A stretch of 64,000 bases of DNA from positions 1-64,000 of the forward strand of contig JAKVKY010000002.1 of NCBI GenBank assembly GCA_022484685.1. Reading direction: 5' to 3'. Under the pieces are notes generated by a model. That model did not search any database, was not told where the DNA came from, and saw only the letters and a program-made list of their open reading frames with translations. The DNA comes from Acidaminococcaceae bacterium (lineage in GTDB: Bacteria > Bacillota > Negativicutes > Acidaminococcales > Acidaminococcaceae). The stretch's first letter is position 1; the number at the start of each line of letters is the position of its first letter. This document shows positions 1 through 64,000 of the stretch, piece by piece. The translations under genes were made by a program, and so were the position numbers.

Positions 1-1124
1 GTACGGCGGCGGAGATTGCCAGGGTGCCGGAGTCTATTACCGGCCAGTATCTGAGCGGGGCCAAGTTTATTCCCGTGCCCAAGCACCGCCGGCAGCCGGA
101 TGGACGCCAGCTGGTGATCCGGGGCGAAACCGGTAACAACTTAAAAAATATCGATGTGGCCATTCCCTTGGGAGTCTTTACGGTGGTGACCGGTGTCAGC
201 GGCAGCGGCAAATCCACCTTGATCAACGATATCTTGTACAACGCCCTGGCCTCCAAATTACACGGAGCCAGGCTGCGTCCTCTGCCTCATAAAACCATCG
301 AGGGCCTGGATAATATCGATAAGATTGTCAATATCGACCAGTCGCCTATCGGCAGGACGCCCCGTTCCAACCCGGCTACCTATACCGGGGTCTTCGATTT
401 TATCCGGGCGCTCTTTGCCAGGACCAACGAGGCCAAGGTGCGGGGCTATACCCAGGGCCGCTTCAGCTTTAACGTGAAGGGCGGCCGCTGCGAAGCCTGC
501 CGGGGTGACGGCGTCAATAAGATCGAGATGAACTTCTTGCCGGACGTGTACGTGCCCTGCGAGGTTTGCCACGGCGCCCGCTACAACCGGGATACCCTGG
601 AAGTCCATTATAAGGGCAAGAACATCGCCCAGGTCTTGGACATGACCGTCAGCGAAGCTCTGGTGTATTTCGAGAACCAGGAACGCATCCAGCGCAAGCT
701 GCAGGTCCTGGAAGACGTAGGTTTAGGTTACATCCGTCTGGGCCAGGCAGCTACCACTTTGTCCGGGGGCGAGGCCCAGCGCATCAAGCTGGCCACGGAG
801 CTGAGCAAACGGGGTACGGGCCGGACCATTTATCTGCTGGACGAACCTACCACCGGCCTGCATATTGCGGACGTGCATAAATTGTTAGGGGTCCTGCAGC
901 GGCTGGTGGAGGCCGGGGACACGGTAGTGGTTATCGAACACAACCTGGACGTGATCAAGTCGGCGGACTATCTGATCGACCTGGGACCGGAAGGCGGGGA
1001 CCAGGGCGGGACCGTGGTGGGCTGCGGCACGCCGGAAGCCCTGGCCAAGGTGCCGGCTTCTTACACGGGCCAGTACTTGAAGAAGATTTTAGCGGCGGCC
1101 AGGAAGAACAAGCAGTACGAATAA
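1..1124 (+). CDS. uvrA: UvrA, excinuclease ABC subunit A (C-terminal part, 5' truncated by window)
   Basis: This is the C-terminal ~374 residues of UvrA, the ATPase that scans DNA for bulky lesions and loads UvrB in nucleotide excision repair. The frame is open to the left edge, so the start lies outside the window; full UvrA is usually about 940 residues. Visible are the second Walker A (GVSGSGKST, about residue 57 counted from the GTG at 24), a zinc-finger pair CEAC...CEVC around 153-183, the ABC signature [15 protein letters not shown] and the Walker [11 protein letters not shown]. The gene ends about 80 bp before uvrC on the same strand, as in many Bacillota where uvrB, uvrA and uvrC cluster. 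The identification is secure; only the missing N-terminus is unknown. Confidence 0.97.
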
Positions 1125-1205
1125 ACAGCGGTGCGGCCTTGTCGGCAGCAAGAAATTTGGGGCTGACACCAGGCCGGACCTGGGCCGGATGAATGTGGTG
1201 AGCTT

Positions 1206-3032
1206 ATGAACGAACAGATTGCGACAACTTTAAAGATGCTGCCGGAGAAATCGGGGGTCTACATCATGCACGACGTGACGGACCGGGTAATCTATGTGGG
1301 TAAGGCCGTGATCTTGAAGAACCGGGTGCGCAGCTATTTCCGGGAATCCGGCCAGCATTCGGTGAAGGTCCAGGCCCTGGTTTCCCATGTGGAACGCATC
1401 GAGACCATTGTCACGGACAGCGAGATCGAGGCCCTCATCTTAGAGTGCAACCTGATCAAGAAATATCGCCCCCGCTACAACATCATGCTCAAGGACGATA
1501 AGACCTATCCTTATCTGAAAGTAACTTTGCAGGAGGATTTTCCCAGGCTCTTTGTGACCCGCCGGGTCCTGAAGGACGGGGCGGCTTACTACGGCCCCTA
1601 CGCCGATGTGGGGGCTATGCACGCCACGGTAAAATTGCTGCGGGGCATGTTCCCTATCCGGAAATGCCGGACCATGAATCCGGACCGGCCCTGTCTGCAG
1701 TACCATATTAAGCGCTGCCTGGCTCCCTGCGCCGGTTATATTTCCAAGGAAGCCTACCGCCGCATGGTGGACAATATCTGTCTGGTCCTGGACGGTAAGA
1801 CGGCGGATTTAAAACACAGTTTGAAAGCACAGATGCAGCAGGCGGCAGAGACGCTGGATTTTGAAAATGCCGCCCGGCTGCGGGACCAGCTGCAGGCAGT
1901 AGAACGGCTGGACGAGCAACAGAAAGCGGTGCTGGCTGCCGGGGATATGGATATCGTGGGCTATGCGGCGGATAATTTCAGCGTCTGCCTGCAGTTATTC
2001 TTTGTCCGGGCCGGGAAACTCATCGGCCGCAAGGAATTCTTCCTGCCCGTAGGCGATCCAGAACCGGAAGTGGTAGCCGCCTTTGTGAAACAATATTATT
2101 ATCAGGATGAGGTCTTTATCCCTAAGGAAATTTTGCTGTCATCCTTACCCGAGGCCGGGGAAGCCGAAGTGCTGACGGAATGGCTGACGGCCAAGGCCGG
2201 GCATAAGGTGGAGTTACTACAGCCCCAGCGCGGGGATAAGGCTAAGTTATTAAAGCTGGCCTGCGAGAACGCCCTGAAACTGATCCAGGAAAAGGAACGC
2301 ATCGGCCAGCTGCAGCAGGAAAGCAACCTGCAGGCGGCGGAAGATTTGCAGCAGGCCATCGGGGTCAGCCACCCGCTGGAGCGGATGGAATGTTTTGATA
2401 TTTCCCATACCCAGGGGGCGGAGACGGTGGCTTCCATGGTGGTCTTTAAGGACGGCGCTCCCAGCAAGAGCGACTACCGCCGTTTTAAACTTTTATCCAC
2501 GGAAGGCAAGCCCGATGACTTTAAGTCTATGCAGGAAGTGGTGTACCGCCGCTACAGCAAATATGAGAACCTGCCCAGCCTGGTGGTCATCGATGGCGGC
2601 AAAGGCCAGCTCAGCAGCGCCCTGGAAGTTATCCGTGGTCTGGGACTGGCGGAACTGCCGGTCATCGGTCTGGCCAAGCGGGAAGAAGAAATTTTCCTGG
2701 AAGGACGCAGCGACAGCATCATGCTGGACAAGGAATCCGCGGCCCTGCATCTTATCCAGCGCATCCGGGATGAGGCCCATCGTTTTGCCATTACCTATCA
2801 CCGCAAGCTGCGGGGCAAGCGCAACCTGGTATCCATCCTGGACCATGTGGAAGGCATCGGTCCCAAGCGCCGGCAGGCCCTGTGGCAGCATTTTACTTCC
2901 CTGGACGCCATGAAGGCGGCCACGGTGGCAGAACTGGCGGCGGTGGAGGGTATGAACATTGCCGCTGCGGAAAAACTGGCGGCGTTCTTTGCCGCGGATG
3001 TGGCGGGGAAAAAAGCCCGTATGGATAAATAA
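1206..3032 (+). CDS. uvrC: UvrC, excinuclease ABC subunit C
   Basis: UvrC makes the 3' and 5' incisions around a UvrB-marked lesion. The 608-residue length is typical. In order: a GIY-YIG nuclease domain (SGVYIM...VIYVGKA, residues 16-34), a cysteine-bearing linker (CLQYHIKRCLAPC), a UVR motif near 200-235 (FENAARLRDQL) that contacts UvrB, the RNase H-like C-terminal nuclease with DISHTQGAETVASMVVF and VIDGGKGQL, and paired helix-hairpin-helix motifs at about 545-605 (VEGIGPKRRQALWQHF). The ATG at 1206 has only a weak purine-rich stretch before it (GTGGTGAGCTT), which suggests modest translation or coupling to the upstream uvrA message. No frameshift or missing motif is seen. Confidence 0.97.
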   Translation: MNEQIATTLKMLPEKSGVYIMHDVTDRVIYVGKAVILKNRVRSYFRESGQHSVKVQALVSHVERIETIVTDSEIEALILECNLIKKYRPRYNIMLKDDKTYPYLKVTLQEDFPRLFVTRRVLKDGAAYYGPYADVGAMHATVKLLRGMFPIRKCRTMNPDRPCLQYHIKRCLAPCAGYISKEAYRRMVDNICLVLDGKTADLKHSLKAQMQQAAETLDFENAARLRDQLQAVERLDEQQKAVLAAGDMDIVGYAADNFSVCLQLFFVRAGKLIGRKEFFLPVGDPEPEVVAAFVKQYYYQDEVFIPKEILLSSLPEAGEAEVLTEWLTAKAGHKVELLQPQRGDKAKLLKLACENALKLIQEKERIGQLQQESNLQAAEDLQQAIGVSHPLERMECFDISHTQGAETVASMVVFKDGAPSKSDYRRFKLLSTEGKPDDFKSMQEVVYRRYSKYENLPSLVVIDGGKGQLSSALEVIRGLGLAELPVIGLAKREEEIFLEGRSDSIMLDKESAALHLIQRIRDEAHRFAITYHRKLRGKRNLVSILDHVEGIGPKRRQALWQHFTSLDAMKAATVAELAAVEGMNIAAAEKLAAFFAADVAGKKARMDK

Positions 3033-3168
3033 GCGGGCGGGGAAAGATTAGCAGGGATAAATAATTAAAAGTCAGAAACGGGCCGGGAAGCCGGAGGAGT
3101 TTCCGGTGCCAGACGTCCTGACTTATGGTATAATCGAAAATATTACTAGTGAAAGAAGGCAACCCACA

Positions 3169-3972
3169 TTGGCCATTAAATTGATAGCCCTGGATTTGGA
3201 TGATACGCTTTTAAACAGTAACTTTGAGATCTCGGAACGCAATGCGGCAGCAATCCATCACGCACAGGCGGCTGGTATTATCGTCATGATCGCCACCGGG
3301 CGGATGTTCAACAGCGCGAAGAAGTTTGCGGATTTTCTGGACCTGGATTTACCCATGGTGACCTATAACGGCGCCCTGGTTAAAGGCAGCCGTTCCCAGA
3401 AGATTTACGCGGAGCAGCCGATAAAACTGGCTACGGCCCTGGAACTGTTAGCTTACTGCAAGGAACGTGGTTATTATATCCAGGCTTACCAGGGGGAGCA
3501 GTTGCTGGTGAAGGAAAACAACGCTTTTTCCCGGCGCTATACGGAAATTTCCGGGATACCGGCCACGCCGGTGGGGGAGGAACTCTATCACATCAAGAAG
3601 GCTCCCTACAAACTCCTGATGATGACCAGGCCGGAAGAATTTGACCGGACCTGGAAGGATGTAGAAAAAAACTTTGCCGGTAAGGTGGACGTCACCAGTT
3701 CCAAGGATAATTTCCTGGAGCTGATGGAGCCGGGTGTCAATAAATGGCATGCTGTCCAGGCCGTGGCGCAGTTGTACCGGATCAGGCCGGAGGAAATCAT
3801 GTGCATCGGCGACAGCAACAACGACCTGGTGATGATTAAGAATGCGGGTCTGGGCGTAGCCATGGGCAATGCCAAGGACCGCGTGCGCCAGGCAGCCAAG
3901 CTGGTGACGGCCAGCAATAATGAAGACGGCGTGGCGTTGGCCATTGAAACCGTCTTGCAGGCTAAACAGTAA
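3169..3972 (+). CDS. Cof-type HAD-IIB phosphatase
   Basis: A cytoplasmic HAD-superfamily phosphatase of the Cof/YidA type, which dephosphorylates sugar phosphates or related small metabolites; the substrate cannot be told from sequence. Motif I is LDLDDTLLNSN near the N-terminus, motif II ATGR, motif III lysine in the KAPYKLL region, and motif IV GDSNNDLVMI, with the C2B cap between motifs II and III. I place the start at TTG 3169, giving 267 residues, the family norm. A GAAAGAAGG stretch lies 9-18 nt before it, and a TATAAT at 3128-3133 would begin transcription inside any longer N-terminal extension. The open frame runs back to 3106 but that part has no family match. Confidence 0.85.
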   Translation: MAIKLIALDLDDTLLNSNFEISERNAAAIHHAQAAGIIVMIATGRMFNSAKKFADFLDLDLPMVTYNGALVKGSRSQKIYAEQPIKLATALELLAYCKERGYYIQAYQGEQLLVKENNAFSRRYTEISGIPATPVGEELYHIKKAPYKLLMMTRPEEFDRTWKDVEKNFAGKVDVTSSKDNFLELMEPGVNKWHAVQAVAQLYRIRPEEIMCIGDSNNDLVMIKNAGLGVAMGNAKDRVRQAAKLVTASNNEDGVALAIETVLQAKQ

Positions 3973-4050
3973 GGAGAGCCTGCGCCAGCAACAGTCTGCC
4001 TGAAAATTAGCACGCACTAAAATTAAGTTAGAGATAAGTTTACAAAATAA

Positions 4051-4102
4051 AACCCTCCCAGCGCAGCACTGAGGGTGCCGCCTGCGAGGGTTGTTTTTTG
4101 TG
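4051..4102. terminator. Bidirectional rho-independent terminator
   Basis: AACCCTC and GAGGGTT arms flank a GC-rich interior and are followed by GTTTTTT on the plus strand and by TTTTATTTT on the minus strand. It sits between two convergent genes, the HAD phosphatase and the dioxygenase. Confidence 0.8.
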
Positions 4103-4140
4103 CTGCCGCCGGCCCAAGGTGCCGGCCGTAGTCATAAGTT

Positions 4141-4923
4141 TTAGGCCTGGTCTGTAAATAAGTACGAGGTCATGGACATGGAACCCAGTTCCCGGTACTC
4201 GTTCCAGACGGTAACTTTCTCTGAGGGAGTGGCGGCGCCCAGGGCGGCCAGCAGCGGGTAATAATGTTCGGGGGTGGGGACGGCTTTAGCCGCGCCGGGC
4301 AGTTTTGTGAACTGCACCGGGGTCTGGAAGTCGCCGGCCAGGATGGCGTCACGAATGGCGGCGTCGAAAGTGTCGGCCCAGGGATAACCGTTCTCCACGC
4401 CCCAGCCAACTTCCCGCAGGTTGTGGACCACGTTGCCGCTGGCCACGATGAGGGCGCCTTCGCGCCGCAGCGGCGCCAGGTGTTGGCCTAAGCTGAACAT
4501 GGCGGCCGGGCCGGCGCTGATATCGGTGCTGACCATGACCACCGGGATGTCGGCCGCCGGGAACAGGTTGCTTAAAACGCTCCATACGCCGTGGTCGATG
4601 CCCCAGTCGTTATTGGCGGCGCTGCCGGGAACTAAATCCAGGATGCGTTTAGCAGCAGCCGGCGCGCCTGCCGGTTCGTAGTGGATGCGGTACAGTGCTT
4701 CCGGGAAACCGTACATATCGTTAATTTGCGGATTGGTGGCGCTGTCCCGGACCAGGATGCCTTGGGTGGCCCAGTGGGCGGATACGGCGATGATCACCCG
4801 GGGCCTGGGTAAAGCCGGTCCCATTTTTTGCCAGCCCGTCCGGGCTCTATTGGTTCCGATGGCGTTCATGGGGGAACCGTGGCCGGTAAAAATCACCGGC
4901 AGTTTTTTCGTTGTTGTGTGCAT
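4141..4923 (-). CDS. ygiD: YgiD/LigB-type extradiol ring-cleavage dioxygenase (4,5-DOPA dioxygenase family)
   Basis: A class III extradiol dioxygenase (LigB/DODA family). Characterised relatives such as E. coli YgiD open catechol rings with a single Fe(II) or Zn(II) site and molecular oxygen; the physiological substrate is usually unknown. Seen here: the N-terminal metal motif FTGHGSPM, VSAHWAT, DHGVWSVL and the late motif ASGNVVHNLREV followed by TPEHYYPLL. Start: the ATG at 4923 has CAGGAGT eight bases upstream, so the eight-residue extension to 4944 is unlikely. The protein is 260 residues, normal for YgiD. It is divergent from an HxlR-type regulator, a pairing typical of redox or electrophile response genes. 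An oxygen-using enzyme in an apparently anaerobic genome may serve in quinone or aromatic detoxification. Confidence 0.85.
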   Translation of the reverse strand: MHTTTKKLPVIFTGHGSPMNAIGTNRARTGWQKMGPALPRPRVIIAVSAHWATQGILVRDSATNPQINDMYGFPEALYRIHYEPAGAPAAAKRILDLVPGSAANNDWGIDHGVWSVLSNLFPAADIPVVMVSTDISAGPAAMFSLGQHLAPLRREGALIVASGNVVHNLREVGWGVENGYPWADTFDAAIRDAILAGDFQTPVQFTKLPGAAKAVPTPEHYYPLLAALGAATPSEKVTVWNEYRELGSMSMTSYLFTDQA

Positions 4924-4971
4924 GTTGTTACTCCTGTCTACCAAGTGGCGATGAAATTACTTGATGGATGT

Positions 4972-5000
4972 ATTATAACCTGCTATAATTTATTTTGTAA
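4972..5000 (-). promoter_or_regulatory. Promoter of ygiD with a symmetric -10 box
   Basis: On the minus strand TTACAA (4995-5000), 17 bp, TATAAT (4972-4977). A second TATAAT on the plus strand at 4984-4989 makes an inverted pair ATTATA-N6-TATAAT, so a divergent promoter towards the HxlR gene may overlap here. Confidence 0.6.
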
Positions 5001-5163
5001 AGAAGGCACTTTGTTTATATATTATTACGTTAATTAAAGCAGCTTTATTTTTTAAAGTAATAGCCGTGCCGGTCCCAATATTTGCAGCTGCGCCAGTTGC
5101 CGGCAGGCTTAGTCAGACTTAACGTAAGACCTGCAAAATAGTTTAGCAAAGGGAGTGGCAATT

Positions 5164-5499
5164 ATGCCGAAGGAAAAACTTAAGGCCATGCCTGCCTACG
5201 ATGCCGTGTGTCTGCGCAGCATCCGGGGCGTGATGGAGGTCTTCGCCGGGAAGTGGTCCTTCCTGGTGCTGGAACAACTGCATCTGGGGACCATGCGCTT
5301 TCACGAATTAAGCAAGGCGCTGGCCATCAGCACCAAATCTTTGACGGATACCTTGCGTCATCTGGAAGCCTGCGGTATCATCCGGCGGGATGTGAAACCC
5401 ACCGTGCCCGTGACGGTTACGTATTCCCTGACAGAAAAGGGCAGGGCTTTTGACAGCGTCCTCCTGGCCATGAAAAGCTGGGGCAACACCTGGTTGTAA
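5164..5499 (+). CDS. HxlR-family winged-helix transcriptional regulator
   Basis: A 111-residue DNA-binding protein of the HxlR family. These regulators often sense electrophiles or oxidants through a cysteine near the N-terminus and control a divergently transcribed enzyme gene. The family pattern is clear: an N-terminal Cys (AVCLRSI), GVMEVFAGKWSFLVLEQL, then MRFHELSKAL...STKSLTDTLRHLEACGII as the helix-turn-helix, and a winged region ending in YSLTEKGRAF. I chose ATG 5164 because AAGGGAG lies about eight bases before it; GTG 5155 is too close to that site. The likely target is the divergent ygiD and its own gene. Confidence 0.88.
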   Translation: MPKEKLKAMPAYDAVCLRSIRGVMEVFAGKWSFLVLEQLHLGTMRFHELSKALAISTKSLTDTLRHLEACGIIRRDVKPTVPVTVTYSLTEKGRAFDSVLLAMKSWGNTWL

Positions 5500-5561
5500 C
5501 CGGGCTGCTAAAGGAAGCTTTGTCCGCAGTGAACTTAAAATTAAAACTAAACAATGAGAAT

Positions 5562-5597
5562 ATTCCTGGTGTCCTGCCTGACGCCGGGAATTTTTTT
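5562..5597 (+). terminator. Rho-independent terminator after the HxlR gene
   Basis: ATTCCtGG ... CCgGGAAT arms followed directly by TTTTTTT; it separates the regulator from bioB. Confidence 0.75.
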
Positions 5598-5629
5598 GCC
5601 AAAATCGTTAACTTATTAACAAAAATTGG

Positions 5630-5658
5630 TTGACTTATGCCGCTGCTTGCACTATAAT
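5630..5658 (+). promoter_or_regulatory. Sigma-A promoter of bioB
   Basis: TTGACT (5630-5635), 17 bp spacer, TATAAT (5653-5658). A near-consensus promoter, predicting transcription start at about 5665. Confidence 0.85.
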
Positions 5659-5664
5659 CTAAGT

Positions 5665-5692
5665 GTTAACCGGAAACTTTAAAACAGTTAAC
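5665..5692 (+). promoter_or_regulatory. Candidate BirA (biotin repressor) operator
   Basis: GTTAAC, 16 bp, GTTAAC, placed over and just after the predicted transcription start of bioB. BirA operators of Bacillota have the form TTGTTAACC-N14/15-GGTTAACAA; the half-site spacing agrees, and the outer bases agree only partly. With bioB as the downstream gene, repression by biotin-bound BirA is the best reading. Confidence 0.7.
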
Positions 5693-5725
5693 GCCAAAAA
5701 TTTAACGCAAGAGGAGCGTAACATA

Positions 5726-6709
5726 ATGATTATCGAACTGGGAGAAAAAGTTTTAAACGGCGGCGAGATCACCAAGGCCGAAGCAGAGCAACTGATCAAT
5801 GTCAGCGACAGCGATACCATGCTGCTGCTGGCTATGGCGGATAAGATCCGGGACAAGTTTAACGGGCCGGCGGTAGACTGCTGCGCCATCATCAACGCCC
5901 GCAGCGGCCGCTGCTCAGAAAATTGCAAGTTCTGTGCCCAGTCCGCGCATTATCATACAGGTGTGAAAGAATACCCACTGCTGTCCGAGGATGAGATGGT
6001 AGCGGCAGCGAAGAAAGCCAAGGCGGCCGGCGCCGTACGTTTTTCCATCGTCACCAGCGGCCGCGGTCAAAGCGAAGAAGCGGATTTTGAACGCATCTGC
6101 GCCACGCTGAAACGTATCAAGAAAGAAGTAGGCATCGAAGTTTGCTGTTCCCTGGGTCTCTTAACCCTGGAGCAGGCTTATAAATTAAAAGAGGCGGGCG
6201 CCACCAGGTTCCACAGTAACATCGAAACCGCGCCCAGCTATTTCCCCAAACTCTGTACCACCCATAATTATCAGGATAAGATGGGCGCCATCCACAATGC
6301 CAAGAAGGCCGGCCTGCGCGTGTGCAGCGGCGGCATCTTCGGTTTGGGTGAGACCGCGGAGCAGCGGGTGGAGATGGCCTTTGAATTAAAGCGCCTGGAA
6401 ATTGATTCCATCCCACTGAACATGTTGAATCCTATCCCGGGTACGCCTTTTGAACATAACAAACCTTTGACCCCGCTGGAAATTTTACGGACTTTCGCCG
6501 TCTTCCGCTTTGTCCTGCCCCATGCGTTGATCAGGACGGCCGGCGGCCGGGAAGTTAACCTGCGGGACCTGCAGTGCCTGGCCCTGAACGGCGGCCTGAA
6601 CGGCATCATGGTGGGCGGGTATCTGACCACCGGCGGCCGCAGCCCCGAGATGGATAAAAAGATGATCAGGGACCTGGGACGCACGGTTACCCAACCGGTT
6701 TTAAACTAA
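5726..6709 (+). CDS. bioB: Biotin synthase
   Basis: BioB is a radical-SAM enzyme that inserts sulfur into dethiobiotin, the last step of biotin synthesis. The SAM-binding [4Fe-4S] motif is at C63, C67, C70 (SGRCSENCKFCAQ), followed by YPLLSEDEMV, the GARxxSxN-type NIET region and the C-terminal part MVGGYLTTGGR. The 327-residue length matches the family. The ATG at 5726 is preceded by GAGGAG at 5711-5716; an open frame from 5663 would begin at the transcription start and lacks a ribosome site. No other biotin gene is adjacent, so the cell may take up dethiobiotin or carry bioA/D/F elsewhere. Confidence 0.96.
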   Translation: MIIELGEKVLNGGEITKAEAEQLINVSDSDTMLLLAMADKIRDKFNGPAVDCCAIINARSGRCSENCKFCAQSAHYHTGVKEYPLLSEDEMVAAAKKAKAAGAVRFSIVTSGRGQSEEADFERICATLKRIKKEVGIEVCCSLGLLTLEQAYKLKEAGATRFHSNIETAPSYFPKLCTTHNYQDKMGAIHNAKKAGLRVCSGGIFGLGETAEQRVEMAFELKRLEIDSIPLNMLNPIPGTPFEHNKPLTPLEILRTFAVFRFVLPHALIRTAGGREVNLRDLQCLALNGGLNGIMVGGYLTTGGRSPEMDKKMIRDLGRTVTQPVLN

Positions 6710-6722
6710 GCCTTCTATGTTC

Positions 6723-6825
6723 CCGGCTCCGTGGTTAAGTTTACGGGGCCGGCTTATTTTAGTCACAAGTCAGCAGATTTTACTTTGGACATGAATCCCC
6801 CAAAGTAAGGCTGCTGACTTTTTTT
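6723..6825 (+). terminator. Two consecutive terminator hairpins after bioB
   Basis: First CCGGCtCCGT/ACGGgGCCGG with a T-rich tail (6723-6760). Then AAGTCAGCAG/CTGCTGACTT with an inner ACTTTGG/CCAAAGT stem and a run of T (6767-6825). The second is a strong, long stem of about 50 nt. Confidence 0.8.
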
Positions 6826-6854
6826 GCATATTTTAGATAGTTTTGTGCTATAAT
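6824..6854 (+). promoter_or_regulatory. Promoter of the GTPase pair (extended -10)
   Basis: TGC-TATAAT at 6846-6854 with TTGCAT 19 bp upstream. The long spacer and the TG extension suggest an extended -10 promoter. Confidence 0.55.
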
Positions 6855-6890
6855 ACACCTAGGTATGTAAATTAATGAGGAGGATTTAAG

Positions 6891-8003
6891 ATGGCCGACG
6901 AAAAAATGCAGGCTTTATTTGACAAGATTGGCAGCTTTAATTATGAAGATACATTAAAGAAGATCCTCCAGTCCATCAAGAAACCTAATATCCTGGTGTG
7001 CGGCGGTACCGGCGTGGGCAAGAGCAGCCTCATCAACTATGTCTTTGGCAAGGATGTGGCCCAGGTGGGCGAAGGTACGGCGGTGACGGCGGAGATTCGC
7101 CGCTACGCTTCCGAGACGGCGTCCATCGTGTTGTATGATACCATCGGCTACGAGATTGGCGCGGCCAAGCAGCAGGAATTTTATGAAAAAGTAGTACAGT
7201 TCGTTAAGGACCGCAACGCCTTAAGCGAGGTTGCGGACCATATCCATCTCATCTGGTACTGCATCAGCGCGGCGAATAAAAGGGTGACCGATATGGATAT
7301 TGCCGCCATCCGTACTTTTGCCGAGACTACCAAGATTTGCGTGGCCCTGACCCAGGCGGACAGCACCACGGCGGCGGAGCTGCGCCAGATGGAGCAGGTG
7401 CTCCAGGAACAACTGCCCCATACCCCGTATTTCGTGGTCAGCGTGGATACGCGCATGCCCAGGGAACTGGTAGGCTGGGATAAGCTGGTCCAGTGGTCCA
7501 TGAACAACCTGGATTCCGGGCTGCGGCTGGCTTTTGCCCAGGCTTTGGGACAGGAGCTGGATGTGAAGAAGGCTCAGGCGGATACCATTATCAAAAGATA
7601 TATGCTGGCGGCGGCCGGCGCTGTGGCTTCGCCGCTCCCCATGACGGATTCGGCGGCGCTGATCGCTTTGCAGACCACCATGGCTACCCATATCTTTAAC
7701 TACTGGGGCATCGATAAGACTAATGATAAGATCAAAGAAGTGTTCGTGAACGTGGTGGTGGCCAACATGGGCCGCATGGTTTCCCGGACGCTGCTGAAAT
7801 TTATCCCCGGCGTGGGCACCATTACTTCCCTGATCGTCAACGGCAGCGTGGCCACTTCCTTCACCTATGCTTTCGGCATGGCGTTAAACGAGATCTGCTA
7901 CCACATGGCCCAAAGGTTGGCCGCCGGCGAGCAGGTTAATCCTGAGACCATGCTGACCGTGGACTTTATCCTGAAGACGGTGGAAAAATATTATAAACAC
8001 TAA
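6891..8003 (+). CDS. Era/dynamin-like GTPase with C-terminal DUF697-like membrane domain
   Basis: A 370-residue P-loop GTPase. G1 is GGTGVGKSS (38-46), G3 DTIGYE (83-88), and G4 TQAD (154-157) replaces the usual NKxD. The stretch at about 225-355 is hydrophobic and helical with Gly/Ala-rich turns (AAAGAVASPLPMTD, FIPGVGTITSLIVNGSVATSF), the pattern of DUF697, which is found on membrane-associated bacterial GTPases. A role in membrane stress or remodelling is inference; no substrate is known. Strong ribosome site GAGGAGG before ATG 6891. It is followed after nine bases by a second GTPase, so the two are almost surely co-transcribed and may form a heteromeric pair. Confidence 0.8.
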   Translation: MADEKMQALFDKIGSFNYEDTLKKILQSIKKPNILVCGGTGVGKSSLINYVFGKDVAQVGEGTAVTAEIRRYASETASIVLYDTIGYEIGAAKQQEFYEKVVQFVKDRNALSEVADHIHLIWYCISAANKRVTDMDIAAIRTFAETTKICVALTQADSTTAAELRQMEQVLQEQLPHTPYFVVSVDTRMPRELVGWDKLVQWSMNNLDSGLRLAFAQALGQELDVKKAQADTIIKRYMLAAAGAVASPLPMTDSAALIALQTTMATHIFNYWGIDKTNDKIKEVFVNVVVANMGRMVSRTLLKFIPGVGTITSLIVNGSVATSFTYAFGMALNEICYHMAQRLAAGEQVNPETMLTVDFILKTVEKYYKH

Positions 8004-8012
8004 GAGGTGCCC

Positions 8013-9131
8013 ATGGAAGAGTTGCCAAAAGTAACGGTGGACAAACCTATAAATAACATTCTGGTCCTGGGAAAAACAGGGGTGGGTAAAACCAGCCTCA
8101 TTAACTACCTGTTTGGTTTAGCTTTACCTGTGGGCGCAGGTTTGCCGGTGACAGGCCGGGGTCTGCATGAACGCACCGTGGTCCAAAGCGGTATCGAATT
8201 CCATGTGTACGACAGCTGGGGCATCGAGGCGGACCGGATGAGCGCCTGGCAGCAGGAAGTATTGACGGAGATTGGCCGCCGCAACCGCAGTCCCCGGATC
8301 ATGGACTGGTTTCATGCTATCTACTATTGCTTTAGTGCCAACAGTGCCCGCATCGAGGCGGCCGAGGTGGAAAACATCCTGGTGCCGCTGGTGAGCAAGG
8401 GCTACCGGGTCATGATCATCCTGACCCATGCCGACCAGGGGTTTCAGAAAGCAGCCAAGCTGAAGGGGATGCGGGAGTATCTGCTCCGGACCCTGCGGCA
8501 GGCCCGGCCGGATTTTCAGGAAAGCGATATCATCAATGAGTCCAGCGTGGCAGGCGTCAGCCTGGCCGGTGATAAGCTGGAACAGTTTGGCAAGGAGCAG
8601 GTGCTGGCGGTTTCCCTGCGCAATTTGAGCGAGGCCATTGCCCGGCGGCTGCCGGAGTTTTACAAGAGCAACGTCCAGGCTAAGCTGGCGGGCTGGCGGG
8701 AACGCAGCCTTATCTTTATCGCTCATGCCAATATCGGTTTCTTCTTTAACAATAAGGATGCCAAGAACCTGATCAAGGATCTGAACCTGGATTTGCACAA
8801 CACCTTTGGCGCCATTGACGCCGATGCGGGACGTGCGGAAAAAGAAGCGTCCTTGTACCTGGCCACCCTGGCGGCGGCAGGTTTGACCCCGGGGCAGGAT
8901 GAGGCTCAGGTGCTGCCGCTCCAGTTAGATAAATATGATTTTACCCACGCTAATTTCCAGGTCCAGCTGGATTTCTGGGGTGGTTTTGTCAAGAGTAACC
9001 GTACTATCCGCAAGGAGCTGACGGCACGGGTGGAGAAAACTTATCAAGAAATCCTGCACAGTCTGGAAGCACGCAGGGAAGGGTATGCGGAAAGTTTGCT
9101 GGCGGCGCTCAGTAAGCTGCTCCGTTTCTAA
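8013..9131 (+). CDS. Second Era/dynamin-like GTPase, partner of the preceding gene
   Basis: A 372-residue GTPase with G1 LGKTGVGKTS (20-28), G3 DSWG (67-70) and G4 THAD (138-141). The G3 and G4 motifs both depart from the classic DxxG/NKxD in the same way as in the upstream gene, which marks the two as sister proteins. It lacks the hydrophobic DUF697-like tail; instead the C-terminal half (190-372) is charged and helical (GWRERSLIFIAHANIGF, DFWGGFVKSNRTIRKEL), so it is probably soluble. I chose ATG 8013 since GAGGTG lies just after the previous stop codon; GTG 8007 is inside that site. A membrane GTPase paired with a soluble one recalls bacterial dynamin-like pairs, but homology to those is not shown. 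Confidence 0.75.
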   Translation: MEELPKVTVDKPINNILVLGKTGVGKTSLINYLFGLALPVGAGLPVTGRGLHERTVVQSGIEFHVYDSWGIEADRMSAWQQEVLTEIGRRNRSPRIMDWFHAIYYCFSANSARIEAAEVENILVPLVSKGYRVMIILTHADQGFQKAAKLKGMREYLLRTLRQARPDFQESDIINESSVAGVSLAGDKLEQFGKEQVLAVSLRNLSEAIARRLPEFYKSNVQAKLAGWRERSLIFIAHANIGFFFNNKDAKNLIKDLNLDLHNTFGAIDADAGRAEKEASLYLATLAAAGLTPGQDEAQVLPLQLDKYDFTHANFQVQLDFWGGFVKSNRTIRKELTARVEKTYQEILHSLEARREGYAESLLAALSKLLRF

Positions 9132-9170
9132 GGAGAGGGGAAAAACTTATTCTTAGGGAGGCAGTACATC

Positions 9171-12170
9171 ATGGCGGCAGAGAAACGCAAAGTCCTGATT
9201 ATCGATGACATGCAGATCAACAGGAAGATGCTGCATGCGATCCTGGCTAGCGAGTACGAGGTCCTGGAAGCCGATGACGGCGACACAGGGCTGGAAACTT
9301 TGCGCGCCTTGAAAGAGACCATTTCCCTGATTATCCTGGATCTGGTGATGCCCAGGATGAACGGCTACAAGTTCTTGGAGCTTAAACAAAAGGACCCGGA
9401 GATCATGAACGTGCCGGTCCTGGTCATGACTGCCGACAGTTCGGTGGCTTCGGAATCACGCTGCCTGCAGCTGGGAGCCCTGGACTTTTTGGTCAAACCT
9501 TATAACGGCACCATCATCTTACAGCGGGCCCGGAATATTATCGGCCTCCGGGAAAATACGGCCCTGCGCAATACCTTGGAACGTGATTCCCTGACGGGAC
9601 TGTACAACCGGGAAGCCTTTATGCAGCGGGCGACAGAGTTTTTGCACGGCTATGAAGGTAAGAAAGCCTGCTGGGTGCTGGTGGGCAACCTGGAAAAATT
9701 TAAAGTGGTGAATGCGGTTTATGGCCACCAAAAGGGCGACGAGCTGTTGCAGTATATTGCGGAGTGTTTCCGGCAGGTACAACAGCAGGAAGGGTTTACC
9801 GGCCTCTGTGCCAGGATGGCGGGCGATAACTATGCCTGCTGCTGCGCCGCGTCTTCCGAAGCTAATTTGGTGGCGGTGACTAAGAAGATGATAGACCGCA
9901 TCCAGGCATATCCTATCCATCTGCATCTGACTTTCCAGGTGGGTGTGTATAAGGTAGAGTCCCTGGAACTGCCGGTCAACGCCATGTATGACCTGGCGTC
10001 TCTGGCCCTGCAGGAGATTAAGGGCAAGTACGGCCGTGATATCAGTATCTACGATGAAAAGATGCGGGATGCCTTCGTCCACGAACAGGAACTGGCGGAA
10101 GAGATGCTGCCGGCCCTGAAAAATGAAGAGTTTAAAGTTTACTATCAGGGCAAGTACAATCTGACCAGCGGCGAGTTAATCGGTGCGGAAGCCTTATCCC
10201 GCTGGCAGCATCCCAAGTACGGCCTCCTGACGCCCAATAAATTTATCCAGACCATGGAAAAGAACGGCATTATCAGCATGCTGGACTTTTATGTGGCCGA
10301 GCATGCCTGCCGGGATTTACGCCGCTGGATTGAGGAGGGGCATGAGTCGTTCCCGGTTTCCGTGAATATTTCCCGGATCGATGTTTACAACCTGGACCTG
10401 GTGCAACGTTTACAAGATTTGATGCATAAATATGATTTGCCGCTGCAGCTGCTGGAACTGGAGTTTACGGAAACGGCCTATACTCAGGATTCCAACCAGA
10501 TGGTGCAGATGGCTAACGCTTTGAAAGCGGCGGGTTTTAACCTGGCCATGGACGATTTCGGCAGCGGCTATTCTTCCCTGAACCTGCTGGGAGATGTGCC
10601 TTTTGACGTGGTGAAGCTGGACATGCATTTCCTGAAAATCAGCCAGAAGGAACGGCAACGCGAGATGCTCAGCTTTGCGGTGGACCTGGTAAAACGGATG
10701 GGCATCACGCTGCTGGCGGAAGGCATAGAAACTGAGGAAGAAGCCGCCTTTTTGCGCAGCATGGGCTGCAACCAGGGACAGGGTTACTATTTTGCCAAAC
10801 CTCTGGAGCGTTCTTCCTTTGAGCAGCTGTTCACGGATAAACGCCACCTTCAGGTGGCCCAGCAGAACAGTACCACTTTTGCCAATATTACCATGGAAGC
10901 CATCTATAATCCCAATTCGTCCTTTAACCTGCTCTTTAACGCCTATGTTGGCGCCCTGGGGATCTTTGAGATAAAGGGTAAAAGTGTTTCGGCGGTCCGC
11001 TGCAACGATATGTTCTTAAAGCTTTATAAAAAATATATCGATAAAGATGGTCAATATTTTAAGGAAGATTTTATCAGCTTTATCCTTCCGGAAGACCGGC
11101 CCCTGCTCTTTAAGGCGATAGACGAGCTGATGGAGAAGAACGGCGAGGTTAACCTGGATGTGCGGGTTAAGAGCAAGTTTCAGAAAGACCTGGTGCGTTG
11201 GGTGCATATCAAGGCGAAGATGCTCTACCATGACGCCGGTAATATTATGTTCCTGGGCAGCTTTGATGATATCACGGACAATAAGAACCGGGAGCTGGAA
11301 CTGAGGAGCCGCGAGGAACAATTCATCGTGGCGGTACAGAATGCCCGCAACGTGATCATGCGTTACGACCCGCTTTCCAATACTATCGAGATTTACGGCA
11401 GCCATGCTTTTGCCAATAACTATACCCGTCTGGAGATTCACGACGCCATTGACGAACTGGTGCGTTTTCACAGATGGAATGAGAAAGCTTATGCCCAGTG
11501 GCAGGCGTTCTTTAAACAGATTCACAGCGGCGGGGAAAGCGGCCAGAAGATGTTTGCTTTCGTGGATAACCTGGACAAGCAGACCTTCTATGATGCCACC
11601 TTCCAGAACCAGTACGACACGGAACACAAGCTGGTAAAGACTCTCTGCGTGTTTAAGGATGTGACGGAGAGCAAGGAGAAAGAACTGTCCCTGTTAACCG
11701 CTTCCAGGCGGGAAGCGCTCACCGGCCTTTTGAACCGGCACGCTTTCGAGGAAGGCGTGAATAACATGCTGGAACATAAGGACCTGGAACATTTTGACTA
11801 TGCTTTCGGCATGCTGGATATGGATGATTTTAAGTCCATTAACGATGAGAAGGGCCACTTCTTTGGGGACGAGGTGCTGGTACGGGTGGCGGAGATCTTG
11901 AGCCGTTGCTTCCGTAGCCACGACCTGGTAGCCAGGATGGGCGGTGACGAATTTGCCTTCTTCGTGGCCCTGCCGAAAAATACGGCGGCCATGGCCAACC
12001 TGGAAAAACGGGTGCGCAACGCCTTTATGCACCAGGGCCAGGAAGACGATATCAAGGCGGCCATCGAATGTTCCATCGGCATCTCCCATTTCACCGGTAG
12101 CGAAACTTTCGACGACTTGTACACCCAGGCCGATAAAGCCATGTACAATAAAAAGAACGATAAGGAATAA
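9171..12170 (+). CDS. Cyclic-di-GMP signalling protein, REC-GGDEF(degenerate)-EAL-sensor-GGDEF
   Basis: A 999-residue cytoplasmic signalling protein. Residues 5-125 form a receiver domain with phospho-acceptor D57 (LDLVMP) and K109 (FLVKPY). Residues 135-300 form a GGDEF fold whose motif has become AGDNY (217-221), so it cannot make c-di-GMP. Residues 310-560 form an EAL domain with GAEALSRW (339-346), DDFGSGYSS (461-469), KLDMHFL and AEGIET, all consistent with active phosphodiesterase. About 580-840 looks like one or two PAS-type sensor modules. The C-terminal GGDEF has an intact MGGDEF (924-928) and should be an active cyclase. No transmembrane segment is seen. The message may continue from the GTPase pair 39 bp upstream. 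The cognate histidine kinase is not in the window. Confidence 0.92.
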   Translation: MAAEKRKVLIIDDMQINRKMLHAILASEYEVLEADDGDTGLETLRALKETISLIILDLVMPRMNGYKFLELKQKDPEIMNVPVLVMTADSSVASESRCLQLGALDFLVKPYNGTIILQRARNIIGLRENTALRNTLERDSLTGLYNREAFMQRATEFLHGYEGKKACWVLVGNLEKFKVVNAVYGHQKGDELLQYIAECFRQVQQQEGFTGLCARMAGDNYACCCAASSEANLVAVTKKMIDRIQAYPIHLHLTFQVGVYKVESLELPVNAMYDLASLALQEIKGKYGRDISIYDEKMRDAFVHEQELAEEMLPALKNEEFKVYYQGKYNLTSGELIGAEALSRWQHPKYGLLTPNKFIQTMEKNGIISMLDFYVAEHACRDLRRWIEEGHESFPVSVNISRIDVYNLDLVQRLQDLMHKYDLPLQLLELEFTETAYTQDSNQMVQMANALKAAGFNLAMDDFGSGYSSLNLLGDVPFDVVKLDMHFLKISQKERQREMLSFAVDLVKRMGITLLAEGIETEEEAAFLRSMGCNQGQGYYFAKPLERSSFEQLFTDKRHLQVAQQNSTTFANITMEAIYNPNSSFNLLFNAYVGALGIFEIKGKSVSAVRCNDMFLKLYKKYIDKDGQYFKEDFISFILPEDRPLLFKAIDELMEKNGEVNLDVRVKSKFQKDLVRWVHIKAKMLYHDAGNIMFLGSFDDITDNKNRELELRSREEQFIVAVQNARNVIMRYDPLSNTIEIYGSHAFANNYTRLEIHDAIDELVRFHRWNEKAYAQWQAFFKQIHSGGESGQKMFAFVDNLDKQTFYDATFQNQYDTEHKLVKTLCVFKDVTESKEKELSLLTASRREALTGLLNRHAFEEGVNNMLEHKDLEHFDYAFGMLDMDDFKSINDEKGHFFGDEVLVRVAEILSRCFRSHDLVARMGGDEFAFFVALPKNTAAMANLEKRVRNAFMHQGQEDDIKAAIECSIGISHFTGSETFDDLYTQADKAMYNKKNDKE

Positions 12171-12183
12171 ACAAAAATAAAAG

Positions 12184-12298
12184 AGCAGCCGTACTTTTCT
12201 GAAGCGGGGCATCTATACCACAGCGGTCGGAACGGTGATTTACCGTTCCGGGTACCGCGTGGGGAGCTGCCCGTAGCGTAGAAAAGTATGGCTGCTTG
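12184..12298. terminator. 115-nt multi-segment hairpin, probable bidirectional terminator
   Basis: Outer arms AGCAGCCgTACTTTTCT and AGAAAAGTAtGGCTGCT enclose further pairing segments (GGGCA/TGCCC, CCACAGCGGT/ACCGCGTGG) and a perfect tip CGGAACGGT/ACCGTTCCG. GTTTTTT follows on the plus strand and TTTTATTTTTG on the minus strand. It lies between convergent genes. Confidence 0.75.
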
Positions 12299-12314
12299 TT
12301 TTTTACTCAGAATC

Positions 12315-13280
12315 TTATTTTACGGTGGCGATGATACTCTTAATATCAATCTTCTTCTGCTGCATCTTGTTAGCCATCAGGAAGTCCTGGGTTTCTTCCA
12401 GATCCTTGATGTCCTTGTCGGTGATGGCGGTGGTGAAATCGTACCAGGGCGCCATGGTCTGTACGTCAGCTACGCTGAGTCCGGTTTCCTTGGCGGTGAA
12501 CTCATAGGCCTTGGCCTGGTTCTTCTTCATGAAGTCAATGTTTTCCTGATGCAGGGCCAGATATTTCTTGACTACTTCCGGATGCTCCTTCAGCAGTTTG
12601 CCATTGACGCCGATAACGATGGTAGCGTCGACCAAACCTTCGCCGTTAACCAGGATGCGGGCGCCGGCCTTTTGGGCACGCAGCACGTCGCTGCCGGCTA
12701 CCAGGGCCGCATCAGCGTTGCCGCTGAGCATAGCGTTTACGGAGGCAGGGATGTCCAGGCTTAAGAACTTTACGGCATCGGCGTTCAGGTTACTCTTCTT
12801 TAAAGCTGCTACCAGGATCTGGTGCAGGATGGTGCCTTTAGGACCGGCTACCGTCTTGCCTTTTAAATCGGCCACGGTTTTGATGGCCGGGTTCTTGACC
12901 ATGATGTTGAAGGCTTTGGGGGCCCGGCTGTAGATGCCGACAATCTTCACATCCACACCGTTAGCCGCAGCTAAGATGGCGCTGGTGCCGCCCAGGGCGC
13001 TGCACACATCCAGGCTGCCGGCCGCCAGGGCTTCGGTCTGTTTGGCGCCGCTGTTAATCTCCGGGAAGGTAACCTTAATGTTATCTTTGGCAAACCCTTT
13101 CACCAGGGTCTGGTTGTTCTTATCCACGATACTGGGAATGTTGAGCGGGGATTTCACGTAGGTGACCTTTAAATCTTTTACAGGCGCAGCCGCCGGTTTA
13201 GCCGGGGTGCTGCCGCAACCTGCCAGCAGGGTAACACTGAGGACACAACTGAGGATAAATGCTGTTAGACGTTTGTTCAT
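12315..13280 (-). CDS. ABC transporter substrate-binding lipoprotein, SsuA/TauA/NMT1-like
   Basis: A 321-residue periplasmic-type binding protein tethered as a lipoprotein (signal VLSVTLLAGCGS, lipobox LAGC). The fold is that of sulfonate/nitrate/taurine binders: KAFNIMVKNPAIKTVADLKGKTVAGPKGTI and the AALVAGSD... region are typical. It captures a small organic anion (alkanesulfonate, taurine, nitrate or a pyrimidine precursor; not distinguishable here). It is the last gene of the minus-strand set with its permease and ATPase and overlaps the ATPase stop by 4 nt. No desulfonation enzyme (SsuD, TauD) lies nearby, so the substrate class stays open. Confidence 0.82.
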   Translation of the reverse strand: MNKRLTAFILSCVLSVTLLAGCGSTPAKPAAAPVKDLKVTYVKSPLNIPSIVDKNNQTLVKGFAKDNIKVTFPEINSGAKQTEALAAGSLDVCSALGGTSAILAAANGVDVKIVGIYSRAPKAFNIMVKNPAIKTVADLKGKTVAGPKGTILHQILVAALKKSNLNADAVKFLSLDIPASVNAMLSGNADAALVAGSDVLRAQKAGARILVNGEGLVDATIVIGVNGKLLKEHPEVVKKYLALHQENIDFMKKNQAKAYEFTAKETGLSVADVQTMAPWYDFTTAITDKDIKDLEETQDFLMANKMQQKKIDIKSIIATVK

Positions 13281-13993
13281 GATGAGCTCCTTTCACTGAG
13301 GGCGACTAAAATTCGTTGTCTGAGGCTTTGTATTTCTACCTGCACAGCCTGACGAGGCTGGGGCAGGTTGATGCTGATTTGTTCCTGGATGGCGCCGGAC
13401 GCCATGACCAGGACCCGGTCGCCTAAGAGCACGGCTTCTTCCACGTCGTGGGTGACAAAGAGGATGGTCTTGCGGGTGGCGGCGTATAATTGCAGCAAAG
13501 TGAGCTGCAGGCTGCGCCGGGTAAAATAATCCAAAGCGCTAAAAGGTTCATCCATGAGGATGATATCCGGGTCGTAGTATAAGGTACGTCCCAGGGAAAC
13601 CCGCTGGGCCATGCCGCCGGAAAGCTGACGGGGATAAAGGCTGGCCGCCTCGGTCAGCTCCAGCTGCTGTAGCAATTTTTGCAGGCGGGCCGGATCTTCA
13701 TGAGGTGCGGCGCTGTCAGCAAAAGCAATATTCTGGGCTACGGTGAGCCAGGGCATGAGCCGGGGTTCCTGAAAGACGATGCCGATGCGCCGTGCCGTCC
13801 CCGTCAGGGCGATGGTACCGGCGCTGGGAGCTTCCAGACCTGCGATTAACCGCAGCAAAGTAGTTTTGCCGCAGCCGCTTTTGCCCACGATGCAGGTGAA
13901 GCTGTGGTCGGCAAAGGTGAGGGTGGCCGGCGCCAACGCGACCTTGCCGGCGTAACTTTTACTGAGGCCGCTCAGGCTAAGCATGGGCGTCAC
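13277..13993 (-). CDS. ABC transporter ATPase, SsuB/TauB-like
   Basis: A 238-residue ATP-binding subunit with Walker A GKSGCGKTT (near 38), Q-loop VFQEPRLMPW, signature LSGGMAQRVSLGR, Walker B IILMDEPFSALD and switch histidine VTHDVEEA. The PRLMPW sequence after the Q-loop is typical of the nitrate/sulfonate/taurine subgroup. It powers import by the adjacent permease. It overlaps the permease gene by 17 bp and the binding-protein gene by 4 bp, so the three are translationally coupled. Confidence 0.88.
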   Translation of the reverse strand: MTPMLSLSGLSKSYAGKVALAPATLTFADHSFTCIVGKSGCGKTTLLRLIAGLEAPSAGTIALTGTARRIGIVFQEPRLMPWLTVAQNIAFADSAAPHEDPARLQKLLQQLELTEAASLYPRQLSGGMAQRVSLGRTLYYDPDIILMDEPFSALDYFTRRSLQLTLLQLYAATRKTILFVTHDVEEAVLLGDRVLVMASGAIQEQISINLPQPRQAVQVEIQSLRQRILVALSERSSS

Positions 13994-14741
13994 CTGCCTT
14001 TTGCCGCCAGGGCAGCAGTCTGTTTAAAACATTTAAAAAGATGCTGTCAATCAAAGAACCGATGATGCCGATGCAGAGCATGCCCACCAGGACGATATCC
14101 GGGCGGCTCATCTGCTCCGCGTCCAGAATCAGGTAGCCGATGCCGGCGGAAGCGGCAATCAGTTCGGCACCGATGAGGGCCCGCCAGCTGTAACCTAAGG
14201 ACAGCTGCAGCCCGACGGCGATGGCGTCCAGGGCGGCCGGCAGCTGAATATGCCGGACCTGGGTGCTTTCGCTAAAGTTCAGGCTGCGGCCCACTTCTAG
14301 CAGTTTGGGGTCGCAGTTCCGGATGCCGCTGTAAGTATTCAAAAAGAGCGGGAAGAACGAGGCCAGGAAGATGATGGTCAGCTTGCTGGCTTCGCCGATG
14401 CCGGTCCAGAGGATGATCAAAGGGATGCACGCCAGGGGCGGCACATGCCGCAAAAATTCCAGCAGGGGCCAGCAGTAGGACTCAAAAGCCCGGCTGCGTC
14501 CGCACAGGATGCCCAGCGGGATGGCGGCCAGACAGCTGAGCAGAAAGCCGCTAAAGACTCTCTCTAAACTGATAGCCAGATGGTGAGGCAGGGCGCCGCT
14601 GGCGCAGAGCTCGCCTAAACTTTGTAAGGTGGTGCCGGGACTGGGGAGCAGGTAGGGGCTGAAGAGGTGCAGGGCCGTAACCAGGTACCAGAACAGCAGC
14701 AGACCTAGCGGTAGCAGCAGTCCGTTCTTGAAAGCGCGCAT
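13977..14741 (-). CDS. ABC transporter permease, SsuC/TauC-like
   Basis: A 254-residue inner-membrane permease with about six hydrophobic helices. The EAA-type loop reads EVGRSLNFSESTQVRHIQLPAALDAIAVGLQLSLGYSWRALIGAE in outline, the docking site for the ATPase, and ends with the family motif GIGYLILDAEQM. It is the first gene of the Ssu-like set, with GAGGAG before ATG 14741. It starts only 14 bp after a terminator-like hairpin that closes the upstream Fbp-like operon, so no promoter fits between them. Confidence 0.87.
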   Translation of the reverse strand: MRAFKNGLLLPLGLLLFWYLVTALHLFSPYLLPSPGTTLQSLGELCASGALPHHLAISLERVFSGFLLSCLAAIPLGILCGRSRAFESYCWPLLEFLRHVPPLACIPLIILWTGIGEASKLTIIFLASFFPLFLNTYSGIRNCDPKLLEVGRSLNFSESTQVRHIQLPAALDAIAVGLQLSLGYSWRALIGAELIAASAGIGYLILDAEQMSRPDIVLVGMLCIGIIGSLIDSIFLNVLNRLLPWRQKAGDAHA

Positions 14742-14754
14742 AGTTTCTCCTCGA

Positions 14755-14784
14755 TAAAAAAGGCCCAGGCATACAGCCGGGGCC
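14755..14784 (-). terminator. Terminator between the two ABC operons
   Basis: On the minus strand GGCCCCGGC/GCCTGGGCC followed by TTTTTT. It lies between the fbpC-like stop and the ssuC-like start. Confidence 0.8.
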
Positions 14785-14791
14785 GGAACAA

Positions 14792-15859
14792 CTAAATCAG
14801 ATGCATGGAATCCAGGTCCACGTTCAGGAACACCTTCTCGCCGGCGGCAAAAACTTCTTTAGTGATGGGATTATATTCCTTAACCTGCAATTTTTGTTCC
14901 TGGGCGGTAATCACATAGTCCTGGGATTCGCCCATGAAGACGCTGCTGACTACCTGACAGGGGATGGTGCCGGTCCGGGCTAATTTTAAACCTTCCGGAC
15001 GGGTGACAATCTTACAGGGGTCGCTGGCTTTAAGTTTGCCGTTGTTCTTCTTCGTGGCGGTGATACCTAAAAATTCTACCGCGAGCTGGTCGCCGTTAAC
15101 GGCAGTTACCTTGCCCGGCGTAATATTAGCCATGCCGATAAAATCAGCCACGAAAGGTGTGGCCGGCTGGGCATATATCTCGTGGGGCGTACCCATCTGC
15201 TCCACCTGGCCGGCTTTCATGACGATGATCCGGTCCGACAGGCTCATGGCCTCGGACTGGTCGTGGGTGACATAGATACTGGTGATGCCTACCTTGCGCT
15301 GAATCTTGTGAATCTCGTTGCGCATATAGATACGCAGCTTGGCATCCAGGTTGGACAAAGGTTCATCAAAAAGCAATACGGAAGGTTCCATGACCAGGGC
15401 CCGGGCTAAAGCCACCCGCTGCTGCTGGCCGCCACTAAGCTGGTTGGGGGCACGGGTATCCATGCCTTCCAGACCTACCATGGCTAAGATGTCCTTCACT
15501 TTTTGGGCGATCACATCTTTGGGCAGTTTTTTAATCTTCAGGCCGTAGGCCACGTTGTCAAACAGGTTTAAATGAGGGAAAAGGGCATAGCTCTGGAACA
15601 CCATGGCGGTATCCCGCTTATCCGGGGTCAGGCTGTTCACCCGGGTATCCCCGATGTAGATATCGCCGGCGGTGGGAATCTCAAAGCCCGCGATCATACG
15701 CAGGATGGTGGTCTTGCCGCAGCCGGAAGGTCCCAGCAGCGTGACAAACTCGCCGGGATTGATGGTCAGGTTTACGTCTTTTACTGCTACTACCTGTTTA
15801 CCCTTGATGCCCTGGTAAACTTTTTTTAAGTTTTGAATCTTTACACTGGCAACAGTCAT
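14792..15859 (-). CDS. ABC transporter ATPase, FbpC/PotA-like (MOI/CUT1 family)
   Basis: A 355-residue ATPase of a binding-protein-dependent importer. Walker A GPSGCGKTT (near 43), signature LSGGQQQRVALARAL, Walker B VLLFDEPLSNLDAKLR and the switch THDQSEAM are intact. A C-terminal TOBE-type domain (about 245-355) marks the ferric iron, polyamine, thiamine or phosphonate class. It is co-transcribed after the permease gene, 15 bp away. The partner binding protein lies two genes upstream, so the order is binding protein, permease, ATPase, which is the usual Fbp/Sfu/Afu order. Substrate assignment to iron is probable but not proven. Confidence 0.85.
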   Translation of the reverse strand: MTVASVKIQNLKKVYQGIKGKQVVAVKDVNLTINPGEFVTLLGPSGCGKTTILRMIAGFEIPTAGDIYIGDTRVNSLTPDKRDTAMVFQSYALFPHLNLFDNVAYGLKIKKLPKDVIAQKVKDILAMVGLEGMDTRAPNQLSGGQQQRVALARALVMEPSVLLFDEPLSNLDAKLRIYMRNEIHKIQRKVGITSIYVTHDQSEAMSLSDRIIVMKAGQVEQMGTPHEIYAQPATPFVADFIGMANITPGKVTAVNGDQLAVEFLGITATKKNNGKLKASDPCKIVTRPEGLKLARTGTIPCQVVSSVFMGESQDYVITAQEQKLQVKEYNPITKEVFAAGEKVFLNVDLDSMHLI

Positions 15860-15874
15860 TATGTCATGTCCTCC

Positions 15875-17572
15875 TTAACCTTGGACGTCCGAGATATTTA
15901 CGCCGATCTTATTTAACAGGAACAGCAGGATGCCGACCACGATCAGCACGATGGCGATCAGCACGGTGGAGTAAGCGGCGGCTACGCCTAAACGGCCTAC
16001 ATCCACATGGCTCATGATGGTAACGGTTAACAGGTTGACGCTGGCCGATACCAGGAAGATGACGGCGCTGACGGCGGTCATGCTGCGGACGAAGCTGTAC
16101 ACCAGGCCGCTGAAGAAGGCGGATTTGATGAGCGGGATCGTCACGGAGTGGAAGACCTTGAAGCTGCTGGCGCCTAAATCCTGCGCCGCTTCCTCGATAG
16201 CGGGGTCAATCTGCTGCAGGCTGGCAACGCCGGCGCGGATGCCTACCGGCATGCTGCGGAAGACGAAGCTGAGCACGATGATGGTGCCGGTGCCGGTTAA
16301 GATTAGGGGCGGCTGGTTATAGGCCAGCACGTAGCCCATGCCGATAACGGTACCGGGAATAGCCAGGCTTAACAAGGAGACGAATTCGATGAGCCCCCGG
16401 CCCACGAAACGTTTACGCACGATAAGGTACGCGATGATCATACCCAGCACGCCGGTGATGGGCATGCTGATGAGGGACAGCACCGTGGTATCCACGATGG
16501 GCTTAATGCCCAGGTTCCAGATATACACGTAGTGCCGCAGGGTAAAGGTATAATCGATGCCCCACAGGTTCACGAAACTGCCCACGGGGATGAGCACGTA
16601 CAGTACGATGATGAAGAGGGAGATTAAGAAACAGGGCACGCCAAAGATGGTCAGGGTCTGTTTGTCCGTGACCAGTTCCCGTACCCGGGAAGGTTTGCCC
16701 GTCAGTGTGACGTAGGATTTATTGCCGACCCAGTATTTTTGCAGCACGAACATGAGGATGGACAAAGTTAAGAGGATGGTGGCCAGGGCCGTGCCTTCCT
16801 TTAAGTTGTAGTTGCCCATGGCCTGCAGGTAAACCTGGGCTGCCATGGTGTTAAAGTTGCCGCCGATGACCATAGGGTTACCAAAGTCAGCTGCCGTCTG
16901 GATGAACAGCAGCAGGAAACTGTTGGCGATACCGGGCGTTAACAGCGGCAGCAACACCGTCTTAAAGGTGTGCCAGCGGCTGGCGCCCATGTTGCGGGCC
17001 GCTTCTTCCATGGAGGGGTCGATCTGTTTCATCAGACCGGCCAGGACCAGATAAGCCACGGGGAAGAAGGTTAAGATCTGGACCACCGCCAGGCTGGTAA
17101 AGCCGTATACGTTGGCATTCTTGATGCCCAGGAGAACCTTGCTCACAAAACCCTGCTGGCCGAAGAGCATGATAAAGGACATGGCCAGGGCGAAAGGCGG
17201 GGAAATGATGGGCAGGATGGCGATGATGTTAAACAGTTTCTTGAAGGGCAGCTTCAGGTACGCCTCGGCGTAAGCAAACAAAAAGCCGATGAGGGTGCCG
17301 AAGAAGCTGACAAACAAACCCAGCCCGATGGTATTGAATAAGACCTGTATGTTTTCGGAATGGCTCAACGCCTCCCGGTAATAGGCTAAGGTTATGGAAC
17401 CGCTCTGGTCGTTGATGAAGCTTTGGAACAACACCTCGTACAGCGGCCACACGATAAAGATGATTAAGGAAAGGCCTACCAGGATAATGGTGGCCAGCAG
17501 GATCGGGTCCCGCAGAATTTTTTGCATCTCATCCCATTTCAGGGAGAGGGTACTATATTTTTTCTCAGGCAT
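15875..17572 (-). CDS. ABC transporter permease, fused two-domain FbpB-like
   Basis: A 565-residue membrane protein made of two homologous permease halves, as in FbpB/SfuB, with about twelve hydrophobic helices. Each half carries an EAA loop: EEAARNMGASRWHTFKTVLLPLL in outline (first half) and EEAAQDLGASSFKVFHSVTIPLI (second half). A single two-domain permease with one ATPase is the hallmark of ferric iron and some phosphonate or thiamine importers. AGGAG precedes ATG 17572. It sits between binding-protein and ATPase genes of the same operon. Confidence 0.88.
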   Translation of the reverse strand: MPEKKYSTLSLKWDEMQKILRDPILLATIILVGLSLIIFIVWPLYEVLFQSFINDQSGSITLAYYREALSHSENIQVLFNTIGLGLFVSFFGTLIGFLFAYAEAYLKLPFKKLFNIIAILPIISPPFALAMSFIMLFGQQGFVSKVLLGIKNANVYGFTSLAVVQILTFFPVAYLVLAGLMKQIDPSMEEAARNMGASRWHTFKTVLLPLLTPGIANSFLLLFIQTAADFGNPMVIGGNFNTMAAQVYLQAMGNYNLKEGTALATILLTLSILMFVLQKYWVGNKSYVTLTGKPSRVRELVTDKQTLTIFGVPCFLISLFIIVLYVLIPVGSFVNLWGIDYTFTLRHYVYIWNLGIKPIVDTTVLSLISMPITGVLGMIIAYLIVRKRFVGRGLIEFVSLLSLAIPGTVIGMGYVLAYNQPPLILTGTGTIIVLSFVFRSMPVGIRAGVASLQQIDPAIEEAAQDLGASSFKVFHSVTIPLIKSAFFSGLVYSFVRSMTAVSAVIFLVSASVNLLTVTIMSHVDVGRLGVAAAYSTVLIAIVLIVVGILLFLLNKIGVNISDVQG

Positions 17573-17597
17573 CTTGAACTCCTATTGAGAGAAGATA

Positions 17598-17639
17598 CAG
17601 GTCAGAGACGGAACAAAATTTTGCCGCGCCTCTGACCTG
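17598..17639 (-). other. Intercistronic hairpin between binding-protein and permease genes
   Basis: CAGGTCAGAG and CTCTGACCTG form a perfect arm pair around a 22-nt loop. There is no T-run, so it is more likely an mRNA stabiliser or processing site that keeps the binding protein in excess than a terminator. Confidence 0.6.
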
Positions 17640-17703
17640 CCAACTCTGGGAAAATTTTCTGCCTGCAGGCTGCAGGTCAGCTACATAACGATGACGACAG
17701 GAC

Positions 17704-18741
17704 TTAGGACTTGATGGCCTTATCCCATTTTTCTACCAACTCGCTGCGATGTGCGCCGGCCCACGGGAAATCATAATTGATGAGCTTGGTGCCGTTCAGC
17801 TCGGCCGCTTGTTTCGGAGGTGTAGCTTCGGGGTTGGTCAGGAACTGGTAAGAACCGGTGGTCTGGCCGATTTCCTGGGCCTTCTTGGTCAGGCACCAGT
17901 CAATAAACTTCTTGGCTGCTTCCTGGTCCGGGCCGCCCTTGATGATGGAAACGGCGCCAATCTCGTAGCCCGTGCCTTCAGAAGGCGCGGTGAGTACCAG
18001 GTCTTTCATACCTTCTTCACGATACTTGATGGCGTCATGCAGGAAGGAGATGCCCACCATGCATTCGCCCTGGCCGGCCAGACGTGCCGGAGCCGTACCG
18101 GATTTCTGGTAGTTCTTCATTTGTTTGTTCAGCTCTTTCATGTAAGCCAGACCATCTTTTTCACCCTTTAACTGGATGATGGTAGCCAGCATGGTATAAG
18201 CCGTGCCGGAAGAACCGGGGTTAGCGCTGATGATCTGACCCTTGAATTCGGGTTTCAGCAAATCCTGCCAGCTCTTAGGCGCTTCCACACCCTTTTCCTT
18301 CAAGAGCTTGCTGTTGGAGGCAAAGCCCAGATAACCTACGTACACGCCGGTCCAGTAACCGTCTTTATCTTTAAACTTGTCAGGAATCTTGGCGGCGTTG
18401 GGAGAAACATATTTTTCCAGCAGGCCGTCAGCCTTAGCCTGAATCTGGCCGTCCGCCGGACCGCCAAACCAGATAGAAGCCTTGGGGTTAGCTTTTTCCG
18501 CCTTGATACGGCCAATGGTTTCGCCGGAGCTCATGCGTACGGCCTCCACCTTGATACCGGTATCTTTCTGGAACTCGGCGATGTCCTTGGCCATCCAGTC
18601 ATCCAGGGCGCCCCAGTACATAACTAACTTCTTACCACCATCTTTGGGAGCTGCAGCTTTTTTATCGCCGCCGCCGCAACCGGTCAACGCCAAGAGCATC
18701 AGACCAGCCAGAGAAACCGCACAAACTTTTTGTAATTTCAT
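17704..18741 (-). CDS. ABC transporter substrate-binding lipoprotein, FbpA/AfuA-like
   Basis: A 345-residue extracytoplasmic binding protein with a lipoprotein signal ending LLALTGCGGG (lipobox LTGC). The mature part has the extracellular solute-binding fold of the ferric iron, thiamine or 2-aminoethylphosphonate class: LVMYWGALDDW, ASIWFGGPADGQIQAKADGLLEKY, GSSGTAYTMLA and IKGGPDQEAAKKFIDWCL. The paired ligand tyrosines of true FbpA cannot be confirmed by eye. Start: ATG 18741 has AAGGAG eight bases ahead; GTG 18750 overlaps that site. Order with the downstream permease and ATPase makes a complete importer. Confidence 0.82.
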   Translation of the reverse strand: MKLQKVCAVSLAGLMLLALTGCGGGDKKAAAPKDGGKKLVMYWGALDDWMAKDIAEFQKDTGIKVEAVRMSSGETIGRIKAEKANPKASIWFGGPADGQIQAKADGLLEKYVSPNAAKIPDKFKDKDGYWTGVYVGYLGFASNSKLLKEKGVEAPKSWQDLLKPEFKGQIISANPGSSGTAYTMLATIIQLKGEKDGLAYMKELNKQMKNYQKSGTAPARLAGQGECMVGISFLHDAIKYREEGMKDLVLTAPSEGTGYEIGAVSIIKGGPDQEAAKKFIDWCLTKKAQEIGQTTGSYQFLTNPEATPPKQAAELNGTKLINYDFPWAGAHRSELVEKWDKAIKS

Positions 18742-18797
18742 GCTTAACACTCCTTTGTGGCTAATATATAGTAAGCTTCCTTACTCAACCTGTTTTC

Positions 18798-18826
18798 ATT
18801 TTACCAAATTCCGGCCAAAGAAACAA
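18798..18826 (-). promoter_or_regulatory. Promoter of the Fbp-like operon
   Basis: On the minus strand TTGTTT (18821-18826), 17 bp, TAAAAT (18798-18803). I see no clear Fur box next to it. Confidence 0.55.
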
Positions 18827-18852
18827 TAAAATTGTGAATTAACTGTTAACAT

Positions 18853-18881
18853 TTGGCGCTTTGCCCTAAATTGGGTATAAT
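18853..18881 (+). promoter_or_regulatory. Promoter of dinB
   Basis: TTGGCG (18853-18858), 17 bp, TATAAT (18876-18881). No obvious LexA box (GAAC-N4-GTTC) was found beside it. Confidence 0.6.
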
Positions 18882-18939
18882 AAAGACTAAGAGTGTAACA
18901 TAAAAGAGTTCCCCCAAGGGAGCGCAAGGCAGAAAGAAG

Positions 18940-20184
18940 GTGGCGGCTACGGAACGCTGGGTCCTGCATGTGGATATGGATGCGTTTTTTGCTTCGGTGG
19001 AACAGCTGGATCATCCGGAGTACCGGGGGCAGCCGGTCATCGTGGGCGGAATGTCGGCCCGCAGCGTGGTGTCCACCGCTTCCTACGAAGCCCGGGCTTT
19101 CGGCGTCCATTCCGCCATGCCTATCTTTGAGGCGAAACGGCTCTGTCCCCACGGCATCTATGTGCAGAACCGGGGCGCCCGCTATGCGGAAGTCTCGGAG
19201 CAGATCATGGAGATTTTTCGCGAGACTTCGCCTCTGGTGGAGCAGCTTTCCATTGATGAGGCGTTTTTAGACCTGACCGGCATGGAAGCTTTGGGCGGCA
19301 CCGAATTTTTGGCGCGCCAGGTACAGGCACGTATCCAGAAAGATTTGCATCTGACCGCTTCCGTAGGCCTGGCGCCTAATAAGTTTTTAGCCAAGCTGGC
19401 CAGCGATTTACGCAAGCCCCGCGGTTTTGTGGTCATCCGGAAGGAAGAAGCCGCGGCGCTGCTGGCGCCTATGTCCGTACGTAAAATTTTCGGCATCGGC
19501 CGCCAGGCGGAAGCCCAGCTGGCTCAGTTCGGCATCACCACCATCGGGCAGCTGGCCCGCGCGGACCGGCGGGTACTGGTAAAAGTTTTCGGCATCAATG
19601 CGGATACGGTGCGGAACCTGGCCCTGGGTCTGGATAACCGGCCGGTGGTACCGGACAGCGAAGAAAAATCCCTGGGCAAGGAAACCACCTTTGATGTAGA
19701 TTATCACGACTACCAGATCTTGAAAGCCGTGCTGCTGGACCTGGTGGGACAGGTAGGCTGGCGGCTTAGACGTAAAAAATTGAGCGGGCGCACCGTGACG
19801 GTGAAAGTGAAGTACGCGGATTTTAAAACCATCACCCGCAGCCGTTCCGTGGAAGGGGTGTTGTGCTGGGACGAGGAAATCTTTACCCTGGCGGCAGATA
19901 TTTTGCGCCAGATTGACCTGCGCAAAGGCGTGCGTCTGCTGGGAGTTTATATCAGCAACCTGCTGCCGGGGAGCAGCGCCGGGGACCTGGGTTTTCAGGA
20001 AACGGTGCGGCTGCAGCAGCGTAACCAGGCGGTGGATGCCCTGAAGGCCAAGTTTGGGGAGCAGATCATCCACCGGGGGCTGACCGGCGGGGAAAATTTG
20101 GCCGCGCCAATCGGTGGTCCGGCTGGTAAAGGGCCGGACCGGGAGGGCGGCTTAAAAATCGTCCCAGCGGGACAAAAAAAGTAA
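18940..20184 (+). CDS. dinB: DNA polymerase IV (Y-family translesion polymerase)
   Basis: A 414-residue Y-family polymerase that copies past damaged bases. The catalytic DxD lies in HVDMDAFFASVEQ at the N-terminus and the second acidic pair in LSIDEAFLDLT near residue 105; the fingers motif YEARAFGV, the HhH APNKFLAKLASD and the little-finger domain (about 240-350) follow. The start is GTG 18940 with AAGG ten bases upstream; no ATG lies before the catalytic motif. The last 30 residues are Gly/Pro-rich. I see no terminal beta-clamp motif with certainty. The usual length is 350-420. Confidence 0.93.
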   Translation: MAATERWVLHVDMDAFFASVEQLDHPEYRGQPVIVGGMSARSVVSTASYEARAFGVHSAMPIFEAKRLCPHGIYVQNRGARYAEVSEQIMEIFRETSPLVEQLSIDEAFLDLTGMEALGGTEFLARQVQARIQKDLHLTASVGLAPNKFLAKLASDLRKPRGFVVIRKEEAAALLAPMSVRKIFGIGRQAEAQLAQFGITTIGQLARADRRVLVKVFGINADTVRNLALGLDNRPVVPDSEEKSLGKETTFDVDYHDYQILKAVLLDLVGQVGWRLRRKKLSGRTVTVKVKYADFKTITRSRSVEGVLCWDEEIFTLAADILRQIDLRKGVRLLGVYISNLLPGSSAGDLGFQETVRLQQRNQAVDALKAKFGEQIIHRGLTGGENLAAPIGGPAGKGPDREGGLKIVPAGQKK

Positions 20185-20237
20185 ATTATTTTTAAAAAAT
20201 ATTTTATATACCGTAAAATTTTCAAAAAGTATTAGTG

Positions 20238-20276
20238 CCGCTAAGCCAGATAAAAACTGGTTTAGCGGTTTTTATT
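20238..20276 (+). terminator. Terminator after dinB
   Basis: CCGCTAAgCCAG/CTGGtTTAGCGG followed by TTTTTATT. Confidence 0.85.
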
Positions 20277-20305
20277 ATCACGAGTGGGACAAAATAAATC
20301 CCTAC

Positions 20306-20334
20306 TGGACAAAAAGAAACCAGAGTGCTATACT
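20306..20334 (+). promoter_or_regulatory. Promoter of a micro-ORF transcription unit
   Basis: TGGACA (20306-20311), 17 bp, TATACT (20329-20334) preceded by GTGC. It starts a unit of about 290 nt that ends at the hairpin at 20593-20623. A near copy of the -35 region (GGGACAAAATA) lies at 20286. Confidence 0.6.
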
Positions 20335-20390
20335 AAGGGCGTAGGGAAAAAGACCCGGACGGAAAATTAACAGAAAGGCAGGGGAGCAAG

Positions 20391-20450
20391 ATGGATTTCG
20401 AAAAGATCGTGAACATGATTTGTGCTTTTGGATTCTTTATGGAAGGCTGA
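20391..20450 (+). CDS. Micro-ORF 1, 19 residues
   Basis: MDFEKIVNMICAFGFFMEG followed by TGA. AGGGGAG lies eight bases before the ATG, a strong ribosome site. The middle (IVNMICAFGFF) is hydrophobic and resembles the N-terminal half of the small holin-like/type I toxin peptides of Bacillota, but it stops where those would continue through the membrane. I do not recognise a function; a leader peptide, a signalling peptide or a decayed toxin are all possible. It is the first of three tiny ORFs between a good promoter and a terminator. Confidence 0.4.
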   Translation: MDFEKIVNMICAFGFFMEG

Positions 20451-20497
20451 GCAGTTTAAGGAAAGTCATTAGTTAACGGTAAGGTTAGGTGAGAGTT

Positions 20498-20554
20498 ATG
20501 TTGAACAGATTTGTGAAAGCTTTATACAGCTTGGAAGTTTATTTTATCGATTGA
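20498..20554 (+). CDS. Micro-ORF 2, 18 residues
   Basis: MLNRFVKALYSLEVYFID followed by TGA. A purine-rich GGTGAGAG stretch lies just before the ATG. The peptide is amphipathic with a basic N-terminal part and an acidic end. No family is recognised. It follows micro-ORF 1 by 47 bp on the same predicted transcript. Confidence 0.35.
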   Translation: MLNRFVKALYSLEVYFID

Positions 20555-20568
20555 TAAAAGAGGACAAC

Positions 20569-20607
20569 ATGAAAAATAAATTTAGCAAAGCGAAGGCGCT
20601 TCGGTAG
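20569..20607 (+). CDS. Micro-ORF 3, 12 residues, runs into the terminator stem
   Basis: MKNKFSKAKALR followed by TAG, with AAGAGGA six bases before the ATG. It is strongly basic. Its last codons form the left arm of the terminator at 20593-20623, so ribosome position here could open or close that hairpin. It may be chance; the good ribosome site is the only support. Confidence 0.3.
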   Translation: MKNKFSKAKALR

Positions 20608-20630
20608 CAAACCGCAGCGCCTTTAATTTT
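20593..20630 (+). terminator. Terminator of the micro-ORF unit
   Basis: AAGGCGCT-t-CGGT / ACCG-c-AGCGCCTT with a four-base loop, followed by TAATTTTAT. Confidence 0.75.
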
Positions 20631-20702
20631 ATGCCGGTGAGAGGAAGAGGAGAACGTCGTTTTTAGACTTTTTTGGCCGGGAAGCCGCTCTGGTTCTGGG
20701 GA

Positions 20703-20806
20703 GGAGAAGGTGAGAAGGTAATTGGGGTAAAAGTCCCTAGAAAAAAATTTAAAGTATCGTAATAAAAAACTAAGGACTTTTCCCGCTTTTGCTTCTCACC
20801 TTCTCC
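20703..20806. repeat. 37-bp imperfect inverted repeat around an AT-rich core
   Basis: Left arm 20703-20740 and right arm 20770-20806. The outer 15 bp (GGAGAAGGTGAGAAG) are perfect, the inner part AAAAGTCCcTAG matches with one change, and a 29-bp A/T-rich loop separates them. No ORF lies inside. It could be a small non-autonomous palindromic element or a structured RNA. Confidence 0.8.
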
Positions 20807-20855
20807 CAAGCAGTCAGGGAGCGGACTAGCGACCTTTAAACCCCAAAATTACAGC

Positions 20856-20885
20856 CTCTCCTTTTAAGGGAGAGAGCTTTTTATG
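20856..20885 (+). terminator. Terminator-like hairpin
   Basis: CTCTCC-ttttaa-GGGAGAG followed by AGCTTTTTAT. It may close any transcript through the inverted repeat upstream. Confidence 0.5.
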
Positions 20886-20910
20886 AGTTAATAGATAAGA
20901 TTAAAGTTGA

Positions 20911-20963
20911 GAATTTAAAATTAAGTTGCCGGTTTACAATTTAAGATTAAGCTGCCAGTTGCC
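20911..20963. repeat. Two copies of a 27-bp AT-rich repeat
   Basis: GAATTTAAAATTAAGTTGCC and, 27 bp later, CAATTTAAGATTAAGCTGCC. Imperfect direct repeat in the non-coding stretch before the T-box. Confidence 0.6.
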
Positions 20964-21047
20964 CCGGTTTGTTCTCTGGCAAAACGTAAACTACTTTACA
21001 GTTTTTCCAAACCTGCGCCAAATTTTTAAAAAAGTTACAGAAATGGC

Positions 21048-21076
21048 TTGACGGATTAAATTGGTGGTGTTAGACT
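21048..21076 (+). promoter_or_regulatory. Promoter of the trp operon
   Basis: TTGACG (21048-21053), 17 bp, TAGACT (21071-21076). It predicts transcription from about 21083, just ahead of the T-box. Confidence 0.7.
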
Positions 21077-21099
21077 ACGTTTAAAGTTCATAAGAACCA

Positions 21100-21370
21100 C
21101 AAAACCTACGAAGCGGAGATCAAGTCAAAAGAAGCGCTGACAGAGAGTCCGGGGTGCTGGGAGCCGGATAGAGATGCTGTTTGATAAATGGACCGCTGAG
21201 GGTGCGCTGAAAGCAGCTTGCTGCAAGTACCGCGCAACGTAACACCGGCGTTAAGGGTGAGGGGTGTGTTGGCACCCTGGATGAGCGCACGGAGTTTCCG
21301 TGCAGCAAGGTGGTACCACAGGTAAAAAGTTAACCTGTCCTTGTAATTGGCAAGGGCGGGCTTTTTTATT
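21100..21370 (+). ncRNA. Tryptophan T-box leader
   Basis: A tRNA-sensing leader RNA. Stem I shows the GA motif (AGAGAGTCC at 21142-21150) and the distal loop GCTGGGAG. The specifier region reads AAATGGACC, with codon TGG (Trp) at 21189-21191 followed by the usual purine. The T-box core AAGGTGGTACCACAGG is at 21307-21322. The terminator GTCCTTG...CAAGGGCGGGC with TTTTTT lies at 21336-21367 and competes with the antiterminator. Uncharged tRNA-Trp should promote readthrough into trpC. The match of specifier and downstream genes makes the call firm. Confidence 0.93.
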
Positions 21371-21471
21371 GGTTTAGACGGCGGCGGGGCTGCTTGCAGC
21401 CAGCAAGACCGCCGCCACGTTGGAAGAGTGTAGTTGTTAAAGGAGCGCCCTGGGGGCAGAAACGGTTTGCG

Positions 21472-22299
21472 ATGATCTTAGATACTTTGGCGGCAGCGGC
21501 TAAGCAAAGAGTAGCTGCCCTGGAACAACAAAAAAGTTTGGCGGTGGTACAAAAGGAAGCAGAAGCGCTGACTGCCAGGGAAATAGCCGCAGGCCGGCCG
21601 GATTTAGGCCGCCAGTTTTACCAGCGGCTGGCTCGGCCCGGCCTCAACTTTATCTGCGAGGTGAAGAAAGCCTCGCCCAGTAAAGGCGTCATCGCCCCGG
21701 ATTTCCCCTATGTGCAGATTGCCAAGGCCTACGAGGAGGCGGGAGCAGCTGCCATCAGCTGTTTGACGGAGCCGGAGTATTTCTTAGGCCGGGATCGCTA
21801 TTTGCAGGAAATTGCCCGGACCGTGAAGCTGCCGGTACTGCGCAAAGATTTTACGGTGAGCGCCTACCAGATTTATCAGGCCAGACTGTTAGGCGCGGCG
21901 GCGGTGCTGCTCATTGTAACGTTACTTTCCGAAGCCCGGCTGCGGGAATATCTCCAGCTGGCTGCCAGTTTGCACCTGGCCGCCCTGGTGGAAGCTCACA
22001 CGGAAATGGAAGTAGCAACGGCACTGCGGGCCGGAGCTGAGATTATCGGCGTCAACAACCGCAACCTGCAGGATTTTACGGTAGATATGCAGAACAGCAT
22101 CTGCCTACGGCCTTTAGTACCGGCCGGAAAGCTTTTTGTGGCGGAAAGCGGCATCAGGACGGCGGCGGATGTGGCTCAGTTACGACAGGCCGGCGTCAAC
22201 GCCGTGCTGCTGGGGGAAACCCTGATGCGCAGTCAAGATATCGCCGGGAAGCTGCGAGAACTGGCAGGAAACACCGGTGCAGCCACAGCTGAAAGTTAA
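21472..22299 (+). CDS. trpC: Indole-3-glycerol-phosphate synthase
   Basis: TrpC closes the ring of carboxyphenylamino-deoxyribulose phosphate to make indole-3-glycerol phosphate. The TIM-barrel motifs are all present: CEVKKASPSKGVI (catalytic Lys and Ser loop), PVLRKDFTVSAYQIYQAR, ALVEAHTEMEV, GVNNRNLQDFTVD and VAESGIR. The ATG at 21472 gives 275 residues; the frame is open further up, but AAAGGAG at 21440 has no start codon at a good distance, and GGGGGCAG 11-18 bases before the ATG is the best site. It is the first gene after the T-box; trpE, trpG and trpD are not in the window. Confidence 0.95.
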   Translation: MILDTLAAAAKQRVAALEQQKSLAVVQKEAEALTAREIAAGRPDLGRQFYQRLARPGLNFICEVKKASPSKGVIAPDFPYVQIAKAYEEAGAAAISCLTEPEYFLGRDRYLQEIARTVKLPVLRKDFTVSAYQIYQARLLGAAAVLLIVTLLSEARLREYLQLAASLHLAALVEAHTEMEVATALRAGAEIIGVNNRNLQDFTVDMQNSICLRPLVPAGKLFVAESGIRTAADVAQLRQAGVNAVLLGETLMRSQDIAGKLRELAGNTGAATAES

Positions 22300-22386
22300 G
22301 TGAGCACAAAGTTTAGGTACAGCTGAAGATTAAGTAAGCATAAAGTTTAGCCACAGCTGAAAGTTAAGCGGGCAGCAAGTTTGAGT
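22285..22386. repeat. Three 34-bp tandem repeats at the trpC/trpF junction
   Basis: Three head-to-tail imperfect copies (22285-22318, 22319-22352, 22353-22386), each beginning ACAGCTGAA and ending in AGTTTAGGT or a close variant. The first copy encodes the last residues and stop of trpC; the rest is non-coding. Confidence 0.85.
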
Positions 22387-22413
22387 ACAGGAAAGTTGCA
22401 GCAGGAGGCAGTC

Positions 22414-23133
22414 ATGCAGGTGAAGATATGCGGTTTACGAACCAGGTTGGATGTAGCTATGATTAACAAACTGCATCCGGACTACGCCGGTTTTGTCTTC
22501 GCACCTGGCAGGCACCAGGTAAAACTGGCCCAGGTCCAAACTTTGCGGGCGCAGCTGGCGCCGGGGATTAAGAGCGTGGGCGTCTTTGTGAACGCGGCGC
22601 CGGCCCTGGTAGCAGCCCAGAGCAAACTGGCAGGGTTGGATGTGATCCAGCTCCACGGGGATGAAGATGCGGCTTATATACGTAAGCTGCGGCGGCTGGT
22701 GCAGCTGCCCGTGCTCAAGGCCATCCGCTTAGGCGGGGCAAGCGCAGTACCCAAGCCTGGGGGTACGGAGACTACGCCTAAACCGGGACCTGGCAGCAGT
22801 TGTCCCGTAACGTCAAAAATGTTGCAGGAATTAAGCGCCGCCGGGGTGCAAGGCTTTTTGTTTGATACTGCCAGCAGCAGCGGTTACGGGGGCACCGGCC
22901 AAAGTTTTAACTTACAGCTTTTGGAAGAGTTGGACGTAACCCAGCCGTTCCTGGTAGCCGGTGGTCTCACCGCCGCCACGGTGGCGTCAGTTATCCGGAA
23001 GGTACAGGCAGGTAAGCACGCCCGGTTTTTTAAGGGCGTGGATGTGTCCAGCGCCGTGGAAACGGACGGACATAAAGACGCAGTGAAGGTAACAGCTTTT
23101 ATCAACGCTGTGCGCAGCGCGGCAGCAGGATAA
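22414..23133 (+). CDS. trpF: Phosphoribosylanthranilate isomerase
   Basis: TrpF isomerises phosphoribosylanthranilate, the step before TrpC. The N-terminal VKICGLRTRLD carries the catalytic Cys, and GFVFAPGRHQV, IQLHGDED, FDTASSSGYGGTGQSFNL (catalytic Asp) and FLVAGGLTAATV follow. AGGAGG at 22403-22408 fixes ATG 22414. The protein has 239 residues, longer than the usual 200-210: an insertion of about 25 residues rich in Gly, Pro, Lys and Thr (GGTETTPKPGPGSSCP) lies between LKAIRL and the FDTA loop. The order trpC-trpF-trpB-trpA is standard. Confidence 0.93.
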   Translation: MQVKICGLRTRLDVAMINKLHPDYAGFVFAPGRHQVKLAQVQTLRAQLAPGIKSVGVFVNAAPALVAAQSKLAGLDVIQLHGDEDAAYIRKLRRLVQLPVLKAIRLGGASAVPKPGGTETTPKPGPGSSCPVTSKMLQELSAAGVQGFLFDTASSSGYGGTGQSFNLQLLEELDVTQPFLVAGGLTAATVASVIRKVQAGKHARFFKGVDVSSAVETDGHKDAVKVTAFINAVRSAAAG

Positions 23134-23141
23134 AAAATACA

Positions 23142-23226
23142 GTGCGGCGGAGCCGCTTGGAAAATAATTTGTCAGTGGCCGGAGCCACTTAGAAAATAAT
23201 TTGCTGGTGGCCGAAGCCACGGCGAG
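23142..23226. repeat. Hairpin-forming tandem repeats at the trpF/trpB junction
   Basis: Units of 32-33 bp at 23142-23174 and 23175-23206, with a third partial at 23207. Each contains a short palindrome (GTGGCCGGAGCCAC and variants) and the first two end in AAAATAATTTG. The RNA would hold a row of small stem-loops before trpB. Confidence 0.8.
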
Positions 23227-23244
23227 AGCAAAAACAGGGCAGAG

Positions 23245-24442
<1,198 letters not shown>

Positions 24443-24450
<8 letters not shown>

Positions 24451-25228
24451 GATAGCCGCGGCTTTTCAGAAGCATCCCAAGGCCTTCGTGCCTTTTATCA
24501 CCTCCGGCGATCCGGACCTGGCCACCACGCAAAAATTAATCGTGGCCATGGCGGAAGCCGGCGCTGCCGTAGTGGAACTGGGTATTCCTTTTAGCGACCC
24601 CGTGGCCGAAGGCGAAGTCATCCAGCGGGCCAATATTCGGGCTTTAAAGGAAGGCTGCACCACGGACAAGATTTTTGCCATGATTAAGGAAGTACGTAAG
24701 GAAACCGACGTGCCTCTGGTCTTTTTAACCTACATCAATCCTATCTTCACCTACGGTACGGACAAATTTTACGCTAAGTGCGCCGAAGTTGGCGTGGACG
24801 GCACCATCATCCCGGATATTCCCTTTGAGGAAAAAGGCGAGGTGCTGGGCGCCTGTAAGAAATACGGCGTGGATTTGATCTCTCTCATCGCGCCCACATC
24901 TAAGGACCGCATCCAGATGATTGCCAGGGAAGCCATGGGCTATATCTACCTGGTGTCCAGCCTGGGCGTTACCGGCGTGCGCCGGGAGATTACCACGGAT
25001 ATCGGCGCCATCGTCAAGGAGATCCGCAAAGTTTCTGCGAAGCCGGTAGCCGTAGGTTTCGGCATCGCTACCCCGGAGCAGGCGGCGCAGATGGCCGCCT
25101 TAAGCGACGGCGCCATCGTGGGCAGTGCCATCGTAAAAATTATCGAGCAGCACGGCAAGGACGCAGTGGAGCCGGTGCGCCGGTATGTGACGGCGATGGT
25201 GCAAGCAGTGGCAGCTACGAAAAAGTAA
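24443..25228 (+). CDS. trpA: Tryptophan synthase alpha chain
   Basis: TrpA cleaves indole-3-glycerol phosphate and passes indole to TrpB through the tunnel. The 261-residue barrel contains [25 protein letters not shown] (catalytic Glu and Asp loop), [14 protein letters not shown] and [12 protein letters not shown] (phosphate loop), [11 protein letters not shown] and [19 protein letters not shown] before the overlapping ATG gives its own ribosome site. It is the last gene of the trp set. Confidence 0.96.
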
Positions 25229-25291
25229 CAGTAGTCACAAAAAATACATAGGACCGGCGCTAAATTTTCTGCCGGTCATCAGCAGCAAGTT

Positions 25292-25326
25292 CAGTGCGCA
25301 GCCTTTACCGGCGGCGCACTTTTTTG
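25292..25326 (+). terminator. Terminator of the trp operon
   Basis: AGTGCGC ... GCGCACT followed by TTTTTT. Confidence 0.75.
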
Positions 25327-25344
25327 TGGTAGCGGCAACTTCTT

Positions 25345-25374
25345 TAGACAAATGTCTACCGGGTGTTGTATAAT
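25345..25374 (+). promoter_or_regulatory. Promoter with a small dyad before the DUF4867-like gene
   Basis: TAGAC-AAAT-GTCTA dyad (25345-25358) is followed by GTTGTATAAT, with TATAAT at 25369-25374. The dyad covers the -35 position and could bind a regulator. Confidence 0.45.
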
Positions 25375-25409
25375 AAATAGACTTGAGTAATTAGTGAAGG
25401 TGATAACTG

Positions 25410-26039
25410 ATGCAAACTGTACATGATAAAAGCTTTAAGACTTACGGCCGGGTGCTGCACCTGGACCTGAAAGAATTTTTACAGGTGCTGCGGGCGCGTC
25501 CCGTCACGGCGGCAGGTACGGTAGCCTACGAACCTTCCCTGGCTAGCCTGGAACAATTACCTTTGTTCCGGACCCTGCAGGAGGAAGTCTACGGCGGTCT
25601 GCCTATCGAGTTAGGGCACTGCAGCGGTTTTAACGACCGGTTGAACGCTTTGGAGTATCACCGTTCTTCCGAGGTAGATATCGCTGCGACAGACCTGATC
25701 CTGATGCTGGGACGGCAGCAGGATATTGATTATGAGCATTTAACTTATGACACAGCCAAGGTAGAGATGTTTATGGTGCCGGCAGGTACGGCGGTGGAAC
25801 TGTTTGCCACTACCCTGCACTTTGCCCCCTGCGGCGTGGGCGGCCGGGAATTCAGGCAGGGGGTGGCTTTACCCCGGGATACTAACCTGCCTTTGAACAA
25901 AGTTCCGGTGCGCCAGGGTGAGAACGCCTGCTTATTTGCCAGAAACAAATGGTTACTGGCCCATCCGGACAGCGGTCTGGACCGGGACGGCGCCTGGCTG
26001 GGATTACGGGGCCGGAATCTGAAACTGGAAGAGCGGTAA
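25410..26039 (+). CDS. Cupin-like protein resembling DUF4867
   Basis: A 209-residue soluble protein. The order of motifs (QPLF-type ELGHCSGFNDRLNALEYHRSSEV, LGRQQDID, KVEMFMVPAGTAVELFATTLHFAPC, NKWLLAHPD) agrees with what I remember of the DUF4867 family, a cupin-like group often found near sugar or carbohydrate-lyase genes; this is recall, not a search result. EYH and HFAPC could supply metal-binding residues. Function unknown. It stands alone between the trp operon and an exonuclease gene. AAGGTGAT precedes ATG 25410. Confidence 0.6.
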   Translation: MQTVHDKSFKTYGRVLHLDLKEFLQVLRARPVTAAGTVAYEPSLASLEQLPLFRTLQEEVYGGLPIELGHCSGFNDRLNALEYHRSSEVDIAATDLILMLGRQQDIDYEHLTYDTAKVEMFMVPAGTAVELFATTLHFAPCGVGGREFRQGVALPRDTNLPLNKVPVRQGENACLFARNKWLLAHPDSGLDRDGAWLGLRGRNLKLEER

Positions 26040-26118
26040 CCACAAGTTTTCCTGGTTGGAAATCTTCAAGAGGATAATTTTTAACCTGAGCAATATTAAA
26101 CTATAAGGAGCGAGCAGC

Positions 26119-26775
26119 GTGGCCAAAAATTTTTTAGTGACCGATTTTGAGTTTACTCAGTATACGAAAAGGGTGGGGCGTCCCCGGGGTTTTTTCTCCG
26201 AGATTATCGAGATTGGCGCCGTGCTCTTAGACGGTGAGACTCTGGAGGTAAAAGGCAAGGTGCAGAATTTTGTGCAGCCGGCCTTTTACCCCAAGCAGGC
26301 CCAGGAAGCCCTGGACTTTTGTATGATTACCGCCAAGGATATGAAAAAAGCCATCCCCTTTGCCAAGATGATCGAGGAGATCAAAGCCTTGTATGTGCCG
26401 GGACAAACCTGGTTCGTAGCCTGGGGCAACGAAGACTACCATGTGGTGGACAACGGCTGCCAGCACCATCAGCTGGAGAACCCGGTCTTGTACGACGATT
26501 ATCTGGATTTAGCCGAAGCCTACAAGGTCATGAAGGGTGACAGCTACACCACGGGGCTGAAAAAAGCTACCGAGGAACAGGAAGTAGCCACCGGCGGTTT
26601 GTGGCACACGGCCTACGACGACGCTGCCAATACCGGCAAGCTGCTGACCAAGTTAGTCCAGGGCGGCTGGAACGTGGAGCAGTATCTGGAAGAACGGGAG
26701 CAAAGGAAACTGGAGCAGGAAGAACTGGCCCGGGAAAAACACGAAGCCTGGCTGGCCCGCATGCAGAAAAAATAA
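26119..26775 (+). CDS. DnaQ-like DEDDh 3'-5' exonuclease (KapD/ERI-1 type)
   Basis: A 218-residue stand-alone exonuclease. Exo I is VTDFEFTQ (Asp and Glu), Exo II includes WGNEDYHVV, and Exo III is HTAYDDAANT, giving the DEDDh set. Proteins of this size resemble KapD or ERI-1-like ribonucleases rather than the polymerase III epsilon subunit. The start is GTG 26119 with AAGGAG 14-9 bases before it. The C-terminal 35 residues are highly charged (repeated EE, EQRKLEQEELAREKHE), probably a helix. The substrate (RNA or DNA) is unknown. Confidence 0.75.
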   Translation: MAKNFLVTDFEFTQYTKRVGRPRGFFSEIIEIGAVLLDGETLEVKGKVQNFVQPAFYPKQAQEALDFCMITAKDMKKAIPFAKMIEEIKALYVPGQTWFVAWGNEDYHVVDNGCQHHQLENPVLYDDYLDLAEAYKVMKGDSYTTGLKKATEEQEVATGGLWHTAYDDAANTGKLLTKLVQGGWNVEQYLEEREQRKLEQEELAREKHEAWLARMQKK

Positions 26776-26828
26776 GCATGACCGCAGCCGCGTTGGCGGA
26801 GCAGGCGTGCAGGTTTACCCAAGAAAAA

Positions 26829-26865
26829 ACTGCTGTTACCTTAGGGTAGCAGCAGTAATTTTTTT
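26829..26865 (+). terminator. Terminator after the exonuclease gene
   Basis: ACTGCTGtTACC/GGTAgCAGCAGT with a TTAG loop, followed by AATTTTTTT. Confidence 0.85.
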
Positions 26866-26923
26866 GCGGTTAACAATGATGCATGCATATGCCATGGGAG
26901 ACGTAAGTCACAGCTGGCCAAGC

Positions 26924-27703
26924 TTACAGTTCCGGCCAGTGTTTCTTGACGATGCTCAGCAATTGACCGTTAATCAGTCCGTTGCCGGCGCAGATATCCT
27001 CGTTCTGATTCACATCCGGGTCTTCGCCCTGATAGTTGGTCACCTGGCCGCCGGCTTCGCTGATTAAGAGCAGACCGGCCGCCATGTCCCAGGGTTTCAG
27101 GTTGCGTTCCACGTAGCCGTCCAGACGCCCGGCCGCCACGTAGGCTAAATCCAGGGCGGCGCTGCCGCTGCGGCGCACGTCCAGCACCTGGCTGAAGATT
27201 TCCTGAAAAAAGGGCCAGTTTTGCTCCGTGTACTGCCTATCGTAAGGGGAAGTACCGATAGAAACCAGTGACTTGGCCAGGGTAGCATTTTTAGTTACCC
27301 GGAGCGGGGTCCGGCCTAAAAAAGCGCCTTCGCCTTTCACCGCATGGAACACCTCTTCCGTAAAGGGGTTGTAGATCACGCCGAACTGTAAGCTGCCTTC
27401 GGCGTAGTACGCTAAAGAAACGGCGCTGCACTGCATCTGCCGGATAAAATTCTGGGTGCCGTCAATAGGGTCCAGGATCCAGTAGGCCTGATCTTCCTCG
27501 ATGGTGAGCCGCTCCTGTTCCTCGGCCAGCATCAGCACGTCGGGGTAGAGGGAAGCCAGATGTTCCTGCAGGTAACGCTGCACTTCCACGTCCACGTTGG
27601 TGACAAAATCCGCCCGGCCCTTGGCCGTCACGGAAAAATTACCGGGATGCAGCAGTAATGACTTGGTACTGGTGACAATCTCAATGATAGTTGGATAATC
27701 CAT
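26924..27703 (-). CDS. Inositol-monophosphatase family phosphatase (SuhB-like)
   Basis: A 259-residue Mg2+-dependent phosphatase. Metal sites: AEEQE (about 60-65), LDPIDGTQNF (near 80) and the late WDMAAGLLLISEAGG (near 205). Members act on inositol phosphate, fructose-1,6-bisphosphate, NADP or PAP; the exact substrate cannot be given. GAGGAG precedes ATG 27703. It faces the exonuclease gene convergently and follows panF on the same strand with a hairpin between. Confidence 0.88.
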   Translation of the reverse strand: MDYPTIIEIVTSTKSLLLHPGNFSVTAKGRADFVTNVDVEVQRYLQEHLASLYPDVLMLAEEQERLTIEEDQAYWILDPIDGTQNFIRQMQCSAVSLAYYAEGSLQFGVIYNPFTEEVFHAVKGEGAFLGRTPLRVTKNATLAKSLVSIGTSPYDRQYTEQNWPFFQEIFSQVLDVRRSGSAALDLAYVAAGRLDGYVERNLKPWDMAAGLLLISEAGGQVTNYQGEDPDVNQNEDICAGNGLINGQLLSIVKKHWPEL

Positions 27704-27762
27704 GATGCTCCTCAGCTTAACCGGACCCTCAGGCCTGCGGTAAAATTTGTAACCCTATAAGT

Positions 27763-27793
27763 GAGGCTGCCACCCTGCGGCAGCAGCCTCTTA
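27763..27793 (-). terminator. Hairpin after panF
   Basis: On the minus strand GAGGCTGC ... GCAGCCTC; the T-tract is weak, so termination may be partial. Confidence 0.5.
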
Positions 27794-27796
27794 TGC

Positions 27797-29296
27797 TTAA
27801 TCTTCGTACTGGTCGGGGAAAAAGACCCGTAAAACTTTTTCTTCGGTGGGTTGGCCCAGACTGTTGCCAAGCAGGAACAGGATCAGGGAGACGCCGATGC
27901 CGATGACGATCTGGTGCAGGCTGAAAACTTTAATGCCCAGGGCCATGGTCACGCAGTAGGAAAGCACGCCGCCTACCAGACACCACAGGGCGCCTTTGCT
28001 GTTGGCCTTGCTCCAGAACATACCGAAGATCATCACCCAGAAGAAGGCGGTTTCCAGACCGCCAAAGGCGAACATGTTGATCTTCCAGATCAGGTCCGGG
28101 GGCACGATGGCGATAAAGTATACGGCCAGGCCCATGATGAGGGTGCAGGCCATGCTCAGTTTCTTTACCTGGTCATTGGTCACGATCTGGCCTTTCTTAG
28201 CCTGGACGTTCATGTAGATATCTTTAATAATCGAAGAAGAGCCCGTCAACAGCAGGGAAGAAATGGTGGAAATCGTAGCCGCGATAGGACCGATGATGGT
28301 GACGCCGGCCCAGAAGGGGCTCATGCAGGCCACGATGGTCCGGGGCGTGATGTTATCCACGCTGCCGCCGTAAGCGGCGATGGAAGGATTGGTCAGGATG
28401 CCCTTGCTTAAAACGCCAATCCAGGTAGCCACCAGGGTGATGGCGCCGATCATGATGGTACCGATGATCATGGCGTTGCTGAGTGCCTTGGTATCTTTAT
28501 AGCTGATGCTGCGGACCACGGACTGGGGCAGGGCCAGGGTGCACACGCCTACTAACAGCCACTGGCTGATGTAGAGGGAGAGGGGCATCTTGCCCCGGGA
28601 TAAAGGTTCCAGCATGGCCGGATCCGCCGTCTGGATATGAGTCATGATGGCGTCATAACCGCCGGCAGTTTTTAACATGGAGTAAAAGAGGATGGCCAGA
28701 CCGGCTAACATGGCGATGGCACAGATGGCATCCGTGACCGCCACGCCTTTAAAGCCGCCGATGGTGGTGTAGACCACCACGATGAGGCCGAAGAGGGTAA
28801 GTCCGGTTAAATACGAGAAGCCGGTGACCGCCTCAAACAGTTTGGCGGCGCCGACGAACTGGGCCACCATGGTAGCGCAGAAGAAGAGCACGATGACACC
28901 GGCGGCAATATTGGCCAGGGTATCGTTCTGGTAACGGCTGCGGATCACGTCGATGACCGTCACCGCATCAATCTTGTGAGCCACCAGCGCCATCCGTTTG
29001 CCGAAGACGCCCATGACCAGGAACACTACCACCACCTGGACGATGGCCATGTACAGCCAGCCGTAGCCAATCTGCCAGGCCATACCGGGTCCGCCCACGT
29101 AGGTGCTGACGGAACTATATGTAGCCACGGTGGTCATGGCCAGGACGAAACCGCCCAGGGTCCGGCCGCCGATGAAATAATCTTTGACGAAGTTCTTGGA
29201 ACGATCGCTGGAAGAAGTTTTCTGGATATAATAACTTACATATAATAGTACCATCAGGAAGACAAAAGCTGGTAAAAGGTTGATCAGGTTATTCAT
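27797..29296 (-). CDS. panF: Sodium/pantothenate symporter
   Basis: A 499-residue membrane protein of the sodium:solute symporter (SSS) family with about 13 hydrophobic helices. The N-terminal YYIQKTSSSDRSKNFVKDYFIGGRTLGGFVLAMTT region in outline, SSVSTYVGGPGMAWQIGYGW and GGFKGVAVTDAICA are characteristic of PanF, which brings in pantothenate (vitamin B5) with Na+. The small YhdT gene overlaps its start by 8 bp, the same pairing as in many bacteria, which supports PanF over other SSS members. Confidence 0.88.
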   Translation of the reverse strand: MNNLINLLPAFVFLMVLLYVSYYIQKTSSSDRSKNFVKDYFIGGRTLGGFVLAMTTVATYSSVSTYVGGPGMAWQIGYGWLYMAIVQVVVVFLVMGVFGKRMALVAHKIDAVTVIDVIRSRYQNDTLANIAAGVIVLFFCATMVAQFVGAAKLFEAVTGFSYLTGLTLFGLIVVVYTTIGGFKGVAVTDAICAIAMLAGLAILFYSMLKTAGGYDAIMTHIQTADPAMLEPLSRGKMPLSLYISQWLLVGVCTLALPQSVVRSISYKDTKALSNAMIIGTIMIGAITLVATWIGVLSKGILTNPSIAAYGGSVDNITPRTIVACMSPFWAGVTIIGPIAATISTISSLLLTGSSSIIKDIYMNVQAKKGQIVTNDQVKKLSMACTLIMGLAVYFIAIVPPDLIWKINMFAFGGLETAFFWVMIFGMFWSKANSKGALWCLVGGVLSYCVTMALGIKVFSLHQIVIGIGVSLILFLLGNSLGQPTEEKVLRVFFPDQYED

Positions 29297-29552
29297 GATC
29301 CTTTACCTCCTTGTCAGCATCCAGGCTCATGTCCATGAAGACATAGCGAGCCAGGACCACCGCCACGATGACGGAAAAGATCCAGGTACCGACACAGCCG
29401 CCCCAAACCCAGAGCGGGGTGTGTAAAAACATGATCTGGCTGTCCGCCAGGCCGAAACCTGCCGCACACCAGAATAAAATCACGAGAATCGTGGCCACGA
29501 CGGTTGCCTTAGCTTCCCGGTTGGCCTGCTTAAACTTAGCACTTTCTTTCAT
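29289..29552 (-). CDS. yhdT: YhdT-like small membrane protein (DUF997)
   Basis: An 87-residue protein with two hydrophobic helices (ATVVATILVILFWCAAGFGL and WVWGGCVGTWIFSVIVAVVL), the form of YhdT/DUF997. Its gene nearly always lies before panF and overlaps it here by 8 bp. A helper role for the symporter is assumed but not shown. A GGAGG lies before ATG 29552. Confidence 0.8.
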   Translation of the reverse strand: MKESAKFKQANREAKATVVATILVILFWCAAGFGLADSQIMFLHTPLWVWGGCVGTWIFSVIVAVVLARYVFMDMSLDADKEVKDHE

Positions 29553-29610
29553 CTTATAACCCTCCTAGCACAATATAGTCCCGCCCTCCTTAGAGGTGTA
29601 GGCTGCTTAC

Positions 29611-29628
29611 CATATCCGCGCGGATATG
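29611..29628. promoter_or_regulatory. 18-bp perfect palindrome, candidate operator
   Basis: CATATCCGCGCGGATATG reads the same on both strands. It lies between yhdT-panF and the divergent peptidase gene. On the minus strand a TGTTATACT -10 box is at 29644-29649, so the palindrome would fall at about +10 to +27 of the panF message. Confidence 0.6.
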
Positions 29629-29731
29629 TCGCTGGAACGGACATAGTATAACACATTTGTCAACATCGTGCTATAATAAGTTTAAGAATTTGATATTTCT
29701 AATTTGATATTTTTAGAGGAGGAAAGTTTCC

Positions 29732-30856
29732 ATGGTTGAGCTAGAACGCATTCTTAAAACTTTTACGGAGCTGGTGAGCATTCCCTGCCCCAGCGGTGAT
29801 GAAAAAAAAGAAGCTGACCTGATCACCAAGAAATTACAGGCCCTGGGCGTGCAGGTTAAAGTAGATCAGGCCGGCGCTAACGGTATCAGTACCACCGGTA
29901 ACGTATGGGGCTTTCTGCCCGGCAACGTGCCCGGGGCTAAAAAAGTTTTATTCGAGGCCCACATGGACAGCGTGGCGCCTACGACCGGTACCAAAGTGAT
30001 CCGCAAGGACGGCGTGCTCTATTCAGACGGCACCACCACCCTGGGCGGTGATGATAAGGTTGGCATCGCCTCTGTTTTGGAAGCGCTGCAGATCATTAAA
30101 GATGAGCAGATTCCCCATGGGGATGTGCAGTTCCTCTTTGCCATCGGCGAAGAGACCGGCAGCTACGGTATCCGCTATCTGGATCCCTCCTGGCTTAAAT
30201 CCGACTTCGGTTACTGCCTGGATTGTGGCGGCAGCGCCGGCGAGATTTTCAACTATTCGCCTCAGGCTTACCGCGTTACCTATACGGTGACGGGCAAAGC
30301 TGCTCATGCCGGCGAGGAACCGGAAAAAGGTATCAATGCCATCATGCTGGCGACAAAAGGCTTAAGCAAGCTGCCCTGGTACGGCCGCAAGGATGCCATG
30401 ACCACCCTCAGCATCGGCCTCATCAAGGGCGGCAAGGCCAGCAATATCGTAGCGGACGAGTGCGAATTTGTCATTGATATGCGCTGCCCTGATGTGCAAA
30501 AGCTGGACGCCCTGCGGGACGCAACCACGAAACTTATTGAGCAGGAAGTTACGGCCGGCGGCGGCAAGCTCAAGGTCAACTGCACCTTGTCCGGACCGGC
30601 GGTGTTCGTAAAAGAGGACGAACCGGTAGCCAACCTGGCAGCGGCGGCGGCTAAGGCCGAAGGTTTCCCGGTACAGTTTAAATTTACCGGCGGCTTAAGC
30701 GATGCCAACTTCCTGTGCGGCTACGGTCTACCTACCTTAAACCTGGCCACGGGCATGGATAAGATCCACACCACCTTTGAACAGTTAAAGGAAAAAGACC
30801 TGGTGAACACGGCCCGCTGGATTCTGGCCATCATTAGGGAAGCGGCGAAGAAATAA
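29732..30856 (+). CDS. M20-family metallopeptidase, PepT-like
   Basis: A 374-residue zinc peptidase resembling peptidase T (PepT-like group). Metal and catalytic residues are visible: EAHMDSVAP (His, Asp), GGDDKVGIAS (bridging Asp), IGEETGSYG (catalytic Glu-Glu), LDCGG, and a late TGGLSDANFL. The dimerisation lid spans about 180-290 (KAAHAGEEPEKGINAI). It likely removes N-terminal residues from small peptides in the cytosol. GAGGAGG lies before ATG 29732; a TGC-TATAAT box at 29669-29677 is its likely extended -10 promoter. Confidence 0.85.
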   Translation: MVELERILKTFTELVSIPCPSGDEKKEADLITKKLQALGVQVKVDQAGANGISTTGNVWGFLPGNVPGAKKVLFEAHMDSVAPTTGTKVIRKDGVLYSDGTTTLGGDDKVGIASVLEALQIIKDEQIPHGDVQFLFAIGEETGSYGIRYLDPSWLKSDFGYCLDCGGSAGEIFNYSPQAYRVTYTVTGKAAHAGEEPEKGINAIMLATKGLSKLPWYGRKDAMTTLSIGLIKGGKASNIVADECEFVIDMRCPDVQKLDALRDATTKLIEQEVTAGGGKLKVNCTLSGPAVFVKEDEPVANLAAAAAKAEGFPVQFKFTGGLSDANFLCGYGLPTLNLATGMDKIHTTFEQLKEKDLVNTARWILAIIREAAKK

Positions 30857-30955
30857 GGCCGTCAGAAACAATGCCGGCGGTGGGGATCAAAGTAAAAATT
30901 TGGCAGCGGCCTCAGTGAAGTCGTGCCGTTTCTGTGCATCGGTAATTCTTTCCAT

Positions 30956-31087
30956 ATAATAATCAAGATAATAATCAAGATAATAATCAAGATAATAATC
31001 AAGATAATAATCAAGATAATAATCAAGATAATAATCAAGATAATAATCAAGATAATAATCAAGATAATAATCAAGATAATAATCAAG
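30956..31087. repeat. Eleven perfect tandem copies of a 12-bp unit
   Basis: ATAATAATCAAG repeated 11 times without change (132 bp), starting 99 bp after the peptidase stop. The unit is 12 bp, so every frame through it stays open and gives an Ile-Ile-Ile-Lys repeat; this is not taken as coding. The last copy runs into the left arm of the hairpin that follows. Confidence 0.97.
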
Positions 31088-31117
31088 GACCGTCTGCTGT
31101 TAGGGCAGGCGGTCCTT
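31085..31117. terminator. Hairpin at the edge of the 12-bp repeat array
   Basis: AAGGACCGtCTGC/GCAGgCGGTCCTT with a seven-base loop, a strong stem. On the minus strand it follows the first LivK-type gene and leads into GATTATTATT; it may serve both convergent genes. Confidence 0.65.
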
Positions 31118-31154
31118 GTGTGTTCTGTAGGTATTAAGTTTTCCGCAGCCGGTC

Positions 31155-32321
31155 TCAGGGTTTAACCGTGGCTTTGAAGGCCTGCTTGCCATCCTTGTAC
31201 TCAATGATGACGGCGCTCTTTACGGCGTCATGGTTTTCGTTCAGGGAGATGTTGCCGGTGACGGCGGCAAAATTCTTGGTAGCGGCAATAGCCTGGCTGA
31301 TCTTGGCCGGGGTCAGGTCGCCGGCGGTCTTGATGGCGTTAAAGAGAATGTTGGCGGCATCGTAACCTAACACGGCGCAGGCATCCGGACGTTGTTTATA
31401 TTCTTTCTGGTAAGCGTCCACGAAAGCCTTGGAAGCGGCGCTGGTATCATCGGCGCTGTAATGGTTGGTAAAGTAGGTGTTGTTCAGGGCCTTGGCGCCG
31501 GCAATTTCTACCAGCTTGGGGCTGTCCCAGCCATCGCCGCCTACGAAGGGCACGTTCAGGCCGATTTCCCGGGCCTGTTTCACGATCTTACCAATTTCTT
31601 CGTAATAACCGGGCACATAGATGACCTCGGGTTTCACAGCGGCCATCTTGGTCAGCACGGACTTAAAGTCCGTATCCTTCTGCAGATAGGATTCTTCGAT
31701 GACGATGCTGCCACCTTTGGCGGCAAAAGCTTTCTTGAAGCAGTCGGCCAGACCTTTGGAATAGTCGCTGCTGTTATCGATGAGGATGGCGGCTTTCTTG
31801 AATTTCAGGGTGTCAGCCACGAAGTTGGCGCCCACGGTGCCCTGGAAGGGGTCGATGAAGCAAACCCGGTAGGTGTTGGGCTTTACCTTGTTGCTTTTAT
31901 CGTCCACGGTGACCTTGGGATTGGTGGCGCCTACGGCCAGGAAAGGAATCTTGGAAGCTTCGCTGACGTTAGCGGCGGCAATGGCGCCGGAAGAAGCGAA
32001 CAGACCCAGCACGGCGGGAACCTTATTCTGGTTTACCAGCTTGCTCATGGCGTTGGCAGATTCAGCCGGTTCGGACTTGGTATCGGCTACCACGAACTCT
32101 ACCTGTTTTCCTAAAAGGCCGCCCTTGGCATTTAACTCCTTGGCAGCCATCTTGGCGCCGTTGGCGATGGAGTTGCCGTAAGAAGCGTTGTTACCGGTCA
32201 TCTCGGCGATGATGCCCAGCTGGATGACGTTGGCGTTTTTCTTGGGGCCGCCGCAGCCGGCTAAGAGACCCAGGGCGATGGTGGAAACCAGAGCGATGCT
32301 GACAAACTTTTTGAAATTCAT
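31155..32321 (-). CDS. LivK/urea-type amino-acid ABC binding lipoprotein under a glycine riboswitch
   Basis: A 388-residue type I periplasmic binding protein (Leu/Ile/Val, amide or urea class) with a lipoprotein signal ending LGLLAGCGG. Mature motifs include AEMTGNNASYGNSIANGAKMA, PFLAVGATNPKVT, YSKGLADCFKKAF and FFTNHYS-type TYFTNHYS. The start is ATG 32321 with GAGGAGG nine bases before it; the TTG at 32339 overlaps that site. No permease (LivH/M) or ATPase (LivG/F) is nearby. Because a glycine riboswitch governs the gene, the ligand may be glycine or a glycine-like amino acid; this is inference. A close paralogue lies next to it. Confidence 0.85.
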   Translation of the reverse strand: MNFKKFVSIALVSTIALGLLAGCGGPKKNANVIQLGIIAEMTGNNASYGNSIANGAKMAAKELNAKGGLLGKQVEFVVADTKSEPAESANAMSKLVNQNKVPAVLGLFASSGAIAAANVSEASKIPFLAVGATNPKVTVDDKSNKVKPNTYRVCFIDPFQGTVGANFVADTLKFKKAAILIDNSSDYSKGLADCFKKAFAAKGGSIVIEESYLQKDTDFKSVLTKMAAVKPEVIYVPGYYEEIGKIVKQAREIGLNVPFVGGDGWDSPKLVEIAGAKALNNTYFTNHYSADDTSAASKAFVDAYQKEYKQRPDACAVLGYDAANILFNAIKTAGDLTPAKISQAIAATKNFAAVTGNISLNENHDAVKSAVIIEYKDGKQAFKATVKP

Positions 32322-32357
32322 TTTTACGTTCCTCCTCAAAATAAACTTACATAATAA

Positions 32358-32392
32358 AATATCTCCGGCGCCTGGTCGCTCCGGAGATATGA
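32358..32392 (-). terminator. Terminator of the glycine riboswitch (expression platform)
   Basis: On the minus strand ATATCTCCGG/CCGGAGATAT, a perfect ten-base stem with a 12-nt loop, then TTTATT. It lies between the aptamers and the ribosome site of the binding-protein gene. Confidence 0.85.
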
Positions 32393-32432
32393 GAAGTCAA
32401 AGCTTATATGATACAAAGATAATATAAACTAA

Positions 32433-32595
32433 GCCGCTCTGTCCTTTTGCCTGAGAGATGAGGATTGCTCCATGCCCCTTCGGCGCCCGCTAACGAGACT
32501 CTCCAGAGTTGTGTCCCTGTACAGTCCTATCTGCGAGGCAGATACCTGAGAGTTTAACTCCTTCGGTAGACTTGGGTCTTCTCCCGTACAGTTCA
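32433..32595 (-). ncRNA. Tandem glycine riboswitch
   Basis: Two aptamers read on the minus strand. The first carries GGGAGAAGACCC, ACCGAAGGAG and CTCTCAGGTA. The second carries ACTCTGGAGAG, GCCGAAGGGGC and CTCTCAGGCAAAAGGACAGAG, all conserved glycine-aptamer elements. Glycine binding should change the fold of the terminator at 32358-32392. Whether glycine turns the gene on or off cannot be decided by reading. Confidence 0.93.
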
Positions 32596-32625
32596 TCCAC
32601 ACCGTATGCACTTTTGATGTTTTGG

Positions 32626-32654
32626 AGTATACCACAGCAACATTTTTTGTGCAA
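32626..32654 (-). promoter_or_regulatory. Promoter of the glycine riboswitch transcript
   Basis: TTGCAC (32649-32654), 17 bp, TATACT (32626-32631) on the minus strand. It is close to consensus. Confidence 0.82.
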
Positions 32655-32810
32655 GGGGAGAGTGAAAAATTTTCTTTAAAACAGTATGACTGCCGGAAAT
32701 ATGTAAATAACTTTACATAATTTTAGAAAATAGTGCTACCGGCACCGTGGAACCAATTGTATTCCTGTGCTCACGCACCCGGACCAGACCGTACCGTGCC
32801 CTGAAAGTAA

Positions 32811-32856
32811 GACAGCTGCCGTCATCCTGCTTTGCGGCAGGACGGGGCAGCTGTCC
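32811..32856 (-). terminator. Hairpin after the second LivK-type gene
   Basis: GACAGCTGCC(gtca)TCCTGC ... GGCAGGACGGGGCAGCTGTC, a stem of about 18 bp. The T-tract on the minus strand is interrupted (CTTACTTT), so its strength is uncertain. Confidence 0.6.
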
Positions 32857-32902
32857 AGGTGCGGGGACCTTTGTAGTCAACCCGGGGTCAGCTTACGCCG
32901 GC

Positions 32903-34081
32903 TCAGGGATTAACAGTGGTCTTATAAGTTTGCTTGCCATCCTTGAAGGCGATGATGACGGCGCTCTTTACCGCATCGTGAGTCGCGTTCAGGGAAGTTT
33001 TGCCGGTAACGGCGGGGAAGTCCTTGGTAGCTGCCAGAGCGGCGCTGACCTTGGCACCATCGGTGCTGCCGGCACGCTTAATAGCATCAGCCATCAGTTT
33101 CGCGCCATCATAACCTAAAACGGCCGGAGCATCAGGCTTCTCGTTGTATTCTTTCTGGTAAGCGGCTACGAAAGCCTTGGATTCAGCATTGGTAGCATCC
33201 GGAGAATAGTGGTTGGTGAAATAGGTGTTTTCCAGGGCGGGGCCGCCGGCAATTTCTACCAGCTTGGGGCTATCCCAGCCGTCGCCGCCGACGAAAGCGG
33301 CCTTAATGTCCAGCTCCCGGGCCTGCTTGATGATCTTACCAACTTCTTCGTAATAACCGGGGACGTACAGGACTTCCGGGTTCAAAGTCTTAATCTTGGT
33401 CAGGATGGCTTTGAAGTCGGTATCTTTTTGCAGGTAAGCTTCTTCGCCTAAGATCTGGCCGCCCTTTTTCGTAAAGGCTTCTTTAAAGAAAGCTGCCAGG
33501 CCTTTGGAATAATCGCTGCTGTTATCAATGAGGACCACGGCCTTTTTCAGTTTCAGGGTATCCAGCACGAAGTTGGCGCCCACAGTACCTTGGAACGGAT
33601 CGATGAAGCAGACACGGAAGGTATTGGGTTTAGCCTTGCCATCCTTGTCCAGGGTAACCTTGGGGTTGGTGGCGCCGATGGCCAGGAAAGGCACCTTGGC
33701 CGATTCGCTGACGTTGCAGGCGGCGATGGCGTTGGAACTGGTAAAGATACCCATGGACAGTTTCGCCTTATCCTGGTTCAAAACTTTACTCATGGCGTTG
33801 GCGGCTTCGGCCGGTTCGGATTTATCATCGGCGATGGCCAGTTCAATCTTCTTGCCGTCCACGCCGCCCTTGTCGTTAATTTCCTTGACGGCCAGCTTCA
33901 TGCCTTTGACCACGGAGTTGCCATAGGAAGCGTTAGGACCTGTTAGTTCGCTGACCACGCCAATCTTGATGGTATTGCCGGCGTCCTTCTTGGCGCCGCC
34001 GCCACAACCGGCCATCAGCACGGACACGGATAAAAGTCCACACATTACTGCAGTTGCTAACTTACTTTTGTTCAAGAACAT
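32903..34081 (-). CDS. Second LivK-type ABC binding lipoprotein, paralogue of the riboswitch-controlled one
   Basis: A 392-residue lipoprotein binding protein with signal VSVLMAGCGGG. It shares long identical stretches with the neighbour downstream (VRVCFIDPFQGTVGANF-type core, IDNSSDYSKGLA, YVPGYYEE, FVGGDGWDSPKLVEIAG), so the two arose by tandem duplication. The likely ligands are amino acids. The start is ATG 34081 (GTG 34084 lies immediately before it) with GAGGGGG upstream. No transporter membrane genes are nearby. Its own leader contains a terminator hairpin but no glycine aptamer, so the two copies are regulated separately. Confidence 0.85.
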   Translation of the reverse strand: MFLNKSKLATAVMCGLLSVSVLMAGCGGGAKKDAGNTIKIGVVSELTGPNASYGNSVVKGMKLAVKEINDKGGVDGKKIELAIADDKSEPAEAANAMSKVLNQDKAKLSMGIFTSSNAIAACNVSESAKVPFLAIGATNPKVTLDKDGKAKPNTFRVCFIDPFQGTVGANFVLDTLKLKKAVVLIDNSSDYSKGLAAFFKEAFTKKGGQILGEEAYLQKDTDFKAILTKIKTLNPEVLYVPGYYEEVGKIIKQARELDIKAAFVGGDGWDSPKLVEIAGGPALENTYFTNHYSPDATNAESKAFVAAYQKEYNEKPDAPAVLGYDGAKLMADAIKRAGSTDGAKVSAALAATKDFPAVTGKTSLNATHDAVKSAVIIAFKDGKQTYKTTVNP

Positions 34082-34147
34082 CACAAAAACCCCCTCACAT
34101 TTTTCTCATTAACGAAGTGCGTTTCCTTAGAACGCCGGCCCTTTAAA

Positions 34148-34228
34148 CAAAAAGAGAAGCCAAATTGGGGATTTGACTTCTCTAACGTCTTTGTCGGAGA
34201 ACTGGAAACTTCTCTGCTTTTCTTCGTT
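34148..34228 (-). promoter_or_regulatory. Leader with attenuator-like terminator before the second LivK-type gene
   Basis: The predicted 147-nt leader has, on the minus strand, a first small stem GAGAA/TTCTC (34197-34215). It then has a strong stem AGAGAAG-t-CAAAT / ATTTG-g-CTTCTCT (34153-34183) followed by TTTTTG. Both stems use GAGAAG/CTTCTC, so they could exchange partners. The class of the leader is not recognised. Confidence 0.6.
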
Positions 34229-34234
34229 GGGGTT

Positions 34235-34263
34235 AGTTTACACTGAAGTTTTAAAATTTGCAA
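34235..34263 (-). promoter_or_regulatory. Promoter of the second LivK-type gene
   Basis: TTGCAA (34258-34263), 17 bp, TAAACT (34235-34240) on the minus strand. The stretch from 34264 to 34420 shows nothing further. Confidence 0.65.
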
Positions 34264-34420
34264 CAGAAAACCGCAAAAATACATAAAAAAACAATTTAAG
34301 CTTTAAAAGTGTAAACTTTTTAACGTAACTGTTTTGTGACAGTAGGCAAAAATATTTTTAACGTTGCTAAGAGGTGGACTTGTATTTTAGCAGCGGACAG
34401 GAAAGCCACCCACCCCGCCC

Positions 34421-34449
34421 TTAAAAAAAGCCGCTGTTTATGTTATGAT
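34421..34449 (+). promoter_or_regulatory. Weak promoter candidate of dnaE
   Basis: TTAAAA (34421-34426), 17 bp, TATGAT (34444-34449). Confidence 0.4.
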
Positions 34450-34553
34450 ATACATATCTATAGATATTTTAAGGAACAACTGGTACCGGCGGAGCTGCTG
34501 ACCGCGCTGCGCGTCGGGCAGGACCGGATACTTATGAAGGAACTGAGGTTACC

Positions 34554-37500
34554 ATGACTTGTACTTTTACCCATCTGCATGTCCATACCAAGTTTAGTCT
34601 GCTGGACGGCGCTTCCAAGCCGGCCGAGCTGATCCGCTATGCCAAATCCCTGGGCATGGACAGCATTGCTATGACCGACCACGGCAACATGTACGGCGCC
34701 GTGGAATTTTACGAGGAAGCGAAGAAGCAGGGCGTGCGTCCCATCATCGGCTGCGAGGTGTATCTGGCTACGCCGGACCGTTACAGCAAGGATGAGCGCA
34801 GCCACCGCTACCATTTGATTCTACTGGCGGAAAATAATACCGGCTACCAGAACCTGGTGCAGCTGGTGTCCCGGGGCTACCTGGAAGGTTTTTACCGCAA
34901 GCCCCGCATCGATAAGGAACTGCTGCGCCGCTACCACGAGGGCCTCATCTGTTTGAGCGCCTGCGTGTCCGGCGAGATCCCCGTGCATATTTTGCAGCGG
35001 GATGTGGCCGGAGCGGAAAAAGCTTTACAGGAATATCTGGACATCTTCGGCAAGGACAACTTTTTCCTGGAGATGCAGAACCATGACCTGCCGGAAGAGC
35101 AAACCGTCAACGCGGAACTGCGGCGACTGGCTAGAAAGTATGACCTGAAGCTGGTAGTGACCAACGATATCCACTACGTGCACCGGGAAGATGCGGCGGC
35201 CCAGGACGTGCTGCTGTGCATCCAGACCAATAAGACCGTGGACGACCCGGACCGCATGAAGTTTAGCAGCGCCGATTATTACTGCAAGAGCTACGAGGAG
35301 ATGCTGGCCAAGTTTCCGGACGATGCGGAAGCCCTGGCCAATACCCACGCCATCGCGGAGCGCTGTCATGTAGATTTTACTTTCGGCAAGCTGCTCTTGC
35401 CGGAGTTTCCTATTCCCAAGGAATTTGCCAACGCGGACCTGTACCTGCGCAGTTTATGCGAGGCGGCTTTGCCGGAGCGCTATGCGGACGAGCTGGCGGA
35501 ACATAAAGATGCGGCGTCCCGGGCGGCGTATCTGGGCCAGCTTAGGCAGCGGCTGGAATACGAGCTGGGCATCATCAAGACCATGGGTTACAGCAGCTAC
35601 TTTTTGATCGTGCGGGACTTTATCAACTATTGCCGCAGTGTCAAGCTGCCGGTAGGGCCGGGACGTGGCAGCGCCGCCGGCAGTATCGTGGCCTTTTTGC
35701 TGCGCATCACCAATATCGATCCTTTAAAATACGACTTGCTGTTTGAACGTTTCCTCAATCCGGAACGCATCAGCATGCCGGATATTGATACGGATTTCTG
35801 TTACCGGCGCCGGGACGAGGTGATCCAGTACGTGATCCATAAATACGGGCTGGACCATGTGGCGCTCATTATTACCTTCGGCACCCTGCAGGCCCGGGCG
35901 GCCGTGCGGGACGTGGGCCGGGCTTTAGGCCTGCCCCTGCCGGTGGTGGACAAGGTAGCCAAGGCGGTGCCCCGGGAACTGGGCATCACCCTGGACAAGG
36001 CCCTGGCCAGCAGCAACGAGCTCAAACAGATTTACGACAGCGACCCCCAGGTACAGAAGCTCATCAACATTGCCCGGACCGTAGAAGGTCTGCCCCGGAA
36101 CAGCGGCACCCATGCGGCCGGCGTCGTGATTGCGCCCAGGCCTCTGATCGACTATGTGCCTTTGCAGCTGGACCCGGATAAATCTACCTCCGGTCCGGCC
36201 ATGATCACCACCCAGTACGATAAGGACAAGGTGGAACATCTGGGCCTCTTAAAGATGGACTTCCTGGGTCTGCGCACCCTGACGGTGCTGGACGATGCCT
36301 GCAAGTTTATCCAGGCTGATACCGGTACGGTGGTGGACCTGGACAACTTAAAAGTGAACGGCCATAAGATTCCCCTGGACGACCCGGCGGTGTACAAGAT
36401 GCTCAGCGAGGGCGACACCCAGGGCGTGTTCCAGATGGAAAGCGCCGGCTTTACGAAATATTTGATGGACCTGGAGCCTACCAAGTTCACGGACCTGGTG
36501 GCCATGGTGGCCATGTACCGCCCCGGTCCCCTGGAATCCGGCATGGTGGAAGATTATATTGCCGGGAACCACGGCCACAAGACGGCGGAATCCCTCCATC
36601 CATTGATTGACCCCATCCTGGCGGAGACTAACGGCGTTATTCTCTATCAGGAACAGGTCATGCGGATCACTTCCGTGCTGGCCGGGTTCAGCCTGGGCGA
36701 AGCGGACGTGATGCGTAAGGCCATGGGCAAGAAGAAGATCGACGTGCTGGTGTCCATGAAGGAAAAATTTGTGGCCGGCGCGGCCAGGCTGCACCAGGTA
36801 CCCCGGGAGCAGAGCGAGCATATCTTCGGCCTCCTGGAAAAGTTTGCCGGTTACGGCTTTAATAAATCCCACTCGGTGGCCTATGCCCTGGTGGCTTATG
36901 AGACGGCTTATTTGAAAGTGTACTGGCCGGCGGAATTTTTTGCGGCCTTCTTGAGCAGCGTGGCGGACGTGCAGGACAAGCTCAGCTGGTACATCAGCGT
37001 CTGCCGGGGGCGGGGACTCAAGGTGCTGCCGCCGGATATTAATGCCAGCAGCTACGACTTTGCCGTGGAAAACGGCGCTATCCGTTTTGGTTTGGGCGGC
37101 GTGAAGAGCGTAGGCAGCGATTCCATCGCGGCCATCCTGCAGGCCCGGAACAAGGACGGCAGGTTTAACAGCATCCTGGATTTTTGCAAACGGGTGGAAG
37201 CCCGCTGCCAGAACAAGCGGCTGCTGGAAAATTTAATCAACTGCGGCGCCATGGATTCCCTGGGCGCCCATCGTTCCCAACTGCTGGCGGTGTACGAGGA
37301 CGCGTCCCAGATCGGGCAGCGTTACCAGAAGGATCATGCCTCGGGACAGATCGGCCTTTTCGAAGACGACTCTTTTGCCGAGGTGAACGATATTAAACTG
37401 CCGGACCTGGACGAGATGCCCCAGAGCCTGCAGCTGAAAAAGGAAAAGGAACTGCTGGGCTTCTATGTGTCCGGGCATCCCCTGGACAGTTACAAACAGG

Positions 37501-38258
37501 CCCTGGCTAAGTTCACGCCTCTCCATGCCCTGGAAGACGAGGAGAGCACGGTGCGGGACGGACAACTGGTCCAGGTGGCGGGCCTGATCAGCCAGCTGGA
37601 TTTGCGGATTACAAAAAAAGGCGATTCCATGGCCATCCTGAACCTGGAAGATTTTACGGGCCACCTGAAAGTAGTGGTGTTCCCCAAGGCTTACCAGGAC
37701 TGTGCGGCTTTTCTGAACCAGGACGGGGTGGTGGCGGTATCCGGACGGTTTAACCTGGATGAAAGCGGCAAGGACCCGGAGCGCAAGATTTTGGCGTCCC
37801 AGGTGGTGACGCTGACCCCGGCCGGACCGGAGCAGCCGCTGAGCTTTGCCCAGAACCGGCGGCCCTCCTACCGGGTACAGGAAGAAACGGCGGTCTACGG
37901 CGGACCGGCTCCCTTGGCGGCAGGGCGTACGGGCGGCGGTGAAGCGTATGCGGCTGCGGCCAGGAAAGACGCCATGCCGGCCGGCGGTGTACCTTTTACC
38001 GCGGGCAGCACGATCACGCCCAGTTCCGTGATCTACCTGCGCATTAAGGCGGAACTGGAAAACGAGGCTACCCAGCAAAAGCTGCTGGCCCTCTTTCAAC
38101 GTTACCACGGCACCAACCTGGTCTTTTTAGACCTGCTGGGTTCCCGCAAACGCATCCGGGTGGCGCCCCAGTTTTATATTAAGGCGGCGGATCCGGGTTT
38201 GCAGCAGGCGGTGACGGATTTACTGGGGGCGGGGTCCCTGGTGGTACGCAGCGTATGA
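34554..38258 (+). CDS. dnaE: DNA polymerase III alpha subunit (DnaE)
   Basis: A 1234-residue replicative C-family polymerase of the DnaE type. The N-terminal PHP domain shows HLHVHTKFSLLDG, MTDHGNMYG and IIGCEVY. The catalytic aspartates are in PDIDTDFCYRRR (about 408-412); GRGSAAGSIVAF and PRNSGTHAAGVVI are typical of the palm and fingers. The tandem HhH and OB-fold regions follow (about 820 onward; VAGLISQLDLRITKKGDSMAILNLEDF). A low-complexity Gly/Ala linker at about 1115-1150 precedes the C-terminal tail. Bacillota often carry both PolC and DnaE; PolC is not in this window. AAGGAACTGAGG lies before ATG 34554. Confidence 0.96.
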   Translation: MTCTFTHLHVHTKFSLLDGASKPAELIRYAKSLGMDSIAMTDHGNMYGAVEFYEEAKKQGVRPIIGCEVYLATPDRYSKDERSHRYHLILLAENNTGYQNLVQLVSRGYLEGFYRKPRIDKELLRRYHEGLICLSACVSGEIPVHILQRDVAGAEKALQEYLDIFGKDNFFLEMQNHDLPEEQTVNAELRRLARKYDLKLVVTNDIHYVHREDAAAQDVLLCIQTNKTVDDPDRMKFSSADYYCKSYEEMLAKFPDDAEALANTHAIAERCHVDFTFGKLLLPEFPIPKEFANADLYLRSLCEAALPERYADELAEHKDAASRAAYLGQLRQRLEYELGIIKTMGYSSYFLIVRDFINYCRSVKLPVGPGRGSAAGSIVAFLLRITNIDPLKYDLLFERFLNPERISMPDIDTDFCYRRRDEVIQYVIHKYGLDHVALIITFGTLQARAAVRDVGRALGLPLPVVDKVAKAVPRELGITLDKALASSNELKQIYDSDPQVQKLINIARTVEGLPRNSGTHAAGVVIAPRPLIDYVPLQLDPDKSTSGPAMITTQYDKDKVEHLGLLKMDFLGLRTLTVLDDACKFIQADTGTVVDLDNLKVNGHKIPLDDPAVYKMLSEGDTQGVFQMESAGFTKYLMDLEPTKFTDLVAMVAMYRPGPLESGMVEDYIAGNHGHKTAESLHPLIDPILAETNGVILYQEQVMRITSVLAGFSLGEADVMRKAMGKKKIDVLVSMKEKFVAGAARLHQVPREQSEHIFGLLEKFAGYGFNKSHSVAYALVAYETAYLKVYWPAEFFAAFLSSVADVQDKLSWYISVCRGRGLKVLPPDINASSYDFAVENGAIRFGLGGVKSVGSDSIAAILQARNKDGRFNSILDFCKRVEARCQNKRLLENLINCGAMDSLGAHRSQLLAVYEDASQIGQRYQKDHASGQIGLFEDDSFAEVNDIKLPDLDEMPQSLQLKKEKELLGFYVSGHPLDSYKQALAKFTPLHALEDEESTVRDGQLVQVAGLISQLDLRITKKGDSMAILNLEDFTGHLKVVVFPKAYQDCAAFLNQDGVVAVSGRFNLDESGKDPERKILASQVVTLTPAGPEQPLSFAQNRRPSYRVQEETAVYGGPAPLAAGRTGGGEAYAAAARKDAMPAGGVPFTAGSTITPSSVIYLRIKAELENEATQQKLLALFQRYHGTNLVFLDLLGSRKRIRVAPQFYIKAADPGLQQAVTDLLGAGSLVVRSV

Positions 38259-38351
38259 TTTTTTAACCAGGAACGGCAGACAGGCACGGCCCGAGCGGCG
38301 GCATACCGGTACTGCCTCACGGCCCCGGTAAAGTTTGGCTCCGGTTATGGC

Positions 38352-38381
38352 TTGAAATACAGGGGCTAATAATGGTATAAT
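38352..38381 (+). promoter_or_regulatory. Promoter of the etf operon
   Basis: TTGAAA (38352-38357), 18 bp, TATAAT (38376-38381). Confidence 0.75.
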
Positions 38382-38458
38382 AATATATCTATGAAAAGTT
38401 GGCATAGGATCGTCCTCCGCCAGGTCGCGGGAGGGCAGCAACTTAGGGGAGGATACAG

Positions 38459-39253
38459 ATGAAGATTATCGTATGTTTGAAACAAGTGCCTGACACTGAG
38501 CAGGTGAAGATTAACCCGGAAACCAATACCCTGATGCGGGAAGGGGTAGACAATATCATGAACCCTTATGATGAGGAAGCTTTGGAAACAGCCCTCATCC
38601 TGAAAGATACCTGTGGCGCCACGGTTACCGTGATTTCCATGGGACCGGACCAGGCGAAGGATATGTTGAAGCAGGCCTTAGCCCTGGGCGCAGACGATGC
38701 CGTGCTTTTGAGCGACCGGGCCGTGGCCGGTTCCGACACCCTGGCTACCAGCGTGGCTTTAACGGGCCTGGTAAAGAGCCTGGGCGCCTATGATTTGATC
38801 CTGTGCGGCCGCCTGGCGGTGGATGGTTCCACAGCCCAGGTAGGTCCTGAACTGGCCGAGCATCTGGGTATTCCCCAGGTCACCGGCGCTTTGAAAGTTA
38901 CGTTTGCGGACGGCAAGTTCGTCATCGAAAGAGAAAACGACAGCACCTCCCAGGTGGTAGAGGTAGCCGGCCCGGCGCTGGTCACCATGACCCGGGCGGA
39001 AAAAGAGCTGCGTTTTGCCAGCATCAAAGGTAAGATGAAGGCCCGCAAGGCCCAGATCCCGGTGAAGAGCGCCGCGGATTTAGGCATCGACCCCGCTACC
39101 GTAGGTCTGGGAGCTTCCCCGACGCAGGTACTGAAGATTTTTACGCCGGCGGTTCCTCATATTGAAAGCCAGATTATTCATGAGGAAGATCCGGACAAGG
39201 CCGTAGCAGAACTGATGGGAAAGTTAACCAGCACCAACGTGCTGAAACATTGA
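38459..39253 (+). CDS. etfB: Electron transfer flavoprotein beta subunit
   Basis: A 264-residue EtfB, the FAD/AMP-carrying partner of EtfA that shuttles electrons between an NAD(H) or acyl-CoA enzyme and other carriers. Motifs: VCLKQVPDTEQVKINPETNTL in outline, NPYDEEALE, LSDRAVAGSDTLATS and LCGRLAVDGSTAQVGPELAEHLGIP, the last being the signature. It begins a two-gene operon with etfA 10 bp on. The presence of LCGRLAVDGSTAQVG fits the bifurcating EtfB group, which binds a second FAD. GGGGAGG precedes ATG 38459. Confidence 0.95.
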   Translation: MKIIVCLKQVPDTEQVKINPETNTLMREGVDNIMNPYDEEALETALILKDTCGATVTVISMGPDQAKDMLKQALALGADDAVLLSDRAVAGSDTLATSVALTGLVKSLGAYDLILCGRLAVDGSTAQVGPELAEHLGIPQVTGALKVTFADGKFVIERENDSTSQVVEVAGPALVTMTRAEKELRFASIKGKMKARKAQIPVKSAADLGIDPATVGLGASPTQVLKIFTPAVPHIESQIIHEEDPDKAVAELMGKLTSTNVLKH

Positions 39254-39263
39254 GGTGACGAGA

Positions 39264-40460
39264 ATGGCAATTATAGTAGATAAGGCAAAATGTATCGGCT
39301 GTGAATCTTGCGTGGCGGTCTGCCCGGTAGGCGCCATGACCATGCAGGAGGGTAAGGCTCATGTGGATACGGAAAAATGTATTTTATGCGGGGCCTGCGT
39401 GAACGAATGCCCCGTAGGCGCAATTAGTAAGGAAGCTACGGCGAAGGCGGCAGTGACCAATACTGCCGGCACCGATGTCTGGGTGATGGCCGAGCTGGAA
39501 GATGGCAAGCTGGCCGGCGTGACCCTGGAATTAGTGGCCAAGGCGGCGGAATTAGCAGCCAAGGCCGGGGAAAAAAGCGCCGCTGTTTTAATGGCGGCTG
39601 CCGCAGATAAGCTGCCGGAAGAGTTGATCGCCGCCGGTGCGGACAAGGTGTATGTGCTCACCGGTCCGGAATTTGCGGAATATAATACGGATGTTTATAC
39701 CAACGCCTTCTGTGAACTGGCGCAGGCCTACAAACCCAGCGCCGTACTGTTCGGCGCTTCCATTGACGGCCGGGACCTGGCTCCCAGGATCGCGGCCCGT
39801 CTGCATACGGGCTTGTGCGCAGACTGCACCGCCCTGGATATGGACAAGGACGGTCTGGCTTCCTGGACCCGTCCGGCTTTAGGCGGCAACATCATGGCTA
39901 CCATCCTCTGCAAGGAGCACCGTCCCCAGATGGGCAGCGTGCGCCCCAAGACCTTTAAGGCTCAGCCGGCGGCAGCCGGTCATCAGGGCGAGGTCATTAC
40001 CTTCGCGGTTAAGAACCAGGTGCCCCAGCGGGTAAAACTGGTCAAGAAGGAAGCGCTCAGCGGTTCCGGCACCATCAAGATTGAAGACGCTGAGGTTATC
40101 GTGGCCGGCGGCCGCGGTATGGGCAGCGCCGAAAACTTTAAGAAGCTGGAAGAACTGGCGGCTTTGTTTGAGAACAGCGCTGTGGCTGGTTCCCGTGCCG
40201 CCGTGGATGAAAAGTGGATCGGCCACGCCGGTCAGGTGGGCCAGTCCGGTAAGACGGTTACGCCCAAGCTGTATTTTGCCTGCGGCATTTCCGGCGCCCT
40301 CCAGCATTTGTCCGGCATGAAGGATGCCGATGTGATTATCGCCATCAACAAAGACCCCAACGCTCCTATCTTCCAGGTAGCCAGCTACGGTCTGGTAGGC
40401 GACGTGAACGTACTGCTCCCGAAACTGATTGAGCAGATTAAGGCTTTTAAACAGGCATAA
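39264..40460 (+). CDS. etfA: Electron transfer flavoprotein alpha subunit with N-terminal 2x[4Fe-4S] ferredoxin domain
   Basis: A 398-residue EtfA with an N-terminal ferredoxin module. The cysteines are C10, C13, C16, C20 and C39, C42, C45, C49, two CxxCxxCxxxC(P) motifs. The EtfA body follows, with [24 protein letters not shown]-like [55 protein letters not shown] and [11 protein letters not shown] (FAD loop). Start: ATG 39264 with GAGGTG seven bases before; GTG 39255 overlaps that site. Ferredoxin-fused EtfA is known from electron-bifurcating complexes such as caffeyl-CoA reductase and lactate dehydrogenase of Acetobacterium. No dehydrogenase partner lies in the window. Confidence 0.95.
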
Positions 40461-40468
40461 GGCATAAG

Positions 40469-42220
40469 ATGATGAAAAAGACAAAAATTATTTGTACCGT
40501 GGGTCCCAGTACGGACAGTGTGGAGCTTTTAACCCAGATGATCCAGGCCGGCATGGATATGGCCCGCTTTAACTTTTCCCACGGGGACCACGCCGGTCAC
40601 AAGGCGCGCATCGCCCTGGTGCGGGAAGCAGCGGCCAAGGCCGGCAAGGCGGTGGCGCTGATCTGCGACACCAAAGGTCCGGAGATGCGGCTGGGCAATT
40701 TTAAGGCGCCCGTGACCCTGGTGGACGGAGCCCATTTCTGCCTGACCACGGACGAGATAGACGGTACGGCGGAGCGGGCCTCGGTGAACTACGCCGGCCT
40801 GCCGTCAGAACTGGCGCCGGGTAATGCGCTGCTCCTGGCAGACGGGATGCTTTCCCTGCGGGTGGATAAGATTGCCGGTAAAGAAATTTTTACCACCGTC
40901 ACCCACGGCGGTCAGATCAGTTCCCGCAAGCGGGTAGCCTGCCCCGGTATCGAGCTCAAGCTGCCGTTTTTGTCGGAACAGGACGAAAGCGATTTGCTGT
41001 TCGCCATCGAGAACGACATGGATTTTATCGCCGCGTCTTTCGTACAGAACGCGGATAACGTGTTTGCCATCCGCAAACTGTTAGAGGAACACGGCTCCCA
41101 TATCGGCATCATTTCCAAGGTGGAAAATAATGCCGGGGTACAGCATATTGACGACATCATCCGCGCCAGCGACGCGGTGATGGTGGCCAGAGGCGATTTA
41201 GGCGTGGAGATTCCCGCCCAGGTGGTGCCCCTGGTTCAGAAACGCATCATCCACGCCTGCAACAAGGCGGGGAAACCGGTAGTCACGGCGACCCAGATGC
41301 TGGAAAGTATGATTAACAGCTACCGCTGCACCCGGGCGGAAGCCAGTGATATTGCCAATTCTATTTTTGACGGCACGGATGTGATCATGCTGAGCGGCGA
41401 GACCGCCAGCGGTAAATATCCTTTAGAGGCGGTGCAAACCATGACCGCCATTGCCACCAGCACGGAGCAGGCCCTGGATTATACCAAGATTTTCCAGGAG
41501 AAAGGCCTGCAGGAACGGGCCAGCGGTACGGACGCCATCTGTCATGCGGCGGTGCAGATTTCTCAGGAGCTGGATGCGGACGCTATCGTCAGCATCACCC
41601 AGACCGGGCGCACGGCCAGGACCATGGCCAAGTATCGCAGTCCGGCGCCGGTCATCGCGGTGACGCGGGACCAGCACCAGCTGCGCCAGCTGCAACTCAA
41701 CTGGGGCGTAACCCCAATTCTGGGGCCGTTCTCCGAGAACACGGATGAGATGATTGATCTGTCGATGAAAGCTGCGCAGCAGCAAGGGCTTGTGCAACAG
41801 GGCGACGTGGTGGTTGTCACCGCCGGTATTCCTGTGGGCAAACCCGGTAGTACGAATATGATTAAGGTGGTTAATTTGGGTAAAGCATTACTGCAGGGCA
41901 CGGGCATCGGGCATCGTGCGGTCAGCGGCAAAGTCTGCGTCTGCCGGACGGCGGCTGATTACAGGGAAAAACTCAAGGCCGGGGATATCCTGGTCCTGGA
42001 TGTACTGGCGGACGAAAACGTAAAATATGCGACCAAGGCCGGCGCTATCGTGGCCGAGGAAGGCGGCCTGACCTCTTCCACGGCGATTATCAGTATCAAC
42101 TTCAGCATCCCGGCGTTAGTGGGCGTGCCCAAAGGGGCAGGCCAGCTGGCGGACGGCATGGAAGTTACGGTGGACCCGGATGCGGGCGTGGTCTATGAGG
42201 GTTTGCTGACCCTGAAATAA
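40469..42220 (+). CDS. pyk: Pyruvate kinase with C-terminal PEP-utiliser domain
   Basis: A 583-residue pyruvate kinase, which makes ATP and pyruvate from phosphoenolpyruvate. The N-terminal KTKIICTVGPSTDS, RFNFSHGDH, CDTKGPEMR, the active-site VARGDLGVEIP, and KPVVTATQMLESMI are intact. The extra domain at about 475-583 (GHRAVSGKVCV...GGLTSSTAIIS) is the PEP-synthase-like mobile domain of Bacillota pyruvate kinases; the phospho-histidine of true PEP-utilisers (TSHAAI) is replaced by Ser-Thr, so it is structural or regulatory. It follows etfA by 8 bp and may be co-transcribed. ATG 40469 and 40472 are both possible. Confidence 0.96.
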   Translation: MMKKTKIICTVGPSTDSVELLTQMIQAGMDMARFNFSHGDHAGHKARIALVREAAAKAGKAVALICDTKGPEMRLGNFKAPVTLVDGAHFCLTTDEIDGTAERASVNYAGLPSELAPGNALLLADGMLSLRVDKIAGKEIFTTVTHGGQISSRKRVACPGIELKLPFLSEQDESDLLFAIENDMDFIAASFVQNADNVFAIRKLLEEHGSHIGIISKVENNAGVQHIDDIIRASDAVMVARGDLGVEIPAQVVPLVQKRIIHACNKAGKPVVTATQMLESMINSYRCTRAEASDIANSIFDGTDVIMLSGETASGKYPLEAVQTMTAIATSTEQALDYTKIFQEKGLQERASGTDAICHAAVQISQELDADAIVSITQTGRTARTMAKYRSPAPVIAVTRDQHQLRQLQLNWGVTPILGPFSENTDEMIDLSMKAAQQQGLVQQGDVVVVTAGIPVGKPGSTNMIKVVNLGKALLQGTGIGHRAVSGKVCVCRTAADYREKLKAGDILVLDVLADENVKYATKAGAIVAEEGGLTSSTAIISINFSIPALVGVPKGAGQLADGMEVTVDPDAGVVYEGLLTLK

Positions 42221-42239
42221 TTGATAGGTAGTAGTTAGT

Positions 42240-42276
42240 TTTACCGGTGGACAGCAGACACCGGTAAATTTTTCCG
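42240..42276 (+). terminator. Terminator after pyk
   Basis: TTTACCGGTG/CACCGGTAAA with an 8-nt loop, followed by TTTTTCC. Confidence 0.75.
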
Positions 42277-42299
42277 GATGAAGGCAGGTGAAGACCTTG

Positions 42300-43673
42300 A
42301 TGCTGGATGACGAAAATGTGCGGGTGGTGCAGGCCAAAGCTTTGCAAAAAGTGGCGGATGATGTGAAAGCGCTGACGAAACAAGCCGGGCAGGCGGGACT
42401 GACTCCTGCGGCCGGCGATGCTTTGATGCGCGGTTTTTTACAGGACGGCGCCGACTTGCTGGAGATGCAGACGGACGCCCTGATGACCAACGCGGTGAAG
42501 AATAAGATTAACCGCCTGACCGACCTCTGCCTGGATAATGTGCGGCAGCTGGCGGAAAAGGGGATTCACAGCGAAGGTTCCTGCGAAAAATTAAAGGACG
42601 CCTGTATTTATTTCCTGCGGCGCAAACGGGAACAGGATGCCTGCAAGATTGCCGAGATTTTTAAATACATGGCCTACAACCATAAGGAGCTGCGGGGCTT
42701 TATCTTAAAGCTGCTGGGCATGATCGGCTGCGTGGCCATGAAGAGCAAGCAGACCCAGCTGGCGCTCCAGTGCGTGGACGTCATCATGAGCAGCATGCAC
42801 GACCTGCAGGCCGGGGACGAGGAAATCGAACATACGGCCCTGGATATGCTGCAGGAACTGGCAGCCATGGCAGGACGCATGCGGGACGAGGCGGCTTTTA
42901 ACGCCGTGATCTCCAAGGTGGCGGTGCATTATGCCACGGAGAAGGTGGTCCTGGTGGGCCGCCGTCTGGAAGCTTTTTTACTGGATTTGATGTTTATCGC
43001 GGCGGACCGGCGTTATGTGAACAGCCTGCCCATGCTGCGCTGGATTTCTTTAAGGCTGGTACGCAATGCCAGCACCAGCCGGGAGGAGCAGAAAAAGTTC
43101 CTGCTGGAGTGGAGCGTGCTGGCAGCCCAGATGGCCAACCGCAACTGGTTTAATGAAACCAAGATCCTCCTGGACGGAATTTTTATCTTCCTGACCCGGG
43201 AGCAGGAGATGGAGCTGACCCGGACGGTGCTTACCAGTCTGGCAGGCCAGTTCCAGATGCACAGTCAGTGGGACGGTTTTGCCGGCTCCTTTAAGATTTA
43301 CAAGGCCTGGCATAATTACCTGCTGGTAGTGCTGGACCGGGCCGTGCTGGGCAAGTACGCCGACGAGGAAGAGCGCCTGGACGACATCCGCTTTATCCTG
43401 CGCAACCAGCGGGACATGCTGGTCCTGACCGCCAGGCTTACCATGCAGGAGGAACAGGTCCTGTTCCACCAGTGGCTGCAGCTGTGGCTGGAAGAAAACA
43501 AGGGCAATCCCCGCCGCCAGAAACGGGTGCGCCGTTTCGTACAGCTGACGGCTCAGTTCTGGCACATGACCCAGCCTAAGAGCAGCAAGAAACAGTGGCC
43601 GCTCCTGCAGGATATCTTTGAACCTTCGGCTCTTTCCAAAAAATACTGGCACTATCTGACCCAGGTGGTTTAA
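42300..43673 (+). CDS. Unrecognised all-helical protein
   Basis: A 457-residue protein that I cannot assign. It has no signal peptide or clear membrane helix. Nearly the whole sequence is predicted amphipathic helix in units of about 35-40 residues (QLALQCVDVIMSSMHDLQ, EHTALDMLQELAAMAGRM, NWFNETKILLDGIFIFL), the texture of a TPR- or HEAT-like solenoid, though no clean consensus is visible. It is rich in Leu, Met, Lys and Arg, with a basic patch near the end (RRQKRVRRF). I chose ATG 42300 with AGGTGA eight bases before it; GTG 42288 lies inside that region. It stands between pyk and the pyr operon. Confidence 0.6.
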   Translation: MLDDENVRVVQAKALQKVADDVKALTKQAGQAGLTPAAGDALMRGFLQDGADLLEMQTDALMTNAVKNKINRLTDLCLDNVRQLAEKGIHSEGSCEKLKDACIYFLRRKREQDACKIAEIFKYMAYNHKELRGFILKLLGMIGCVAMKSKQTQLALQCVDVIMSSMHDLQAGDEEIEHTALDMLQELAAMAGRMRDEAAFNAVISKVAVHYATEKVVLVGRRLEAFLLDLMFIAADRRYVNSLPMLRWISLRLVRNASTSREEQKKFLLEWSVLAAQMANRNWFNETKILLDGIFIFLTREQEMELTRTVLTSLAGQFQMHSQWDGFAGSFKIYKAWHNYLLVVLDRAVLGKYADEEERLDDIRFILRNQRDMLVLTARLTMQEEQVLFHQWLQLWLEENKGNPRRQKRVRRFVQLTAQFWHMTQPKSSKKQWPLLQDIFEPSALSKKYWHYLTQVV

Positions 43674-43675
43674 AG

Positions 43676-43770
43676 TTTTACCGCTGCCGGATGCCGTTCC
43701 AGAAAGTTAGTAATTTTACCGCTGTGGGGCGCCGGGGCAGAAAATTAGTAGTTTTACCGCCGGGCGGCGC
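43676..43770. repeat. 38-bp tandem repeats upstream of the pyr promoter
   Basis: Two imperfect units, 43676-43713 and 43714-43751, each beginning TTTTACCGCTG and ending AGTTAGTA or ATTAGTAG, followed by a partial third from 43752. They start three bases after the preceding stop codon. Confidence 0.85.
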
Positions 43771-43777
43771 AAATAAT

Positions 43778-43806
43778 TTGCATTCGCTACCCGGACATGA
43801 TATAAT
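43778..43806 (+). promoter_or_regulatory. Promoter of the pyr operon
   Basis: TTGCAT (43778-43783), 17 bp, TATAAT (43801-43806). Confidence 0.85.
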
Positions 43807-43830
43807 AACAAAAATACATATGGTAGTACC

Positions 43831-43920
43831 TTTAAAACGGTCCTGTGAGACTGTAAGGTAGACTGGCTGAAACTTAAGCTTACGCCTTCTTGCACCTTGA
43901 CGGGACAAGAAGGCTTTTTT
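43831..43920 (+). ncRNA. PyrR-dependent attenuator leader of the pyr operon
   Basis: The PyrR-binding loop GGTCCTGTGAGACT (43839-43852) matches the known form ARUCCNGNGAGGYU in most positions. It is followed by the terminator GCCTTCTTG/CAAGAAGGC with TTTTTT (43884-43920). With UMP bound, PyrR should hold the anti-antiterminator and let the terminator form. pyrR itself is not in the window. Confidence 0.85.
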
Positions 43921-43942
43921 ATATGACTTAGGAGGTAGGAGC

Positions 43943-44899
43943 ATGGCAAAAGCAAAAAATTCCCTGGGAGGCAGGGACATCCTCGACCTGGCAAGTTTAA
44001 GCGTGGAGGAGTACGAGCTGGTGTTAAACACCGCTGCGGAGATGAAACGCATCATGCAGAGGGACATTAAGAAAGTGCCCACCCTGCGGGGCAAATCCAT
44101 CATCAATCTGTTTTACGAACCCAGTACCCGGACCCGGACTTCTTTCGAGCTGGCCGGCAAGTATCTGGGTGCCGATGTGGTCAACATCACTACCTCTAGT
44201 TCCAGCGTGGTCAAGGGCGAGTGCCTGCGGGATACCATCCTGACGGTGCAGTCCATGCGCTGCGACGCCATCGTCATGCGCCATCCGGTGGAAGGCGCAG
44301 CCGTGTATGCGGCCAAGGTGGCCAAACCCATCATCATCAATGCCGGCGACGGCGCCCATGCCCACCCGTCCCAGGGACTGCTGGACATGTTCACCCTGCG
44401 GGAAAGAGGTTTGCAGTTTAAGGGCGCCAAGATGGTCATCTTAGGCGACATCCTGTACAGCCGGGTGGCCCGCAGCAACATCACCGCCTGGAAGAAACTG
44501 GGCGCCGACGTGCATGTGGTCGGTCCCAAAACCTTACTGCCCTACGACATCGCGTCCCTGGGCGTGACGGTACACGATAACGTGGAAGAAGCCATCGAAG
44601 GCGCTCAGGTTATCGACGTGCTGCGTATCCAGCTGGAGCGCCAGAAGAGCGGCCTCTTCCCCTCGCCCCGGGAATACGCCCGGGTCTTCGGCCTGAGCAA
44701 GAAACGTCTGGCCCTGGCGGCTAAAGATTGTATCGTCATGCACCCGGGTCCCATGAACCGGGGCCTGGAAATTTCCTGGGATGTAGGCTACTGCGACCAG
44801 GCAGCCATCCGGGACGAGGTCCAGAACGGTGTGGCGGTGCGGATGGCCCTGATTTATTTAACCTTGACGGGAGGTAAACCAATTGAAACTCTTAATTAA
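43943..44899 (+). CDS. pyrB: Aspartate carbamoyltransferase catalytic subunit
   Basis: PyrB joins carbamoyl phosphate and aspartate, the committed step to UMP. The carbamoyl-phosphate site EPSTRTRTSFE, HPSQGLLDMFTL, the 230s region DVLRIQLERQ (RxQxER) and HPGPMNRG are all present. At 318 residues with no pyrI regulatory gene beside it, it is of the unregulated Bacillus type, with control at the leader RNA. AGGAGGTAGGAGC precedes ATG 43943. Confidence 0.97.
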   Translation: MAKAKNSLGGRDILDLASLSVEEYELVLNTAAEMKRIMQRDIKKVPTLRGKSIINLFYEPSTRTRTSFELAGKYLGADVVNITTSSSSVVKGECLRDTILTVQSMRCDAIVMRHPVEGAAVYAAKVAKPIIINAGDGAHAHPSQGLLDMFTLRERGLQFKGAKMVILGDILYSRVARSNITAWKKLGADVHVVGPKTLLPYDIASLGVTVHDNVEEAIEGAQVIDVLRIQLERQKSGLFPSPREYARVFGLSKKRLALAAKDCIVMHPGPMNRGLEISWDVGYCDQAAIRDEVQNGVAVRMALIYLTLTGGKPIETLN

Positions 44900-46175
44900 G
44901 AACGGCCGGGTGGTAGATCCCAGCCAGAATTTAGATGCGGTTCAGGATGTGCTTCTGGAAAACGGCAAGGTTAAGGAAATAGCGAAAAAGATCACGGTGA
45001 AAGCCGACGAGGAAATTGATGCCACGGGTTTAGTGGTAGCGCCGGGTCTTATCGACCTGCATACCCATCTGCGGGAGCCGGGCCAGGAAGCCAAGGAAGA
45101 TATTGAGCACGGCACCATGGCGGCTGCGGCCGGCGGCATTACCACCGTGGCCTGCATGCCTAACACCACCCCGGTCATCGACAACGCGGTGCTGGTTACC
45201 GGCGTCAAGGAACGGGCGGCAGCCAAAGGCTACGTGCATGTGGAAGTTATCGGCGCCATCACCAAGGGCGAAGCCGGCAAGGAACTGGCGGAGATGGGGG
45301 ACATGGCAGCCAGCGGCGCCCTGGCCTTCTCCGATGACGGGCACTATGTACAGAGCTCCCGCATGTTTATTAATGCGGCCCGCTATGTGGGCGCCTTTAA
45401 GAAAATTTTAATCAGCCACTCCCTGGATCCGGAGCTGGCGGCGGACGGTTATATGCACGAAGGCGCGGTTTCGGCCCGCATCGGCGTACCCGGTATCCCC
45501 GCCGTGGCTGAAGATATTGCCGTGGCCCGGGACTGCCTGGTGGCAGAATATACCGGCGCCCATATCCATATTGCCCATGTGGCTTCCAAGGGAGCGGTGG
45601 ACATCATCCGCCGGGCCAAGGCCCGCGGCGTCAACGTCACCGCCGAAGCTACGGTCCATCATCTGACCCTGACGGACGAAGCCTGCGCCACTTATGATAC
45701 GGCTACCAGGGTTTCCCCGCCGCTCCGGAGCGCTGACCATGTGGCGGCTGTCCGGGAAGGTTTAAAAGACGGCACCCTGGACTTTATCGTCACGGACCAC
45801 GCGCCCCATGCCGCCGAAGAAAAAGATGTGGAGTTCCGCAAGGCTCCGTGCGGGTTCTGCGGCTTAGAAACATCTTTAGGCGTCATCTTAACCGAACTTT
45901 ATCAAAAAAAGCTCTTCACAATCAACGAGATTATTGCTAAAATGAGTTGTGAACCTGCGCATATTTTTGCATTAAAAAGTGGAAATTTAAAAGTCGGAGC
46001 TCCGGCTGATGTCACGATCATTGATTTAAATAAAGAGTGGACGGTGGACAAGAGCAAGTTCTACACCCTGAACAACGCCACTCCGTTTGAAGGCAAGCAG
46101 TGCAAAGGCAAGGCGGTAGCTACTATCGTTGCAGGTAAATTAGTCATGAGAGATGGTGTAGTATGCAAACGGTAA
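44883..46175 (+). CDS. pyrC: Dihydroorotase
   Basis: PyrC closes carbamoyl aspartate to dihydroorotate. Metal site DLHTHLREPG, then EDIEHGTMAAAAGG, MPNTTPV, ISHSLD, IHIAHVASKGAV and TDHAPHAAEEK identify the class I zinc enzyme of 430 residues. The start is TTG 44883 with GGAGGT ten bases before it; the gene overlaps pyrB by 17 bp and carA by 13 bp. A stretch of about 140 bp near the 3' end (45890-46030) is clearly more AT-rich than its surroundings, with rare-codon use, but the frame and motifs are intact. Confidence 0.96.
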   Translation: MKLLIKNGRVVDPSQNLDAVQDVLLENGKVKEIAKKITVKADEEIDATGLVVAPGLIDLHTHLREPGQEAKEDIEHGTMAAAAGGITTVACMPNTTPVIDNAVLVTGVKERAAAKGYVHVEVIGAITKGEAGKELAEMGDMAASGALAFSDDGHYVQSSRMFINAARYVGAFKKILISHSLDPELAADGYMHEGAVSARIGVPGIPAVAEDIAVARDCLVAEYTGAHIHIAHVASKGAVDIIRRAKARGVNVTAEATVHHLTLTDEACATYDTATRVSPPLRSADHVAAVREGLKDGTLDFIVTDHAPHAAEEKDVEFRKAPCGFCGLETSLGVILTELYQKKLFTINEIIAKMSCEPAHIFALKSGNLKVGAPADVTIIDLNKEWTVDKSKFYTLNNATPFEGKQCKGKAVATIVAGKLVMRDGVVCKR

Positions 46176-47236
46176 AGCAAGGCAAGTTAGTGTTAAAAGA
46201 CGGCAGCGTCTACGAAGGACAGCTGTACGGTAACCGGAACGCGGTGGGCGAAGTGGTGTTCACCACGGGCATGAGCGGTTACCAGGAAACTTTGACCGAC
46301 CCGTCCTACTGCGGACAGATCGTGGTCATGACCTACCCACTGGTAGGCAATTACGGGACTAATCCCTGTTTCAACCAGGGTGAAAAATGTTTTTACCAGG
46401 GCTATGTGGTCAGCGAGCTGTGCGATGCGCCCAGCAACTGGCGCTGCCAGGGTACACTCCAGGATTTCCTGGAACAGCAGCAGGTACCGGTGCTGGTAGG
46501 GGTAGATACCCGGGCCATCACCCGCAAGCTGCGCAACTACGGCGTGCTCCAGGGCGTCATCGTGCCGGCGGAGATGCCGGAGGCGGAAGTACAGAAGTTA
46601 TTAGCGACACCGGATGTGCACGACCAGGTGCGTCAGGTGACCACGTCCAAGGTCTATACCCTGGGCGACGGCCCCCTGCATGTGGCGGTGCTGGACTTTG
46701 GCATCAAGCGCAACATTTTAAATTATCTTGTCAGCTTCGGCTGCCGCCTGACGGTTTTCCCGGCTTACACCAGCGCGGAAGAAGTACTGGCCTGTGCGCC
46801 GGACGGCATCTTCCTGAGCAACGGTCCCGGAGATCCTAAGGATTTAAAAGAAGTTATTGAGAATATTAAAAAGCTGCTGGGCAAGCGGCCCATCTTCGGC
46901 ATCTGCCTGGGACACCAGCTGCTGGCTCTGGCCAACGGCTACGATACCTTTAAGATGAAGTTCGGTCACCGGGGTATCAACCACCCGGTCAGAGATATCG
47001 TGGAGCACAAGATCTGCATCAGCTCCCAGAACCACGGTTATGCCGTGGATGCCAAATCCCTGGACGCAGACGTGGAGATTACCAACGTGTCCCTGAACGA
47101 CGGCACCATCGAAGGCCTGCGTTACCTGAAACATCCCACCTTCGCGGTGCAGTACCATCCGGAGGCAAGTCCCGGACCTGGAGGTCATGAATACTTATTC
47201 AAACGGTTTATCAAGATGATGGGAGGTAAAGCATAA
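46163..47236 (+). CDS. carA: Carbamoyl-phosphate synthase small (glutaminase) subunit
   Basis: CarA hydrolyses glutamine and feeds ammonia to CarB. The class I amidotransferase triad is C248 in GICLGHQ, H332 and E334 in QYHPEAS. The N-terminal [15 protein letters not shown] and [12 protein letters not shown] are diagnostic. Length 357. It overlaps pyrC at its start and shares one base with carB (TAATG). Placing the genes inside the pyr operon suggests this copy serves pyrimidine synthesis; arginine needs may be met by it too or by another copy elsewhere. Confidence 0.97.
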
Positions 47237-50200
47237 TGCCAAAGCTGGCGAACATTAAAAAAGTTTTGGTTATCGGTTCCGGCCCTATCATCATCGGTCA
47301 GGCGGCGGAGTTTGACTACGCCGGCACCCAGGCCTGCCGTTCTTTGAAAGAAGAGGGGCTGGAAGTAGTGCTGGTGAACAGCAATCCTGCCACCATCATG
47401 ACGGACGTACATATCGCGGACCGGGTGTATGTGGAACCGGTTAACGTGGAGTTTTTGGAAAGCGTTATTCGTAAGGAACGTCCGGACGGACTCCTGGCTA
47501 CCCTGGGCGGCCAGGTAGGCTTAAACCTGGCCATGGAACTGGACGAGCAGGGCATCCTCAGGGATTACAGGGTCCAGCTTTTAGGTACTCAGATTGAGAC
47601 CATCAAGCGGGCCGAGGACCGGGAACTCTTTAAGGAAACCATGCTCAAGATTCACCAGCCCATCCCGGAAAGCGCCATCGTGGAAACCGTTGCGGCGGCC
47701 AAGGAATTTGCGGGCAAGGTGGGGTATCCCCTTATCGTGCGCCCAGCTTATACCCTGGGCGGCACCGGCGGCGGCATCGCCCATAACGATGACGAGCTGG
47801 ATGATATCGTCAACAAAGGTTTAACTTACAGCCTCATCGGCCAGGCGCTTATCGAACGCAGCGTGGCCGGCTGGAAGGAAATTGAATACGAGGTGCTGCG
47901 GGATGCGGAAGATAACTGCATCACCGTCTGCAGCATGGAAAACCTGGATCCGGTGGGCATTCATACCGGCGACAGCGTGGTCGTAGCCCCGGCTCAGACT
48001 CTGAGCGATAAAGAGGTGCAGATGCTGCGCCAGGCTTCCATCGATATCGTACGGGAACTGGGCGTACGCGGCGGCTGTAACGTACAGCTGGCCCTGAACC
48101 CGGATTCCGATGAGTACATCGTCATCGAGGTTAATCCCCGTGTCAGCCGTTCTTCGGCCCTGGCTTCTAAGGCCACCGGTTATCCCATCGCCAAGGTGGC
48201 CAGCAAGATTGCCGTCGGCTATACCCTGGACGAGATCAAGAACGCCGTGACGCAAAAGACCACGGCCTGCTTCGAACCGACCCTGGATTACCTGGTCGTA
48301 AAATATCCCCGCTGGCCTTTTGACAAGTTTGTCACCGCGGACCGGACCCTGGGCACCCAGATGAAAGCCACCGGCGAAGTGATGGCTATTGAGCGCAACT
48401 TTGAAGCGGCGCTCTTAAAAGCGGTCCGCTGCCTGGAAATCGGCGTCACGCATCTGGAGATGAAGGCGTTTAAGAAGTTAAACCTGGAAGAACTGCTGAC
48501 CATTATCCGCAAGCAGGACGATGAACGGCTCTTCGCCATCGCGGAATATTTCCGCAAAGGCGGCACCGTGGAGACCATCCATCAGGTGACCATGATTGAC
48601 GAATGGTTCCTGGTGAAGATTGTCAAGATTGTGGAACTGGAACAGAAAATTAAGCAGGGACCTCTGGACACGGCTTTGCTGCGGCTGGCTAAACAGCGCG
48701 GCTTTGCCGATGTGACCATCGCCGCCCTGACCGGCAAGACCTGGCAGGAGATCAGGCAGCAGCGCAAGGCTGCCGGTATCATCCCCACCTACAAGATGGT
48801 TGACACCTGCGCCGCCGAGTTTGAAGCGGCTACGCCGTACTATTACTCCACCTACGCCCAGGAGGACGAGGTGCGGGTCACGGACAGGAAGAAAGTCTGC
48901 GTGCTGGGCAGCGGTCCTATCCGCATCGGCCAGGGCGTGGAATTCGATTACTGCTCCGTACACAGCGTGTGGGCCCTGAAAGAATTAGGCTACGAGACCA
49001 TCATCATCAATAATAACCCGGAAACCGTCAGCACCGATTTTGATACGGCGGACCGTTTGTACTTCGAACCTCTTACCGTGGAAGACGTGCTCAACGTGCT
49101 GGATAAGGAAAAACCGGAAGGCGTCATCGTCCAGTTCGGCGGCCAGACCGCCATCAACCTGGCCGGGCCGCTGGAAAAAGCCGGGGTCAAGATCCTGGGT
49201 ACCAGCGTGGACGGCATCGACCGGGCGGAAGACCGGGAACGCTTCGAAGAACTGCTGACCCAGTGCAATATTCCCCGTCCTAAGGGGGAGAGCGTCACCT
49301 GCACCGAGGATGCCTTTAAGGCGGCCAAAGATGTAGGTTACCCCGTCATGGTACGCCCCAGTTATGTGCTGGGCGGCCGGGCCATGGAGATTGTTTACAA
49401 CGAAAGCGAATTAAAATACTATATGGATAACGCCGTGCAGGCTTCCAGCGACCATCCGGTCCTGGTGGACCATTATCTGATGGGCACCGAGGTGGAAGTG
49501 GACGCCATCTGCGACGGCAAAGAAGTCATGCTGCCGGGCATCATGGAGCATATTGAAAGAGCCGGCGTGCACAGCGGCGACTCTATTGCCGTGTATCCGC
49601 CCCGCAGCTTGAGCGAACATGTCATCAAGACCATCATCGACTACACGAACAAGATGGCCCTGGGCCTGAACGTGAAGGGCATCATCAATATGCAGTACAT
49701 TGTCCGGGACGGCAATGTGTACGTGATCGAGGTTAATCCCCGGTCTTCCCGTACGGTGCCGTTCCTGAGCAAAGTTACTACCATCCCCATGGTGGACGTG
49801 GCGACCAAGTGCGCTATGGGCATCTCCATCCGGGAGCAGGGCTACAAACCGGGACTGGGTTATTTCCCGGATTACTACGCCTGCAAGGCGCCGGTGTTCA
49901 GCTTCAACAAGATGAGCAACGTGGATATTACCTTAGGGCCGGAGATGAAATCTACCGGCGAGGTAATGTGCGTGGATTATCAGTATTCACGCGCCCTCTA
50001 TAAAGCTTGTATCGCCAGCGGCATCGATGTGCCTGATGAAGGTTCCATCCTCATCACCGTGGCGGACCAGGATAAGCCGGAAGCGGTGGAGATTGCCGCC
50101 GGCTTTAAGGAATTAGGTTACAACGTGGTGGCTACGGAAGGTACGGCCGCGTACCTGAAGGAACACGGCGTGGAAGTGCAGGTGGCGGTCAAGGTCAGCG

Positions 50201-50448
50201 AGAACACGCATCCCAATATCATCGACCATATTAAAGACGGCGATGTGGGCATGATCATCAACACCAGCAACCACGGCCGGGACGCCGAGCGCGACGGTTT
50301 CAAGATCCGCCGCTGCTCCGTGGAGCACGCCATTCCCTGCCTGACCAGCATGGATACGGCCCGGGAACTGCAGCGGGTCATGGCGGCTATGCGGCATCGC
50401 CGTATCGTCAGCATCGTGGCCTTACAGGACCTGTCCTGGGAAAGATAA
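47236..50448 (+). CDS. carB: Carbamoyl-phosphate synthase large subunit
   Basis: CarB builds carbamoyl phosphate from bicarbonate, ammonia and two ATP. The 1070-residue protein shows two ATP-grasp halves: [17 protein letters not shown] and [14 protein letters not shown] in the first, [17 protein letters not shown] and [14 protein letters not shown] in the second, with [11 protein letters not shown] and [13 protein letters not shown]. The C-terminal MGS-like allosteric domain (about 935-1060; [17 protein letters not shown]) binds UMP or IMP in relatives. It shares one base with carA. Confidence 0.97.
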
Positions 50449-50514
50449 ACACAAGTGCCGGGCAGCCTGCCATGAGCAGGCTGGTCCGGCCTTTGAGTAA
50501 GTAAAGGAGCCAGT

Positions 50515-51279
50515 ATGACCAAATTTTTATGTACGGCCAAGGTGGTAGGGCAGTATATGCTCAACGCCACCACCAAACAAATCGACCTCATCGTGCCGGA
50601 GATTGCCCGTACGGCGGTGCCGGGGCAGTTTGTCAACGTGCAGGTGAGCCGCCATACGGCGCCGCTGCTGCGTCGTCCTTTAGGCGTAGCGGCCGTGAAC
50701 CGGGAGGACGGCACCATCTCCCTCATGTACCGCATTCTCGGCGAGGCGACCCGGATTCTGGCGGACGCCTGCAGCGGAGATACTTTAAGCGTGGTGGGAC
50801 CTTTGGGCCACGGCTTTGACCTGACGGCTAAAAAACCGCTGCTGATTGGCGGCGGCTTAGGCCTGGCGCCGCTTTACTATCTGGCGGCCGCTTTGGCCAA
50901 ACAAAAACCGGCGGTGCTCATGGGCGGTCGCATCGCGGACGATCTGTTCTGGCAGGATATTTACCAGGACTATTGTCCGGAACAATATCTGACCACGGAC
51001 GACGGCAGCCTGGGTACCCAAGGTACCGTTATGGCGCTGCTGCCGGAGCTGCTGACGAAGGGTTATGACTGCGCCTATGTGTGCGGCCCCGTGCCCATGA
51101 TGAAAGCGGTGGCGGCAGCGTGCGCGGCAGCCAAGGTGCCATGCCAGGTATCCCTGGAACGGTACATGGCCTGCGGTCTGGGCGCCTGCCTGAGCTGCTC
51201 CTGCGGCGGCGTAGGCAAACGCTTGAAAGTTTGTACGGACGGACCGGTCTTTTGGGCCCAGGAGGTGGCAGAATGGTAA
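50515..51279 (+). CDS. pyrK: Dihydroorotate dehydrogenase electron-transfer subunit
   Basis: PyrK carries FAD and a [2Fe-2S] cluster and passes electrons from class 1B PyrD to NAD+. FAD site [13 protein letters not shown] part [14 protein letters not shown] and [10 protein letters not shown], cluster cysteines C220, C225, C228 and C240. The 254-residue length is normal. AAGGAG lies before ATG 50515. It overlaps pyrD by 7 bp; the two form an alpha2-beta2 enzyme. NAD-linked PyrDK fits an anaerobe. Confidence 0.95.
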
Positions 51280-52214
51280 AGGCAAGAAGCACGCACCGTT
51301 TGGCCGTGAACCTGGCCGGCCTTAAGCTGAAAACGCCGGTGACCACGGCTTCGGGAACTTTTGGTTTCGGCCTGGAATTTACGGATTTTCTGGACCTGCA
51401 TAAGCTGGGCGCGGTGACGGTGAAGGGTACGACCCTGCTGCCCCGGGCCGGCAACAAAGGCCAGCGGGCGGTGGAAACTCCTTCCGGCATGCTGAACTGC
51501 GTGGGTCTGGAGAATCCCGGCGTGGAGTATTTTTTACAGGAAACTTTGCCCAAGCTGGCAAAATATAAAGTACCGGTGATTGTGAACATTGCCGGTGCCA
51601 GCCCCGAGGAATACGGGGAACTGGCAGGCAAGCTGGACGTGCCCGGCGTGGCGGCGGTGGAGATTAATATTTCCTGCCCCAACGTCAAGGAAGGCGGCAT
51701 CGCTTTCGGCACCAATCCCCGGGCAGCGGCGGCGGTGGTGCGCCAGGTGAAGGACCATACCTCCAAGGTGGTCATCACCAAGCTCTCGCCTAACGTGACC
51801 AGCATCACGGAACTGGCCCTGGCCGTAGAAGCGGCCGGCACCGATGTGATTTCCCTGATTAATACCCTTATCGGCATGAAGATTGATATCGAGCATCAGC
51901 GCCCCCTGCTGGGGAACATCACCGGCGGCTTGTCCGGTCCGGCGGTGCGTCCGGTAGCGGTGCGCATGTGCTACGAGGTGGCGCAGCAGGTGAAGGTGCC
52001 CCTGATCGGTATGGGCGGCATCATGAACGCGGCGGACGCCCTGGAATTTTTCCTGGCCGGCGCTAATGCCGTGGCCGTAGGTACCGGGAACTTTGTGGAC
52101 CCTACTTTGGCCGTCAGCATTTGCGACGGGATCCTGGAGTATATGGACCGGCATAAGGTGCAGCAGGTACAGGACCTGGTAGGTTTGGCCCTGCCCGGCG
52201 GCAAGCGCCGCTAA
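51273..52214 (+). CDS. pyrD: Dihydroorotate dehydrogenase, class 1B catalytic subunit
   Basis: PyrD oxidises dihydroorotate to orotate with FMN. Motifs: [42 protein letters not shown] (active-site Cys in ISCPN), [21 protein letters not shown] and [15 protein letters not shown] place the start at ATG 51273 with GGAGGTGG eight bases before it, giving 313 residues; the open frame from 51081 lies inside pyrK and is a shadow. The cysteine and the neighbour PyrK define class 1B. Confidence 0.96.
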
Positions 52215-52304
52215 GACCGGCGCTGCAGGCAGGATAAGTTAGGTAACCGGTGCGTGCTGGCGTGGGTGCAGGTACGCAGATGTTGTAAAGAAAGGTTGTG
52301 CAAG

Positions 52305-53024
52305 ATGCAGGCAGATGACCGTTTGATCGTGGCCCTGGATTTCCCAACGGGGGAACAGGCAAAAGCCCTGGTGCGGGAACTGGGCCCGGCGGTAAGTTAT
52401 TATAAGGTGGGCATGGAACTGTATTATGCCGCCGGTAACGAGATCATTAAATTTTTAAAGGACCAGGGGAAGCAGGTCTTCCTGGATCTGAAGCTGCAGG
52501 ATATTCCCAACACGGTAGCGGGGGCGTTAAAAGTTTTAACGGCCCTGGGCGTGGATATCATCAACGTCCACGCGGTGGGAGGACCGAAGATGCTGCAGGC
52601 GGCCAAGGTGGCCGTGACGGAACAGGCGGCGGCTTTAAAGATACCGGCGCCCAAGTTGATTGCCGTAACCATCCTGACCAGCATGGATGCGGCGCAGTTT
52701 GCAGCTTTGAATTATAAGGATACCATCCCGGAGCAGGTGCTGTCCCTGGCTAAGTTAGCTAAAGAATGCGGCCTGGACGGGGTAGTGGCTTCGCCCTTGG
52801 AGGCGGCGGCTATCCGCCAGGCCTGCGGCCCGGATTTTCTCATCGTGACTCCGGGAGTCAGACCAGCCGGCGCCGCGCAGGGTGACCAGAGCCGGGTAGC
52901 TACGCCGGCCGGCGCTCTCAAAAATGGCGCCAGCCACCTGGTGGTAGGGCGTCCCATTACCCAGGCTGCTGATAAAAAAGCGGCGGCAGCAGCCATCGTG
53001 GCGGAAATTAGTAACGTAAAATAA
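52305..53024 (+). CDS. pyrF: Orotidine-5'-phosphate decarboxylase
   Basis: PyrF removes CO2 from OMP to give UMP. The catalytic tetrad is in LDLKLQDIPNTV (Asp-Lys-x-x-Asp) with IVALDFPTG at the N-terminus, INVHAVGG, TPGVRPAGAAQGDQ and VVGRPI at the phosphate site. ATG 52305 gives 239 residues, the family norm; a purine-rich AAAGAAAGG lies about ten bases before it. The 90-bp gap after pyrD is the longest inside the operon apart from carB-pyrK. Confidence 0.95.
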   Translation: MQADDRLIVALDFPTGEQAKALVRELGPAVSYYKVGMELYYAAGNEIIKFLKDQGKQVFLDLKLQDIPNTVAGALKVLTALGVDIINVHAVGGPKMLQAAKVAVTEQAAALKIPAPKLIAVTILTSMDAAQFAALNYKDTIPEQVLSLAKLAKECGLDGVVASPLEAAAIRQACGPDFLIVTPGVRPAGAAQGDQSRVATPAGALKNGASHLVVGRPITQAADKKAAAAAIVAEISNVK

Positions 53025-53040
53025 AAAGGCGAGGTGCACC

Positions 53041-53634
53041 ATGTTAAGCGAACAAGATGTGATGAAGATGTTAGAAGAAACCCAGGCCGTGCTGCACGGA
53101 CATTTTTTACTGACCAGCGGGCTGCACAGCCCCATGTACGTGGAAAAGTTCAACGTGCTGCAGCACCCCAAGTATACGGAAAAGTTATGCCAGGAGATTG
53201 CCCGCCGTTATGCGGACGCCAACATTGAGTTAGTGGTCGGCCCCACCACCGGCGGGATCCTGCTGGCTCACGAAACCGGCAAGGCTTTAAATACCCGGGC
53301 CATCTTTACGGAACGGGAAAACGGCAAGATGACCCTGAAACGCGGCTTCCAGATTCCGGCAGGGACCAGGGTGCTGGTGGTGGAAGATATCGTTACCACC
53401 GGCGGCAGCGTCAAGGAAGTCATGGATGTGGTGCGGGAGCACGGCGGCCAGGTGATCGGCGTGGGCCTGCTGGTAGACCGCAGCGGCGGCAAGGTGGATT
53501 TTGGCGTGCGCACGGAAGCGCTGCTGCACCTGAACGTGCCCACTTATAAAGCGGCGGACTGCCCGCTCTGCAAAGAAGGCAAACCCTTGACCAAGCGGGG
53601 CAGCACCGGCAAAAATAATCCGGTGAAAAAATAA
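53041..53634 (+). CDS. pyrE: Orotate phosphoribosyltransferase
   Basis: PyrE attaches orotate to PRPP. The PRPP loop VLVVEDIVTTGGS is perfect, and LTSGLHSPMYVEKF, GPTTGGILLAHE and FTERENGKMTLKRGF match the family of the Bacillus/Clostridium type. The 197-residue length fits. GAGGTG lies before ATG 53041. The last 20 residues are basic. It ends the pyr operon, so the order is BC-carAB-KDFE, as in Bacillus without pyrR and pyrP. Confidence 0.96.
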   Translation: MLSEQDVMKMLEETQAVLHGHFLLTSGLHSPMYVEKFNVLQHPKYTEKLCQEIARRYADANIELVVGPTTGGILLAHETGKALNTRAIFTERENGKMTLKRGFQIPAGTRVLVVEDIVTTGGSVKEVMDVVREHGGQVIGVGLLVDRSGGKVDFGVRTEALLHLNVPTYKAADCPLCKEGKPLTKRGSTGKNNPVKK

Positions 53635-53638
53635 AAAT

Positions 53639-53682
53639 AACCTGAAGCAATTTTTAGCTACAAAATTTGCTTCAGGTTTTAT
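53639..53682. terminator. Bidirectional terminator between pyrE and fprA
   Basis: AACCTGAAGCAAATTTT-like arms (AACCTGAAGCAA / TTGCTTCAGGTT), followed by TTATT. It serves convergent genes. Confidence 0.85.
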
Positions 53683-53698
53683 TATGTCCTGACTAAGT

Positions 53699-54904
53699 TT
53701 ATTTTTCCATGGTCACAGCGATATTATGCGCCAGTTGCCCCACTTGTGCTTCCTGCTCCGGGGTCAGGGCAGACTTGATGGTGATCTGGGGTTCAATCCA
53801 GATGATATTTTTGAGAGCACCCAGCTGTGCCCGGATAAGCTTGCCGGCCACCGGGGCCCAGCTGCCGTTTTCCAGCACCGCCACCTTGCGGTTCTGCAGG
53901 TTGTGGGTGGACAGGTCATGGACCAGGGTCTGCATGGTATCAAAGATGCCGTTATTATAAGTGGCGCTGGCCAGCACAATGTGGCTGCAGCGGAACGCTT
54001 CGGCTACCAGGTAGGACGGATGGGTGGTGGACACGTCGTAGGCGGCGATGTCTTTAACGCCGGCGGAAGCCAGTTTAGCGGCCAGCAGTTCCGCCGCCTG
54101 TTCCGTGTGGCCGTAGATGCTGCCGTAGGCGATGAGCACCGCCTGGTCTTCCGGCATGTAGCCGGCCCAGCGCTGGTATTTTTCGAGAAGCCAGCCTAAA
54201 TCCTGACGCCAGATAGGACCGTGCAGGGGACAGAGCAGCTTAATGTCCAGGCCGGCGGCTTTCTTGAGCAACGCCAGCACCTGGGGACCGTACTTGCCCA
54301 CGATGTTGGCATAGTAACGCCGGTACTCCGGAAGCCAGGCGCCCTTGTAGTCATAGGCGTCGGCAAAGAGGTTGCCGCTTAAGGCGCCAAAGGTGCCGAA
54401 GGCGTCGGCGCTGAATAAAACCTTGTCCGCGGCGTCGTAGGTTACCATGACCTCGGGCCAGTGGACCATGGGCGCCATGTAGAAAGTAAAGGTATGGCGA
54501 CCGGTGGTGAGGGTGGCCTTTTCCGCCACGGTCTGGATGCGGCCCGCAAAAGCGGAACCGAAGAACTGGGTCAGGAAACGGGCGCCCTGCAGGGAGGCGA
54601 TGACCTTGGTCTCGGGATGACGGCGCAACAGTTCCGCCACCGTGGCGCTATGGTCCGGCTCCACATGCTGGATGACCACGTAGGCCAGAGGCTGGCCTGC
54701 CAGGGTAGCTTCCAGGCTGCTGAAGAACTGGTCCGCCACCGCTTTATCCACGCAGTCAAAGAGGATGGTCTGCTCATCCTTGACCAGATAGGTATTATAG
54801 GCTACGCCGCTGGTGAGCGGGTAGACATTTTCAAACAGGGCCAGGCGTCTGTCGCTGGCGCCCAGGTAATAGAGATCGGAAGTGATTTGTCTGCCAGAAT
54901 TCAT
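53699..54904 (-). CDS. fprA: Flavodiiron protein (FprA-type flavoprotein)
   Basis: A 401-residue A-type flavodiiron protein. The metallo-beta-lactamase-like domain (1-250) carries the diiron motif HVEPDHS (H-x-E-x-D-H) and HWPEVMV, with CPLHGPIWR late in the domain. The flavodoxin-like domain (about 255-400) shows IAYGSIYGHTEQAAELLA, the FMN loop. Relatives reduce O2 to water or NO to N2O, taking electrons from rubredoxin, whose gene lies just upstream on the same strand. This is an oxygen-protection system of anaerobes. Confidence 0.93.
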   Translation of the reverse strand: MNSGRQITSDLYYLGASDRRLALFENVYPLTSGVAYNTYLVKDEQTILFDCVDKAVADQFFSSLEATLAGQPLAYVVIQHVEPDHSATVAELLRRHPETKVIASLQGARFLTQFFGSAFAGRIQTVAEKATLTTGRHTFTFYMAPMVHWPEVMVTYDAADKVLFSADAFGTFGALSGNLFADAYDYKGAWLPEYRRYYANIVGKYGPQVLALLKKAAGLDIKLLCPLHGPIWRQDLGWLLEKYQRWAGYMPEDQAVLIAYGSIYGHTEQAAELLAAKLASAGVKDIAAYDVSTTHPSYLVAEAFRCSHIVLASATYNNGIFDTMQTLVHDLSTHNLQNRKVAVLENGSWAPVAGKLIRAQLGALKNIIWIEPQITIKSALTPEQEAQVGQLAHNIAVTMEK

Positions 54905-54919
54905 GATGACCGCTCCTTA

Positions 54920-54966
54920 GACAAAAGCGCCCGGGACCAGGTTGTCCCGGCACCGGACGCTTGCTG
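54920..54966 (-). other. Intercistronic hairpin between rubredoxin and fprA
   Basis: On the minus strand AAGCGtCCGGTG-CCGGGAC / GTCCCGG-gCGCTT followed by TTGT. It may act as a partial terminator that sets the rubredoxin to FprA ratio. Confidence 0.6.
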
Positions 54967-54969
54967 TAC

Positions 54970-55128
54970 TTACATCTTGGAAAAGTTCGTCTTGTCTACG
55001 CCGCACAGGGGGCAAACCCAGCTTTCCGGTAATTTCTCAAAGGGAGTGCCGGCAGGAATATTAGCTTCCGGGCAGCCTACTTCAGGATCATACACATAAC
55101 CGCACACGTTGCATACATATTTTTCCAT
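54970..55128 (-). CDS. Rubredoxin
   Basis: A 52-residue small iron protein, below the length often listed in gene tracks. The single Fe is held by C6, C9 ([10 protein letters not shown]) and C39, C42 (CPLCGVDK), and the aromatic core (Y, W) is in place. AGAGGTTG lies before the ATG. It lies 65 bp upstream of the flavodiiron gene and is the expected electron donor to it. Confidence 0.96.
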
Positions 55129-55406
55129 GATTCAACCTCTTTCTCGTTAGACTAAATTTATTTTCCGGCTGACAAGTGTCTTTGTCTTTCCCGGAATGGT
55201 TATTTAGATTATACCATAAAGTTGCCAAATGATATAGCAAAAAATTGTTAAGGCAGGTGGCAAAAATTACCAAAGAAGGTAGCAACTTCTTGGGAAAAGT
55301 TGTACAATAGAAAAAATACCGTACCGGCCCGGACAGAAGTGCGGGCGGGAAAACGGCGGCGGCCGGAATTATGGCCGCAGTTAACTTTAAAGGAGATGTT
55401 CTGGTA

Positions 55407-56864
55407 ATGGCACCAAAGGCAGAAACGCAAAATCTTTCCCTGCTCTGCGATTTTTACGAGCTGACCATGGGAAACGGCTATTTTAAAAATGGCTTTTACA
55501 AGAAACAGACTTATTTTGATGTCTTTTTCCGCACCGTGCCCGACCAGGGTGGCTACGCCATCGCTTCCGGTCTCCACGATATCATCGCCTACGTGCAGAA
55601 CCTGCATTTTGAGGCTAAGGATATCGAGTTCTTGCGGAGCAAGGGTATTTTTGACGAAGGCTTTTTAAAATATCTGCGGCAGTTTAAATTTACCGGGGAT
55701 ATTTACGCCGTGCCGGAAGGCACGCCCGTGTTCCCCTACGAACCCATCCTGACCGTGCGGGCGCCGGCGGCGGAAGCCCAGCTCATGGAAACTTTCCTGC
55801 TGCTGGCGATTAACCACCAGTCCCTGATTGCCACCAAGGCCAACCGTATCGTGCGGGCCGCGGAAGGCAGGGCGGTGATGGAGTTCGGTTCCCGCCGGGC
55901 CCAGGGTATCGCCGGGGCGGTTATCGGCGCCCGGGCGGCTTATATCGGCGGCGTCAAGGCCACGGCCTGCACCCTGACCGACGAGCTGTACGGCGTACCG
56001 GCCGCCGGCACCATGGCCCATTCCTGGGTGCAGATGTTCCCCACGGAACTGGAAGCGTTTAAGACTTACTGTCAGCTGTATCCTCATAACGCGGTGCTGC
56101 TGGTGGATACCTATAACACTTTAAAGAGCGGCGTGCCCAACGCCATCAGGGCTTTTAAAGAGACCCTGCTGCCTATGGGCGTGAAGGAATGCGGCATCCG
56201 TCTGGACAGCGGCGACTTAGCCTACCTGACCAAGAAGGCCCGGGTGATGTTAGACGAGGCGGGGCTGCCGGACTGCAAGATCGTGGTCTCCAACTCCCTG
56301 GACGAATACCTGATCCGGGACCTGCTGCTGCAAAAGGCTCAGATTAATTCCTTCGGCGTAGGCGAGCGCCTGATCACCTCCATGAGTTCCCCGGTCTTCG
56401 GCGGCGTCTATAAGCTGGCGGCGGTGGAAGACGAGACGGGCAGGATTATTCCCAAGATTAAGATTAGCGAGAACACGGCCAAGATTACCAACCCCGGTTT
56501 TAAGAAAGTATACCGCTTCTACGATAAGAAGACGGGCAAGGCCACCGCGGACGAGATCTGCCTCCACGACGAGGCGGTGGCGGAGAATGCGTCCCATACC
56601 ATCTTTGACCCGGAAGATACCTGGAAGCAGCGCACCCTTACCAACTTTACGGTGCGGGAACTGCTGGTGCCAGTCTTCAAACAGGGCGACCTGGTTTATA
56701 AGGAACCGGCCCTGCAGGAAATCCAAACCTACTGCCAGCAGGAGATAGAAACACTCTGGGACGAGGTAAAACGTTTCGAGAATCCGCATATCTACAACGT
56801 GGATCTGTCCAAGAAACTCTGGAACTTGAAACGGGAACTGTTAGCCAAAGGCGGCCAGGCCTAA
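55407..56864 (+). CDS. pncB: Nicotinate phosphoribosyltransferase
   Basis: PncB turns nicotinate, PRPP and ATP into nicotinate mononucleotide in NAD salvage. The N-terminal LLCDFYELTMGNGYFKNG in outline, FEFGSRRAQG-like MEFGSRRAQGI, GTMAHSWVQMF, LLVDTYNTLKSGV, GIRLDSGDLAYL and VSNSLDEYLI are the family motifs. Start: ATG 55407 with AAAGGAG about 12 bases before it gives 485 residues; ATG 55371 lies before that site. It stands alone between the rubredoxin operon and the glycogen genes. Confidence 0.95.
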   Translation: MAPKAETQNLSLLCDFYELTMGNGYFKNGFYKKQTYFDVFFRTVPDQGGYAIASGLHDIIAYVQNLHFEAKDIEFLRSKGIFDEGFLKYLRQFKFTGDIYAVPEGTPVFPYEPILTVRAPAAEAQLMETFLLLAINHQSLIATKANRIVRAAEGRAVMEFGSRRAQGIAGAVIGARAAYIGGVKATACTLTDELYGVPAAGTMAHSWVQMFPTELEAFKTYCQLYPHNAVLLVDTYNTLKSGVPNAIRAFKETLLPMGVKECGIRLDSGDLAYLTKKARVMLDEAGLPDCKIVVSNSLDEYLIRDLLLQKAQINSFGVGERLITSMSSPVFGGVYKLAAVEDETGRIIPKIKISENTAKITNPGFKKVYRFYDKKTGKATADEICLHDEAVAENASHTIFDPEDTWKQRTLTNFTVRELLVPVFKQGDLVYKEPALQEIQTYCQQEIETLWDEVKRFENPHIYNVDLSKKLWNLKRELLAKGGQA

Positions 56865-56942
56865 AAAATAAAGCCGCGGCAAGGTGCAGCAACACTGAGC
56901 CGGAACGCGGCCGGACTTCTGGTACGGAAAAAGTGAGAATTT

Positions 56943-56990
56943 ATCCCCGGACGGGACAGTGAAAAAACTGTCAGGTCCGGGGATATTTTT
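56943..56990 (+). terminator. Terminator after pncB
   Basis: ATCCCCGGAC...ACAGT / ACTGT...GTCCGGGGAT followed by ATTTTT. A strong two-part stem. Confidence 0.88.
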
Positions 56991-57011
56991 CGTGTGGGAA
57001 AGGCCGCTTTG

Positions 57012-57062
57012 TGCTATAATTTAAGTAAGATTAATAATAAGTATAAGATTAATAATAAGAGA
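57012..57062 (+). promoter_or_regulatory. Extended -10 promoter and 18-bp tandem repeat before glgC
   Basis: TGC-TATAAT at 57012-57020 with no clear -35. Two copies of AAGATTAATAATAAGTAT follow (57027-57044 and 57045-57062, the second ending differently). Confidence 0.6.
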
Positions 57063-57089
57063 AGATCGTGCCCGTGAGGAGGGGATACT

Positions 57090-58274
57090 ATGAGAAAGAC
57101 CGAATGCCTGGCGATGATCCTGGCAGGAGGCAAAGGCAGCCGGCTGGGCGTGTTGACCAAGAACCTGGCTAAACCCGGCGTGCTCTTTGGCGGTAAATAC
57201 CGGATCATTGATTTTACCCTCAGTAACTGTCGCCATTCCGGCATTAACACTGTCGGCATCCTGACCCAGTATCAGCCCCTGGAACTGAACTGGTACATCG
57301 GCAACGGCAGCTCCTGGGACCTGGATTCTATCAGCGGGGGTACTTTTGTGCTGCCGCCTTATATGAGCGACGACGCCGAATCCCAGTGGTACCAGGGGAC
57401 GGCAGATGCCATCTACCAGAACCTGAACTTCATTGATATGATCGACCCGGAGTATGTGCTGGTCCTCTCCGGCGACCATATTTATTCCATGAACTACGCC
57501 AAGATGCTGGCCTTCCATATCAAGCACCATGCGGCTGCCACCGTAGGCACGCTGCGGGTACCCTGGAACGAGGCTTCCCGTTTCGGTATCATGAAGACCG
57601 ACGGGAACATGCGTATCCAGCAGTTTGAGGAGAAACCGGAAAATCCCAAGAGCAACCTGGCCTCCATGGGCATCTATATTTTCAATAAAGGCATCTTGAA
57701 AAAGTTCCTCAAGGCCGACGCCAAGGATAAGGCTTCGGAGCATGACTTTGGCAAGAACGTGATCCCGGCGCTGCTGGAAGCCAAAGAATCCGTGTACGCC
57801 TATCCCTTTGAAGGGTACTGGAAAGACGTGGGCACCATTGAAAGCCTGTGGCAGGCCAACATGGACCTCCTGGCGGACGAACCGGCCCTGAGCCTGAACG
57901 ATAAACACTGGCGCGTGTACAGCGGTAACCAGGTGTTGCCGCCCCATTACCTGGGACCGGACAGCAGCGTGAAGAGCTCCCTGATCGCGGAAGGCTCCCA
58001 GATCCTGGGCAGCGTCAACCATTCCGTGATCTTCTATAACGTGACCATTGCCGCCGGTGCCAAGGTCAGCGACGCGGTGATCATGCCGGGAACGGTGATT
58101 GAGTCCGGCGCCCGGGTGGAAAAAGCCATCGTGGGCGAGCGGTGCCATATTTACGCCGGCACCAAGATTGCCAATGCGGACGGCAGCGTGGCGGTACTGG
58201 GCAACGATGCGGAAGCATACCCGGTCAGCGCGGCCAACGAACCCCAGGCGGATAAGGGAGGCGCAGGCAAATGA
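57090..58274 (+). CDS. glgC: Glucose-1-phosphate adenylyltransferase
   Basis: GlgC makes ADP-glucose, the donor for glycogen. The 394-residue protein has the nucleotide loop [14 protein letters not shown] with [15 protein letters not shown], the substrate motifs LSGDHIY and [20 protein letters not shown] in outline, [14 protein letters not shown], and the C-terminal left-handed beta-helix ([17 protein letters not shown]). GAGGAGG lies before ATG 57090. Its stop overlaps glgD (ATGA), which supplies the non-catalytic partner as in Bacillus. Confidence 0.96.
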
Positions 58275-59377
58275 AAGATACCATCGGCCTGATTAACATG
58301 CAGGTGGATAACCCCCTGAAAGAATTAAACGAAGACCGGCCCTTAGCGGCCATGCCTTTTGCCGGCAAGTACCGGTTGATGGACTTTGTGCTCTCCGGCA
58401 TGGTGAACGCCGGCATCGAGACCGTAGGTCTGCTGTTGCCGAAACATGCCCGCCCGGTGCTGGACCATGTGCGCAGCGGCAAGGAATGGAACCTGGCCCA
58501 TAAGGACGACGGCCTGTTCTACCTGCCTATGGAAGTGGACGAGATTGCCCAGCCGGTGACCGGCGACATCGGCGCCTACTACCGGAACCTGCGGTTTGCG
58601 GAAGTGGGCTCCAAGCGCTACTTGGTGCTGAGCTACTGCCGTACCCTGCATAATATTGATTATGACCGGGTGCTGCATTCTCACCGGCAGCATAACGCGG
58701 ATGTGACCCTGGTCTATAAAAAGCTGCCCGAAGCCAGACCCGGCAAGGCTTATGTGGTGAACGTGGCGGCGGACGGACGCATCACCGGCATCGCGGAAAA
58801 AGACAAGGTGGCGGCCGGGGAAAATTTGTTCATGGAAGCGCTGCTCATCGACTGCAATATCTTTACCAACGCGGTGCGGCAGGCTTACGCCCAGGGCAAG
58901 CAGAATTTCTTTACCGAGGTCATCGGGGCGGAACTGAAACGCCTGCGGGTCTTCGGCTACGGTTATTCCAGTTACGCGGCCCGCATCACCAGCATCCCGG
59001 ACTACTACAAGGCCAGCCTGGACCTGCTGAACCTGGATAATCTGCGCACGGTGTTTAAACCGGGCCTGCATATCCGGACCAAGATTAAGGATGAGGCGCC
59101 GGCCAAGTACATGGAAGAAGCCCTGGCCCGGAACTGTATCATCGCCAACGGCTGCGTCATCGAGGGTCAGGTGGAGAACAGCATCCTCTTCCGGAACGTG
59201 CGGGTGGGTAAGAACGCCTGCGTCAAGAACAGCGTCATCATGCAGCGGGCCGTCATCGGCGAAGACGCCCAGGTGGACTGCGTCATCTGCGATAAGAACG
59301 TGCTCATTCAGCCGGAGGCGGTCCTGCAGGGCACTAAGGATAAACCGCTCTGCATCGCCAAATACGGCGACAAATAA
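58271..59377 (+). CDS. glgD: GlgD, regulatory subunit of ADP-glucose pyrophosphorylase
   Basis: A 368-residue relative of GlgC that lacks the pyrophosphate-binding GGxGxRL loop; the N-terminus reads [39 protein letters not shown] in outline. It is therefore the modulating partner and not a separate enzyme. The beta-helix end ([27 protein letters not shown] in outline) is kept for complex formation. It overlaps glgC by 4 bp. Confidence 0.93.
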
Positions 59378-59443
59378 CAGTGTCAACGTCCTGCCTGCGG
59401 CCCCAGGGGCTGCGGGCAGGCCAAATTTAAGGAGGATATGCCC

Positions 59444-61864
59444 GTGCGAAGCTGGAAAGATAAGTCGGAATTTAAGAGAATGTTTACCCATAAGGCGCAT
59501 ACCCTCTGGGAGAAAAGTCTGCGTGACTTAACGAAGAACGAGGTGTACCAGACCCTGGCCTACATGGTGCGGGACCTGGTCAGCGAGGACTGGATCCATA
59601 CCAACGATGTGTATGAACAGGAAAAACCCCGTCAGGTCTATTATTTTTCTATTGAGTTTTTACTGGGGCGCCTGCTCCAGTCCAACTTGGTCAGCTGCGA
59701 TATGGAAGGCATCTGCCGGGAAGGTTTGCAGGAATTAGGCTGGAACCTGGACGACATCATCCCGGAAGAGGCGGATGCCGGTCTGGGCAACGGCGGTCTG
59801 GGACGTCTGGCGGCCTGCTTTATCGATTCCCTGGCGGCTTTGAAGCTGCCGGGCCACGGCTGCAGCATCCGCTATCAGTACGGCCTTTTTGACCAGAAAA
59901 TCGTGGACGGCCAGCAGGTGGAGCTGCCGGATGTGTGGCTGCGCAAAGGTTTCCCCTGGGAGGTGCAGCGCCTGGACAAGGCGGTGAACGTACGCTTTGG
60001 CGGCGACGCCTACATGGAAGCCCAGCCGGACGGCAGCCTGAAATGCCAGCATAAGAATTATATGAACGTGCGGGCGGTGCCCTACGACGTGCCCATCCTG
60101 GGCTACCGGAACAACACGGTGAACACCCTGCGCCTGTGGAAGGCGGAATATACCCGGGAGGATATTTCCCGCCAGCTGCAGTTTGGCGACGTGCGTCATG
60201 CCATGCGCTACAAGGATTCCATCCAGATGATCTCCCGGTACCTGTACCCGGAGGACAGCACCTGGGAAGGACGCAAGCTGCGCCTGATGCAGGAATATTT
60301 CTTCGTCAGCGCCGGCGTCCAGAGCATCGTCAAGTACTACAAGAAAAAATACGGCGATATCCGTCAGTTCGACCAGTTTATCGCCATGCATATCAATGAT
60401 ACCCATCCGGCCCTCATCATCCCGGAACTGATGCGTATCCTCCTGGACGAGGAAGGACTCAGCTGGGAGGAGGCCTGGAAGATTACGGTGAACTCCGTGG
60501 CCTACACCAACCATACGGTGATGCCGGAAGCCATGGAACGCTGGCCCATCCCCATGTTTAAGGAACTGCTGCCCCGCATCTACCTGGTGGTGGAGGAAAT
60601 TCACAACCAGTGGCAGAAACGGGTGCGGGAACTGTTTTCCGGGGACGAGAACAAGCAGAGACAGGCAGCCATCCTCTGGGGCAGCGAAGTCCACATGGCG
60701 CACCTGGCCGTGGTGGGCAGCCACAGCGTGAACGGCGTGGCGGCTATTCACAGCCAGATTTTGAAGGACAGCGCCCTGCATACTTTATACCAGTGTTTCC
60801 CGGACCGTTTTAACAACAAGACCAACGGCATCAGCCACAGACGCTGGCTGATCCAGTCCAACCCGGAACTGGCGGCGCTCATTGACAGCGCCATCGGCGA
60901 CGGCTGGCGCCTGCATCCGGATAAGCTGATTGACCTGGCGCCTTTTGCCGAGGACGCGGAATTCCGGCATAAGTTCTGGCAGGTGAAGCAGCAGCGCAAA
61001 CAGATTTTGGCGGCGCATATCCTGAAGACCTGGGACGAGCAGGTGGATCCCGGTTTCATGTTCGATATCCAGGTGAAACGTTTCCACATGTACAAACGGC
61101 AGCTGCTGAACATCCTGCATGTGATGTACCTGTTCGGGGAACTGAAGAAGAATCCCCAGCTGGACGTGGTGCCCCGGGTGTATATGTTCGGCGGCAAGGC
61201 GGCGGCAGGTTACGGCGAAGCCAAGATGACCATCAAGCTGGTGAACACCGTGGCGCAGATGGTGAATAATGACCCGGAAGTGAATAAGAAGCTGCGGGTG
61301 CTTTTCCTGGAAAACTACAACGTCTCCCTGGGACAATTACTCTTCCCGGCGGCGGACGTGAGCGAGCAGATTTCTACGGCCGGCAAGGAAGCCAGCGGCA
61401 CCAGCAACATGAAGTTCATGCTGAACGGCGCCCTGACCCTGGGCACCCTGGACGGGGCCAACGTGGAGATCCGCCAGGCGGTAGGACCGGAGAACTGCGA
61501 GATCTTCGGCCTGACGGCGGACCAGGTCATGGATTATTACAAGCACGGCGGCTATTCTTCCTGGGAACTGTACCGTACAGACCCGGTGATCAAGCGGCTG
61601 ATGGACTGGCTGATCACGAACGGGCGGGAAGATTTCCGGGCTTTGTATGATGATTTATTGAACCGGAACGACGAATATTTTGTGCTGCGGGATTTTGCCG
61701 CCTACTGCCAGGCGCAGGACCTGGTGGATAAACGGTACCGGGACCGGGAGAGCTGGCTGAGGACCATGGTGCTGAACATCGCCCATGCCGGTATTTTCTC
61801 CAGCGACCGGACCATCGGGGAATATGCCCGGGACATCTGGCATCTGCAGCCGGTGGAGGTTTAA
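59444..61864 (+). CDS. glgP: Glycogen phosphorylase
   Basis: A glycogen/starch phosphorylase of about 806 residues that releases glucose-1-phosphate. The active-site motifs NGGLGRLAACF, HINDTHPAL, TNHTVMPEAMERWP, QVKRFHMYKRQLLN and the PLP lysine in EASGTSNMKFMLNGALTLGTLDGANVEI in outline are all seen. Two starts are possible: ATG 59438, only two bases after GGAGG, and GTG 59444, at the right spacing; I favour the GTG. It stands between glgD and glgB, so synthesis and breakdown are made together. Confidence 0.94.
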   Translation: MRSWKDKSEFKRMFTHKAHTLWEKSLRDLTKNEVYQTLAYMVRDLVSEDWIHTNDVYEQEKPRQVYYFSIEFLLGRLLQSNLVSCDMEGICREGLQELGWNLDDIIPEEADAGLGNGGLGRLAACFIDSLAALKLPGHGCSIRYQYGLFDQKIVDGQQVELPDVWLRKGFPWEVQRLDKAVNVRFGGDAYMEAQPDGSLKCQHKNYMNVRAVPYDVPILGYRNNTVNTLRLWKAEYTREDISRQLQFGDVRHAMRYKDSIQMISRYLYPEDSTWEGRKLRLMQEYFFVSAGVQSIVKYYKKKYGDIRQFDQFIAMHINDTHPALIIPELMRILLDEEGLSWEEAWKITVNSVAYTNHTVMPEAMERWPIPMFKELLPRIYLVVEEIHNQWQKRVRELFSGDENKQRQAAILWGSEVHMAHLAVVGSHSVNGVAAIHSQILKDSALHTLYQCFPDRFNNKTNGISHRRWLIQSNPELAALIDSAIGDGWRLHPDKLIDLAPFAEDAEFRHKFWQVKQQRKQILAAHILKTWDEQVDPGFMFDIQVKRFHMYKRQLLNILHVMYLFGELKKNPQLDVVPRVYMFGGKAAAGYGEAKMTIKLVNTVAQMVNNDPEVNKKLRVLFLENYNVSLGQLLFPAADVSEQISTAGKEASGTSNMKFMLNGALTLGTLDGANVEIRQAVGPENCEIFGLTADQVMDYYKHGGYSSWELYRTDPVIKRLMDWLITNGREDFRALYDDLLNRNDEYFVLRDFAAYCQAQDLVDKRYRDRESWLRTMVLNIAHAGIFSSDRTIGEYARDIWHLQPVEV

Positions 61865-61933
61865 AGAGCGGGGCGGAGCGGCAGCTTACAGGCTGCGGAC
61901 GCCCGGCAGGAACAGTACACAGAGGAGGTAACT

Positions 61934-63841
61934 ATGCAAGCTGGTAAGCTGGATGCGTATAGTACCTATCTTTATCATCAAGGGAATAACAGCCACAGCT
62001 ACACGCTTTTTGGCGCCCGCCTGGTAAACCGGGACGGCGTCAGCGGCGTGCGTTTCGTGGTGTGGGCGCCTCATGCCCAAAAGGTCAGCGTGGTAGGCGA
62101 TTTTAACAGCTGGCGGGCGGAGCTTAATCCTTTAAGCCGCAGCCAGTTCGGCAACGGCATCTGGGAAACTTTCGTGCCGGGCCTGCAGCCGGGCGCTACC
62201 TACAAATACGCGGTGACGGCGGCGGACGGACGCCAGCTCTTAAAGAGCGATCCTTACGCCCTTACGGCGGAGGTGCGTCCCGCTACGGCTTCCAAGGTGG
62301 CGGCTTTAGATTATGCCTGGGGCGACGCGGACTGGCAGAAGAGCCGGGCGGATTATGATTCCTATCACAGCCCCATGCTGATTTACGAGGTGCATGCGGG
62401 CACCTGGAAACGGGGCGAGGGCGGCCGCTTTTTAACCTACCGTGAACTGGCGGACCAGCTGGTGCCTTATCTGCTGGCCCAGCACTACACCCATGTGGAA
62501 TTTTTGCCTTTGTGCGAATATCCTTTCGACGGTTCCTGGGGCTACCAGGCCACCGGCTATTTTGCCGTGACCAGCCGCTACGGGACGCCGCAGGATTTCA
62601 TGTATCTGGTGGATAAGTGCCACCAGCACGGTCTGGGCGTACTCTTAGACTGGGTGCCCGGCCACTACTGCAAGGACGCTCACGGCCTGCGCTATTTTGA
62701 CGGCGAGCCTGCCTACGAATCCGGCAATCCCATCCTGGCGGAAAACAAGGAATGGGACACCATGAACTTTGATTACGGCCGGCCCGAGGTGCAGAGTTTT
62801 TTGCTGTCCAGCGCCATGTTCTGGCTGACGGAATACCATCTGGACGGGCTGCGCATCGATGCGGTGGCCAACATGCTCTACCTGGATTACGGCAAGAAGG
62901 CGGGGGAGTGGCAGGCCAATAAGTTTGGCGGCCGGGAAAACCTGGAAGCCATCGCTTTCTTAAAAAAATTAAATCAGGCGCTCTTCGCCGAACATCCACA
63001 GGCCCTGGTGGTAGCGGAAGAATCAACGGCCTGGCCGCTGGTTACCAAACCGGTGGATGTAGGCGGCCTGGGCTTTAACTACAAATGGAACATGGGCTGG
63101 ATGAACGACATGCTCAAGTACATGTCCCTGGACCCGGTGTACCGGGGCAGCAACCACAACCTGGTCACCTTCTCCTTCTACTACGCCTTCAGCGAAAACT
63201 TTATCCTGCCGCTGTCCCACGACGAGGTGGTCCACGGCAAACATTCGCTCCTGGACAAGATGCCCGGGGACTACTGGCAGAAATTTGCCAACCTGCGGGC
63301 CTTTTACGGGTACTGGCTGGCCCATCCGGGCAAGAAGCTGCTCTTCATGGGCGGCGACTTCGGCCAGTTCATCGAATGGAAGGACGACGACAGCCTGGAC
63401 TGGCATTTACTGAACTATCCCCAGCACGCGGCCCTGCATCTGTACATGCGGGAGCTGGCGGCATTTTACGGCAGCCACAAGGAGTTCTGGCAGGTGGACG
63501 ACGACTGGCAGGGCTTTGCCTGGATCTGCTGCGACGATTATCAGAACAGCGTTCTGGCCTTTATCCGGCAGGGCGAGACCGCGGCGGACCAGACCCTGGT
63601 GCTGTGCAACTTTACCCCGGTGGTGCGGGAACAGTACCGGATCGGGGCGCCGGCTGCGGGCATTTACGAGGAAGTTTTTAACAGCGATGCGAAAAAATAC
63701 GGCGGCTCCGGCGTGACCTGCGGCGACAAGCTGGTCACGGAACCGGTGCCCTGGCACGGACGGGAGCAGTCCCTGGTAGTGACCTTACCGCCACTGGCCA
63801 CGGTGTACCTGCGCCTGAGAAAGGAGACCAGTCATGCTTAA
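61934..63841 (+). CDS. glgB: 1,4-alpha-glucan branching enzyme
   Basis: GlgB adds alpha-1,6 branches to glycogen. The protein has 635 residues. A CBM48 domain lies at about 25-110 ([22 protein letters not shown] in outline). The GH13 barrel carries the four family motifs: [23 protein letters not shown] (nucleophile Asp), [10 protein letters not shown] (acid/base Glu) and [10 protein letters not shown]. The C-terminal beta domain follows. GAGGAGG before ATG 61934. Overlaps glgA by 8 bp. Confidence 0.96.
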
Positions 63842-64000
63842 AGTTTTATTTGTAGCTTCGGAAGCGGCGCCTTTCATCAAGACCGGCGGTCTGGCCGATG
63901 TGGCGGGGGCTCTGCCCCGGGCGCTGCTGGCCAAAGGTATCGACGCCCGGGTGATCATCCCCAAATACGGCGCCATCAAGGCCGGGTTCCAGCACGAGAT
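63834..64000 (+). CDS. glgA: Glycogen synthase (N-terminal part, cut by window end)
   Basis: The first 55 residues of GlgA, the ADP-glucose-dependent chain-extending enzyme. The start reads [20 protein letters not shown] followed by [11 protein letters not shown]; the KTGGLADV motif binds ADP-glucose. AAGGAG lies eight bases before the ATG, inside glgB. The rest lies beyond the window. Confidence 0.95.

What the first reader, a model, noticed from the sequence alone, without database searches (positions are those of the whole stretch)
20306..20630. Compact transcription unit of three micro-ORFs (19, 18 and 12 residues)
A good promoter (TGGACA-17-TATACT), three tiny ORFs each with a ribosome site, and a strong terminator sit in about 320 bp of otherwise gene-free DNA after dinB. 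The first peptide (IVNMICAFGFF core) resembles the start of holin-like type I toxins but stops early; the third overlaps the terminator stem, so its translation could control that hairpin. This could be a peptide system, a dual-function small RNA or a decayed toxin locus. It is the best candidate here for something undescribed.
Basis: partly seen in the sequence, partly recalled or inferred. Interest (0 to 1): 0.62.

Follow-up and report, generated by a model that had tools for sequence, protein, structure and literature searches.

The report
Glycolysis-controlled operon of conserved micropeptides
A 300-base stretch between two ordinary genes of a gut bacterium encodes two tiny related peptides of 18-19 amino acids that are conserved across the Acidaminococcaceae and whose promoter carries the binding site of CggR, the repressor that senses sugar breakdown, so they look like an undescribed small-peptide branch of glycolysis control.

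Summary
In detail: promoter, three micro-ORFs with ribosome sites and a terminator are at the stated places. The interpretation needs correcting. ORF1 and ORF2 are paralogues of one undescribed peptide family, 18-19 aa and alignable without internal gaps, found in 19 of 59 Acidaminococcaceae genomes and nowhere else searched. Codon changes are overwhelmingly synonymous (pN/pS mostly 0-0.15), so the peptides are translated and selected; they are not truncated holin-like toxins. ORF3 has a counterpart ending at the terminator in 17 of 19 loci but is poorly conserved in sequence. The "-35 box" TGGACA is the third half-site of an operator, GGGAC-N7-GTCC-N4-(T)GGAC. This operator also lies in front of cggR-gapA, an AfuA-like ABC transporter, TRAP transporters and an alcohol dehydrogenase, and it matches the experimental Bacillus subtilis CggR operator (23 bits, 0 of 20,000 shuffles). 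CggR is found in 18 of 19 peptide-positive genomes. Most likely this is a CggR-repressed, fructose-bisphosphate-induced micropeptide operon whose products tune carbon uptake or central metabolism, by analogy with SR1P and VcdP. Conservation and CggR-type control are well supported by sequence; the peptides' target is inference. There is no expression data.

The parts
20286..20310 (+). CggR-type operator GGGACAAAATAAATCCCTACTGGAC (GGGAC-N7-nTCC-N4-TGGAC); third half-site overlaps the -35 box; a weak fourth half-site (AACC) follows in the spacer
   Evidence: Model R1 hit 20286-20315, E 8.3e-6 (the site is itself in the model); same motif in front of cggR and of AfuA-like ABC genes; B. subtilis CggR operator scores 23 bits with the matrix built from these sites, 0 of 20,000 shuffles
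20306..20334 (+). sigma-70 promoter TGGACA-17-TATACT with extended -10 (TGC)
   Evidence: geometry conserved in 17 relatives
20149..20184 (+). probable auxiliary CggR site (TCGTCCCAGCGGGACAAAAAAAG) inside the 3' end of dinB, about 130 bp upstream of the main operator
   Evidence: R1 hit E 0.048; 22 bits, 0 of 100 shuffles; similar auxiliary sites 127-139 bp upstream in G013 and G068
20391..20450 (+). ORF1, class A micropeptide MDFEKIVNMICAFGFFMEG (19 aa), a divergent member
   Evidence: Profile E 1.4e-7 (the sequence is itself in the profile); alignment with relatives without internal gaps
20498..20554 (+). ORF2, class B micropeptide MLNRFVKALYSLEVYFID (18 aa)
   Evidence: Profile E 1.9e-6 (the sequence is itself in the profile); class B pairs in relatives have pN/pS 0-0.15
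20569..20607 (+). ORF3 MKNKFSKAKALR (12 aa), runs into the terminator stem; counterparts of 5-16 aa ending at the terminator in 17 of 19 loci
20592..20630 (+). intrinsic terminator (hairpin then T-rich tail)

Best explanation
The locus is a stand-alone operon of two paralogous micropeptides (class A, 19 aa, then class B, 18 aa) plus a very short last ORF that ends at the terminator. Steps supported by sequence: the A/B peptides are translated and under selection as peptides, and their promoter carries a CggR operator that covers the -35 box. Inferred from B. subtilis CggR: when glycolytic flux is low, a CggR tetramer occludes the promoter; when fructose-1,6-bisphosphate (and DHAP) rises, CggR is released and the peptides are made together with gapA, an AfuA-like ABC transporter and other carbon genes. 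Inferred with less certainty: the peptides act inside the cell as small-protein regulators that bind a carbon-uptake or central-metabolism protein, as SR1P (GapA) and VcdP (citrate synthase) do; negative feedback on sugar-phosphate uptake or adjustment of a glycolytic enzyme is the most likely role. The last ORF probably matters for its translation up to the terminator rather than for its product. My estimates: conserved translated peptides 0.95, CggR control 0.85, intracellular metabolic regulator 0.6.
For: Nineteen of 59 Acidaminococcaceae genomes carry the peptide, in several different gene neighbourhoods but with the same promoter-peptide-terminator order. Codon test: for example 4-10 synonymous against 0-3 nonsynonymous changes among tandem B copies. 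One member (G002) was found by peptide profile alone, E 2.5e-6, and turned out to have the operator upstream. The operator was then found in front of cggR itself in about a dozen genomes, including the window's own, and in front of ABC, TRAP/GntR, kduI and alcohol dehydrogenase genes. The B. subtilis CggR operator taken from the literature scores 23 bits against our matrix. The genome's own regulator matches B. subtilis CggR 8r3g at E 2e-77 over nearly its full length. CggR is present in 18 of 19 peptide-positive and 23 of 40 peptide-negative genomes (Fisher P 0.003; within one genus, 3 of 4 CggR-positive against 0 of 10 CggR-negative genomes have the peptide, P 0.011).
Against: No expression, ribosome-profiling or binding data exist here. 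The Fisher tests ignore shared ancestry. G052 has the peptide but no CggR hit (89% complete). Many CggR-positive genomes (genera g2, g13) lack the peptide, so it is optional. In G002 the operator lies about 225 bp upstream of the peptide rather than on its -35. The intracellular target is a guess by analogy; a secreted or membrane-active peptide is not excluded. Class B is moderately amphipathic, class A not significantly.
Confidence: 0.6

Rival explanations
1. The peptides are secreted or membrane-active (leaderless bacteriocin-like or surfactant-like short helices), with CggR simply timing production to sugar availability.
For: Short, hydrophobic (mean Eisenberg 0.64-0.78) peptides in tandem copies; class B is moderately amphipathic (144 of 5,000 column permutations as good).
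Against: No export or immunity gene recognised nearby; flanking genes differ between genomes; class A amphipathicity is not significant; net charge ranges from -3 to +3; sequences are conserved rather than diversifying.
Confidence: 0.13
2. The RNA is the main product: a CggR-controlled small regulatory RNA, with the peptides as a second function (true dual-function sRNA).
For: About 290-nt transcript with strong terminator, folding somewhat better than shuffles (z -1.95); SR1, VcdRP and SgrS are of this kind.
Against: The conserved parts are the operator, the promoter and the codons; untranslated parts differ in length and sequence between genera; no Rfam match.
Confidence: 0.12
3. The peptides are intercellular signals read by an intracellular receptor (ComS/SHP-like).
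For: Similar size and lack of a signal peptide; dyad operator at the promoter.
Against: The operator belongs to CggR, a metabolite-sensing repressor, and also occurs in genomes without the peptide; no receptor gene recognised next to the locus.
Confidence: 0.05
4. Type I toxin (holin-like) or its decayed remnant.
For: Superficial likeness of the ORF1 core to starts of holin-like toxins (from memory only).
Against: All members end at 18-19 aa, too short to span a membrane with a tail; purifying selection; no minus-strand promoter-like site inside the unit.
Confidence: 0.03
5. Leader-peptide attenuator: translation of the micro-ORFs controls the terminator for a downstream gene.
For: Third ORF ends at or in the terminator stem in most loci; conserved C-terminal FYxxH and stop.
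Against: Downstream genes differ between genomes and some are convergent; no anti-terminator was seen.
Confidence: 0.05

Closest known systems
SR1 / SR1P of Bacillus subtilis (39-aa peptide binding GapA; PMC8152036)
   Same: Small protein from a short stand-alone RNA, controlled by a carbon regulator and tied to the GapA node.
   Different: SR1P is 39 aa, restricted to Bacillales, and repressed under glycolytic conditions by CcpN/CcpA; here 18-19 aa peptides in two paralogous classes, under a CggR operator, expected to be induced by glycolysis.
VcdRP / VcdP of Vibrio cholerae (29 aa; binds citrate synthase; PMC8672173)
   Same: Carbon-regulator-controlled short RNA with a small protein acting on central metabolism.
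   Different: CRP control, one peptide, plus a known base-pairing segment; no base-pairing segment identified here.
CggR regulon (cggR-gapA operon; PMC11229326; PMC8579813)
   Same: Same operator and an orthologous CggR; the window locus is a predicted member of the regulon.
   Different: Targets described in the passages read are glycolytic operons; a micropeptide gene, AfuA-like ABC, TRAP and alcohol dehydrogenase targets were not mentioned there. In B. subtilis the operator lies downstream of the start site (+32 to +77), here on the -35.
SgrS / SgrT (sugar-phosphate stress; PMC4021124, listed)
   Same: Sugar-phosphate-linked RNA with a small protein limiting sugar uptake: a model for how this could work.
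   Different: Different regulator, peptide and phylum; no evidence yet of transporter inhibition here.

Membership tests
CggR regulon member | CggR operator (GGGAC/GTCC half-sites as in B. subtilis OLR) at the promoter | tested here: met
CggR regulon member | CggR encoded in the same genome | tested here: met
   Own genome C28:18131-19168, with the operator just upstream of cggR-gapA; 18 of 19 peptide-positive genomes
CggR regulon member | CggR binding and FBP-dependent release in the tube or cell | not testable with these tools
   needs EMSA or a reporter
Translated small-protein family | Purifying selection on codons across species | tested here: met
Translated small-protein family | Detected peptide or ribosome footprint | not testable with these tools
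   no expression data
SR1P family | 39-aa sequence conserved in Bacillales | tested here: not met
   All members are 18-19 aa against the 39 aa reported for SR1P
Holin-like type I toxin | Membrane-spanning peptide of about 30 aa or more | tested here: not met
   18-19 aa in all 19 genomes
Holin-like type I toxin | Cis-antisense RNA promoter | tested here: inconclusive
   Consensus scan shows no minus-strand promoter-like site within the unit
Dual-function sRNA | Conserved base-pairing segment or known RNA family | tested here: inconclusive
   No Rfam match; fold z -1.95; targets not searched
Peptide pheromone (RRNPP type) | Dedicated peptide-binding regulator next to or controlling the gene | tested here: not met
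   The predicted regulator is CggR, a sugar-phosphate-sensing SorC-family repressor

The most novel reading that the evidence does not exclude
A previously unrecognised family of two-paralogue micropeptides (18-19 aa) acts as the dedicated small-protein output of glycolytic-flux sensing by CggR in gut Negativicutes, feeding back on sugar-phosphate uptake or a glycolytic enzyme; its last micro-ORF couples translation to termination.
Probability: 0.35. Interest if true: 0.72.

Novelty: new variant of a known kind. Interest (0 to 1): 0.6.

Why it matters
Genes of 18-19 codons escape routine annotation. This one is identified by selection, recurrence and a shared operator, and it comes with a predicted inducer (sugar, FBP) and a predicted repressor, so its function can be tested directly. 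It would extend CggR from glycolytic operons to small-protein control and add a very short peptide family to carbon regulators such as SR1P and VcdP, in abundant gut succinate and amino-acid fermenters.

Tried and rejected
Holin-like toxin remnant: rejected by constant length and purifying selection. Peptide pheromone or LytTR-type direct-repeat promoter: pursued because of the 20-bp GGACAAAA repeats, dropped when the motif proved to be the CggR operator, present also in peptide-negative genomes. LexA/SOS link through dinB: dinB adjoins the locus in only two of the genomes examined. Phage origin: no promoter-pattern match in 2.9 million viral contigs. Contaminants and chance hits: G255 (same as G071), G097, G102 (RNase P-like), G149 (T-box-like), G222 and G266 partial peptide hits. 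G063 peptide hit spurious. Fisher counts were slightly wrong and were redone. Amphipathic-helix test weak.

Full report
Observation. It lies between dinB, which has its own terminator, and the T-box leader of the trpC region.

Conservation. A DNA search of relatives matched only the promoter region, but reading those loci showed the same order of elements. A promoter pattern found one site in each of 12 of 59 family genomes with no hit for the reversed control, all followed by 18-19 aa ORFs. A looser pattern over 380 class genomes added more, all in the same family apart from a contaminant, chance hits and one second site in the host genome itself. A scan of about 85,000 species genomes gave 18 contigs; all but one repeat loci already found, and the titles point to Acidaminococcaceae (Phascolarctobacterium and unnamed relatives) with a few bins that bear other names. 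No viral contig matched. The peptides align without internal gaps. A profile search found one further genome that the promoter pattern had missed (G002, E 2.5e-6) and no convincing member outside the family. In total 19 of 59 family genomes have the peptide.

Two classes. Class A (19 aa, M[TSD]xxK[FI]...) precedes class B (18 aa, typically MLE..VKALY) wherever both occur (window, G017, G057); other genomes have only A, only B, or two B copies (G058-G060). Window ORF1 is a divergent A and ORF2 a B.

Selection. In close pairs, changes are mostly synonymous: tandem B copies 4-10 against 0-3, L029/L037 5.5 against 1.5, L022/L033 10 against 2; ratios are mostly 0-0.15, rising to 0.2-0.4 in the more distant pairs. 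This is direct evidence that the peptides are translated and that their sequence matters.

ORF3. A short ORF ending at the terminator is found in 17 of 19 loci, often with a good ribosome site, sometimes starting 1-3 bases after the preceding stop (for a few loci the automatic terminator boundary cut the ORF off, and it is seen). Combined over five lineages, the chance of a ribosome-site ORF reaching the stem is about 7e-4. Its sequence is loosely conserved (for example MKxxYK, MKxDFK), so its product is less certain than A and B.

The regulator. The promoters share GGGAC-N7-GTCC-N4-(T)GGAC, the last part being the -35 box. The same motif is upstream of an ABC substrate-binding gene in the 18 peptide-positive genomes read (G071 was not read out; G020 is the weakest, with 3 mismatches) and in some peptide-negative ones; it is absent from others. 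A sequence model of the motif then hit directly upstream of cggR-gapA in the host genome and about a dozen others. These cggR sites were not used to build the model. The B. subtilis CggR operator in PMC11229326 is TGACGGGACGTTTTTTGTCATAGCGGGACATATAATGTCCAGCAA; it scores 23 bits with our matrix, 0 of 20,000 shuffles. A CggR motif GGGAC-(27)-GTCCC is reported for Caldicellulosiruptor (PMC8579813). The host's own protein is a near full-length match to CggR 8r3g, E 2e-77, and its neighbour is a GAPDH. CggR occurs in 18 of 19 peptide-positive and 23 of 40 peptide-negative genomes; in genus g14, four genomes have CggR and three of these have the peptide, while none of the ten without CggR has it. 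Shared ancestry is not corrected for.

The regulon. Besides cggR-gapA, operators precede an ABC substrate-binding protein related to AfuA (4r72), which transports hexose phosphates in other bacteria (PMC4546632), TRAP transporters, a GntR regulator, kduI and an alcohol dehydrogenase. NCBIfam's nearest models for the ABC protein are 2-aminoethylphosphonate binders, far below their cut-offs, so its substrate is open. The set points to carbon supply.

Mechanism. In B. subtilis, CggR represses as a tetramer and is released by FBP and DHAP (PMC11229326). In this locus the operator sits on the -35 box, so simple occlusion is expected. In the window, G013 and G068 an extra operator-like site lies 127-139 bp upstream, which might support looping. 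What the peptides do is inferred by analogy with SR1P (PMC8152036) and VcdP (PMC8672173): binding a metabolic enzyme or a transporter.

Limits. No transcript, footprint, binding or phenotype data; the host is an incomplete draft (81.6%); the peptide target is unknown; the literature search covers open papers only and found no mention of this family.

Noticed in passing
window 20149-20184: Auxiliary CggR-like site inside the 3' end of dinB, about 130 bp upstream of the main operator; similar sites 127-139 bp upstream in G013 and G068 suggest possible DNA looping.
   Followed up: partly
G000:C6:1317-1364 (L042): A perfect CggR-type operator on the promoter of an iron-type alcohol dehydrogenase in the same genome.
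   Followed up: partly
G010, G022, G017, G058-G060, G013, G068 and others (L069, L070, L113-L116, L126, L129): An AfuA-like ABC substrate-binding gene with a CggR-type operator across much of the Acidaminococcaceae: a candidate sugar-phosphate transporter under FBP control.
   Followed up: partly
L120, L130, L125, L191, L067: CggR-type operators in front of a GntR regulator plus TRAP transporter, other TRAP dctP genes and kduI.
   Followed up: partly
window 21099-21345: T-box leader before trpC, 82 bits, just under Rfam's gathering score of 93.
   Followed up: no
window 20690-20810: Long imperfect inverted repeat downstream of the operon (arms near GGAGAAGGTGAGAAG / CTTCTCACCTTCTCC); Rfam miRNA hits there are spurious; possibly a small repeat element.
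   Followed up: no
window 32429-32516, minus strand: Glycine riboswitch aptamer (Rfam, 63.7 bits).
   Followed up: no
G255 / L060 (binned as Selenomonas ruminantium RUG14411): Carries a stretch identical to the G071 locus; probably a contaminating contig in that bin.
   Followed up: partly

Follow-up and report, generated by a model that had tools for sequence, protein, structure and literature searches.

Directly upstream of a gene for a LivK-type binding lipoprotein in a member of the Acidaminococcaceae lies a tandem glycine riboswitch, and this pairing of RNA and receptor is found again in many families of the class Negativicutes. We consider it reasonably probable (about 0.6) that the leader is a transport-type tandem riboswitch, repressed by glycine through transcription termination, and that the gene it controls encodes a lipoprotein receptor for glycine and/or alanine that feeds a shared LivHMGF permease. 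The window, by which we mean the whole 64,000-nucleotide stretch of DNA analysed here, is located on a 122 kb contig (C2) of a 1.72 Mb assembly that is 82% complete. The features of the locus are as follows:

32626..32653 (-): promoter-like site with an extended -10 element (TGCACA-16-TATACT), fitting in position, from a scan that did no better than chance
32512..32596 (-): glycine aptamer 1, covariance match to RF00504, 38.4 bits
32429..32516 (-): glycine aptamer 2, covariance match to RF00504, 63.7 bits
32500..32508 (-): aptamer 2 P1 5' strand plus junction, CUCUGGAGA, the putative switching strand
32437..32441 (-): aptamer 2 P1 3' strand (CAGAG)
32359..32390 (-): intrinsic terminator, AUAUCUCCGG ... 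CCGGAGAUAU, then UUUUA
32387-32379 (-): terminator 5' arm, UCUCCGGAG, able to pair with the aptamer 2 P1 5' strand
32330..32337 (-): ribosome-binding site GAGGAGGA, read in the sequence, before the ATG at 32321
31155..32321 (-): SBP1, a 388-residue Peripla_BP_6 (LivK/HAAT-type) lipoprotein, from Pfam and the open reading frame (ATG at 32321, stop at 31155)
32903..34084 (-): SBP2, a Peripla_BP_6 lipoprotein paralogue of SBP1 with the same Phe/Gly pocket, from Pfam, the open reading frame and the pocket columns
34153..34183 (-): terminator hairpin of the SBP2 leader, with no Rfam match (window 34140-34230)

The two RF00504 matches on the minus strand define tandem aptamers directly upstream of the SBP1 reading frame, and both exceed the gathering score of 32 for this family; a window-wide scan at the gathering threshold returned the stronger one only, the weaker one coming from a whole-genome search. 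The adjacent aptamers share a single expression platform, the terminator at 32390-32359. The promoter scan found 4 sites, with 3.7 expected by chance. SBP1 matches the Peripla_BP_6 profile with 219.7 bits (cut-off 31.7) and has a lipobox that reads LLAGC in the sequence, the combination of profile and lipoprotein signal that marks HAAT-type solute-binding proteins. These matches bear out a preliminary description of the locus as a glycine riboswitch in front of a LivK-type binding protein. The same description called the receptor gene lone, and here it has to be corrected, as the next gene upstream, at a distance of approximately 0.6 kb, is that of SBP2, 67% identical to SBP1. The SBP2 leader contains no glycine aptamer, and no Rfam match was obtained at E ≤ 1 in 34040-34580; its hairpin is possibly a separate attenuator. 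Hairpins resembling it are visible before homologues at two other loci (L053, L055). Elsewhere around the locus, 11 copies of a perfect 12-bp repeat, ATAATAATCAAG, occupy 30956-31087 between a peptidase gene and SBP1, with a strong hairpin right after the array (31084-31118), and an ordinary panF-type sodium/pantothenate symporter gene, preceded by a small DUF997 gene, lies at 27797-29552 on the minus strand.

Several properties of the leader point to repression by glycine. Aptamer 2 outscores aptamer 1, which is the transport-type (OFF) pattern; one study reports that aptamer 2 is the conserved one where the target is a transporter, and that the class of target predicts whether a glycine riboswitch works in the ON or the OFF direction (PMC6944388). 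The P1 5' strand of aptamer 2 (32508-32500) is complementary over 9 bp to the terminator 5' arm (p = 0.010, 200 shuffles). When the leader is cut before the terminator 3' arm, energy folding gives the antiterminator as the optimum, at -41.6 kcal/mol versus -30.9 with P1 closed, and this fold together with a terminator arm that can pair with P1 is the transport-type OFF layout. The complete leader prefers the terminator (-52.8 unconstrained, -49.5 with P1 closed and -42.0 as antiterminator); since the unliganded full leader favours termination by energy, the proposed mechanism requires kinetic switching. The arrangement suggests a kinetically controlled OFF switch, in which, when glycine is scarce, the P1 5' strand of aptamer 2 would pair with the terminator 5' arm and transcription would go on, and, when glycine is bound, P1 would close, the terminator would form and SBP1 would be turned off. 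The opposite arrangement, an ON switch through which glycine raises receptor expression, we regard as quite unlikely. Certain glycine riboswitches do have ON logic (PMC2258182), and on energy alone the preference of the unliganded leader for the terminator would suit such a switch, but the P1 3' strand is duplicated in the terminator arm, so that closure of P1 frees the terminator, and the gcvT loci surveyed below lack an arm of this kind.

The preliminary emphasis on an isolated oddity has given way to that of a recurrent unit. We sorted 65 aptamer clusters from 59 genomes of the family by their first downstream gene, and 41 of them precede a single symporter cluster (two members were tested, both sodium:alanine symporters), 10 precede gcvT, 6 precede receptors and 8 are other or unresolved. 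The six receptor loci are those of the window, G005, G046, G003 (cut by a contig end), G021 and G008 (decayed). A third aptamer match in the window genome lies on contig C13, ahead of gcvT-gcvH-gcvPA-gcvPB (GCV_T by Pfam). At one further locus (L117, in G042) a glycine aptamer was seen ahead of a Gly_transporter (PF03458) gene.

Our class sample comprised 141 genomes outside the family, 52 of which encode a homologue of at least 62% identity, and in at least 42 of these 52, spread over 22 families, a glycine aptamer precedes such a gene. At least 43 homologues outside the family have the aptamer on the same strand 130-401 bases upstream (median 219). These figures rest on 85 of the 86 homologues of at least 62% identity, one on contig C46 of G083 being left out, and on an aptamer listing that was completed for 22 genomes by further search; 20 of the 42 homologues without an aptamer were fetched and scanned. 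On the evidence of the class survey we reject chance acquisition or a one-off oddity. Forty class loci drawn non-randomly from the best-scoring aptamers comprised 18 with gcvT, 8 with a receptor, 7 with a sodium:alanine-symporter-like gene, 3 with amino-acid permeases and 4 unresolved. Over the family and class loci sampled, targets other than receptors are chiefly gcvT operons and transporters of amino acids (Na_Ala_symp, Gly_transporter, AA_permease). Among 398 genomes from the phylum, the best homologues outside the class are 50-59% identical, and inspection by eye of 8 genomes from other classes gave no listed glycine aptamer in the 700 bases before a listed homologue. In the tree SBP1 groups with the copy of G005 (100/97), and SBP1, SBP2 and copies linked to alanine racemase (alr) fall within one clade of 13 sequences (96/99). 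Contig C1 of G119 carries two consecutive receptor genes with one glycine aptamer each (97966-101091). A T-box at L063, considered as a receptor leader, was dropped, as it is downstream of that receptor and not before it.

The terminator arm that mimics P1 was then scored over these loci, with p values that carry no multiple-test correction and come from related, non-independent genomes. Within the family it is present at 5 of 6 receptor loci (p ≤ 0.01 each), the exception being the decayed G008 copy, at 19 of the 37 scorable symporter loci (of 41) and at none of the 9 scorable gcvT loci (of 10). For the class loci (p ≤ 0.05) the counts were 6/8 for receptors, 5/7 for symporters and 1/14 for gcvT, 14 of the 18 gcvT loci having been entered; this gcvT control is weak because the best-scoring aptamer was used, which is often the first of two.

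The binding pocket bears on the ligand, and its columns were mapped by sequence alignment to Atu2422 (3ip5) and other solved receptors. Atu2422 from A. tumefaciens, a HAAT receptor and a moderate sequence relative of SBP1 (phmmer E 1e-41), is reported to bind glycine, serine and GABA (PMC6819510). SBP1 shares with it the Phe at position 77 that is expected of a small-amino-acid receptor of the Atu2422 kind, and differs in having Gly for Ala 100 and Tyr for Leu 202. All 16 family homologues of at least 62% identity in which the columns are present have Phe at the F77 position and Gly at the A100 position. The class riboswitch-linked receptors have Phe in 8/8 and Gly in 7/8, and every readable riboswitch-linked receptor of the SBP1 clade carries Phe. 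The two receptors of the Liv operon on contig C6 are of other types: type 1 and its relatives have Asn/Met in 15 of 16 (Ser/Leu in one), and type 2 and its relatives combine Ala with Cys, Ser or Val (15/15), like 4gnr. Judged by alignment, in which Atu2422 is the one comparison protein with Phe at this site, the pocket residues of SBP1 would point to a small amino acid rather than a branched-chain one.

An ordinary branched-chain receptor (LivK/LivJ) that acquired its riboswitch by accident is a reading we regard as very unlikely. Among curated families SBP1 fits the branched-chain receptor subfamily best, and its solved relatives include several with the name of branched-chain receptor; yet SBP1 scores only 170.5 bits against a cut-off of 477 for NCBIfam PRK15404 (LivK/LivJ), no linked livHMGF exists on C2, the pocket columns are unlike those of both C6 Liv-operon receptors and 4gnr, and the pairing in 22 other families speaks against chance acquisition. 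Branched-chain identity is disfavoured by the pocket columns and the NCBIfam cut-off together.

Pocket and riboswitch do not always go together. Among the 20 class homologues without an aptamer that were fetched, 6 have the Phe/Gly pocket and 14 have Thr/Ala, and the six Phe/Gly receptors gave no detectable glycine aptamer even at E 0.5. Five of the loci with Phe/Gly receptors and no detectable aptamer belong to genomes of a single genus, g47 (L186-L189, L192); by eye, the upstream regions of L186-L189 contain stretches that are aptamer-like.

Glycine is the ligand suggested by the riboswitch, and alanine would fit equally well. It is an appreciable possibility, if less than an even one, that the receptor chiefly binds alanine (L or D) and that glycine is sensed by the riboswitch as a proxy for small-amino-acid sufficiency, as at Na+/alanine symporters. 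In 5 of the 11 family genomes with the SBP1 receptor type, the gene immediately before the homologue encodes alanine racemase (Pfam-confirmed in all five; in G007 the frame is split in two and the first part was the one tested), and such neighbours favour alanine as ligand, as does the fact that 41/65 family aptamer clusters precede the symporter protein cluster. Against this, no glycine aptamer accompanies the copies linked to alr, and the examined stretches around the glycine-linked copies contain no alr; the two sets could differ in ligand, though their F77/A100 columns are identical.

As to the partner of the receptor, the preliminary description had noted that no permease is nearby, and indeed contig C2 has zero matches to PF02653 (LivH/LivM). 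Eight such matches occur in the genome, on contigs C3, C4, C6, C35 and C50. Complete sets lie on C6, where LivHMGF is accompanied by two receptors (54% and 51% identical to SBP1), and on C35, where LivKHMGF includes one receptor (42% identical); the LivG and LivF genes on both contigs were named by eye. The description's proposal of a borrowed permease thus stands as far as permeases encoded elsewhere are concerned, and for the borrowing itself it is relatives with a single LivHM pair that make it the simplest reading. Exactly one PF02653 pair is present in G005 (100% complete), G075 and G089 (99%), all of which possess the riboswitch-receptor unit; G089 is a single contig with at least five receptor homologues alongside its one pair, and in G005 and G089 the pair adjoins another receptor. 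One LivHM pair in near-complete genomes makes a shared permease the simplest reading, and SBP1 would likewise pass its ligand to a LivHMGF encoded elsewhere and common to other receptors. No permease was seen in the 8 fetched class receptor loci (approximately 3 kb each, with short flanks). Its absence is not universal: in G021 (L088) a tandem glycine riboswitch is followed by a distant receptor and then by LivH and LivM, which indicates that this riboswitch can govern a whole ABC importer. In G008 (L123) the same riboswitch-receptor-LivH-LivM order is seen, broken into short frames.

We also weighed whether the receptor has no transport role and serves a chemoreceptor, a sensor kinase or an envelope ligand sink, which we think unlikely. 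Consistent with such a role are the lack of a permease gene nearby, the report that some solute-binding proteins stimulate receptors (PMC9602780), and a dCache-HAMP chemoreceptor-like gene that follows the riboswitch-linked receptor of G089 (L168, 1897-3301), where signalling is possible. However, repression by glycine in common with symporters and permeases fits uptake, and the neighbouring genes tested at the other class receptor loci have no relation to one another (rubrerythrin, a LysR regulator, an acyltransferase-like protein, a HAD hydrolase).

Although speculative, a wider picture can be drawn for the Negativicutes, in which one LivHMGF would act as a shared port whose imports are chosen by RNA switches on separate receptor genes, the glycine riboswitch withdrawing the glycine/alanine receptor and an unclassified hairpin withdrawing a paralogue with the Thr/Ala pocket; we hold this view only tentatively. 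Most of the 14 Thr/Ala-pocket leaders (L191, L193-L205) have a long, stable, terminator-like hairpin, often of 15-20 bp, just past the promoter, frequently with a motif like GCAANGANGCTT ahead of it, which a simple motif search located in 11/14. These leaders gave no Rfam match at E 0.5, and the hairpin is possibly an unreported attenuator. Upstream of five of these receptors (L194, L199, L200, L203, L204) is an aldehyde-dehydrogenase gene (Pfam Aldedh, tested for L200 only), which presumably resembles pyrroline-5-carboxylate dehydrogenase; this resemblance hints at a proline-related ligand for the Thr/Ala-pocket receptors.

Surveys of glycine-riboswitch regulons describe glycine metabolism, serine metabolism and glycine transporters or symporters as targets (PMC3766115, PMC2211319, PMC6944388, PMC12452182, PMC2258182), and the portion shown of the table of taxa in PMC3766115 has no Negativicutes group. 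Our literature search, which ran outside supplements and most subscription papers, returned no report of such a binding protein preceded by a glycine riboswitch. The riboswitch, the receptor family and the principle of receptor sharing are already known, and what is new is their class-wide combination. Glycine riboswitches are known from operons for glycine cleavage and from secondary transporters; in this case the target across a class is a receptor component by itself, and the riboswitch link suggests what ligand a widespread receptor might bind, in a family that usually goes by the branched-chain name. The system also bears on whether cells use RNA-level control to choose what a shared ABC importer carries, for which the single-permease species offer a direct test.

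Besides Atu2422, three known systems are close to the one proposed here. The riboswitches of Na+/alanine symporters likewise have two aptamers of which aptamer 2 is better conserved, a terminator arm that mimics P1 and a gene for small-amino-acid uptake; their target is a complete transporter, whereas here it is a permease-less ABC binding protein. The riboswitch of the gcvT operon on C13 in the same genome has its aptamer class in common with the SBP1 leader, but it has another P1 sequence, one detected aptamer, no P1-mimicking arm that we could find, and a degradative operon as its target. In E. coli, LivJ and LivK use one common LivHMGF. The arrangement of several HAAT receptors per LivHMGF, with at least one receptor transcribed separately, is similar to that envisaged for SBP1, which is set apart from LivJ and LivK by control through a glycine riboswitch and by a pocket signature suggestive of a smaller ligand.
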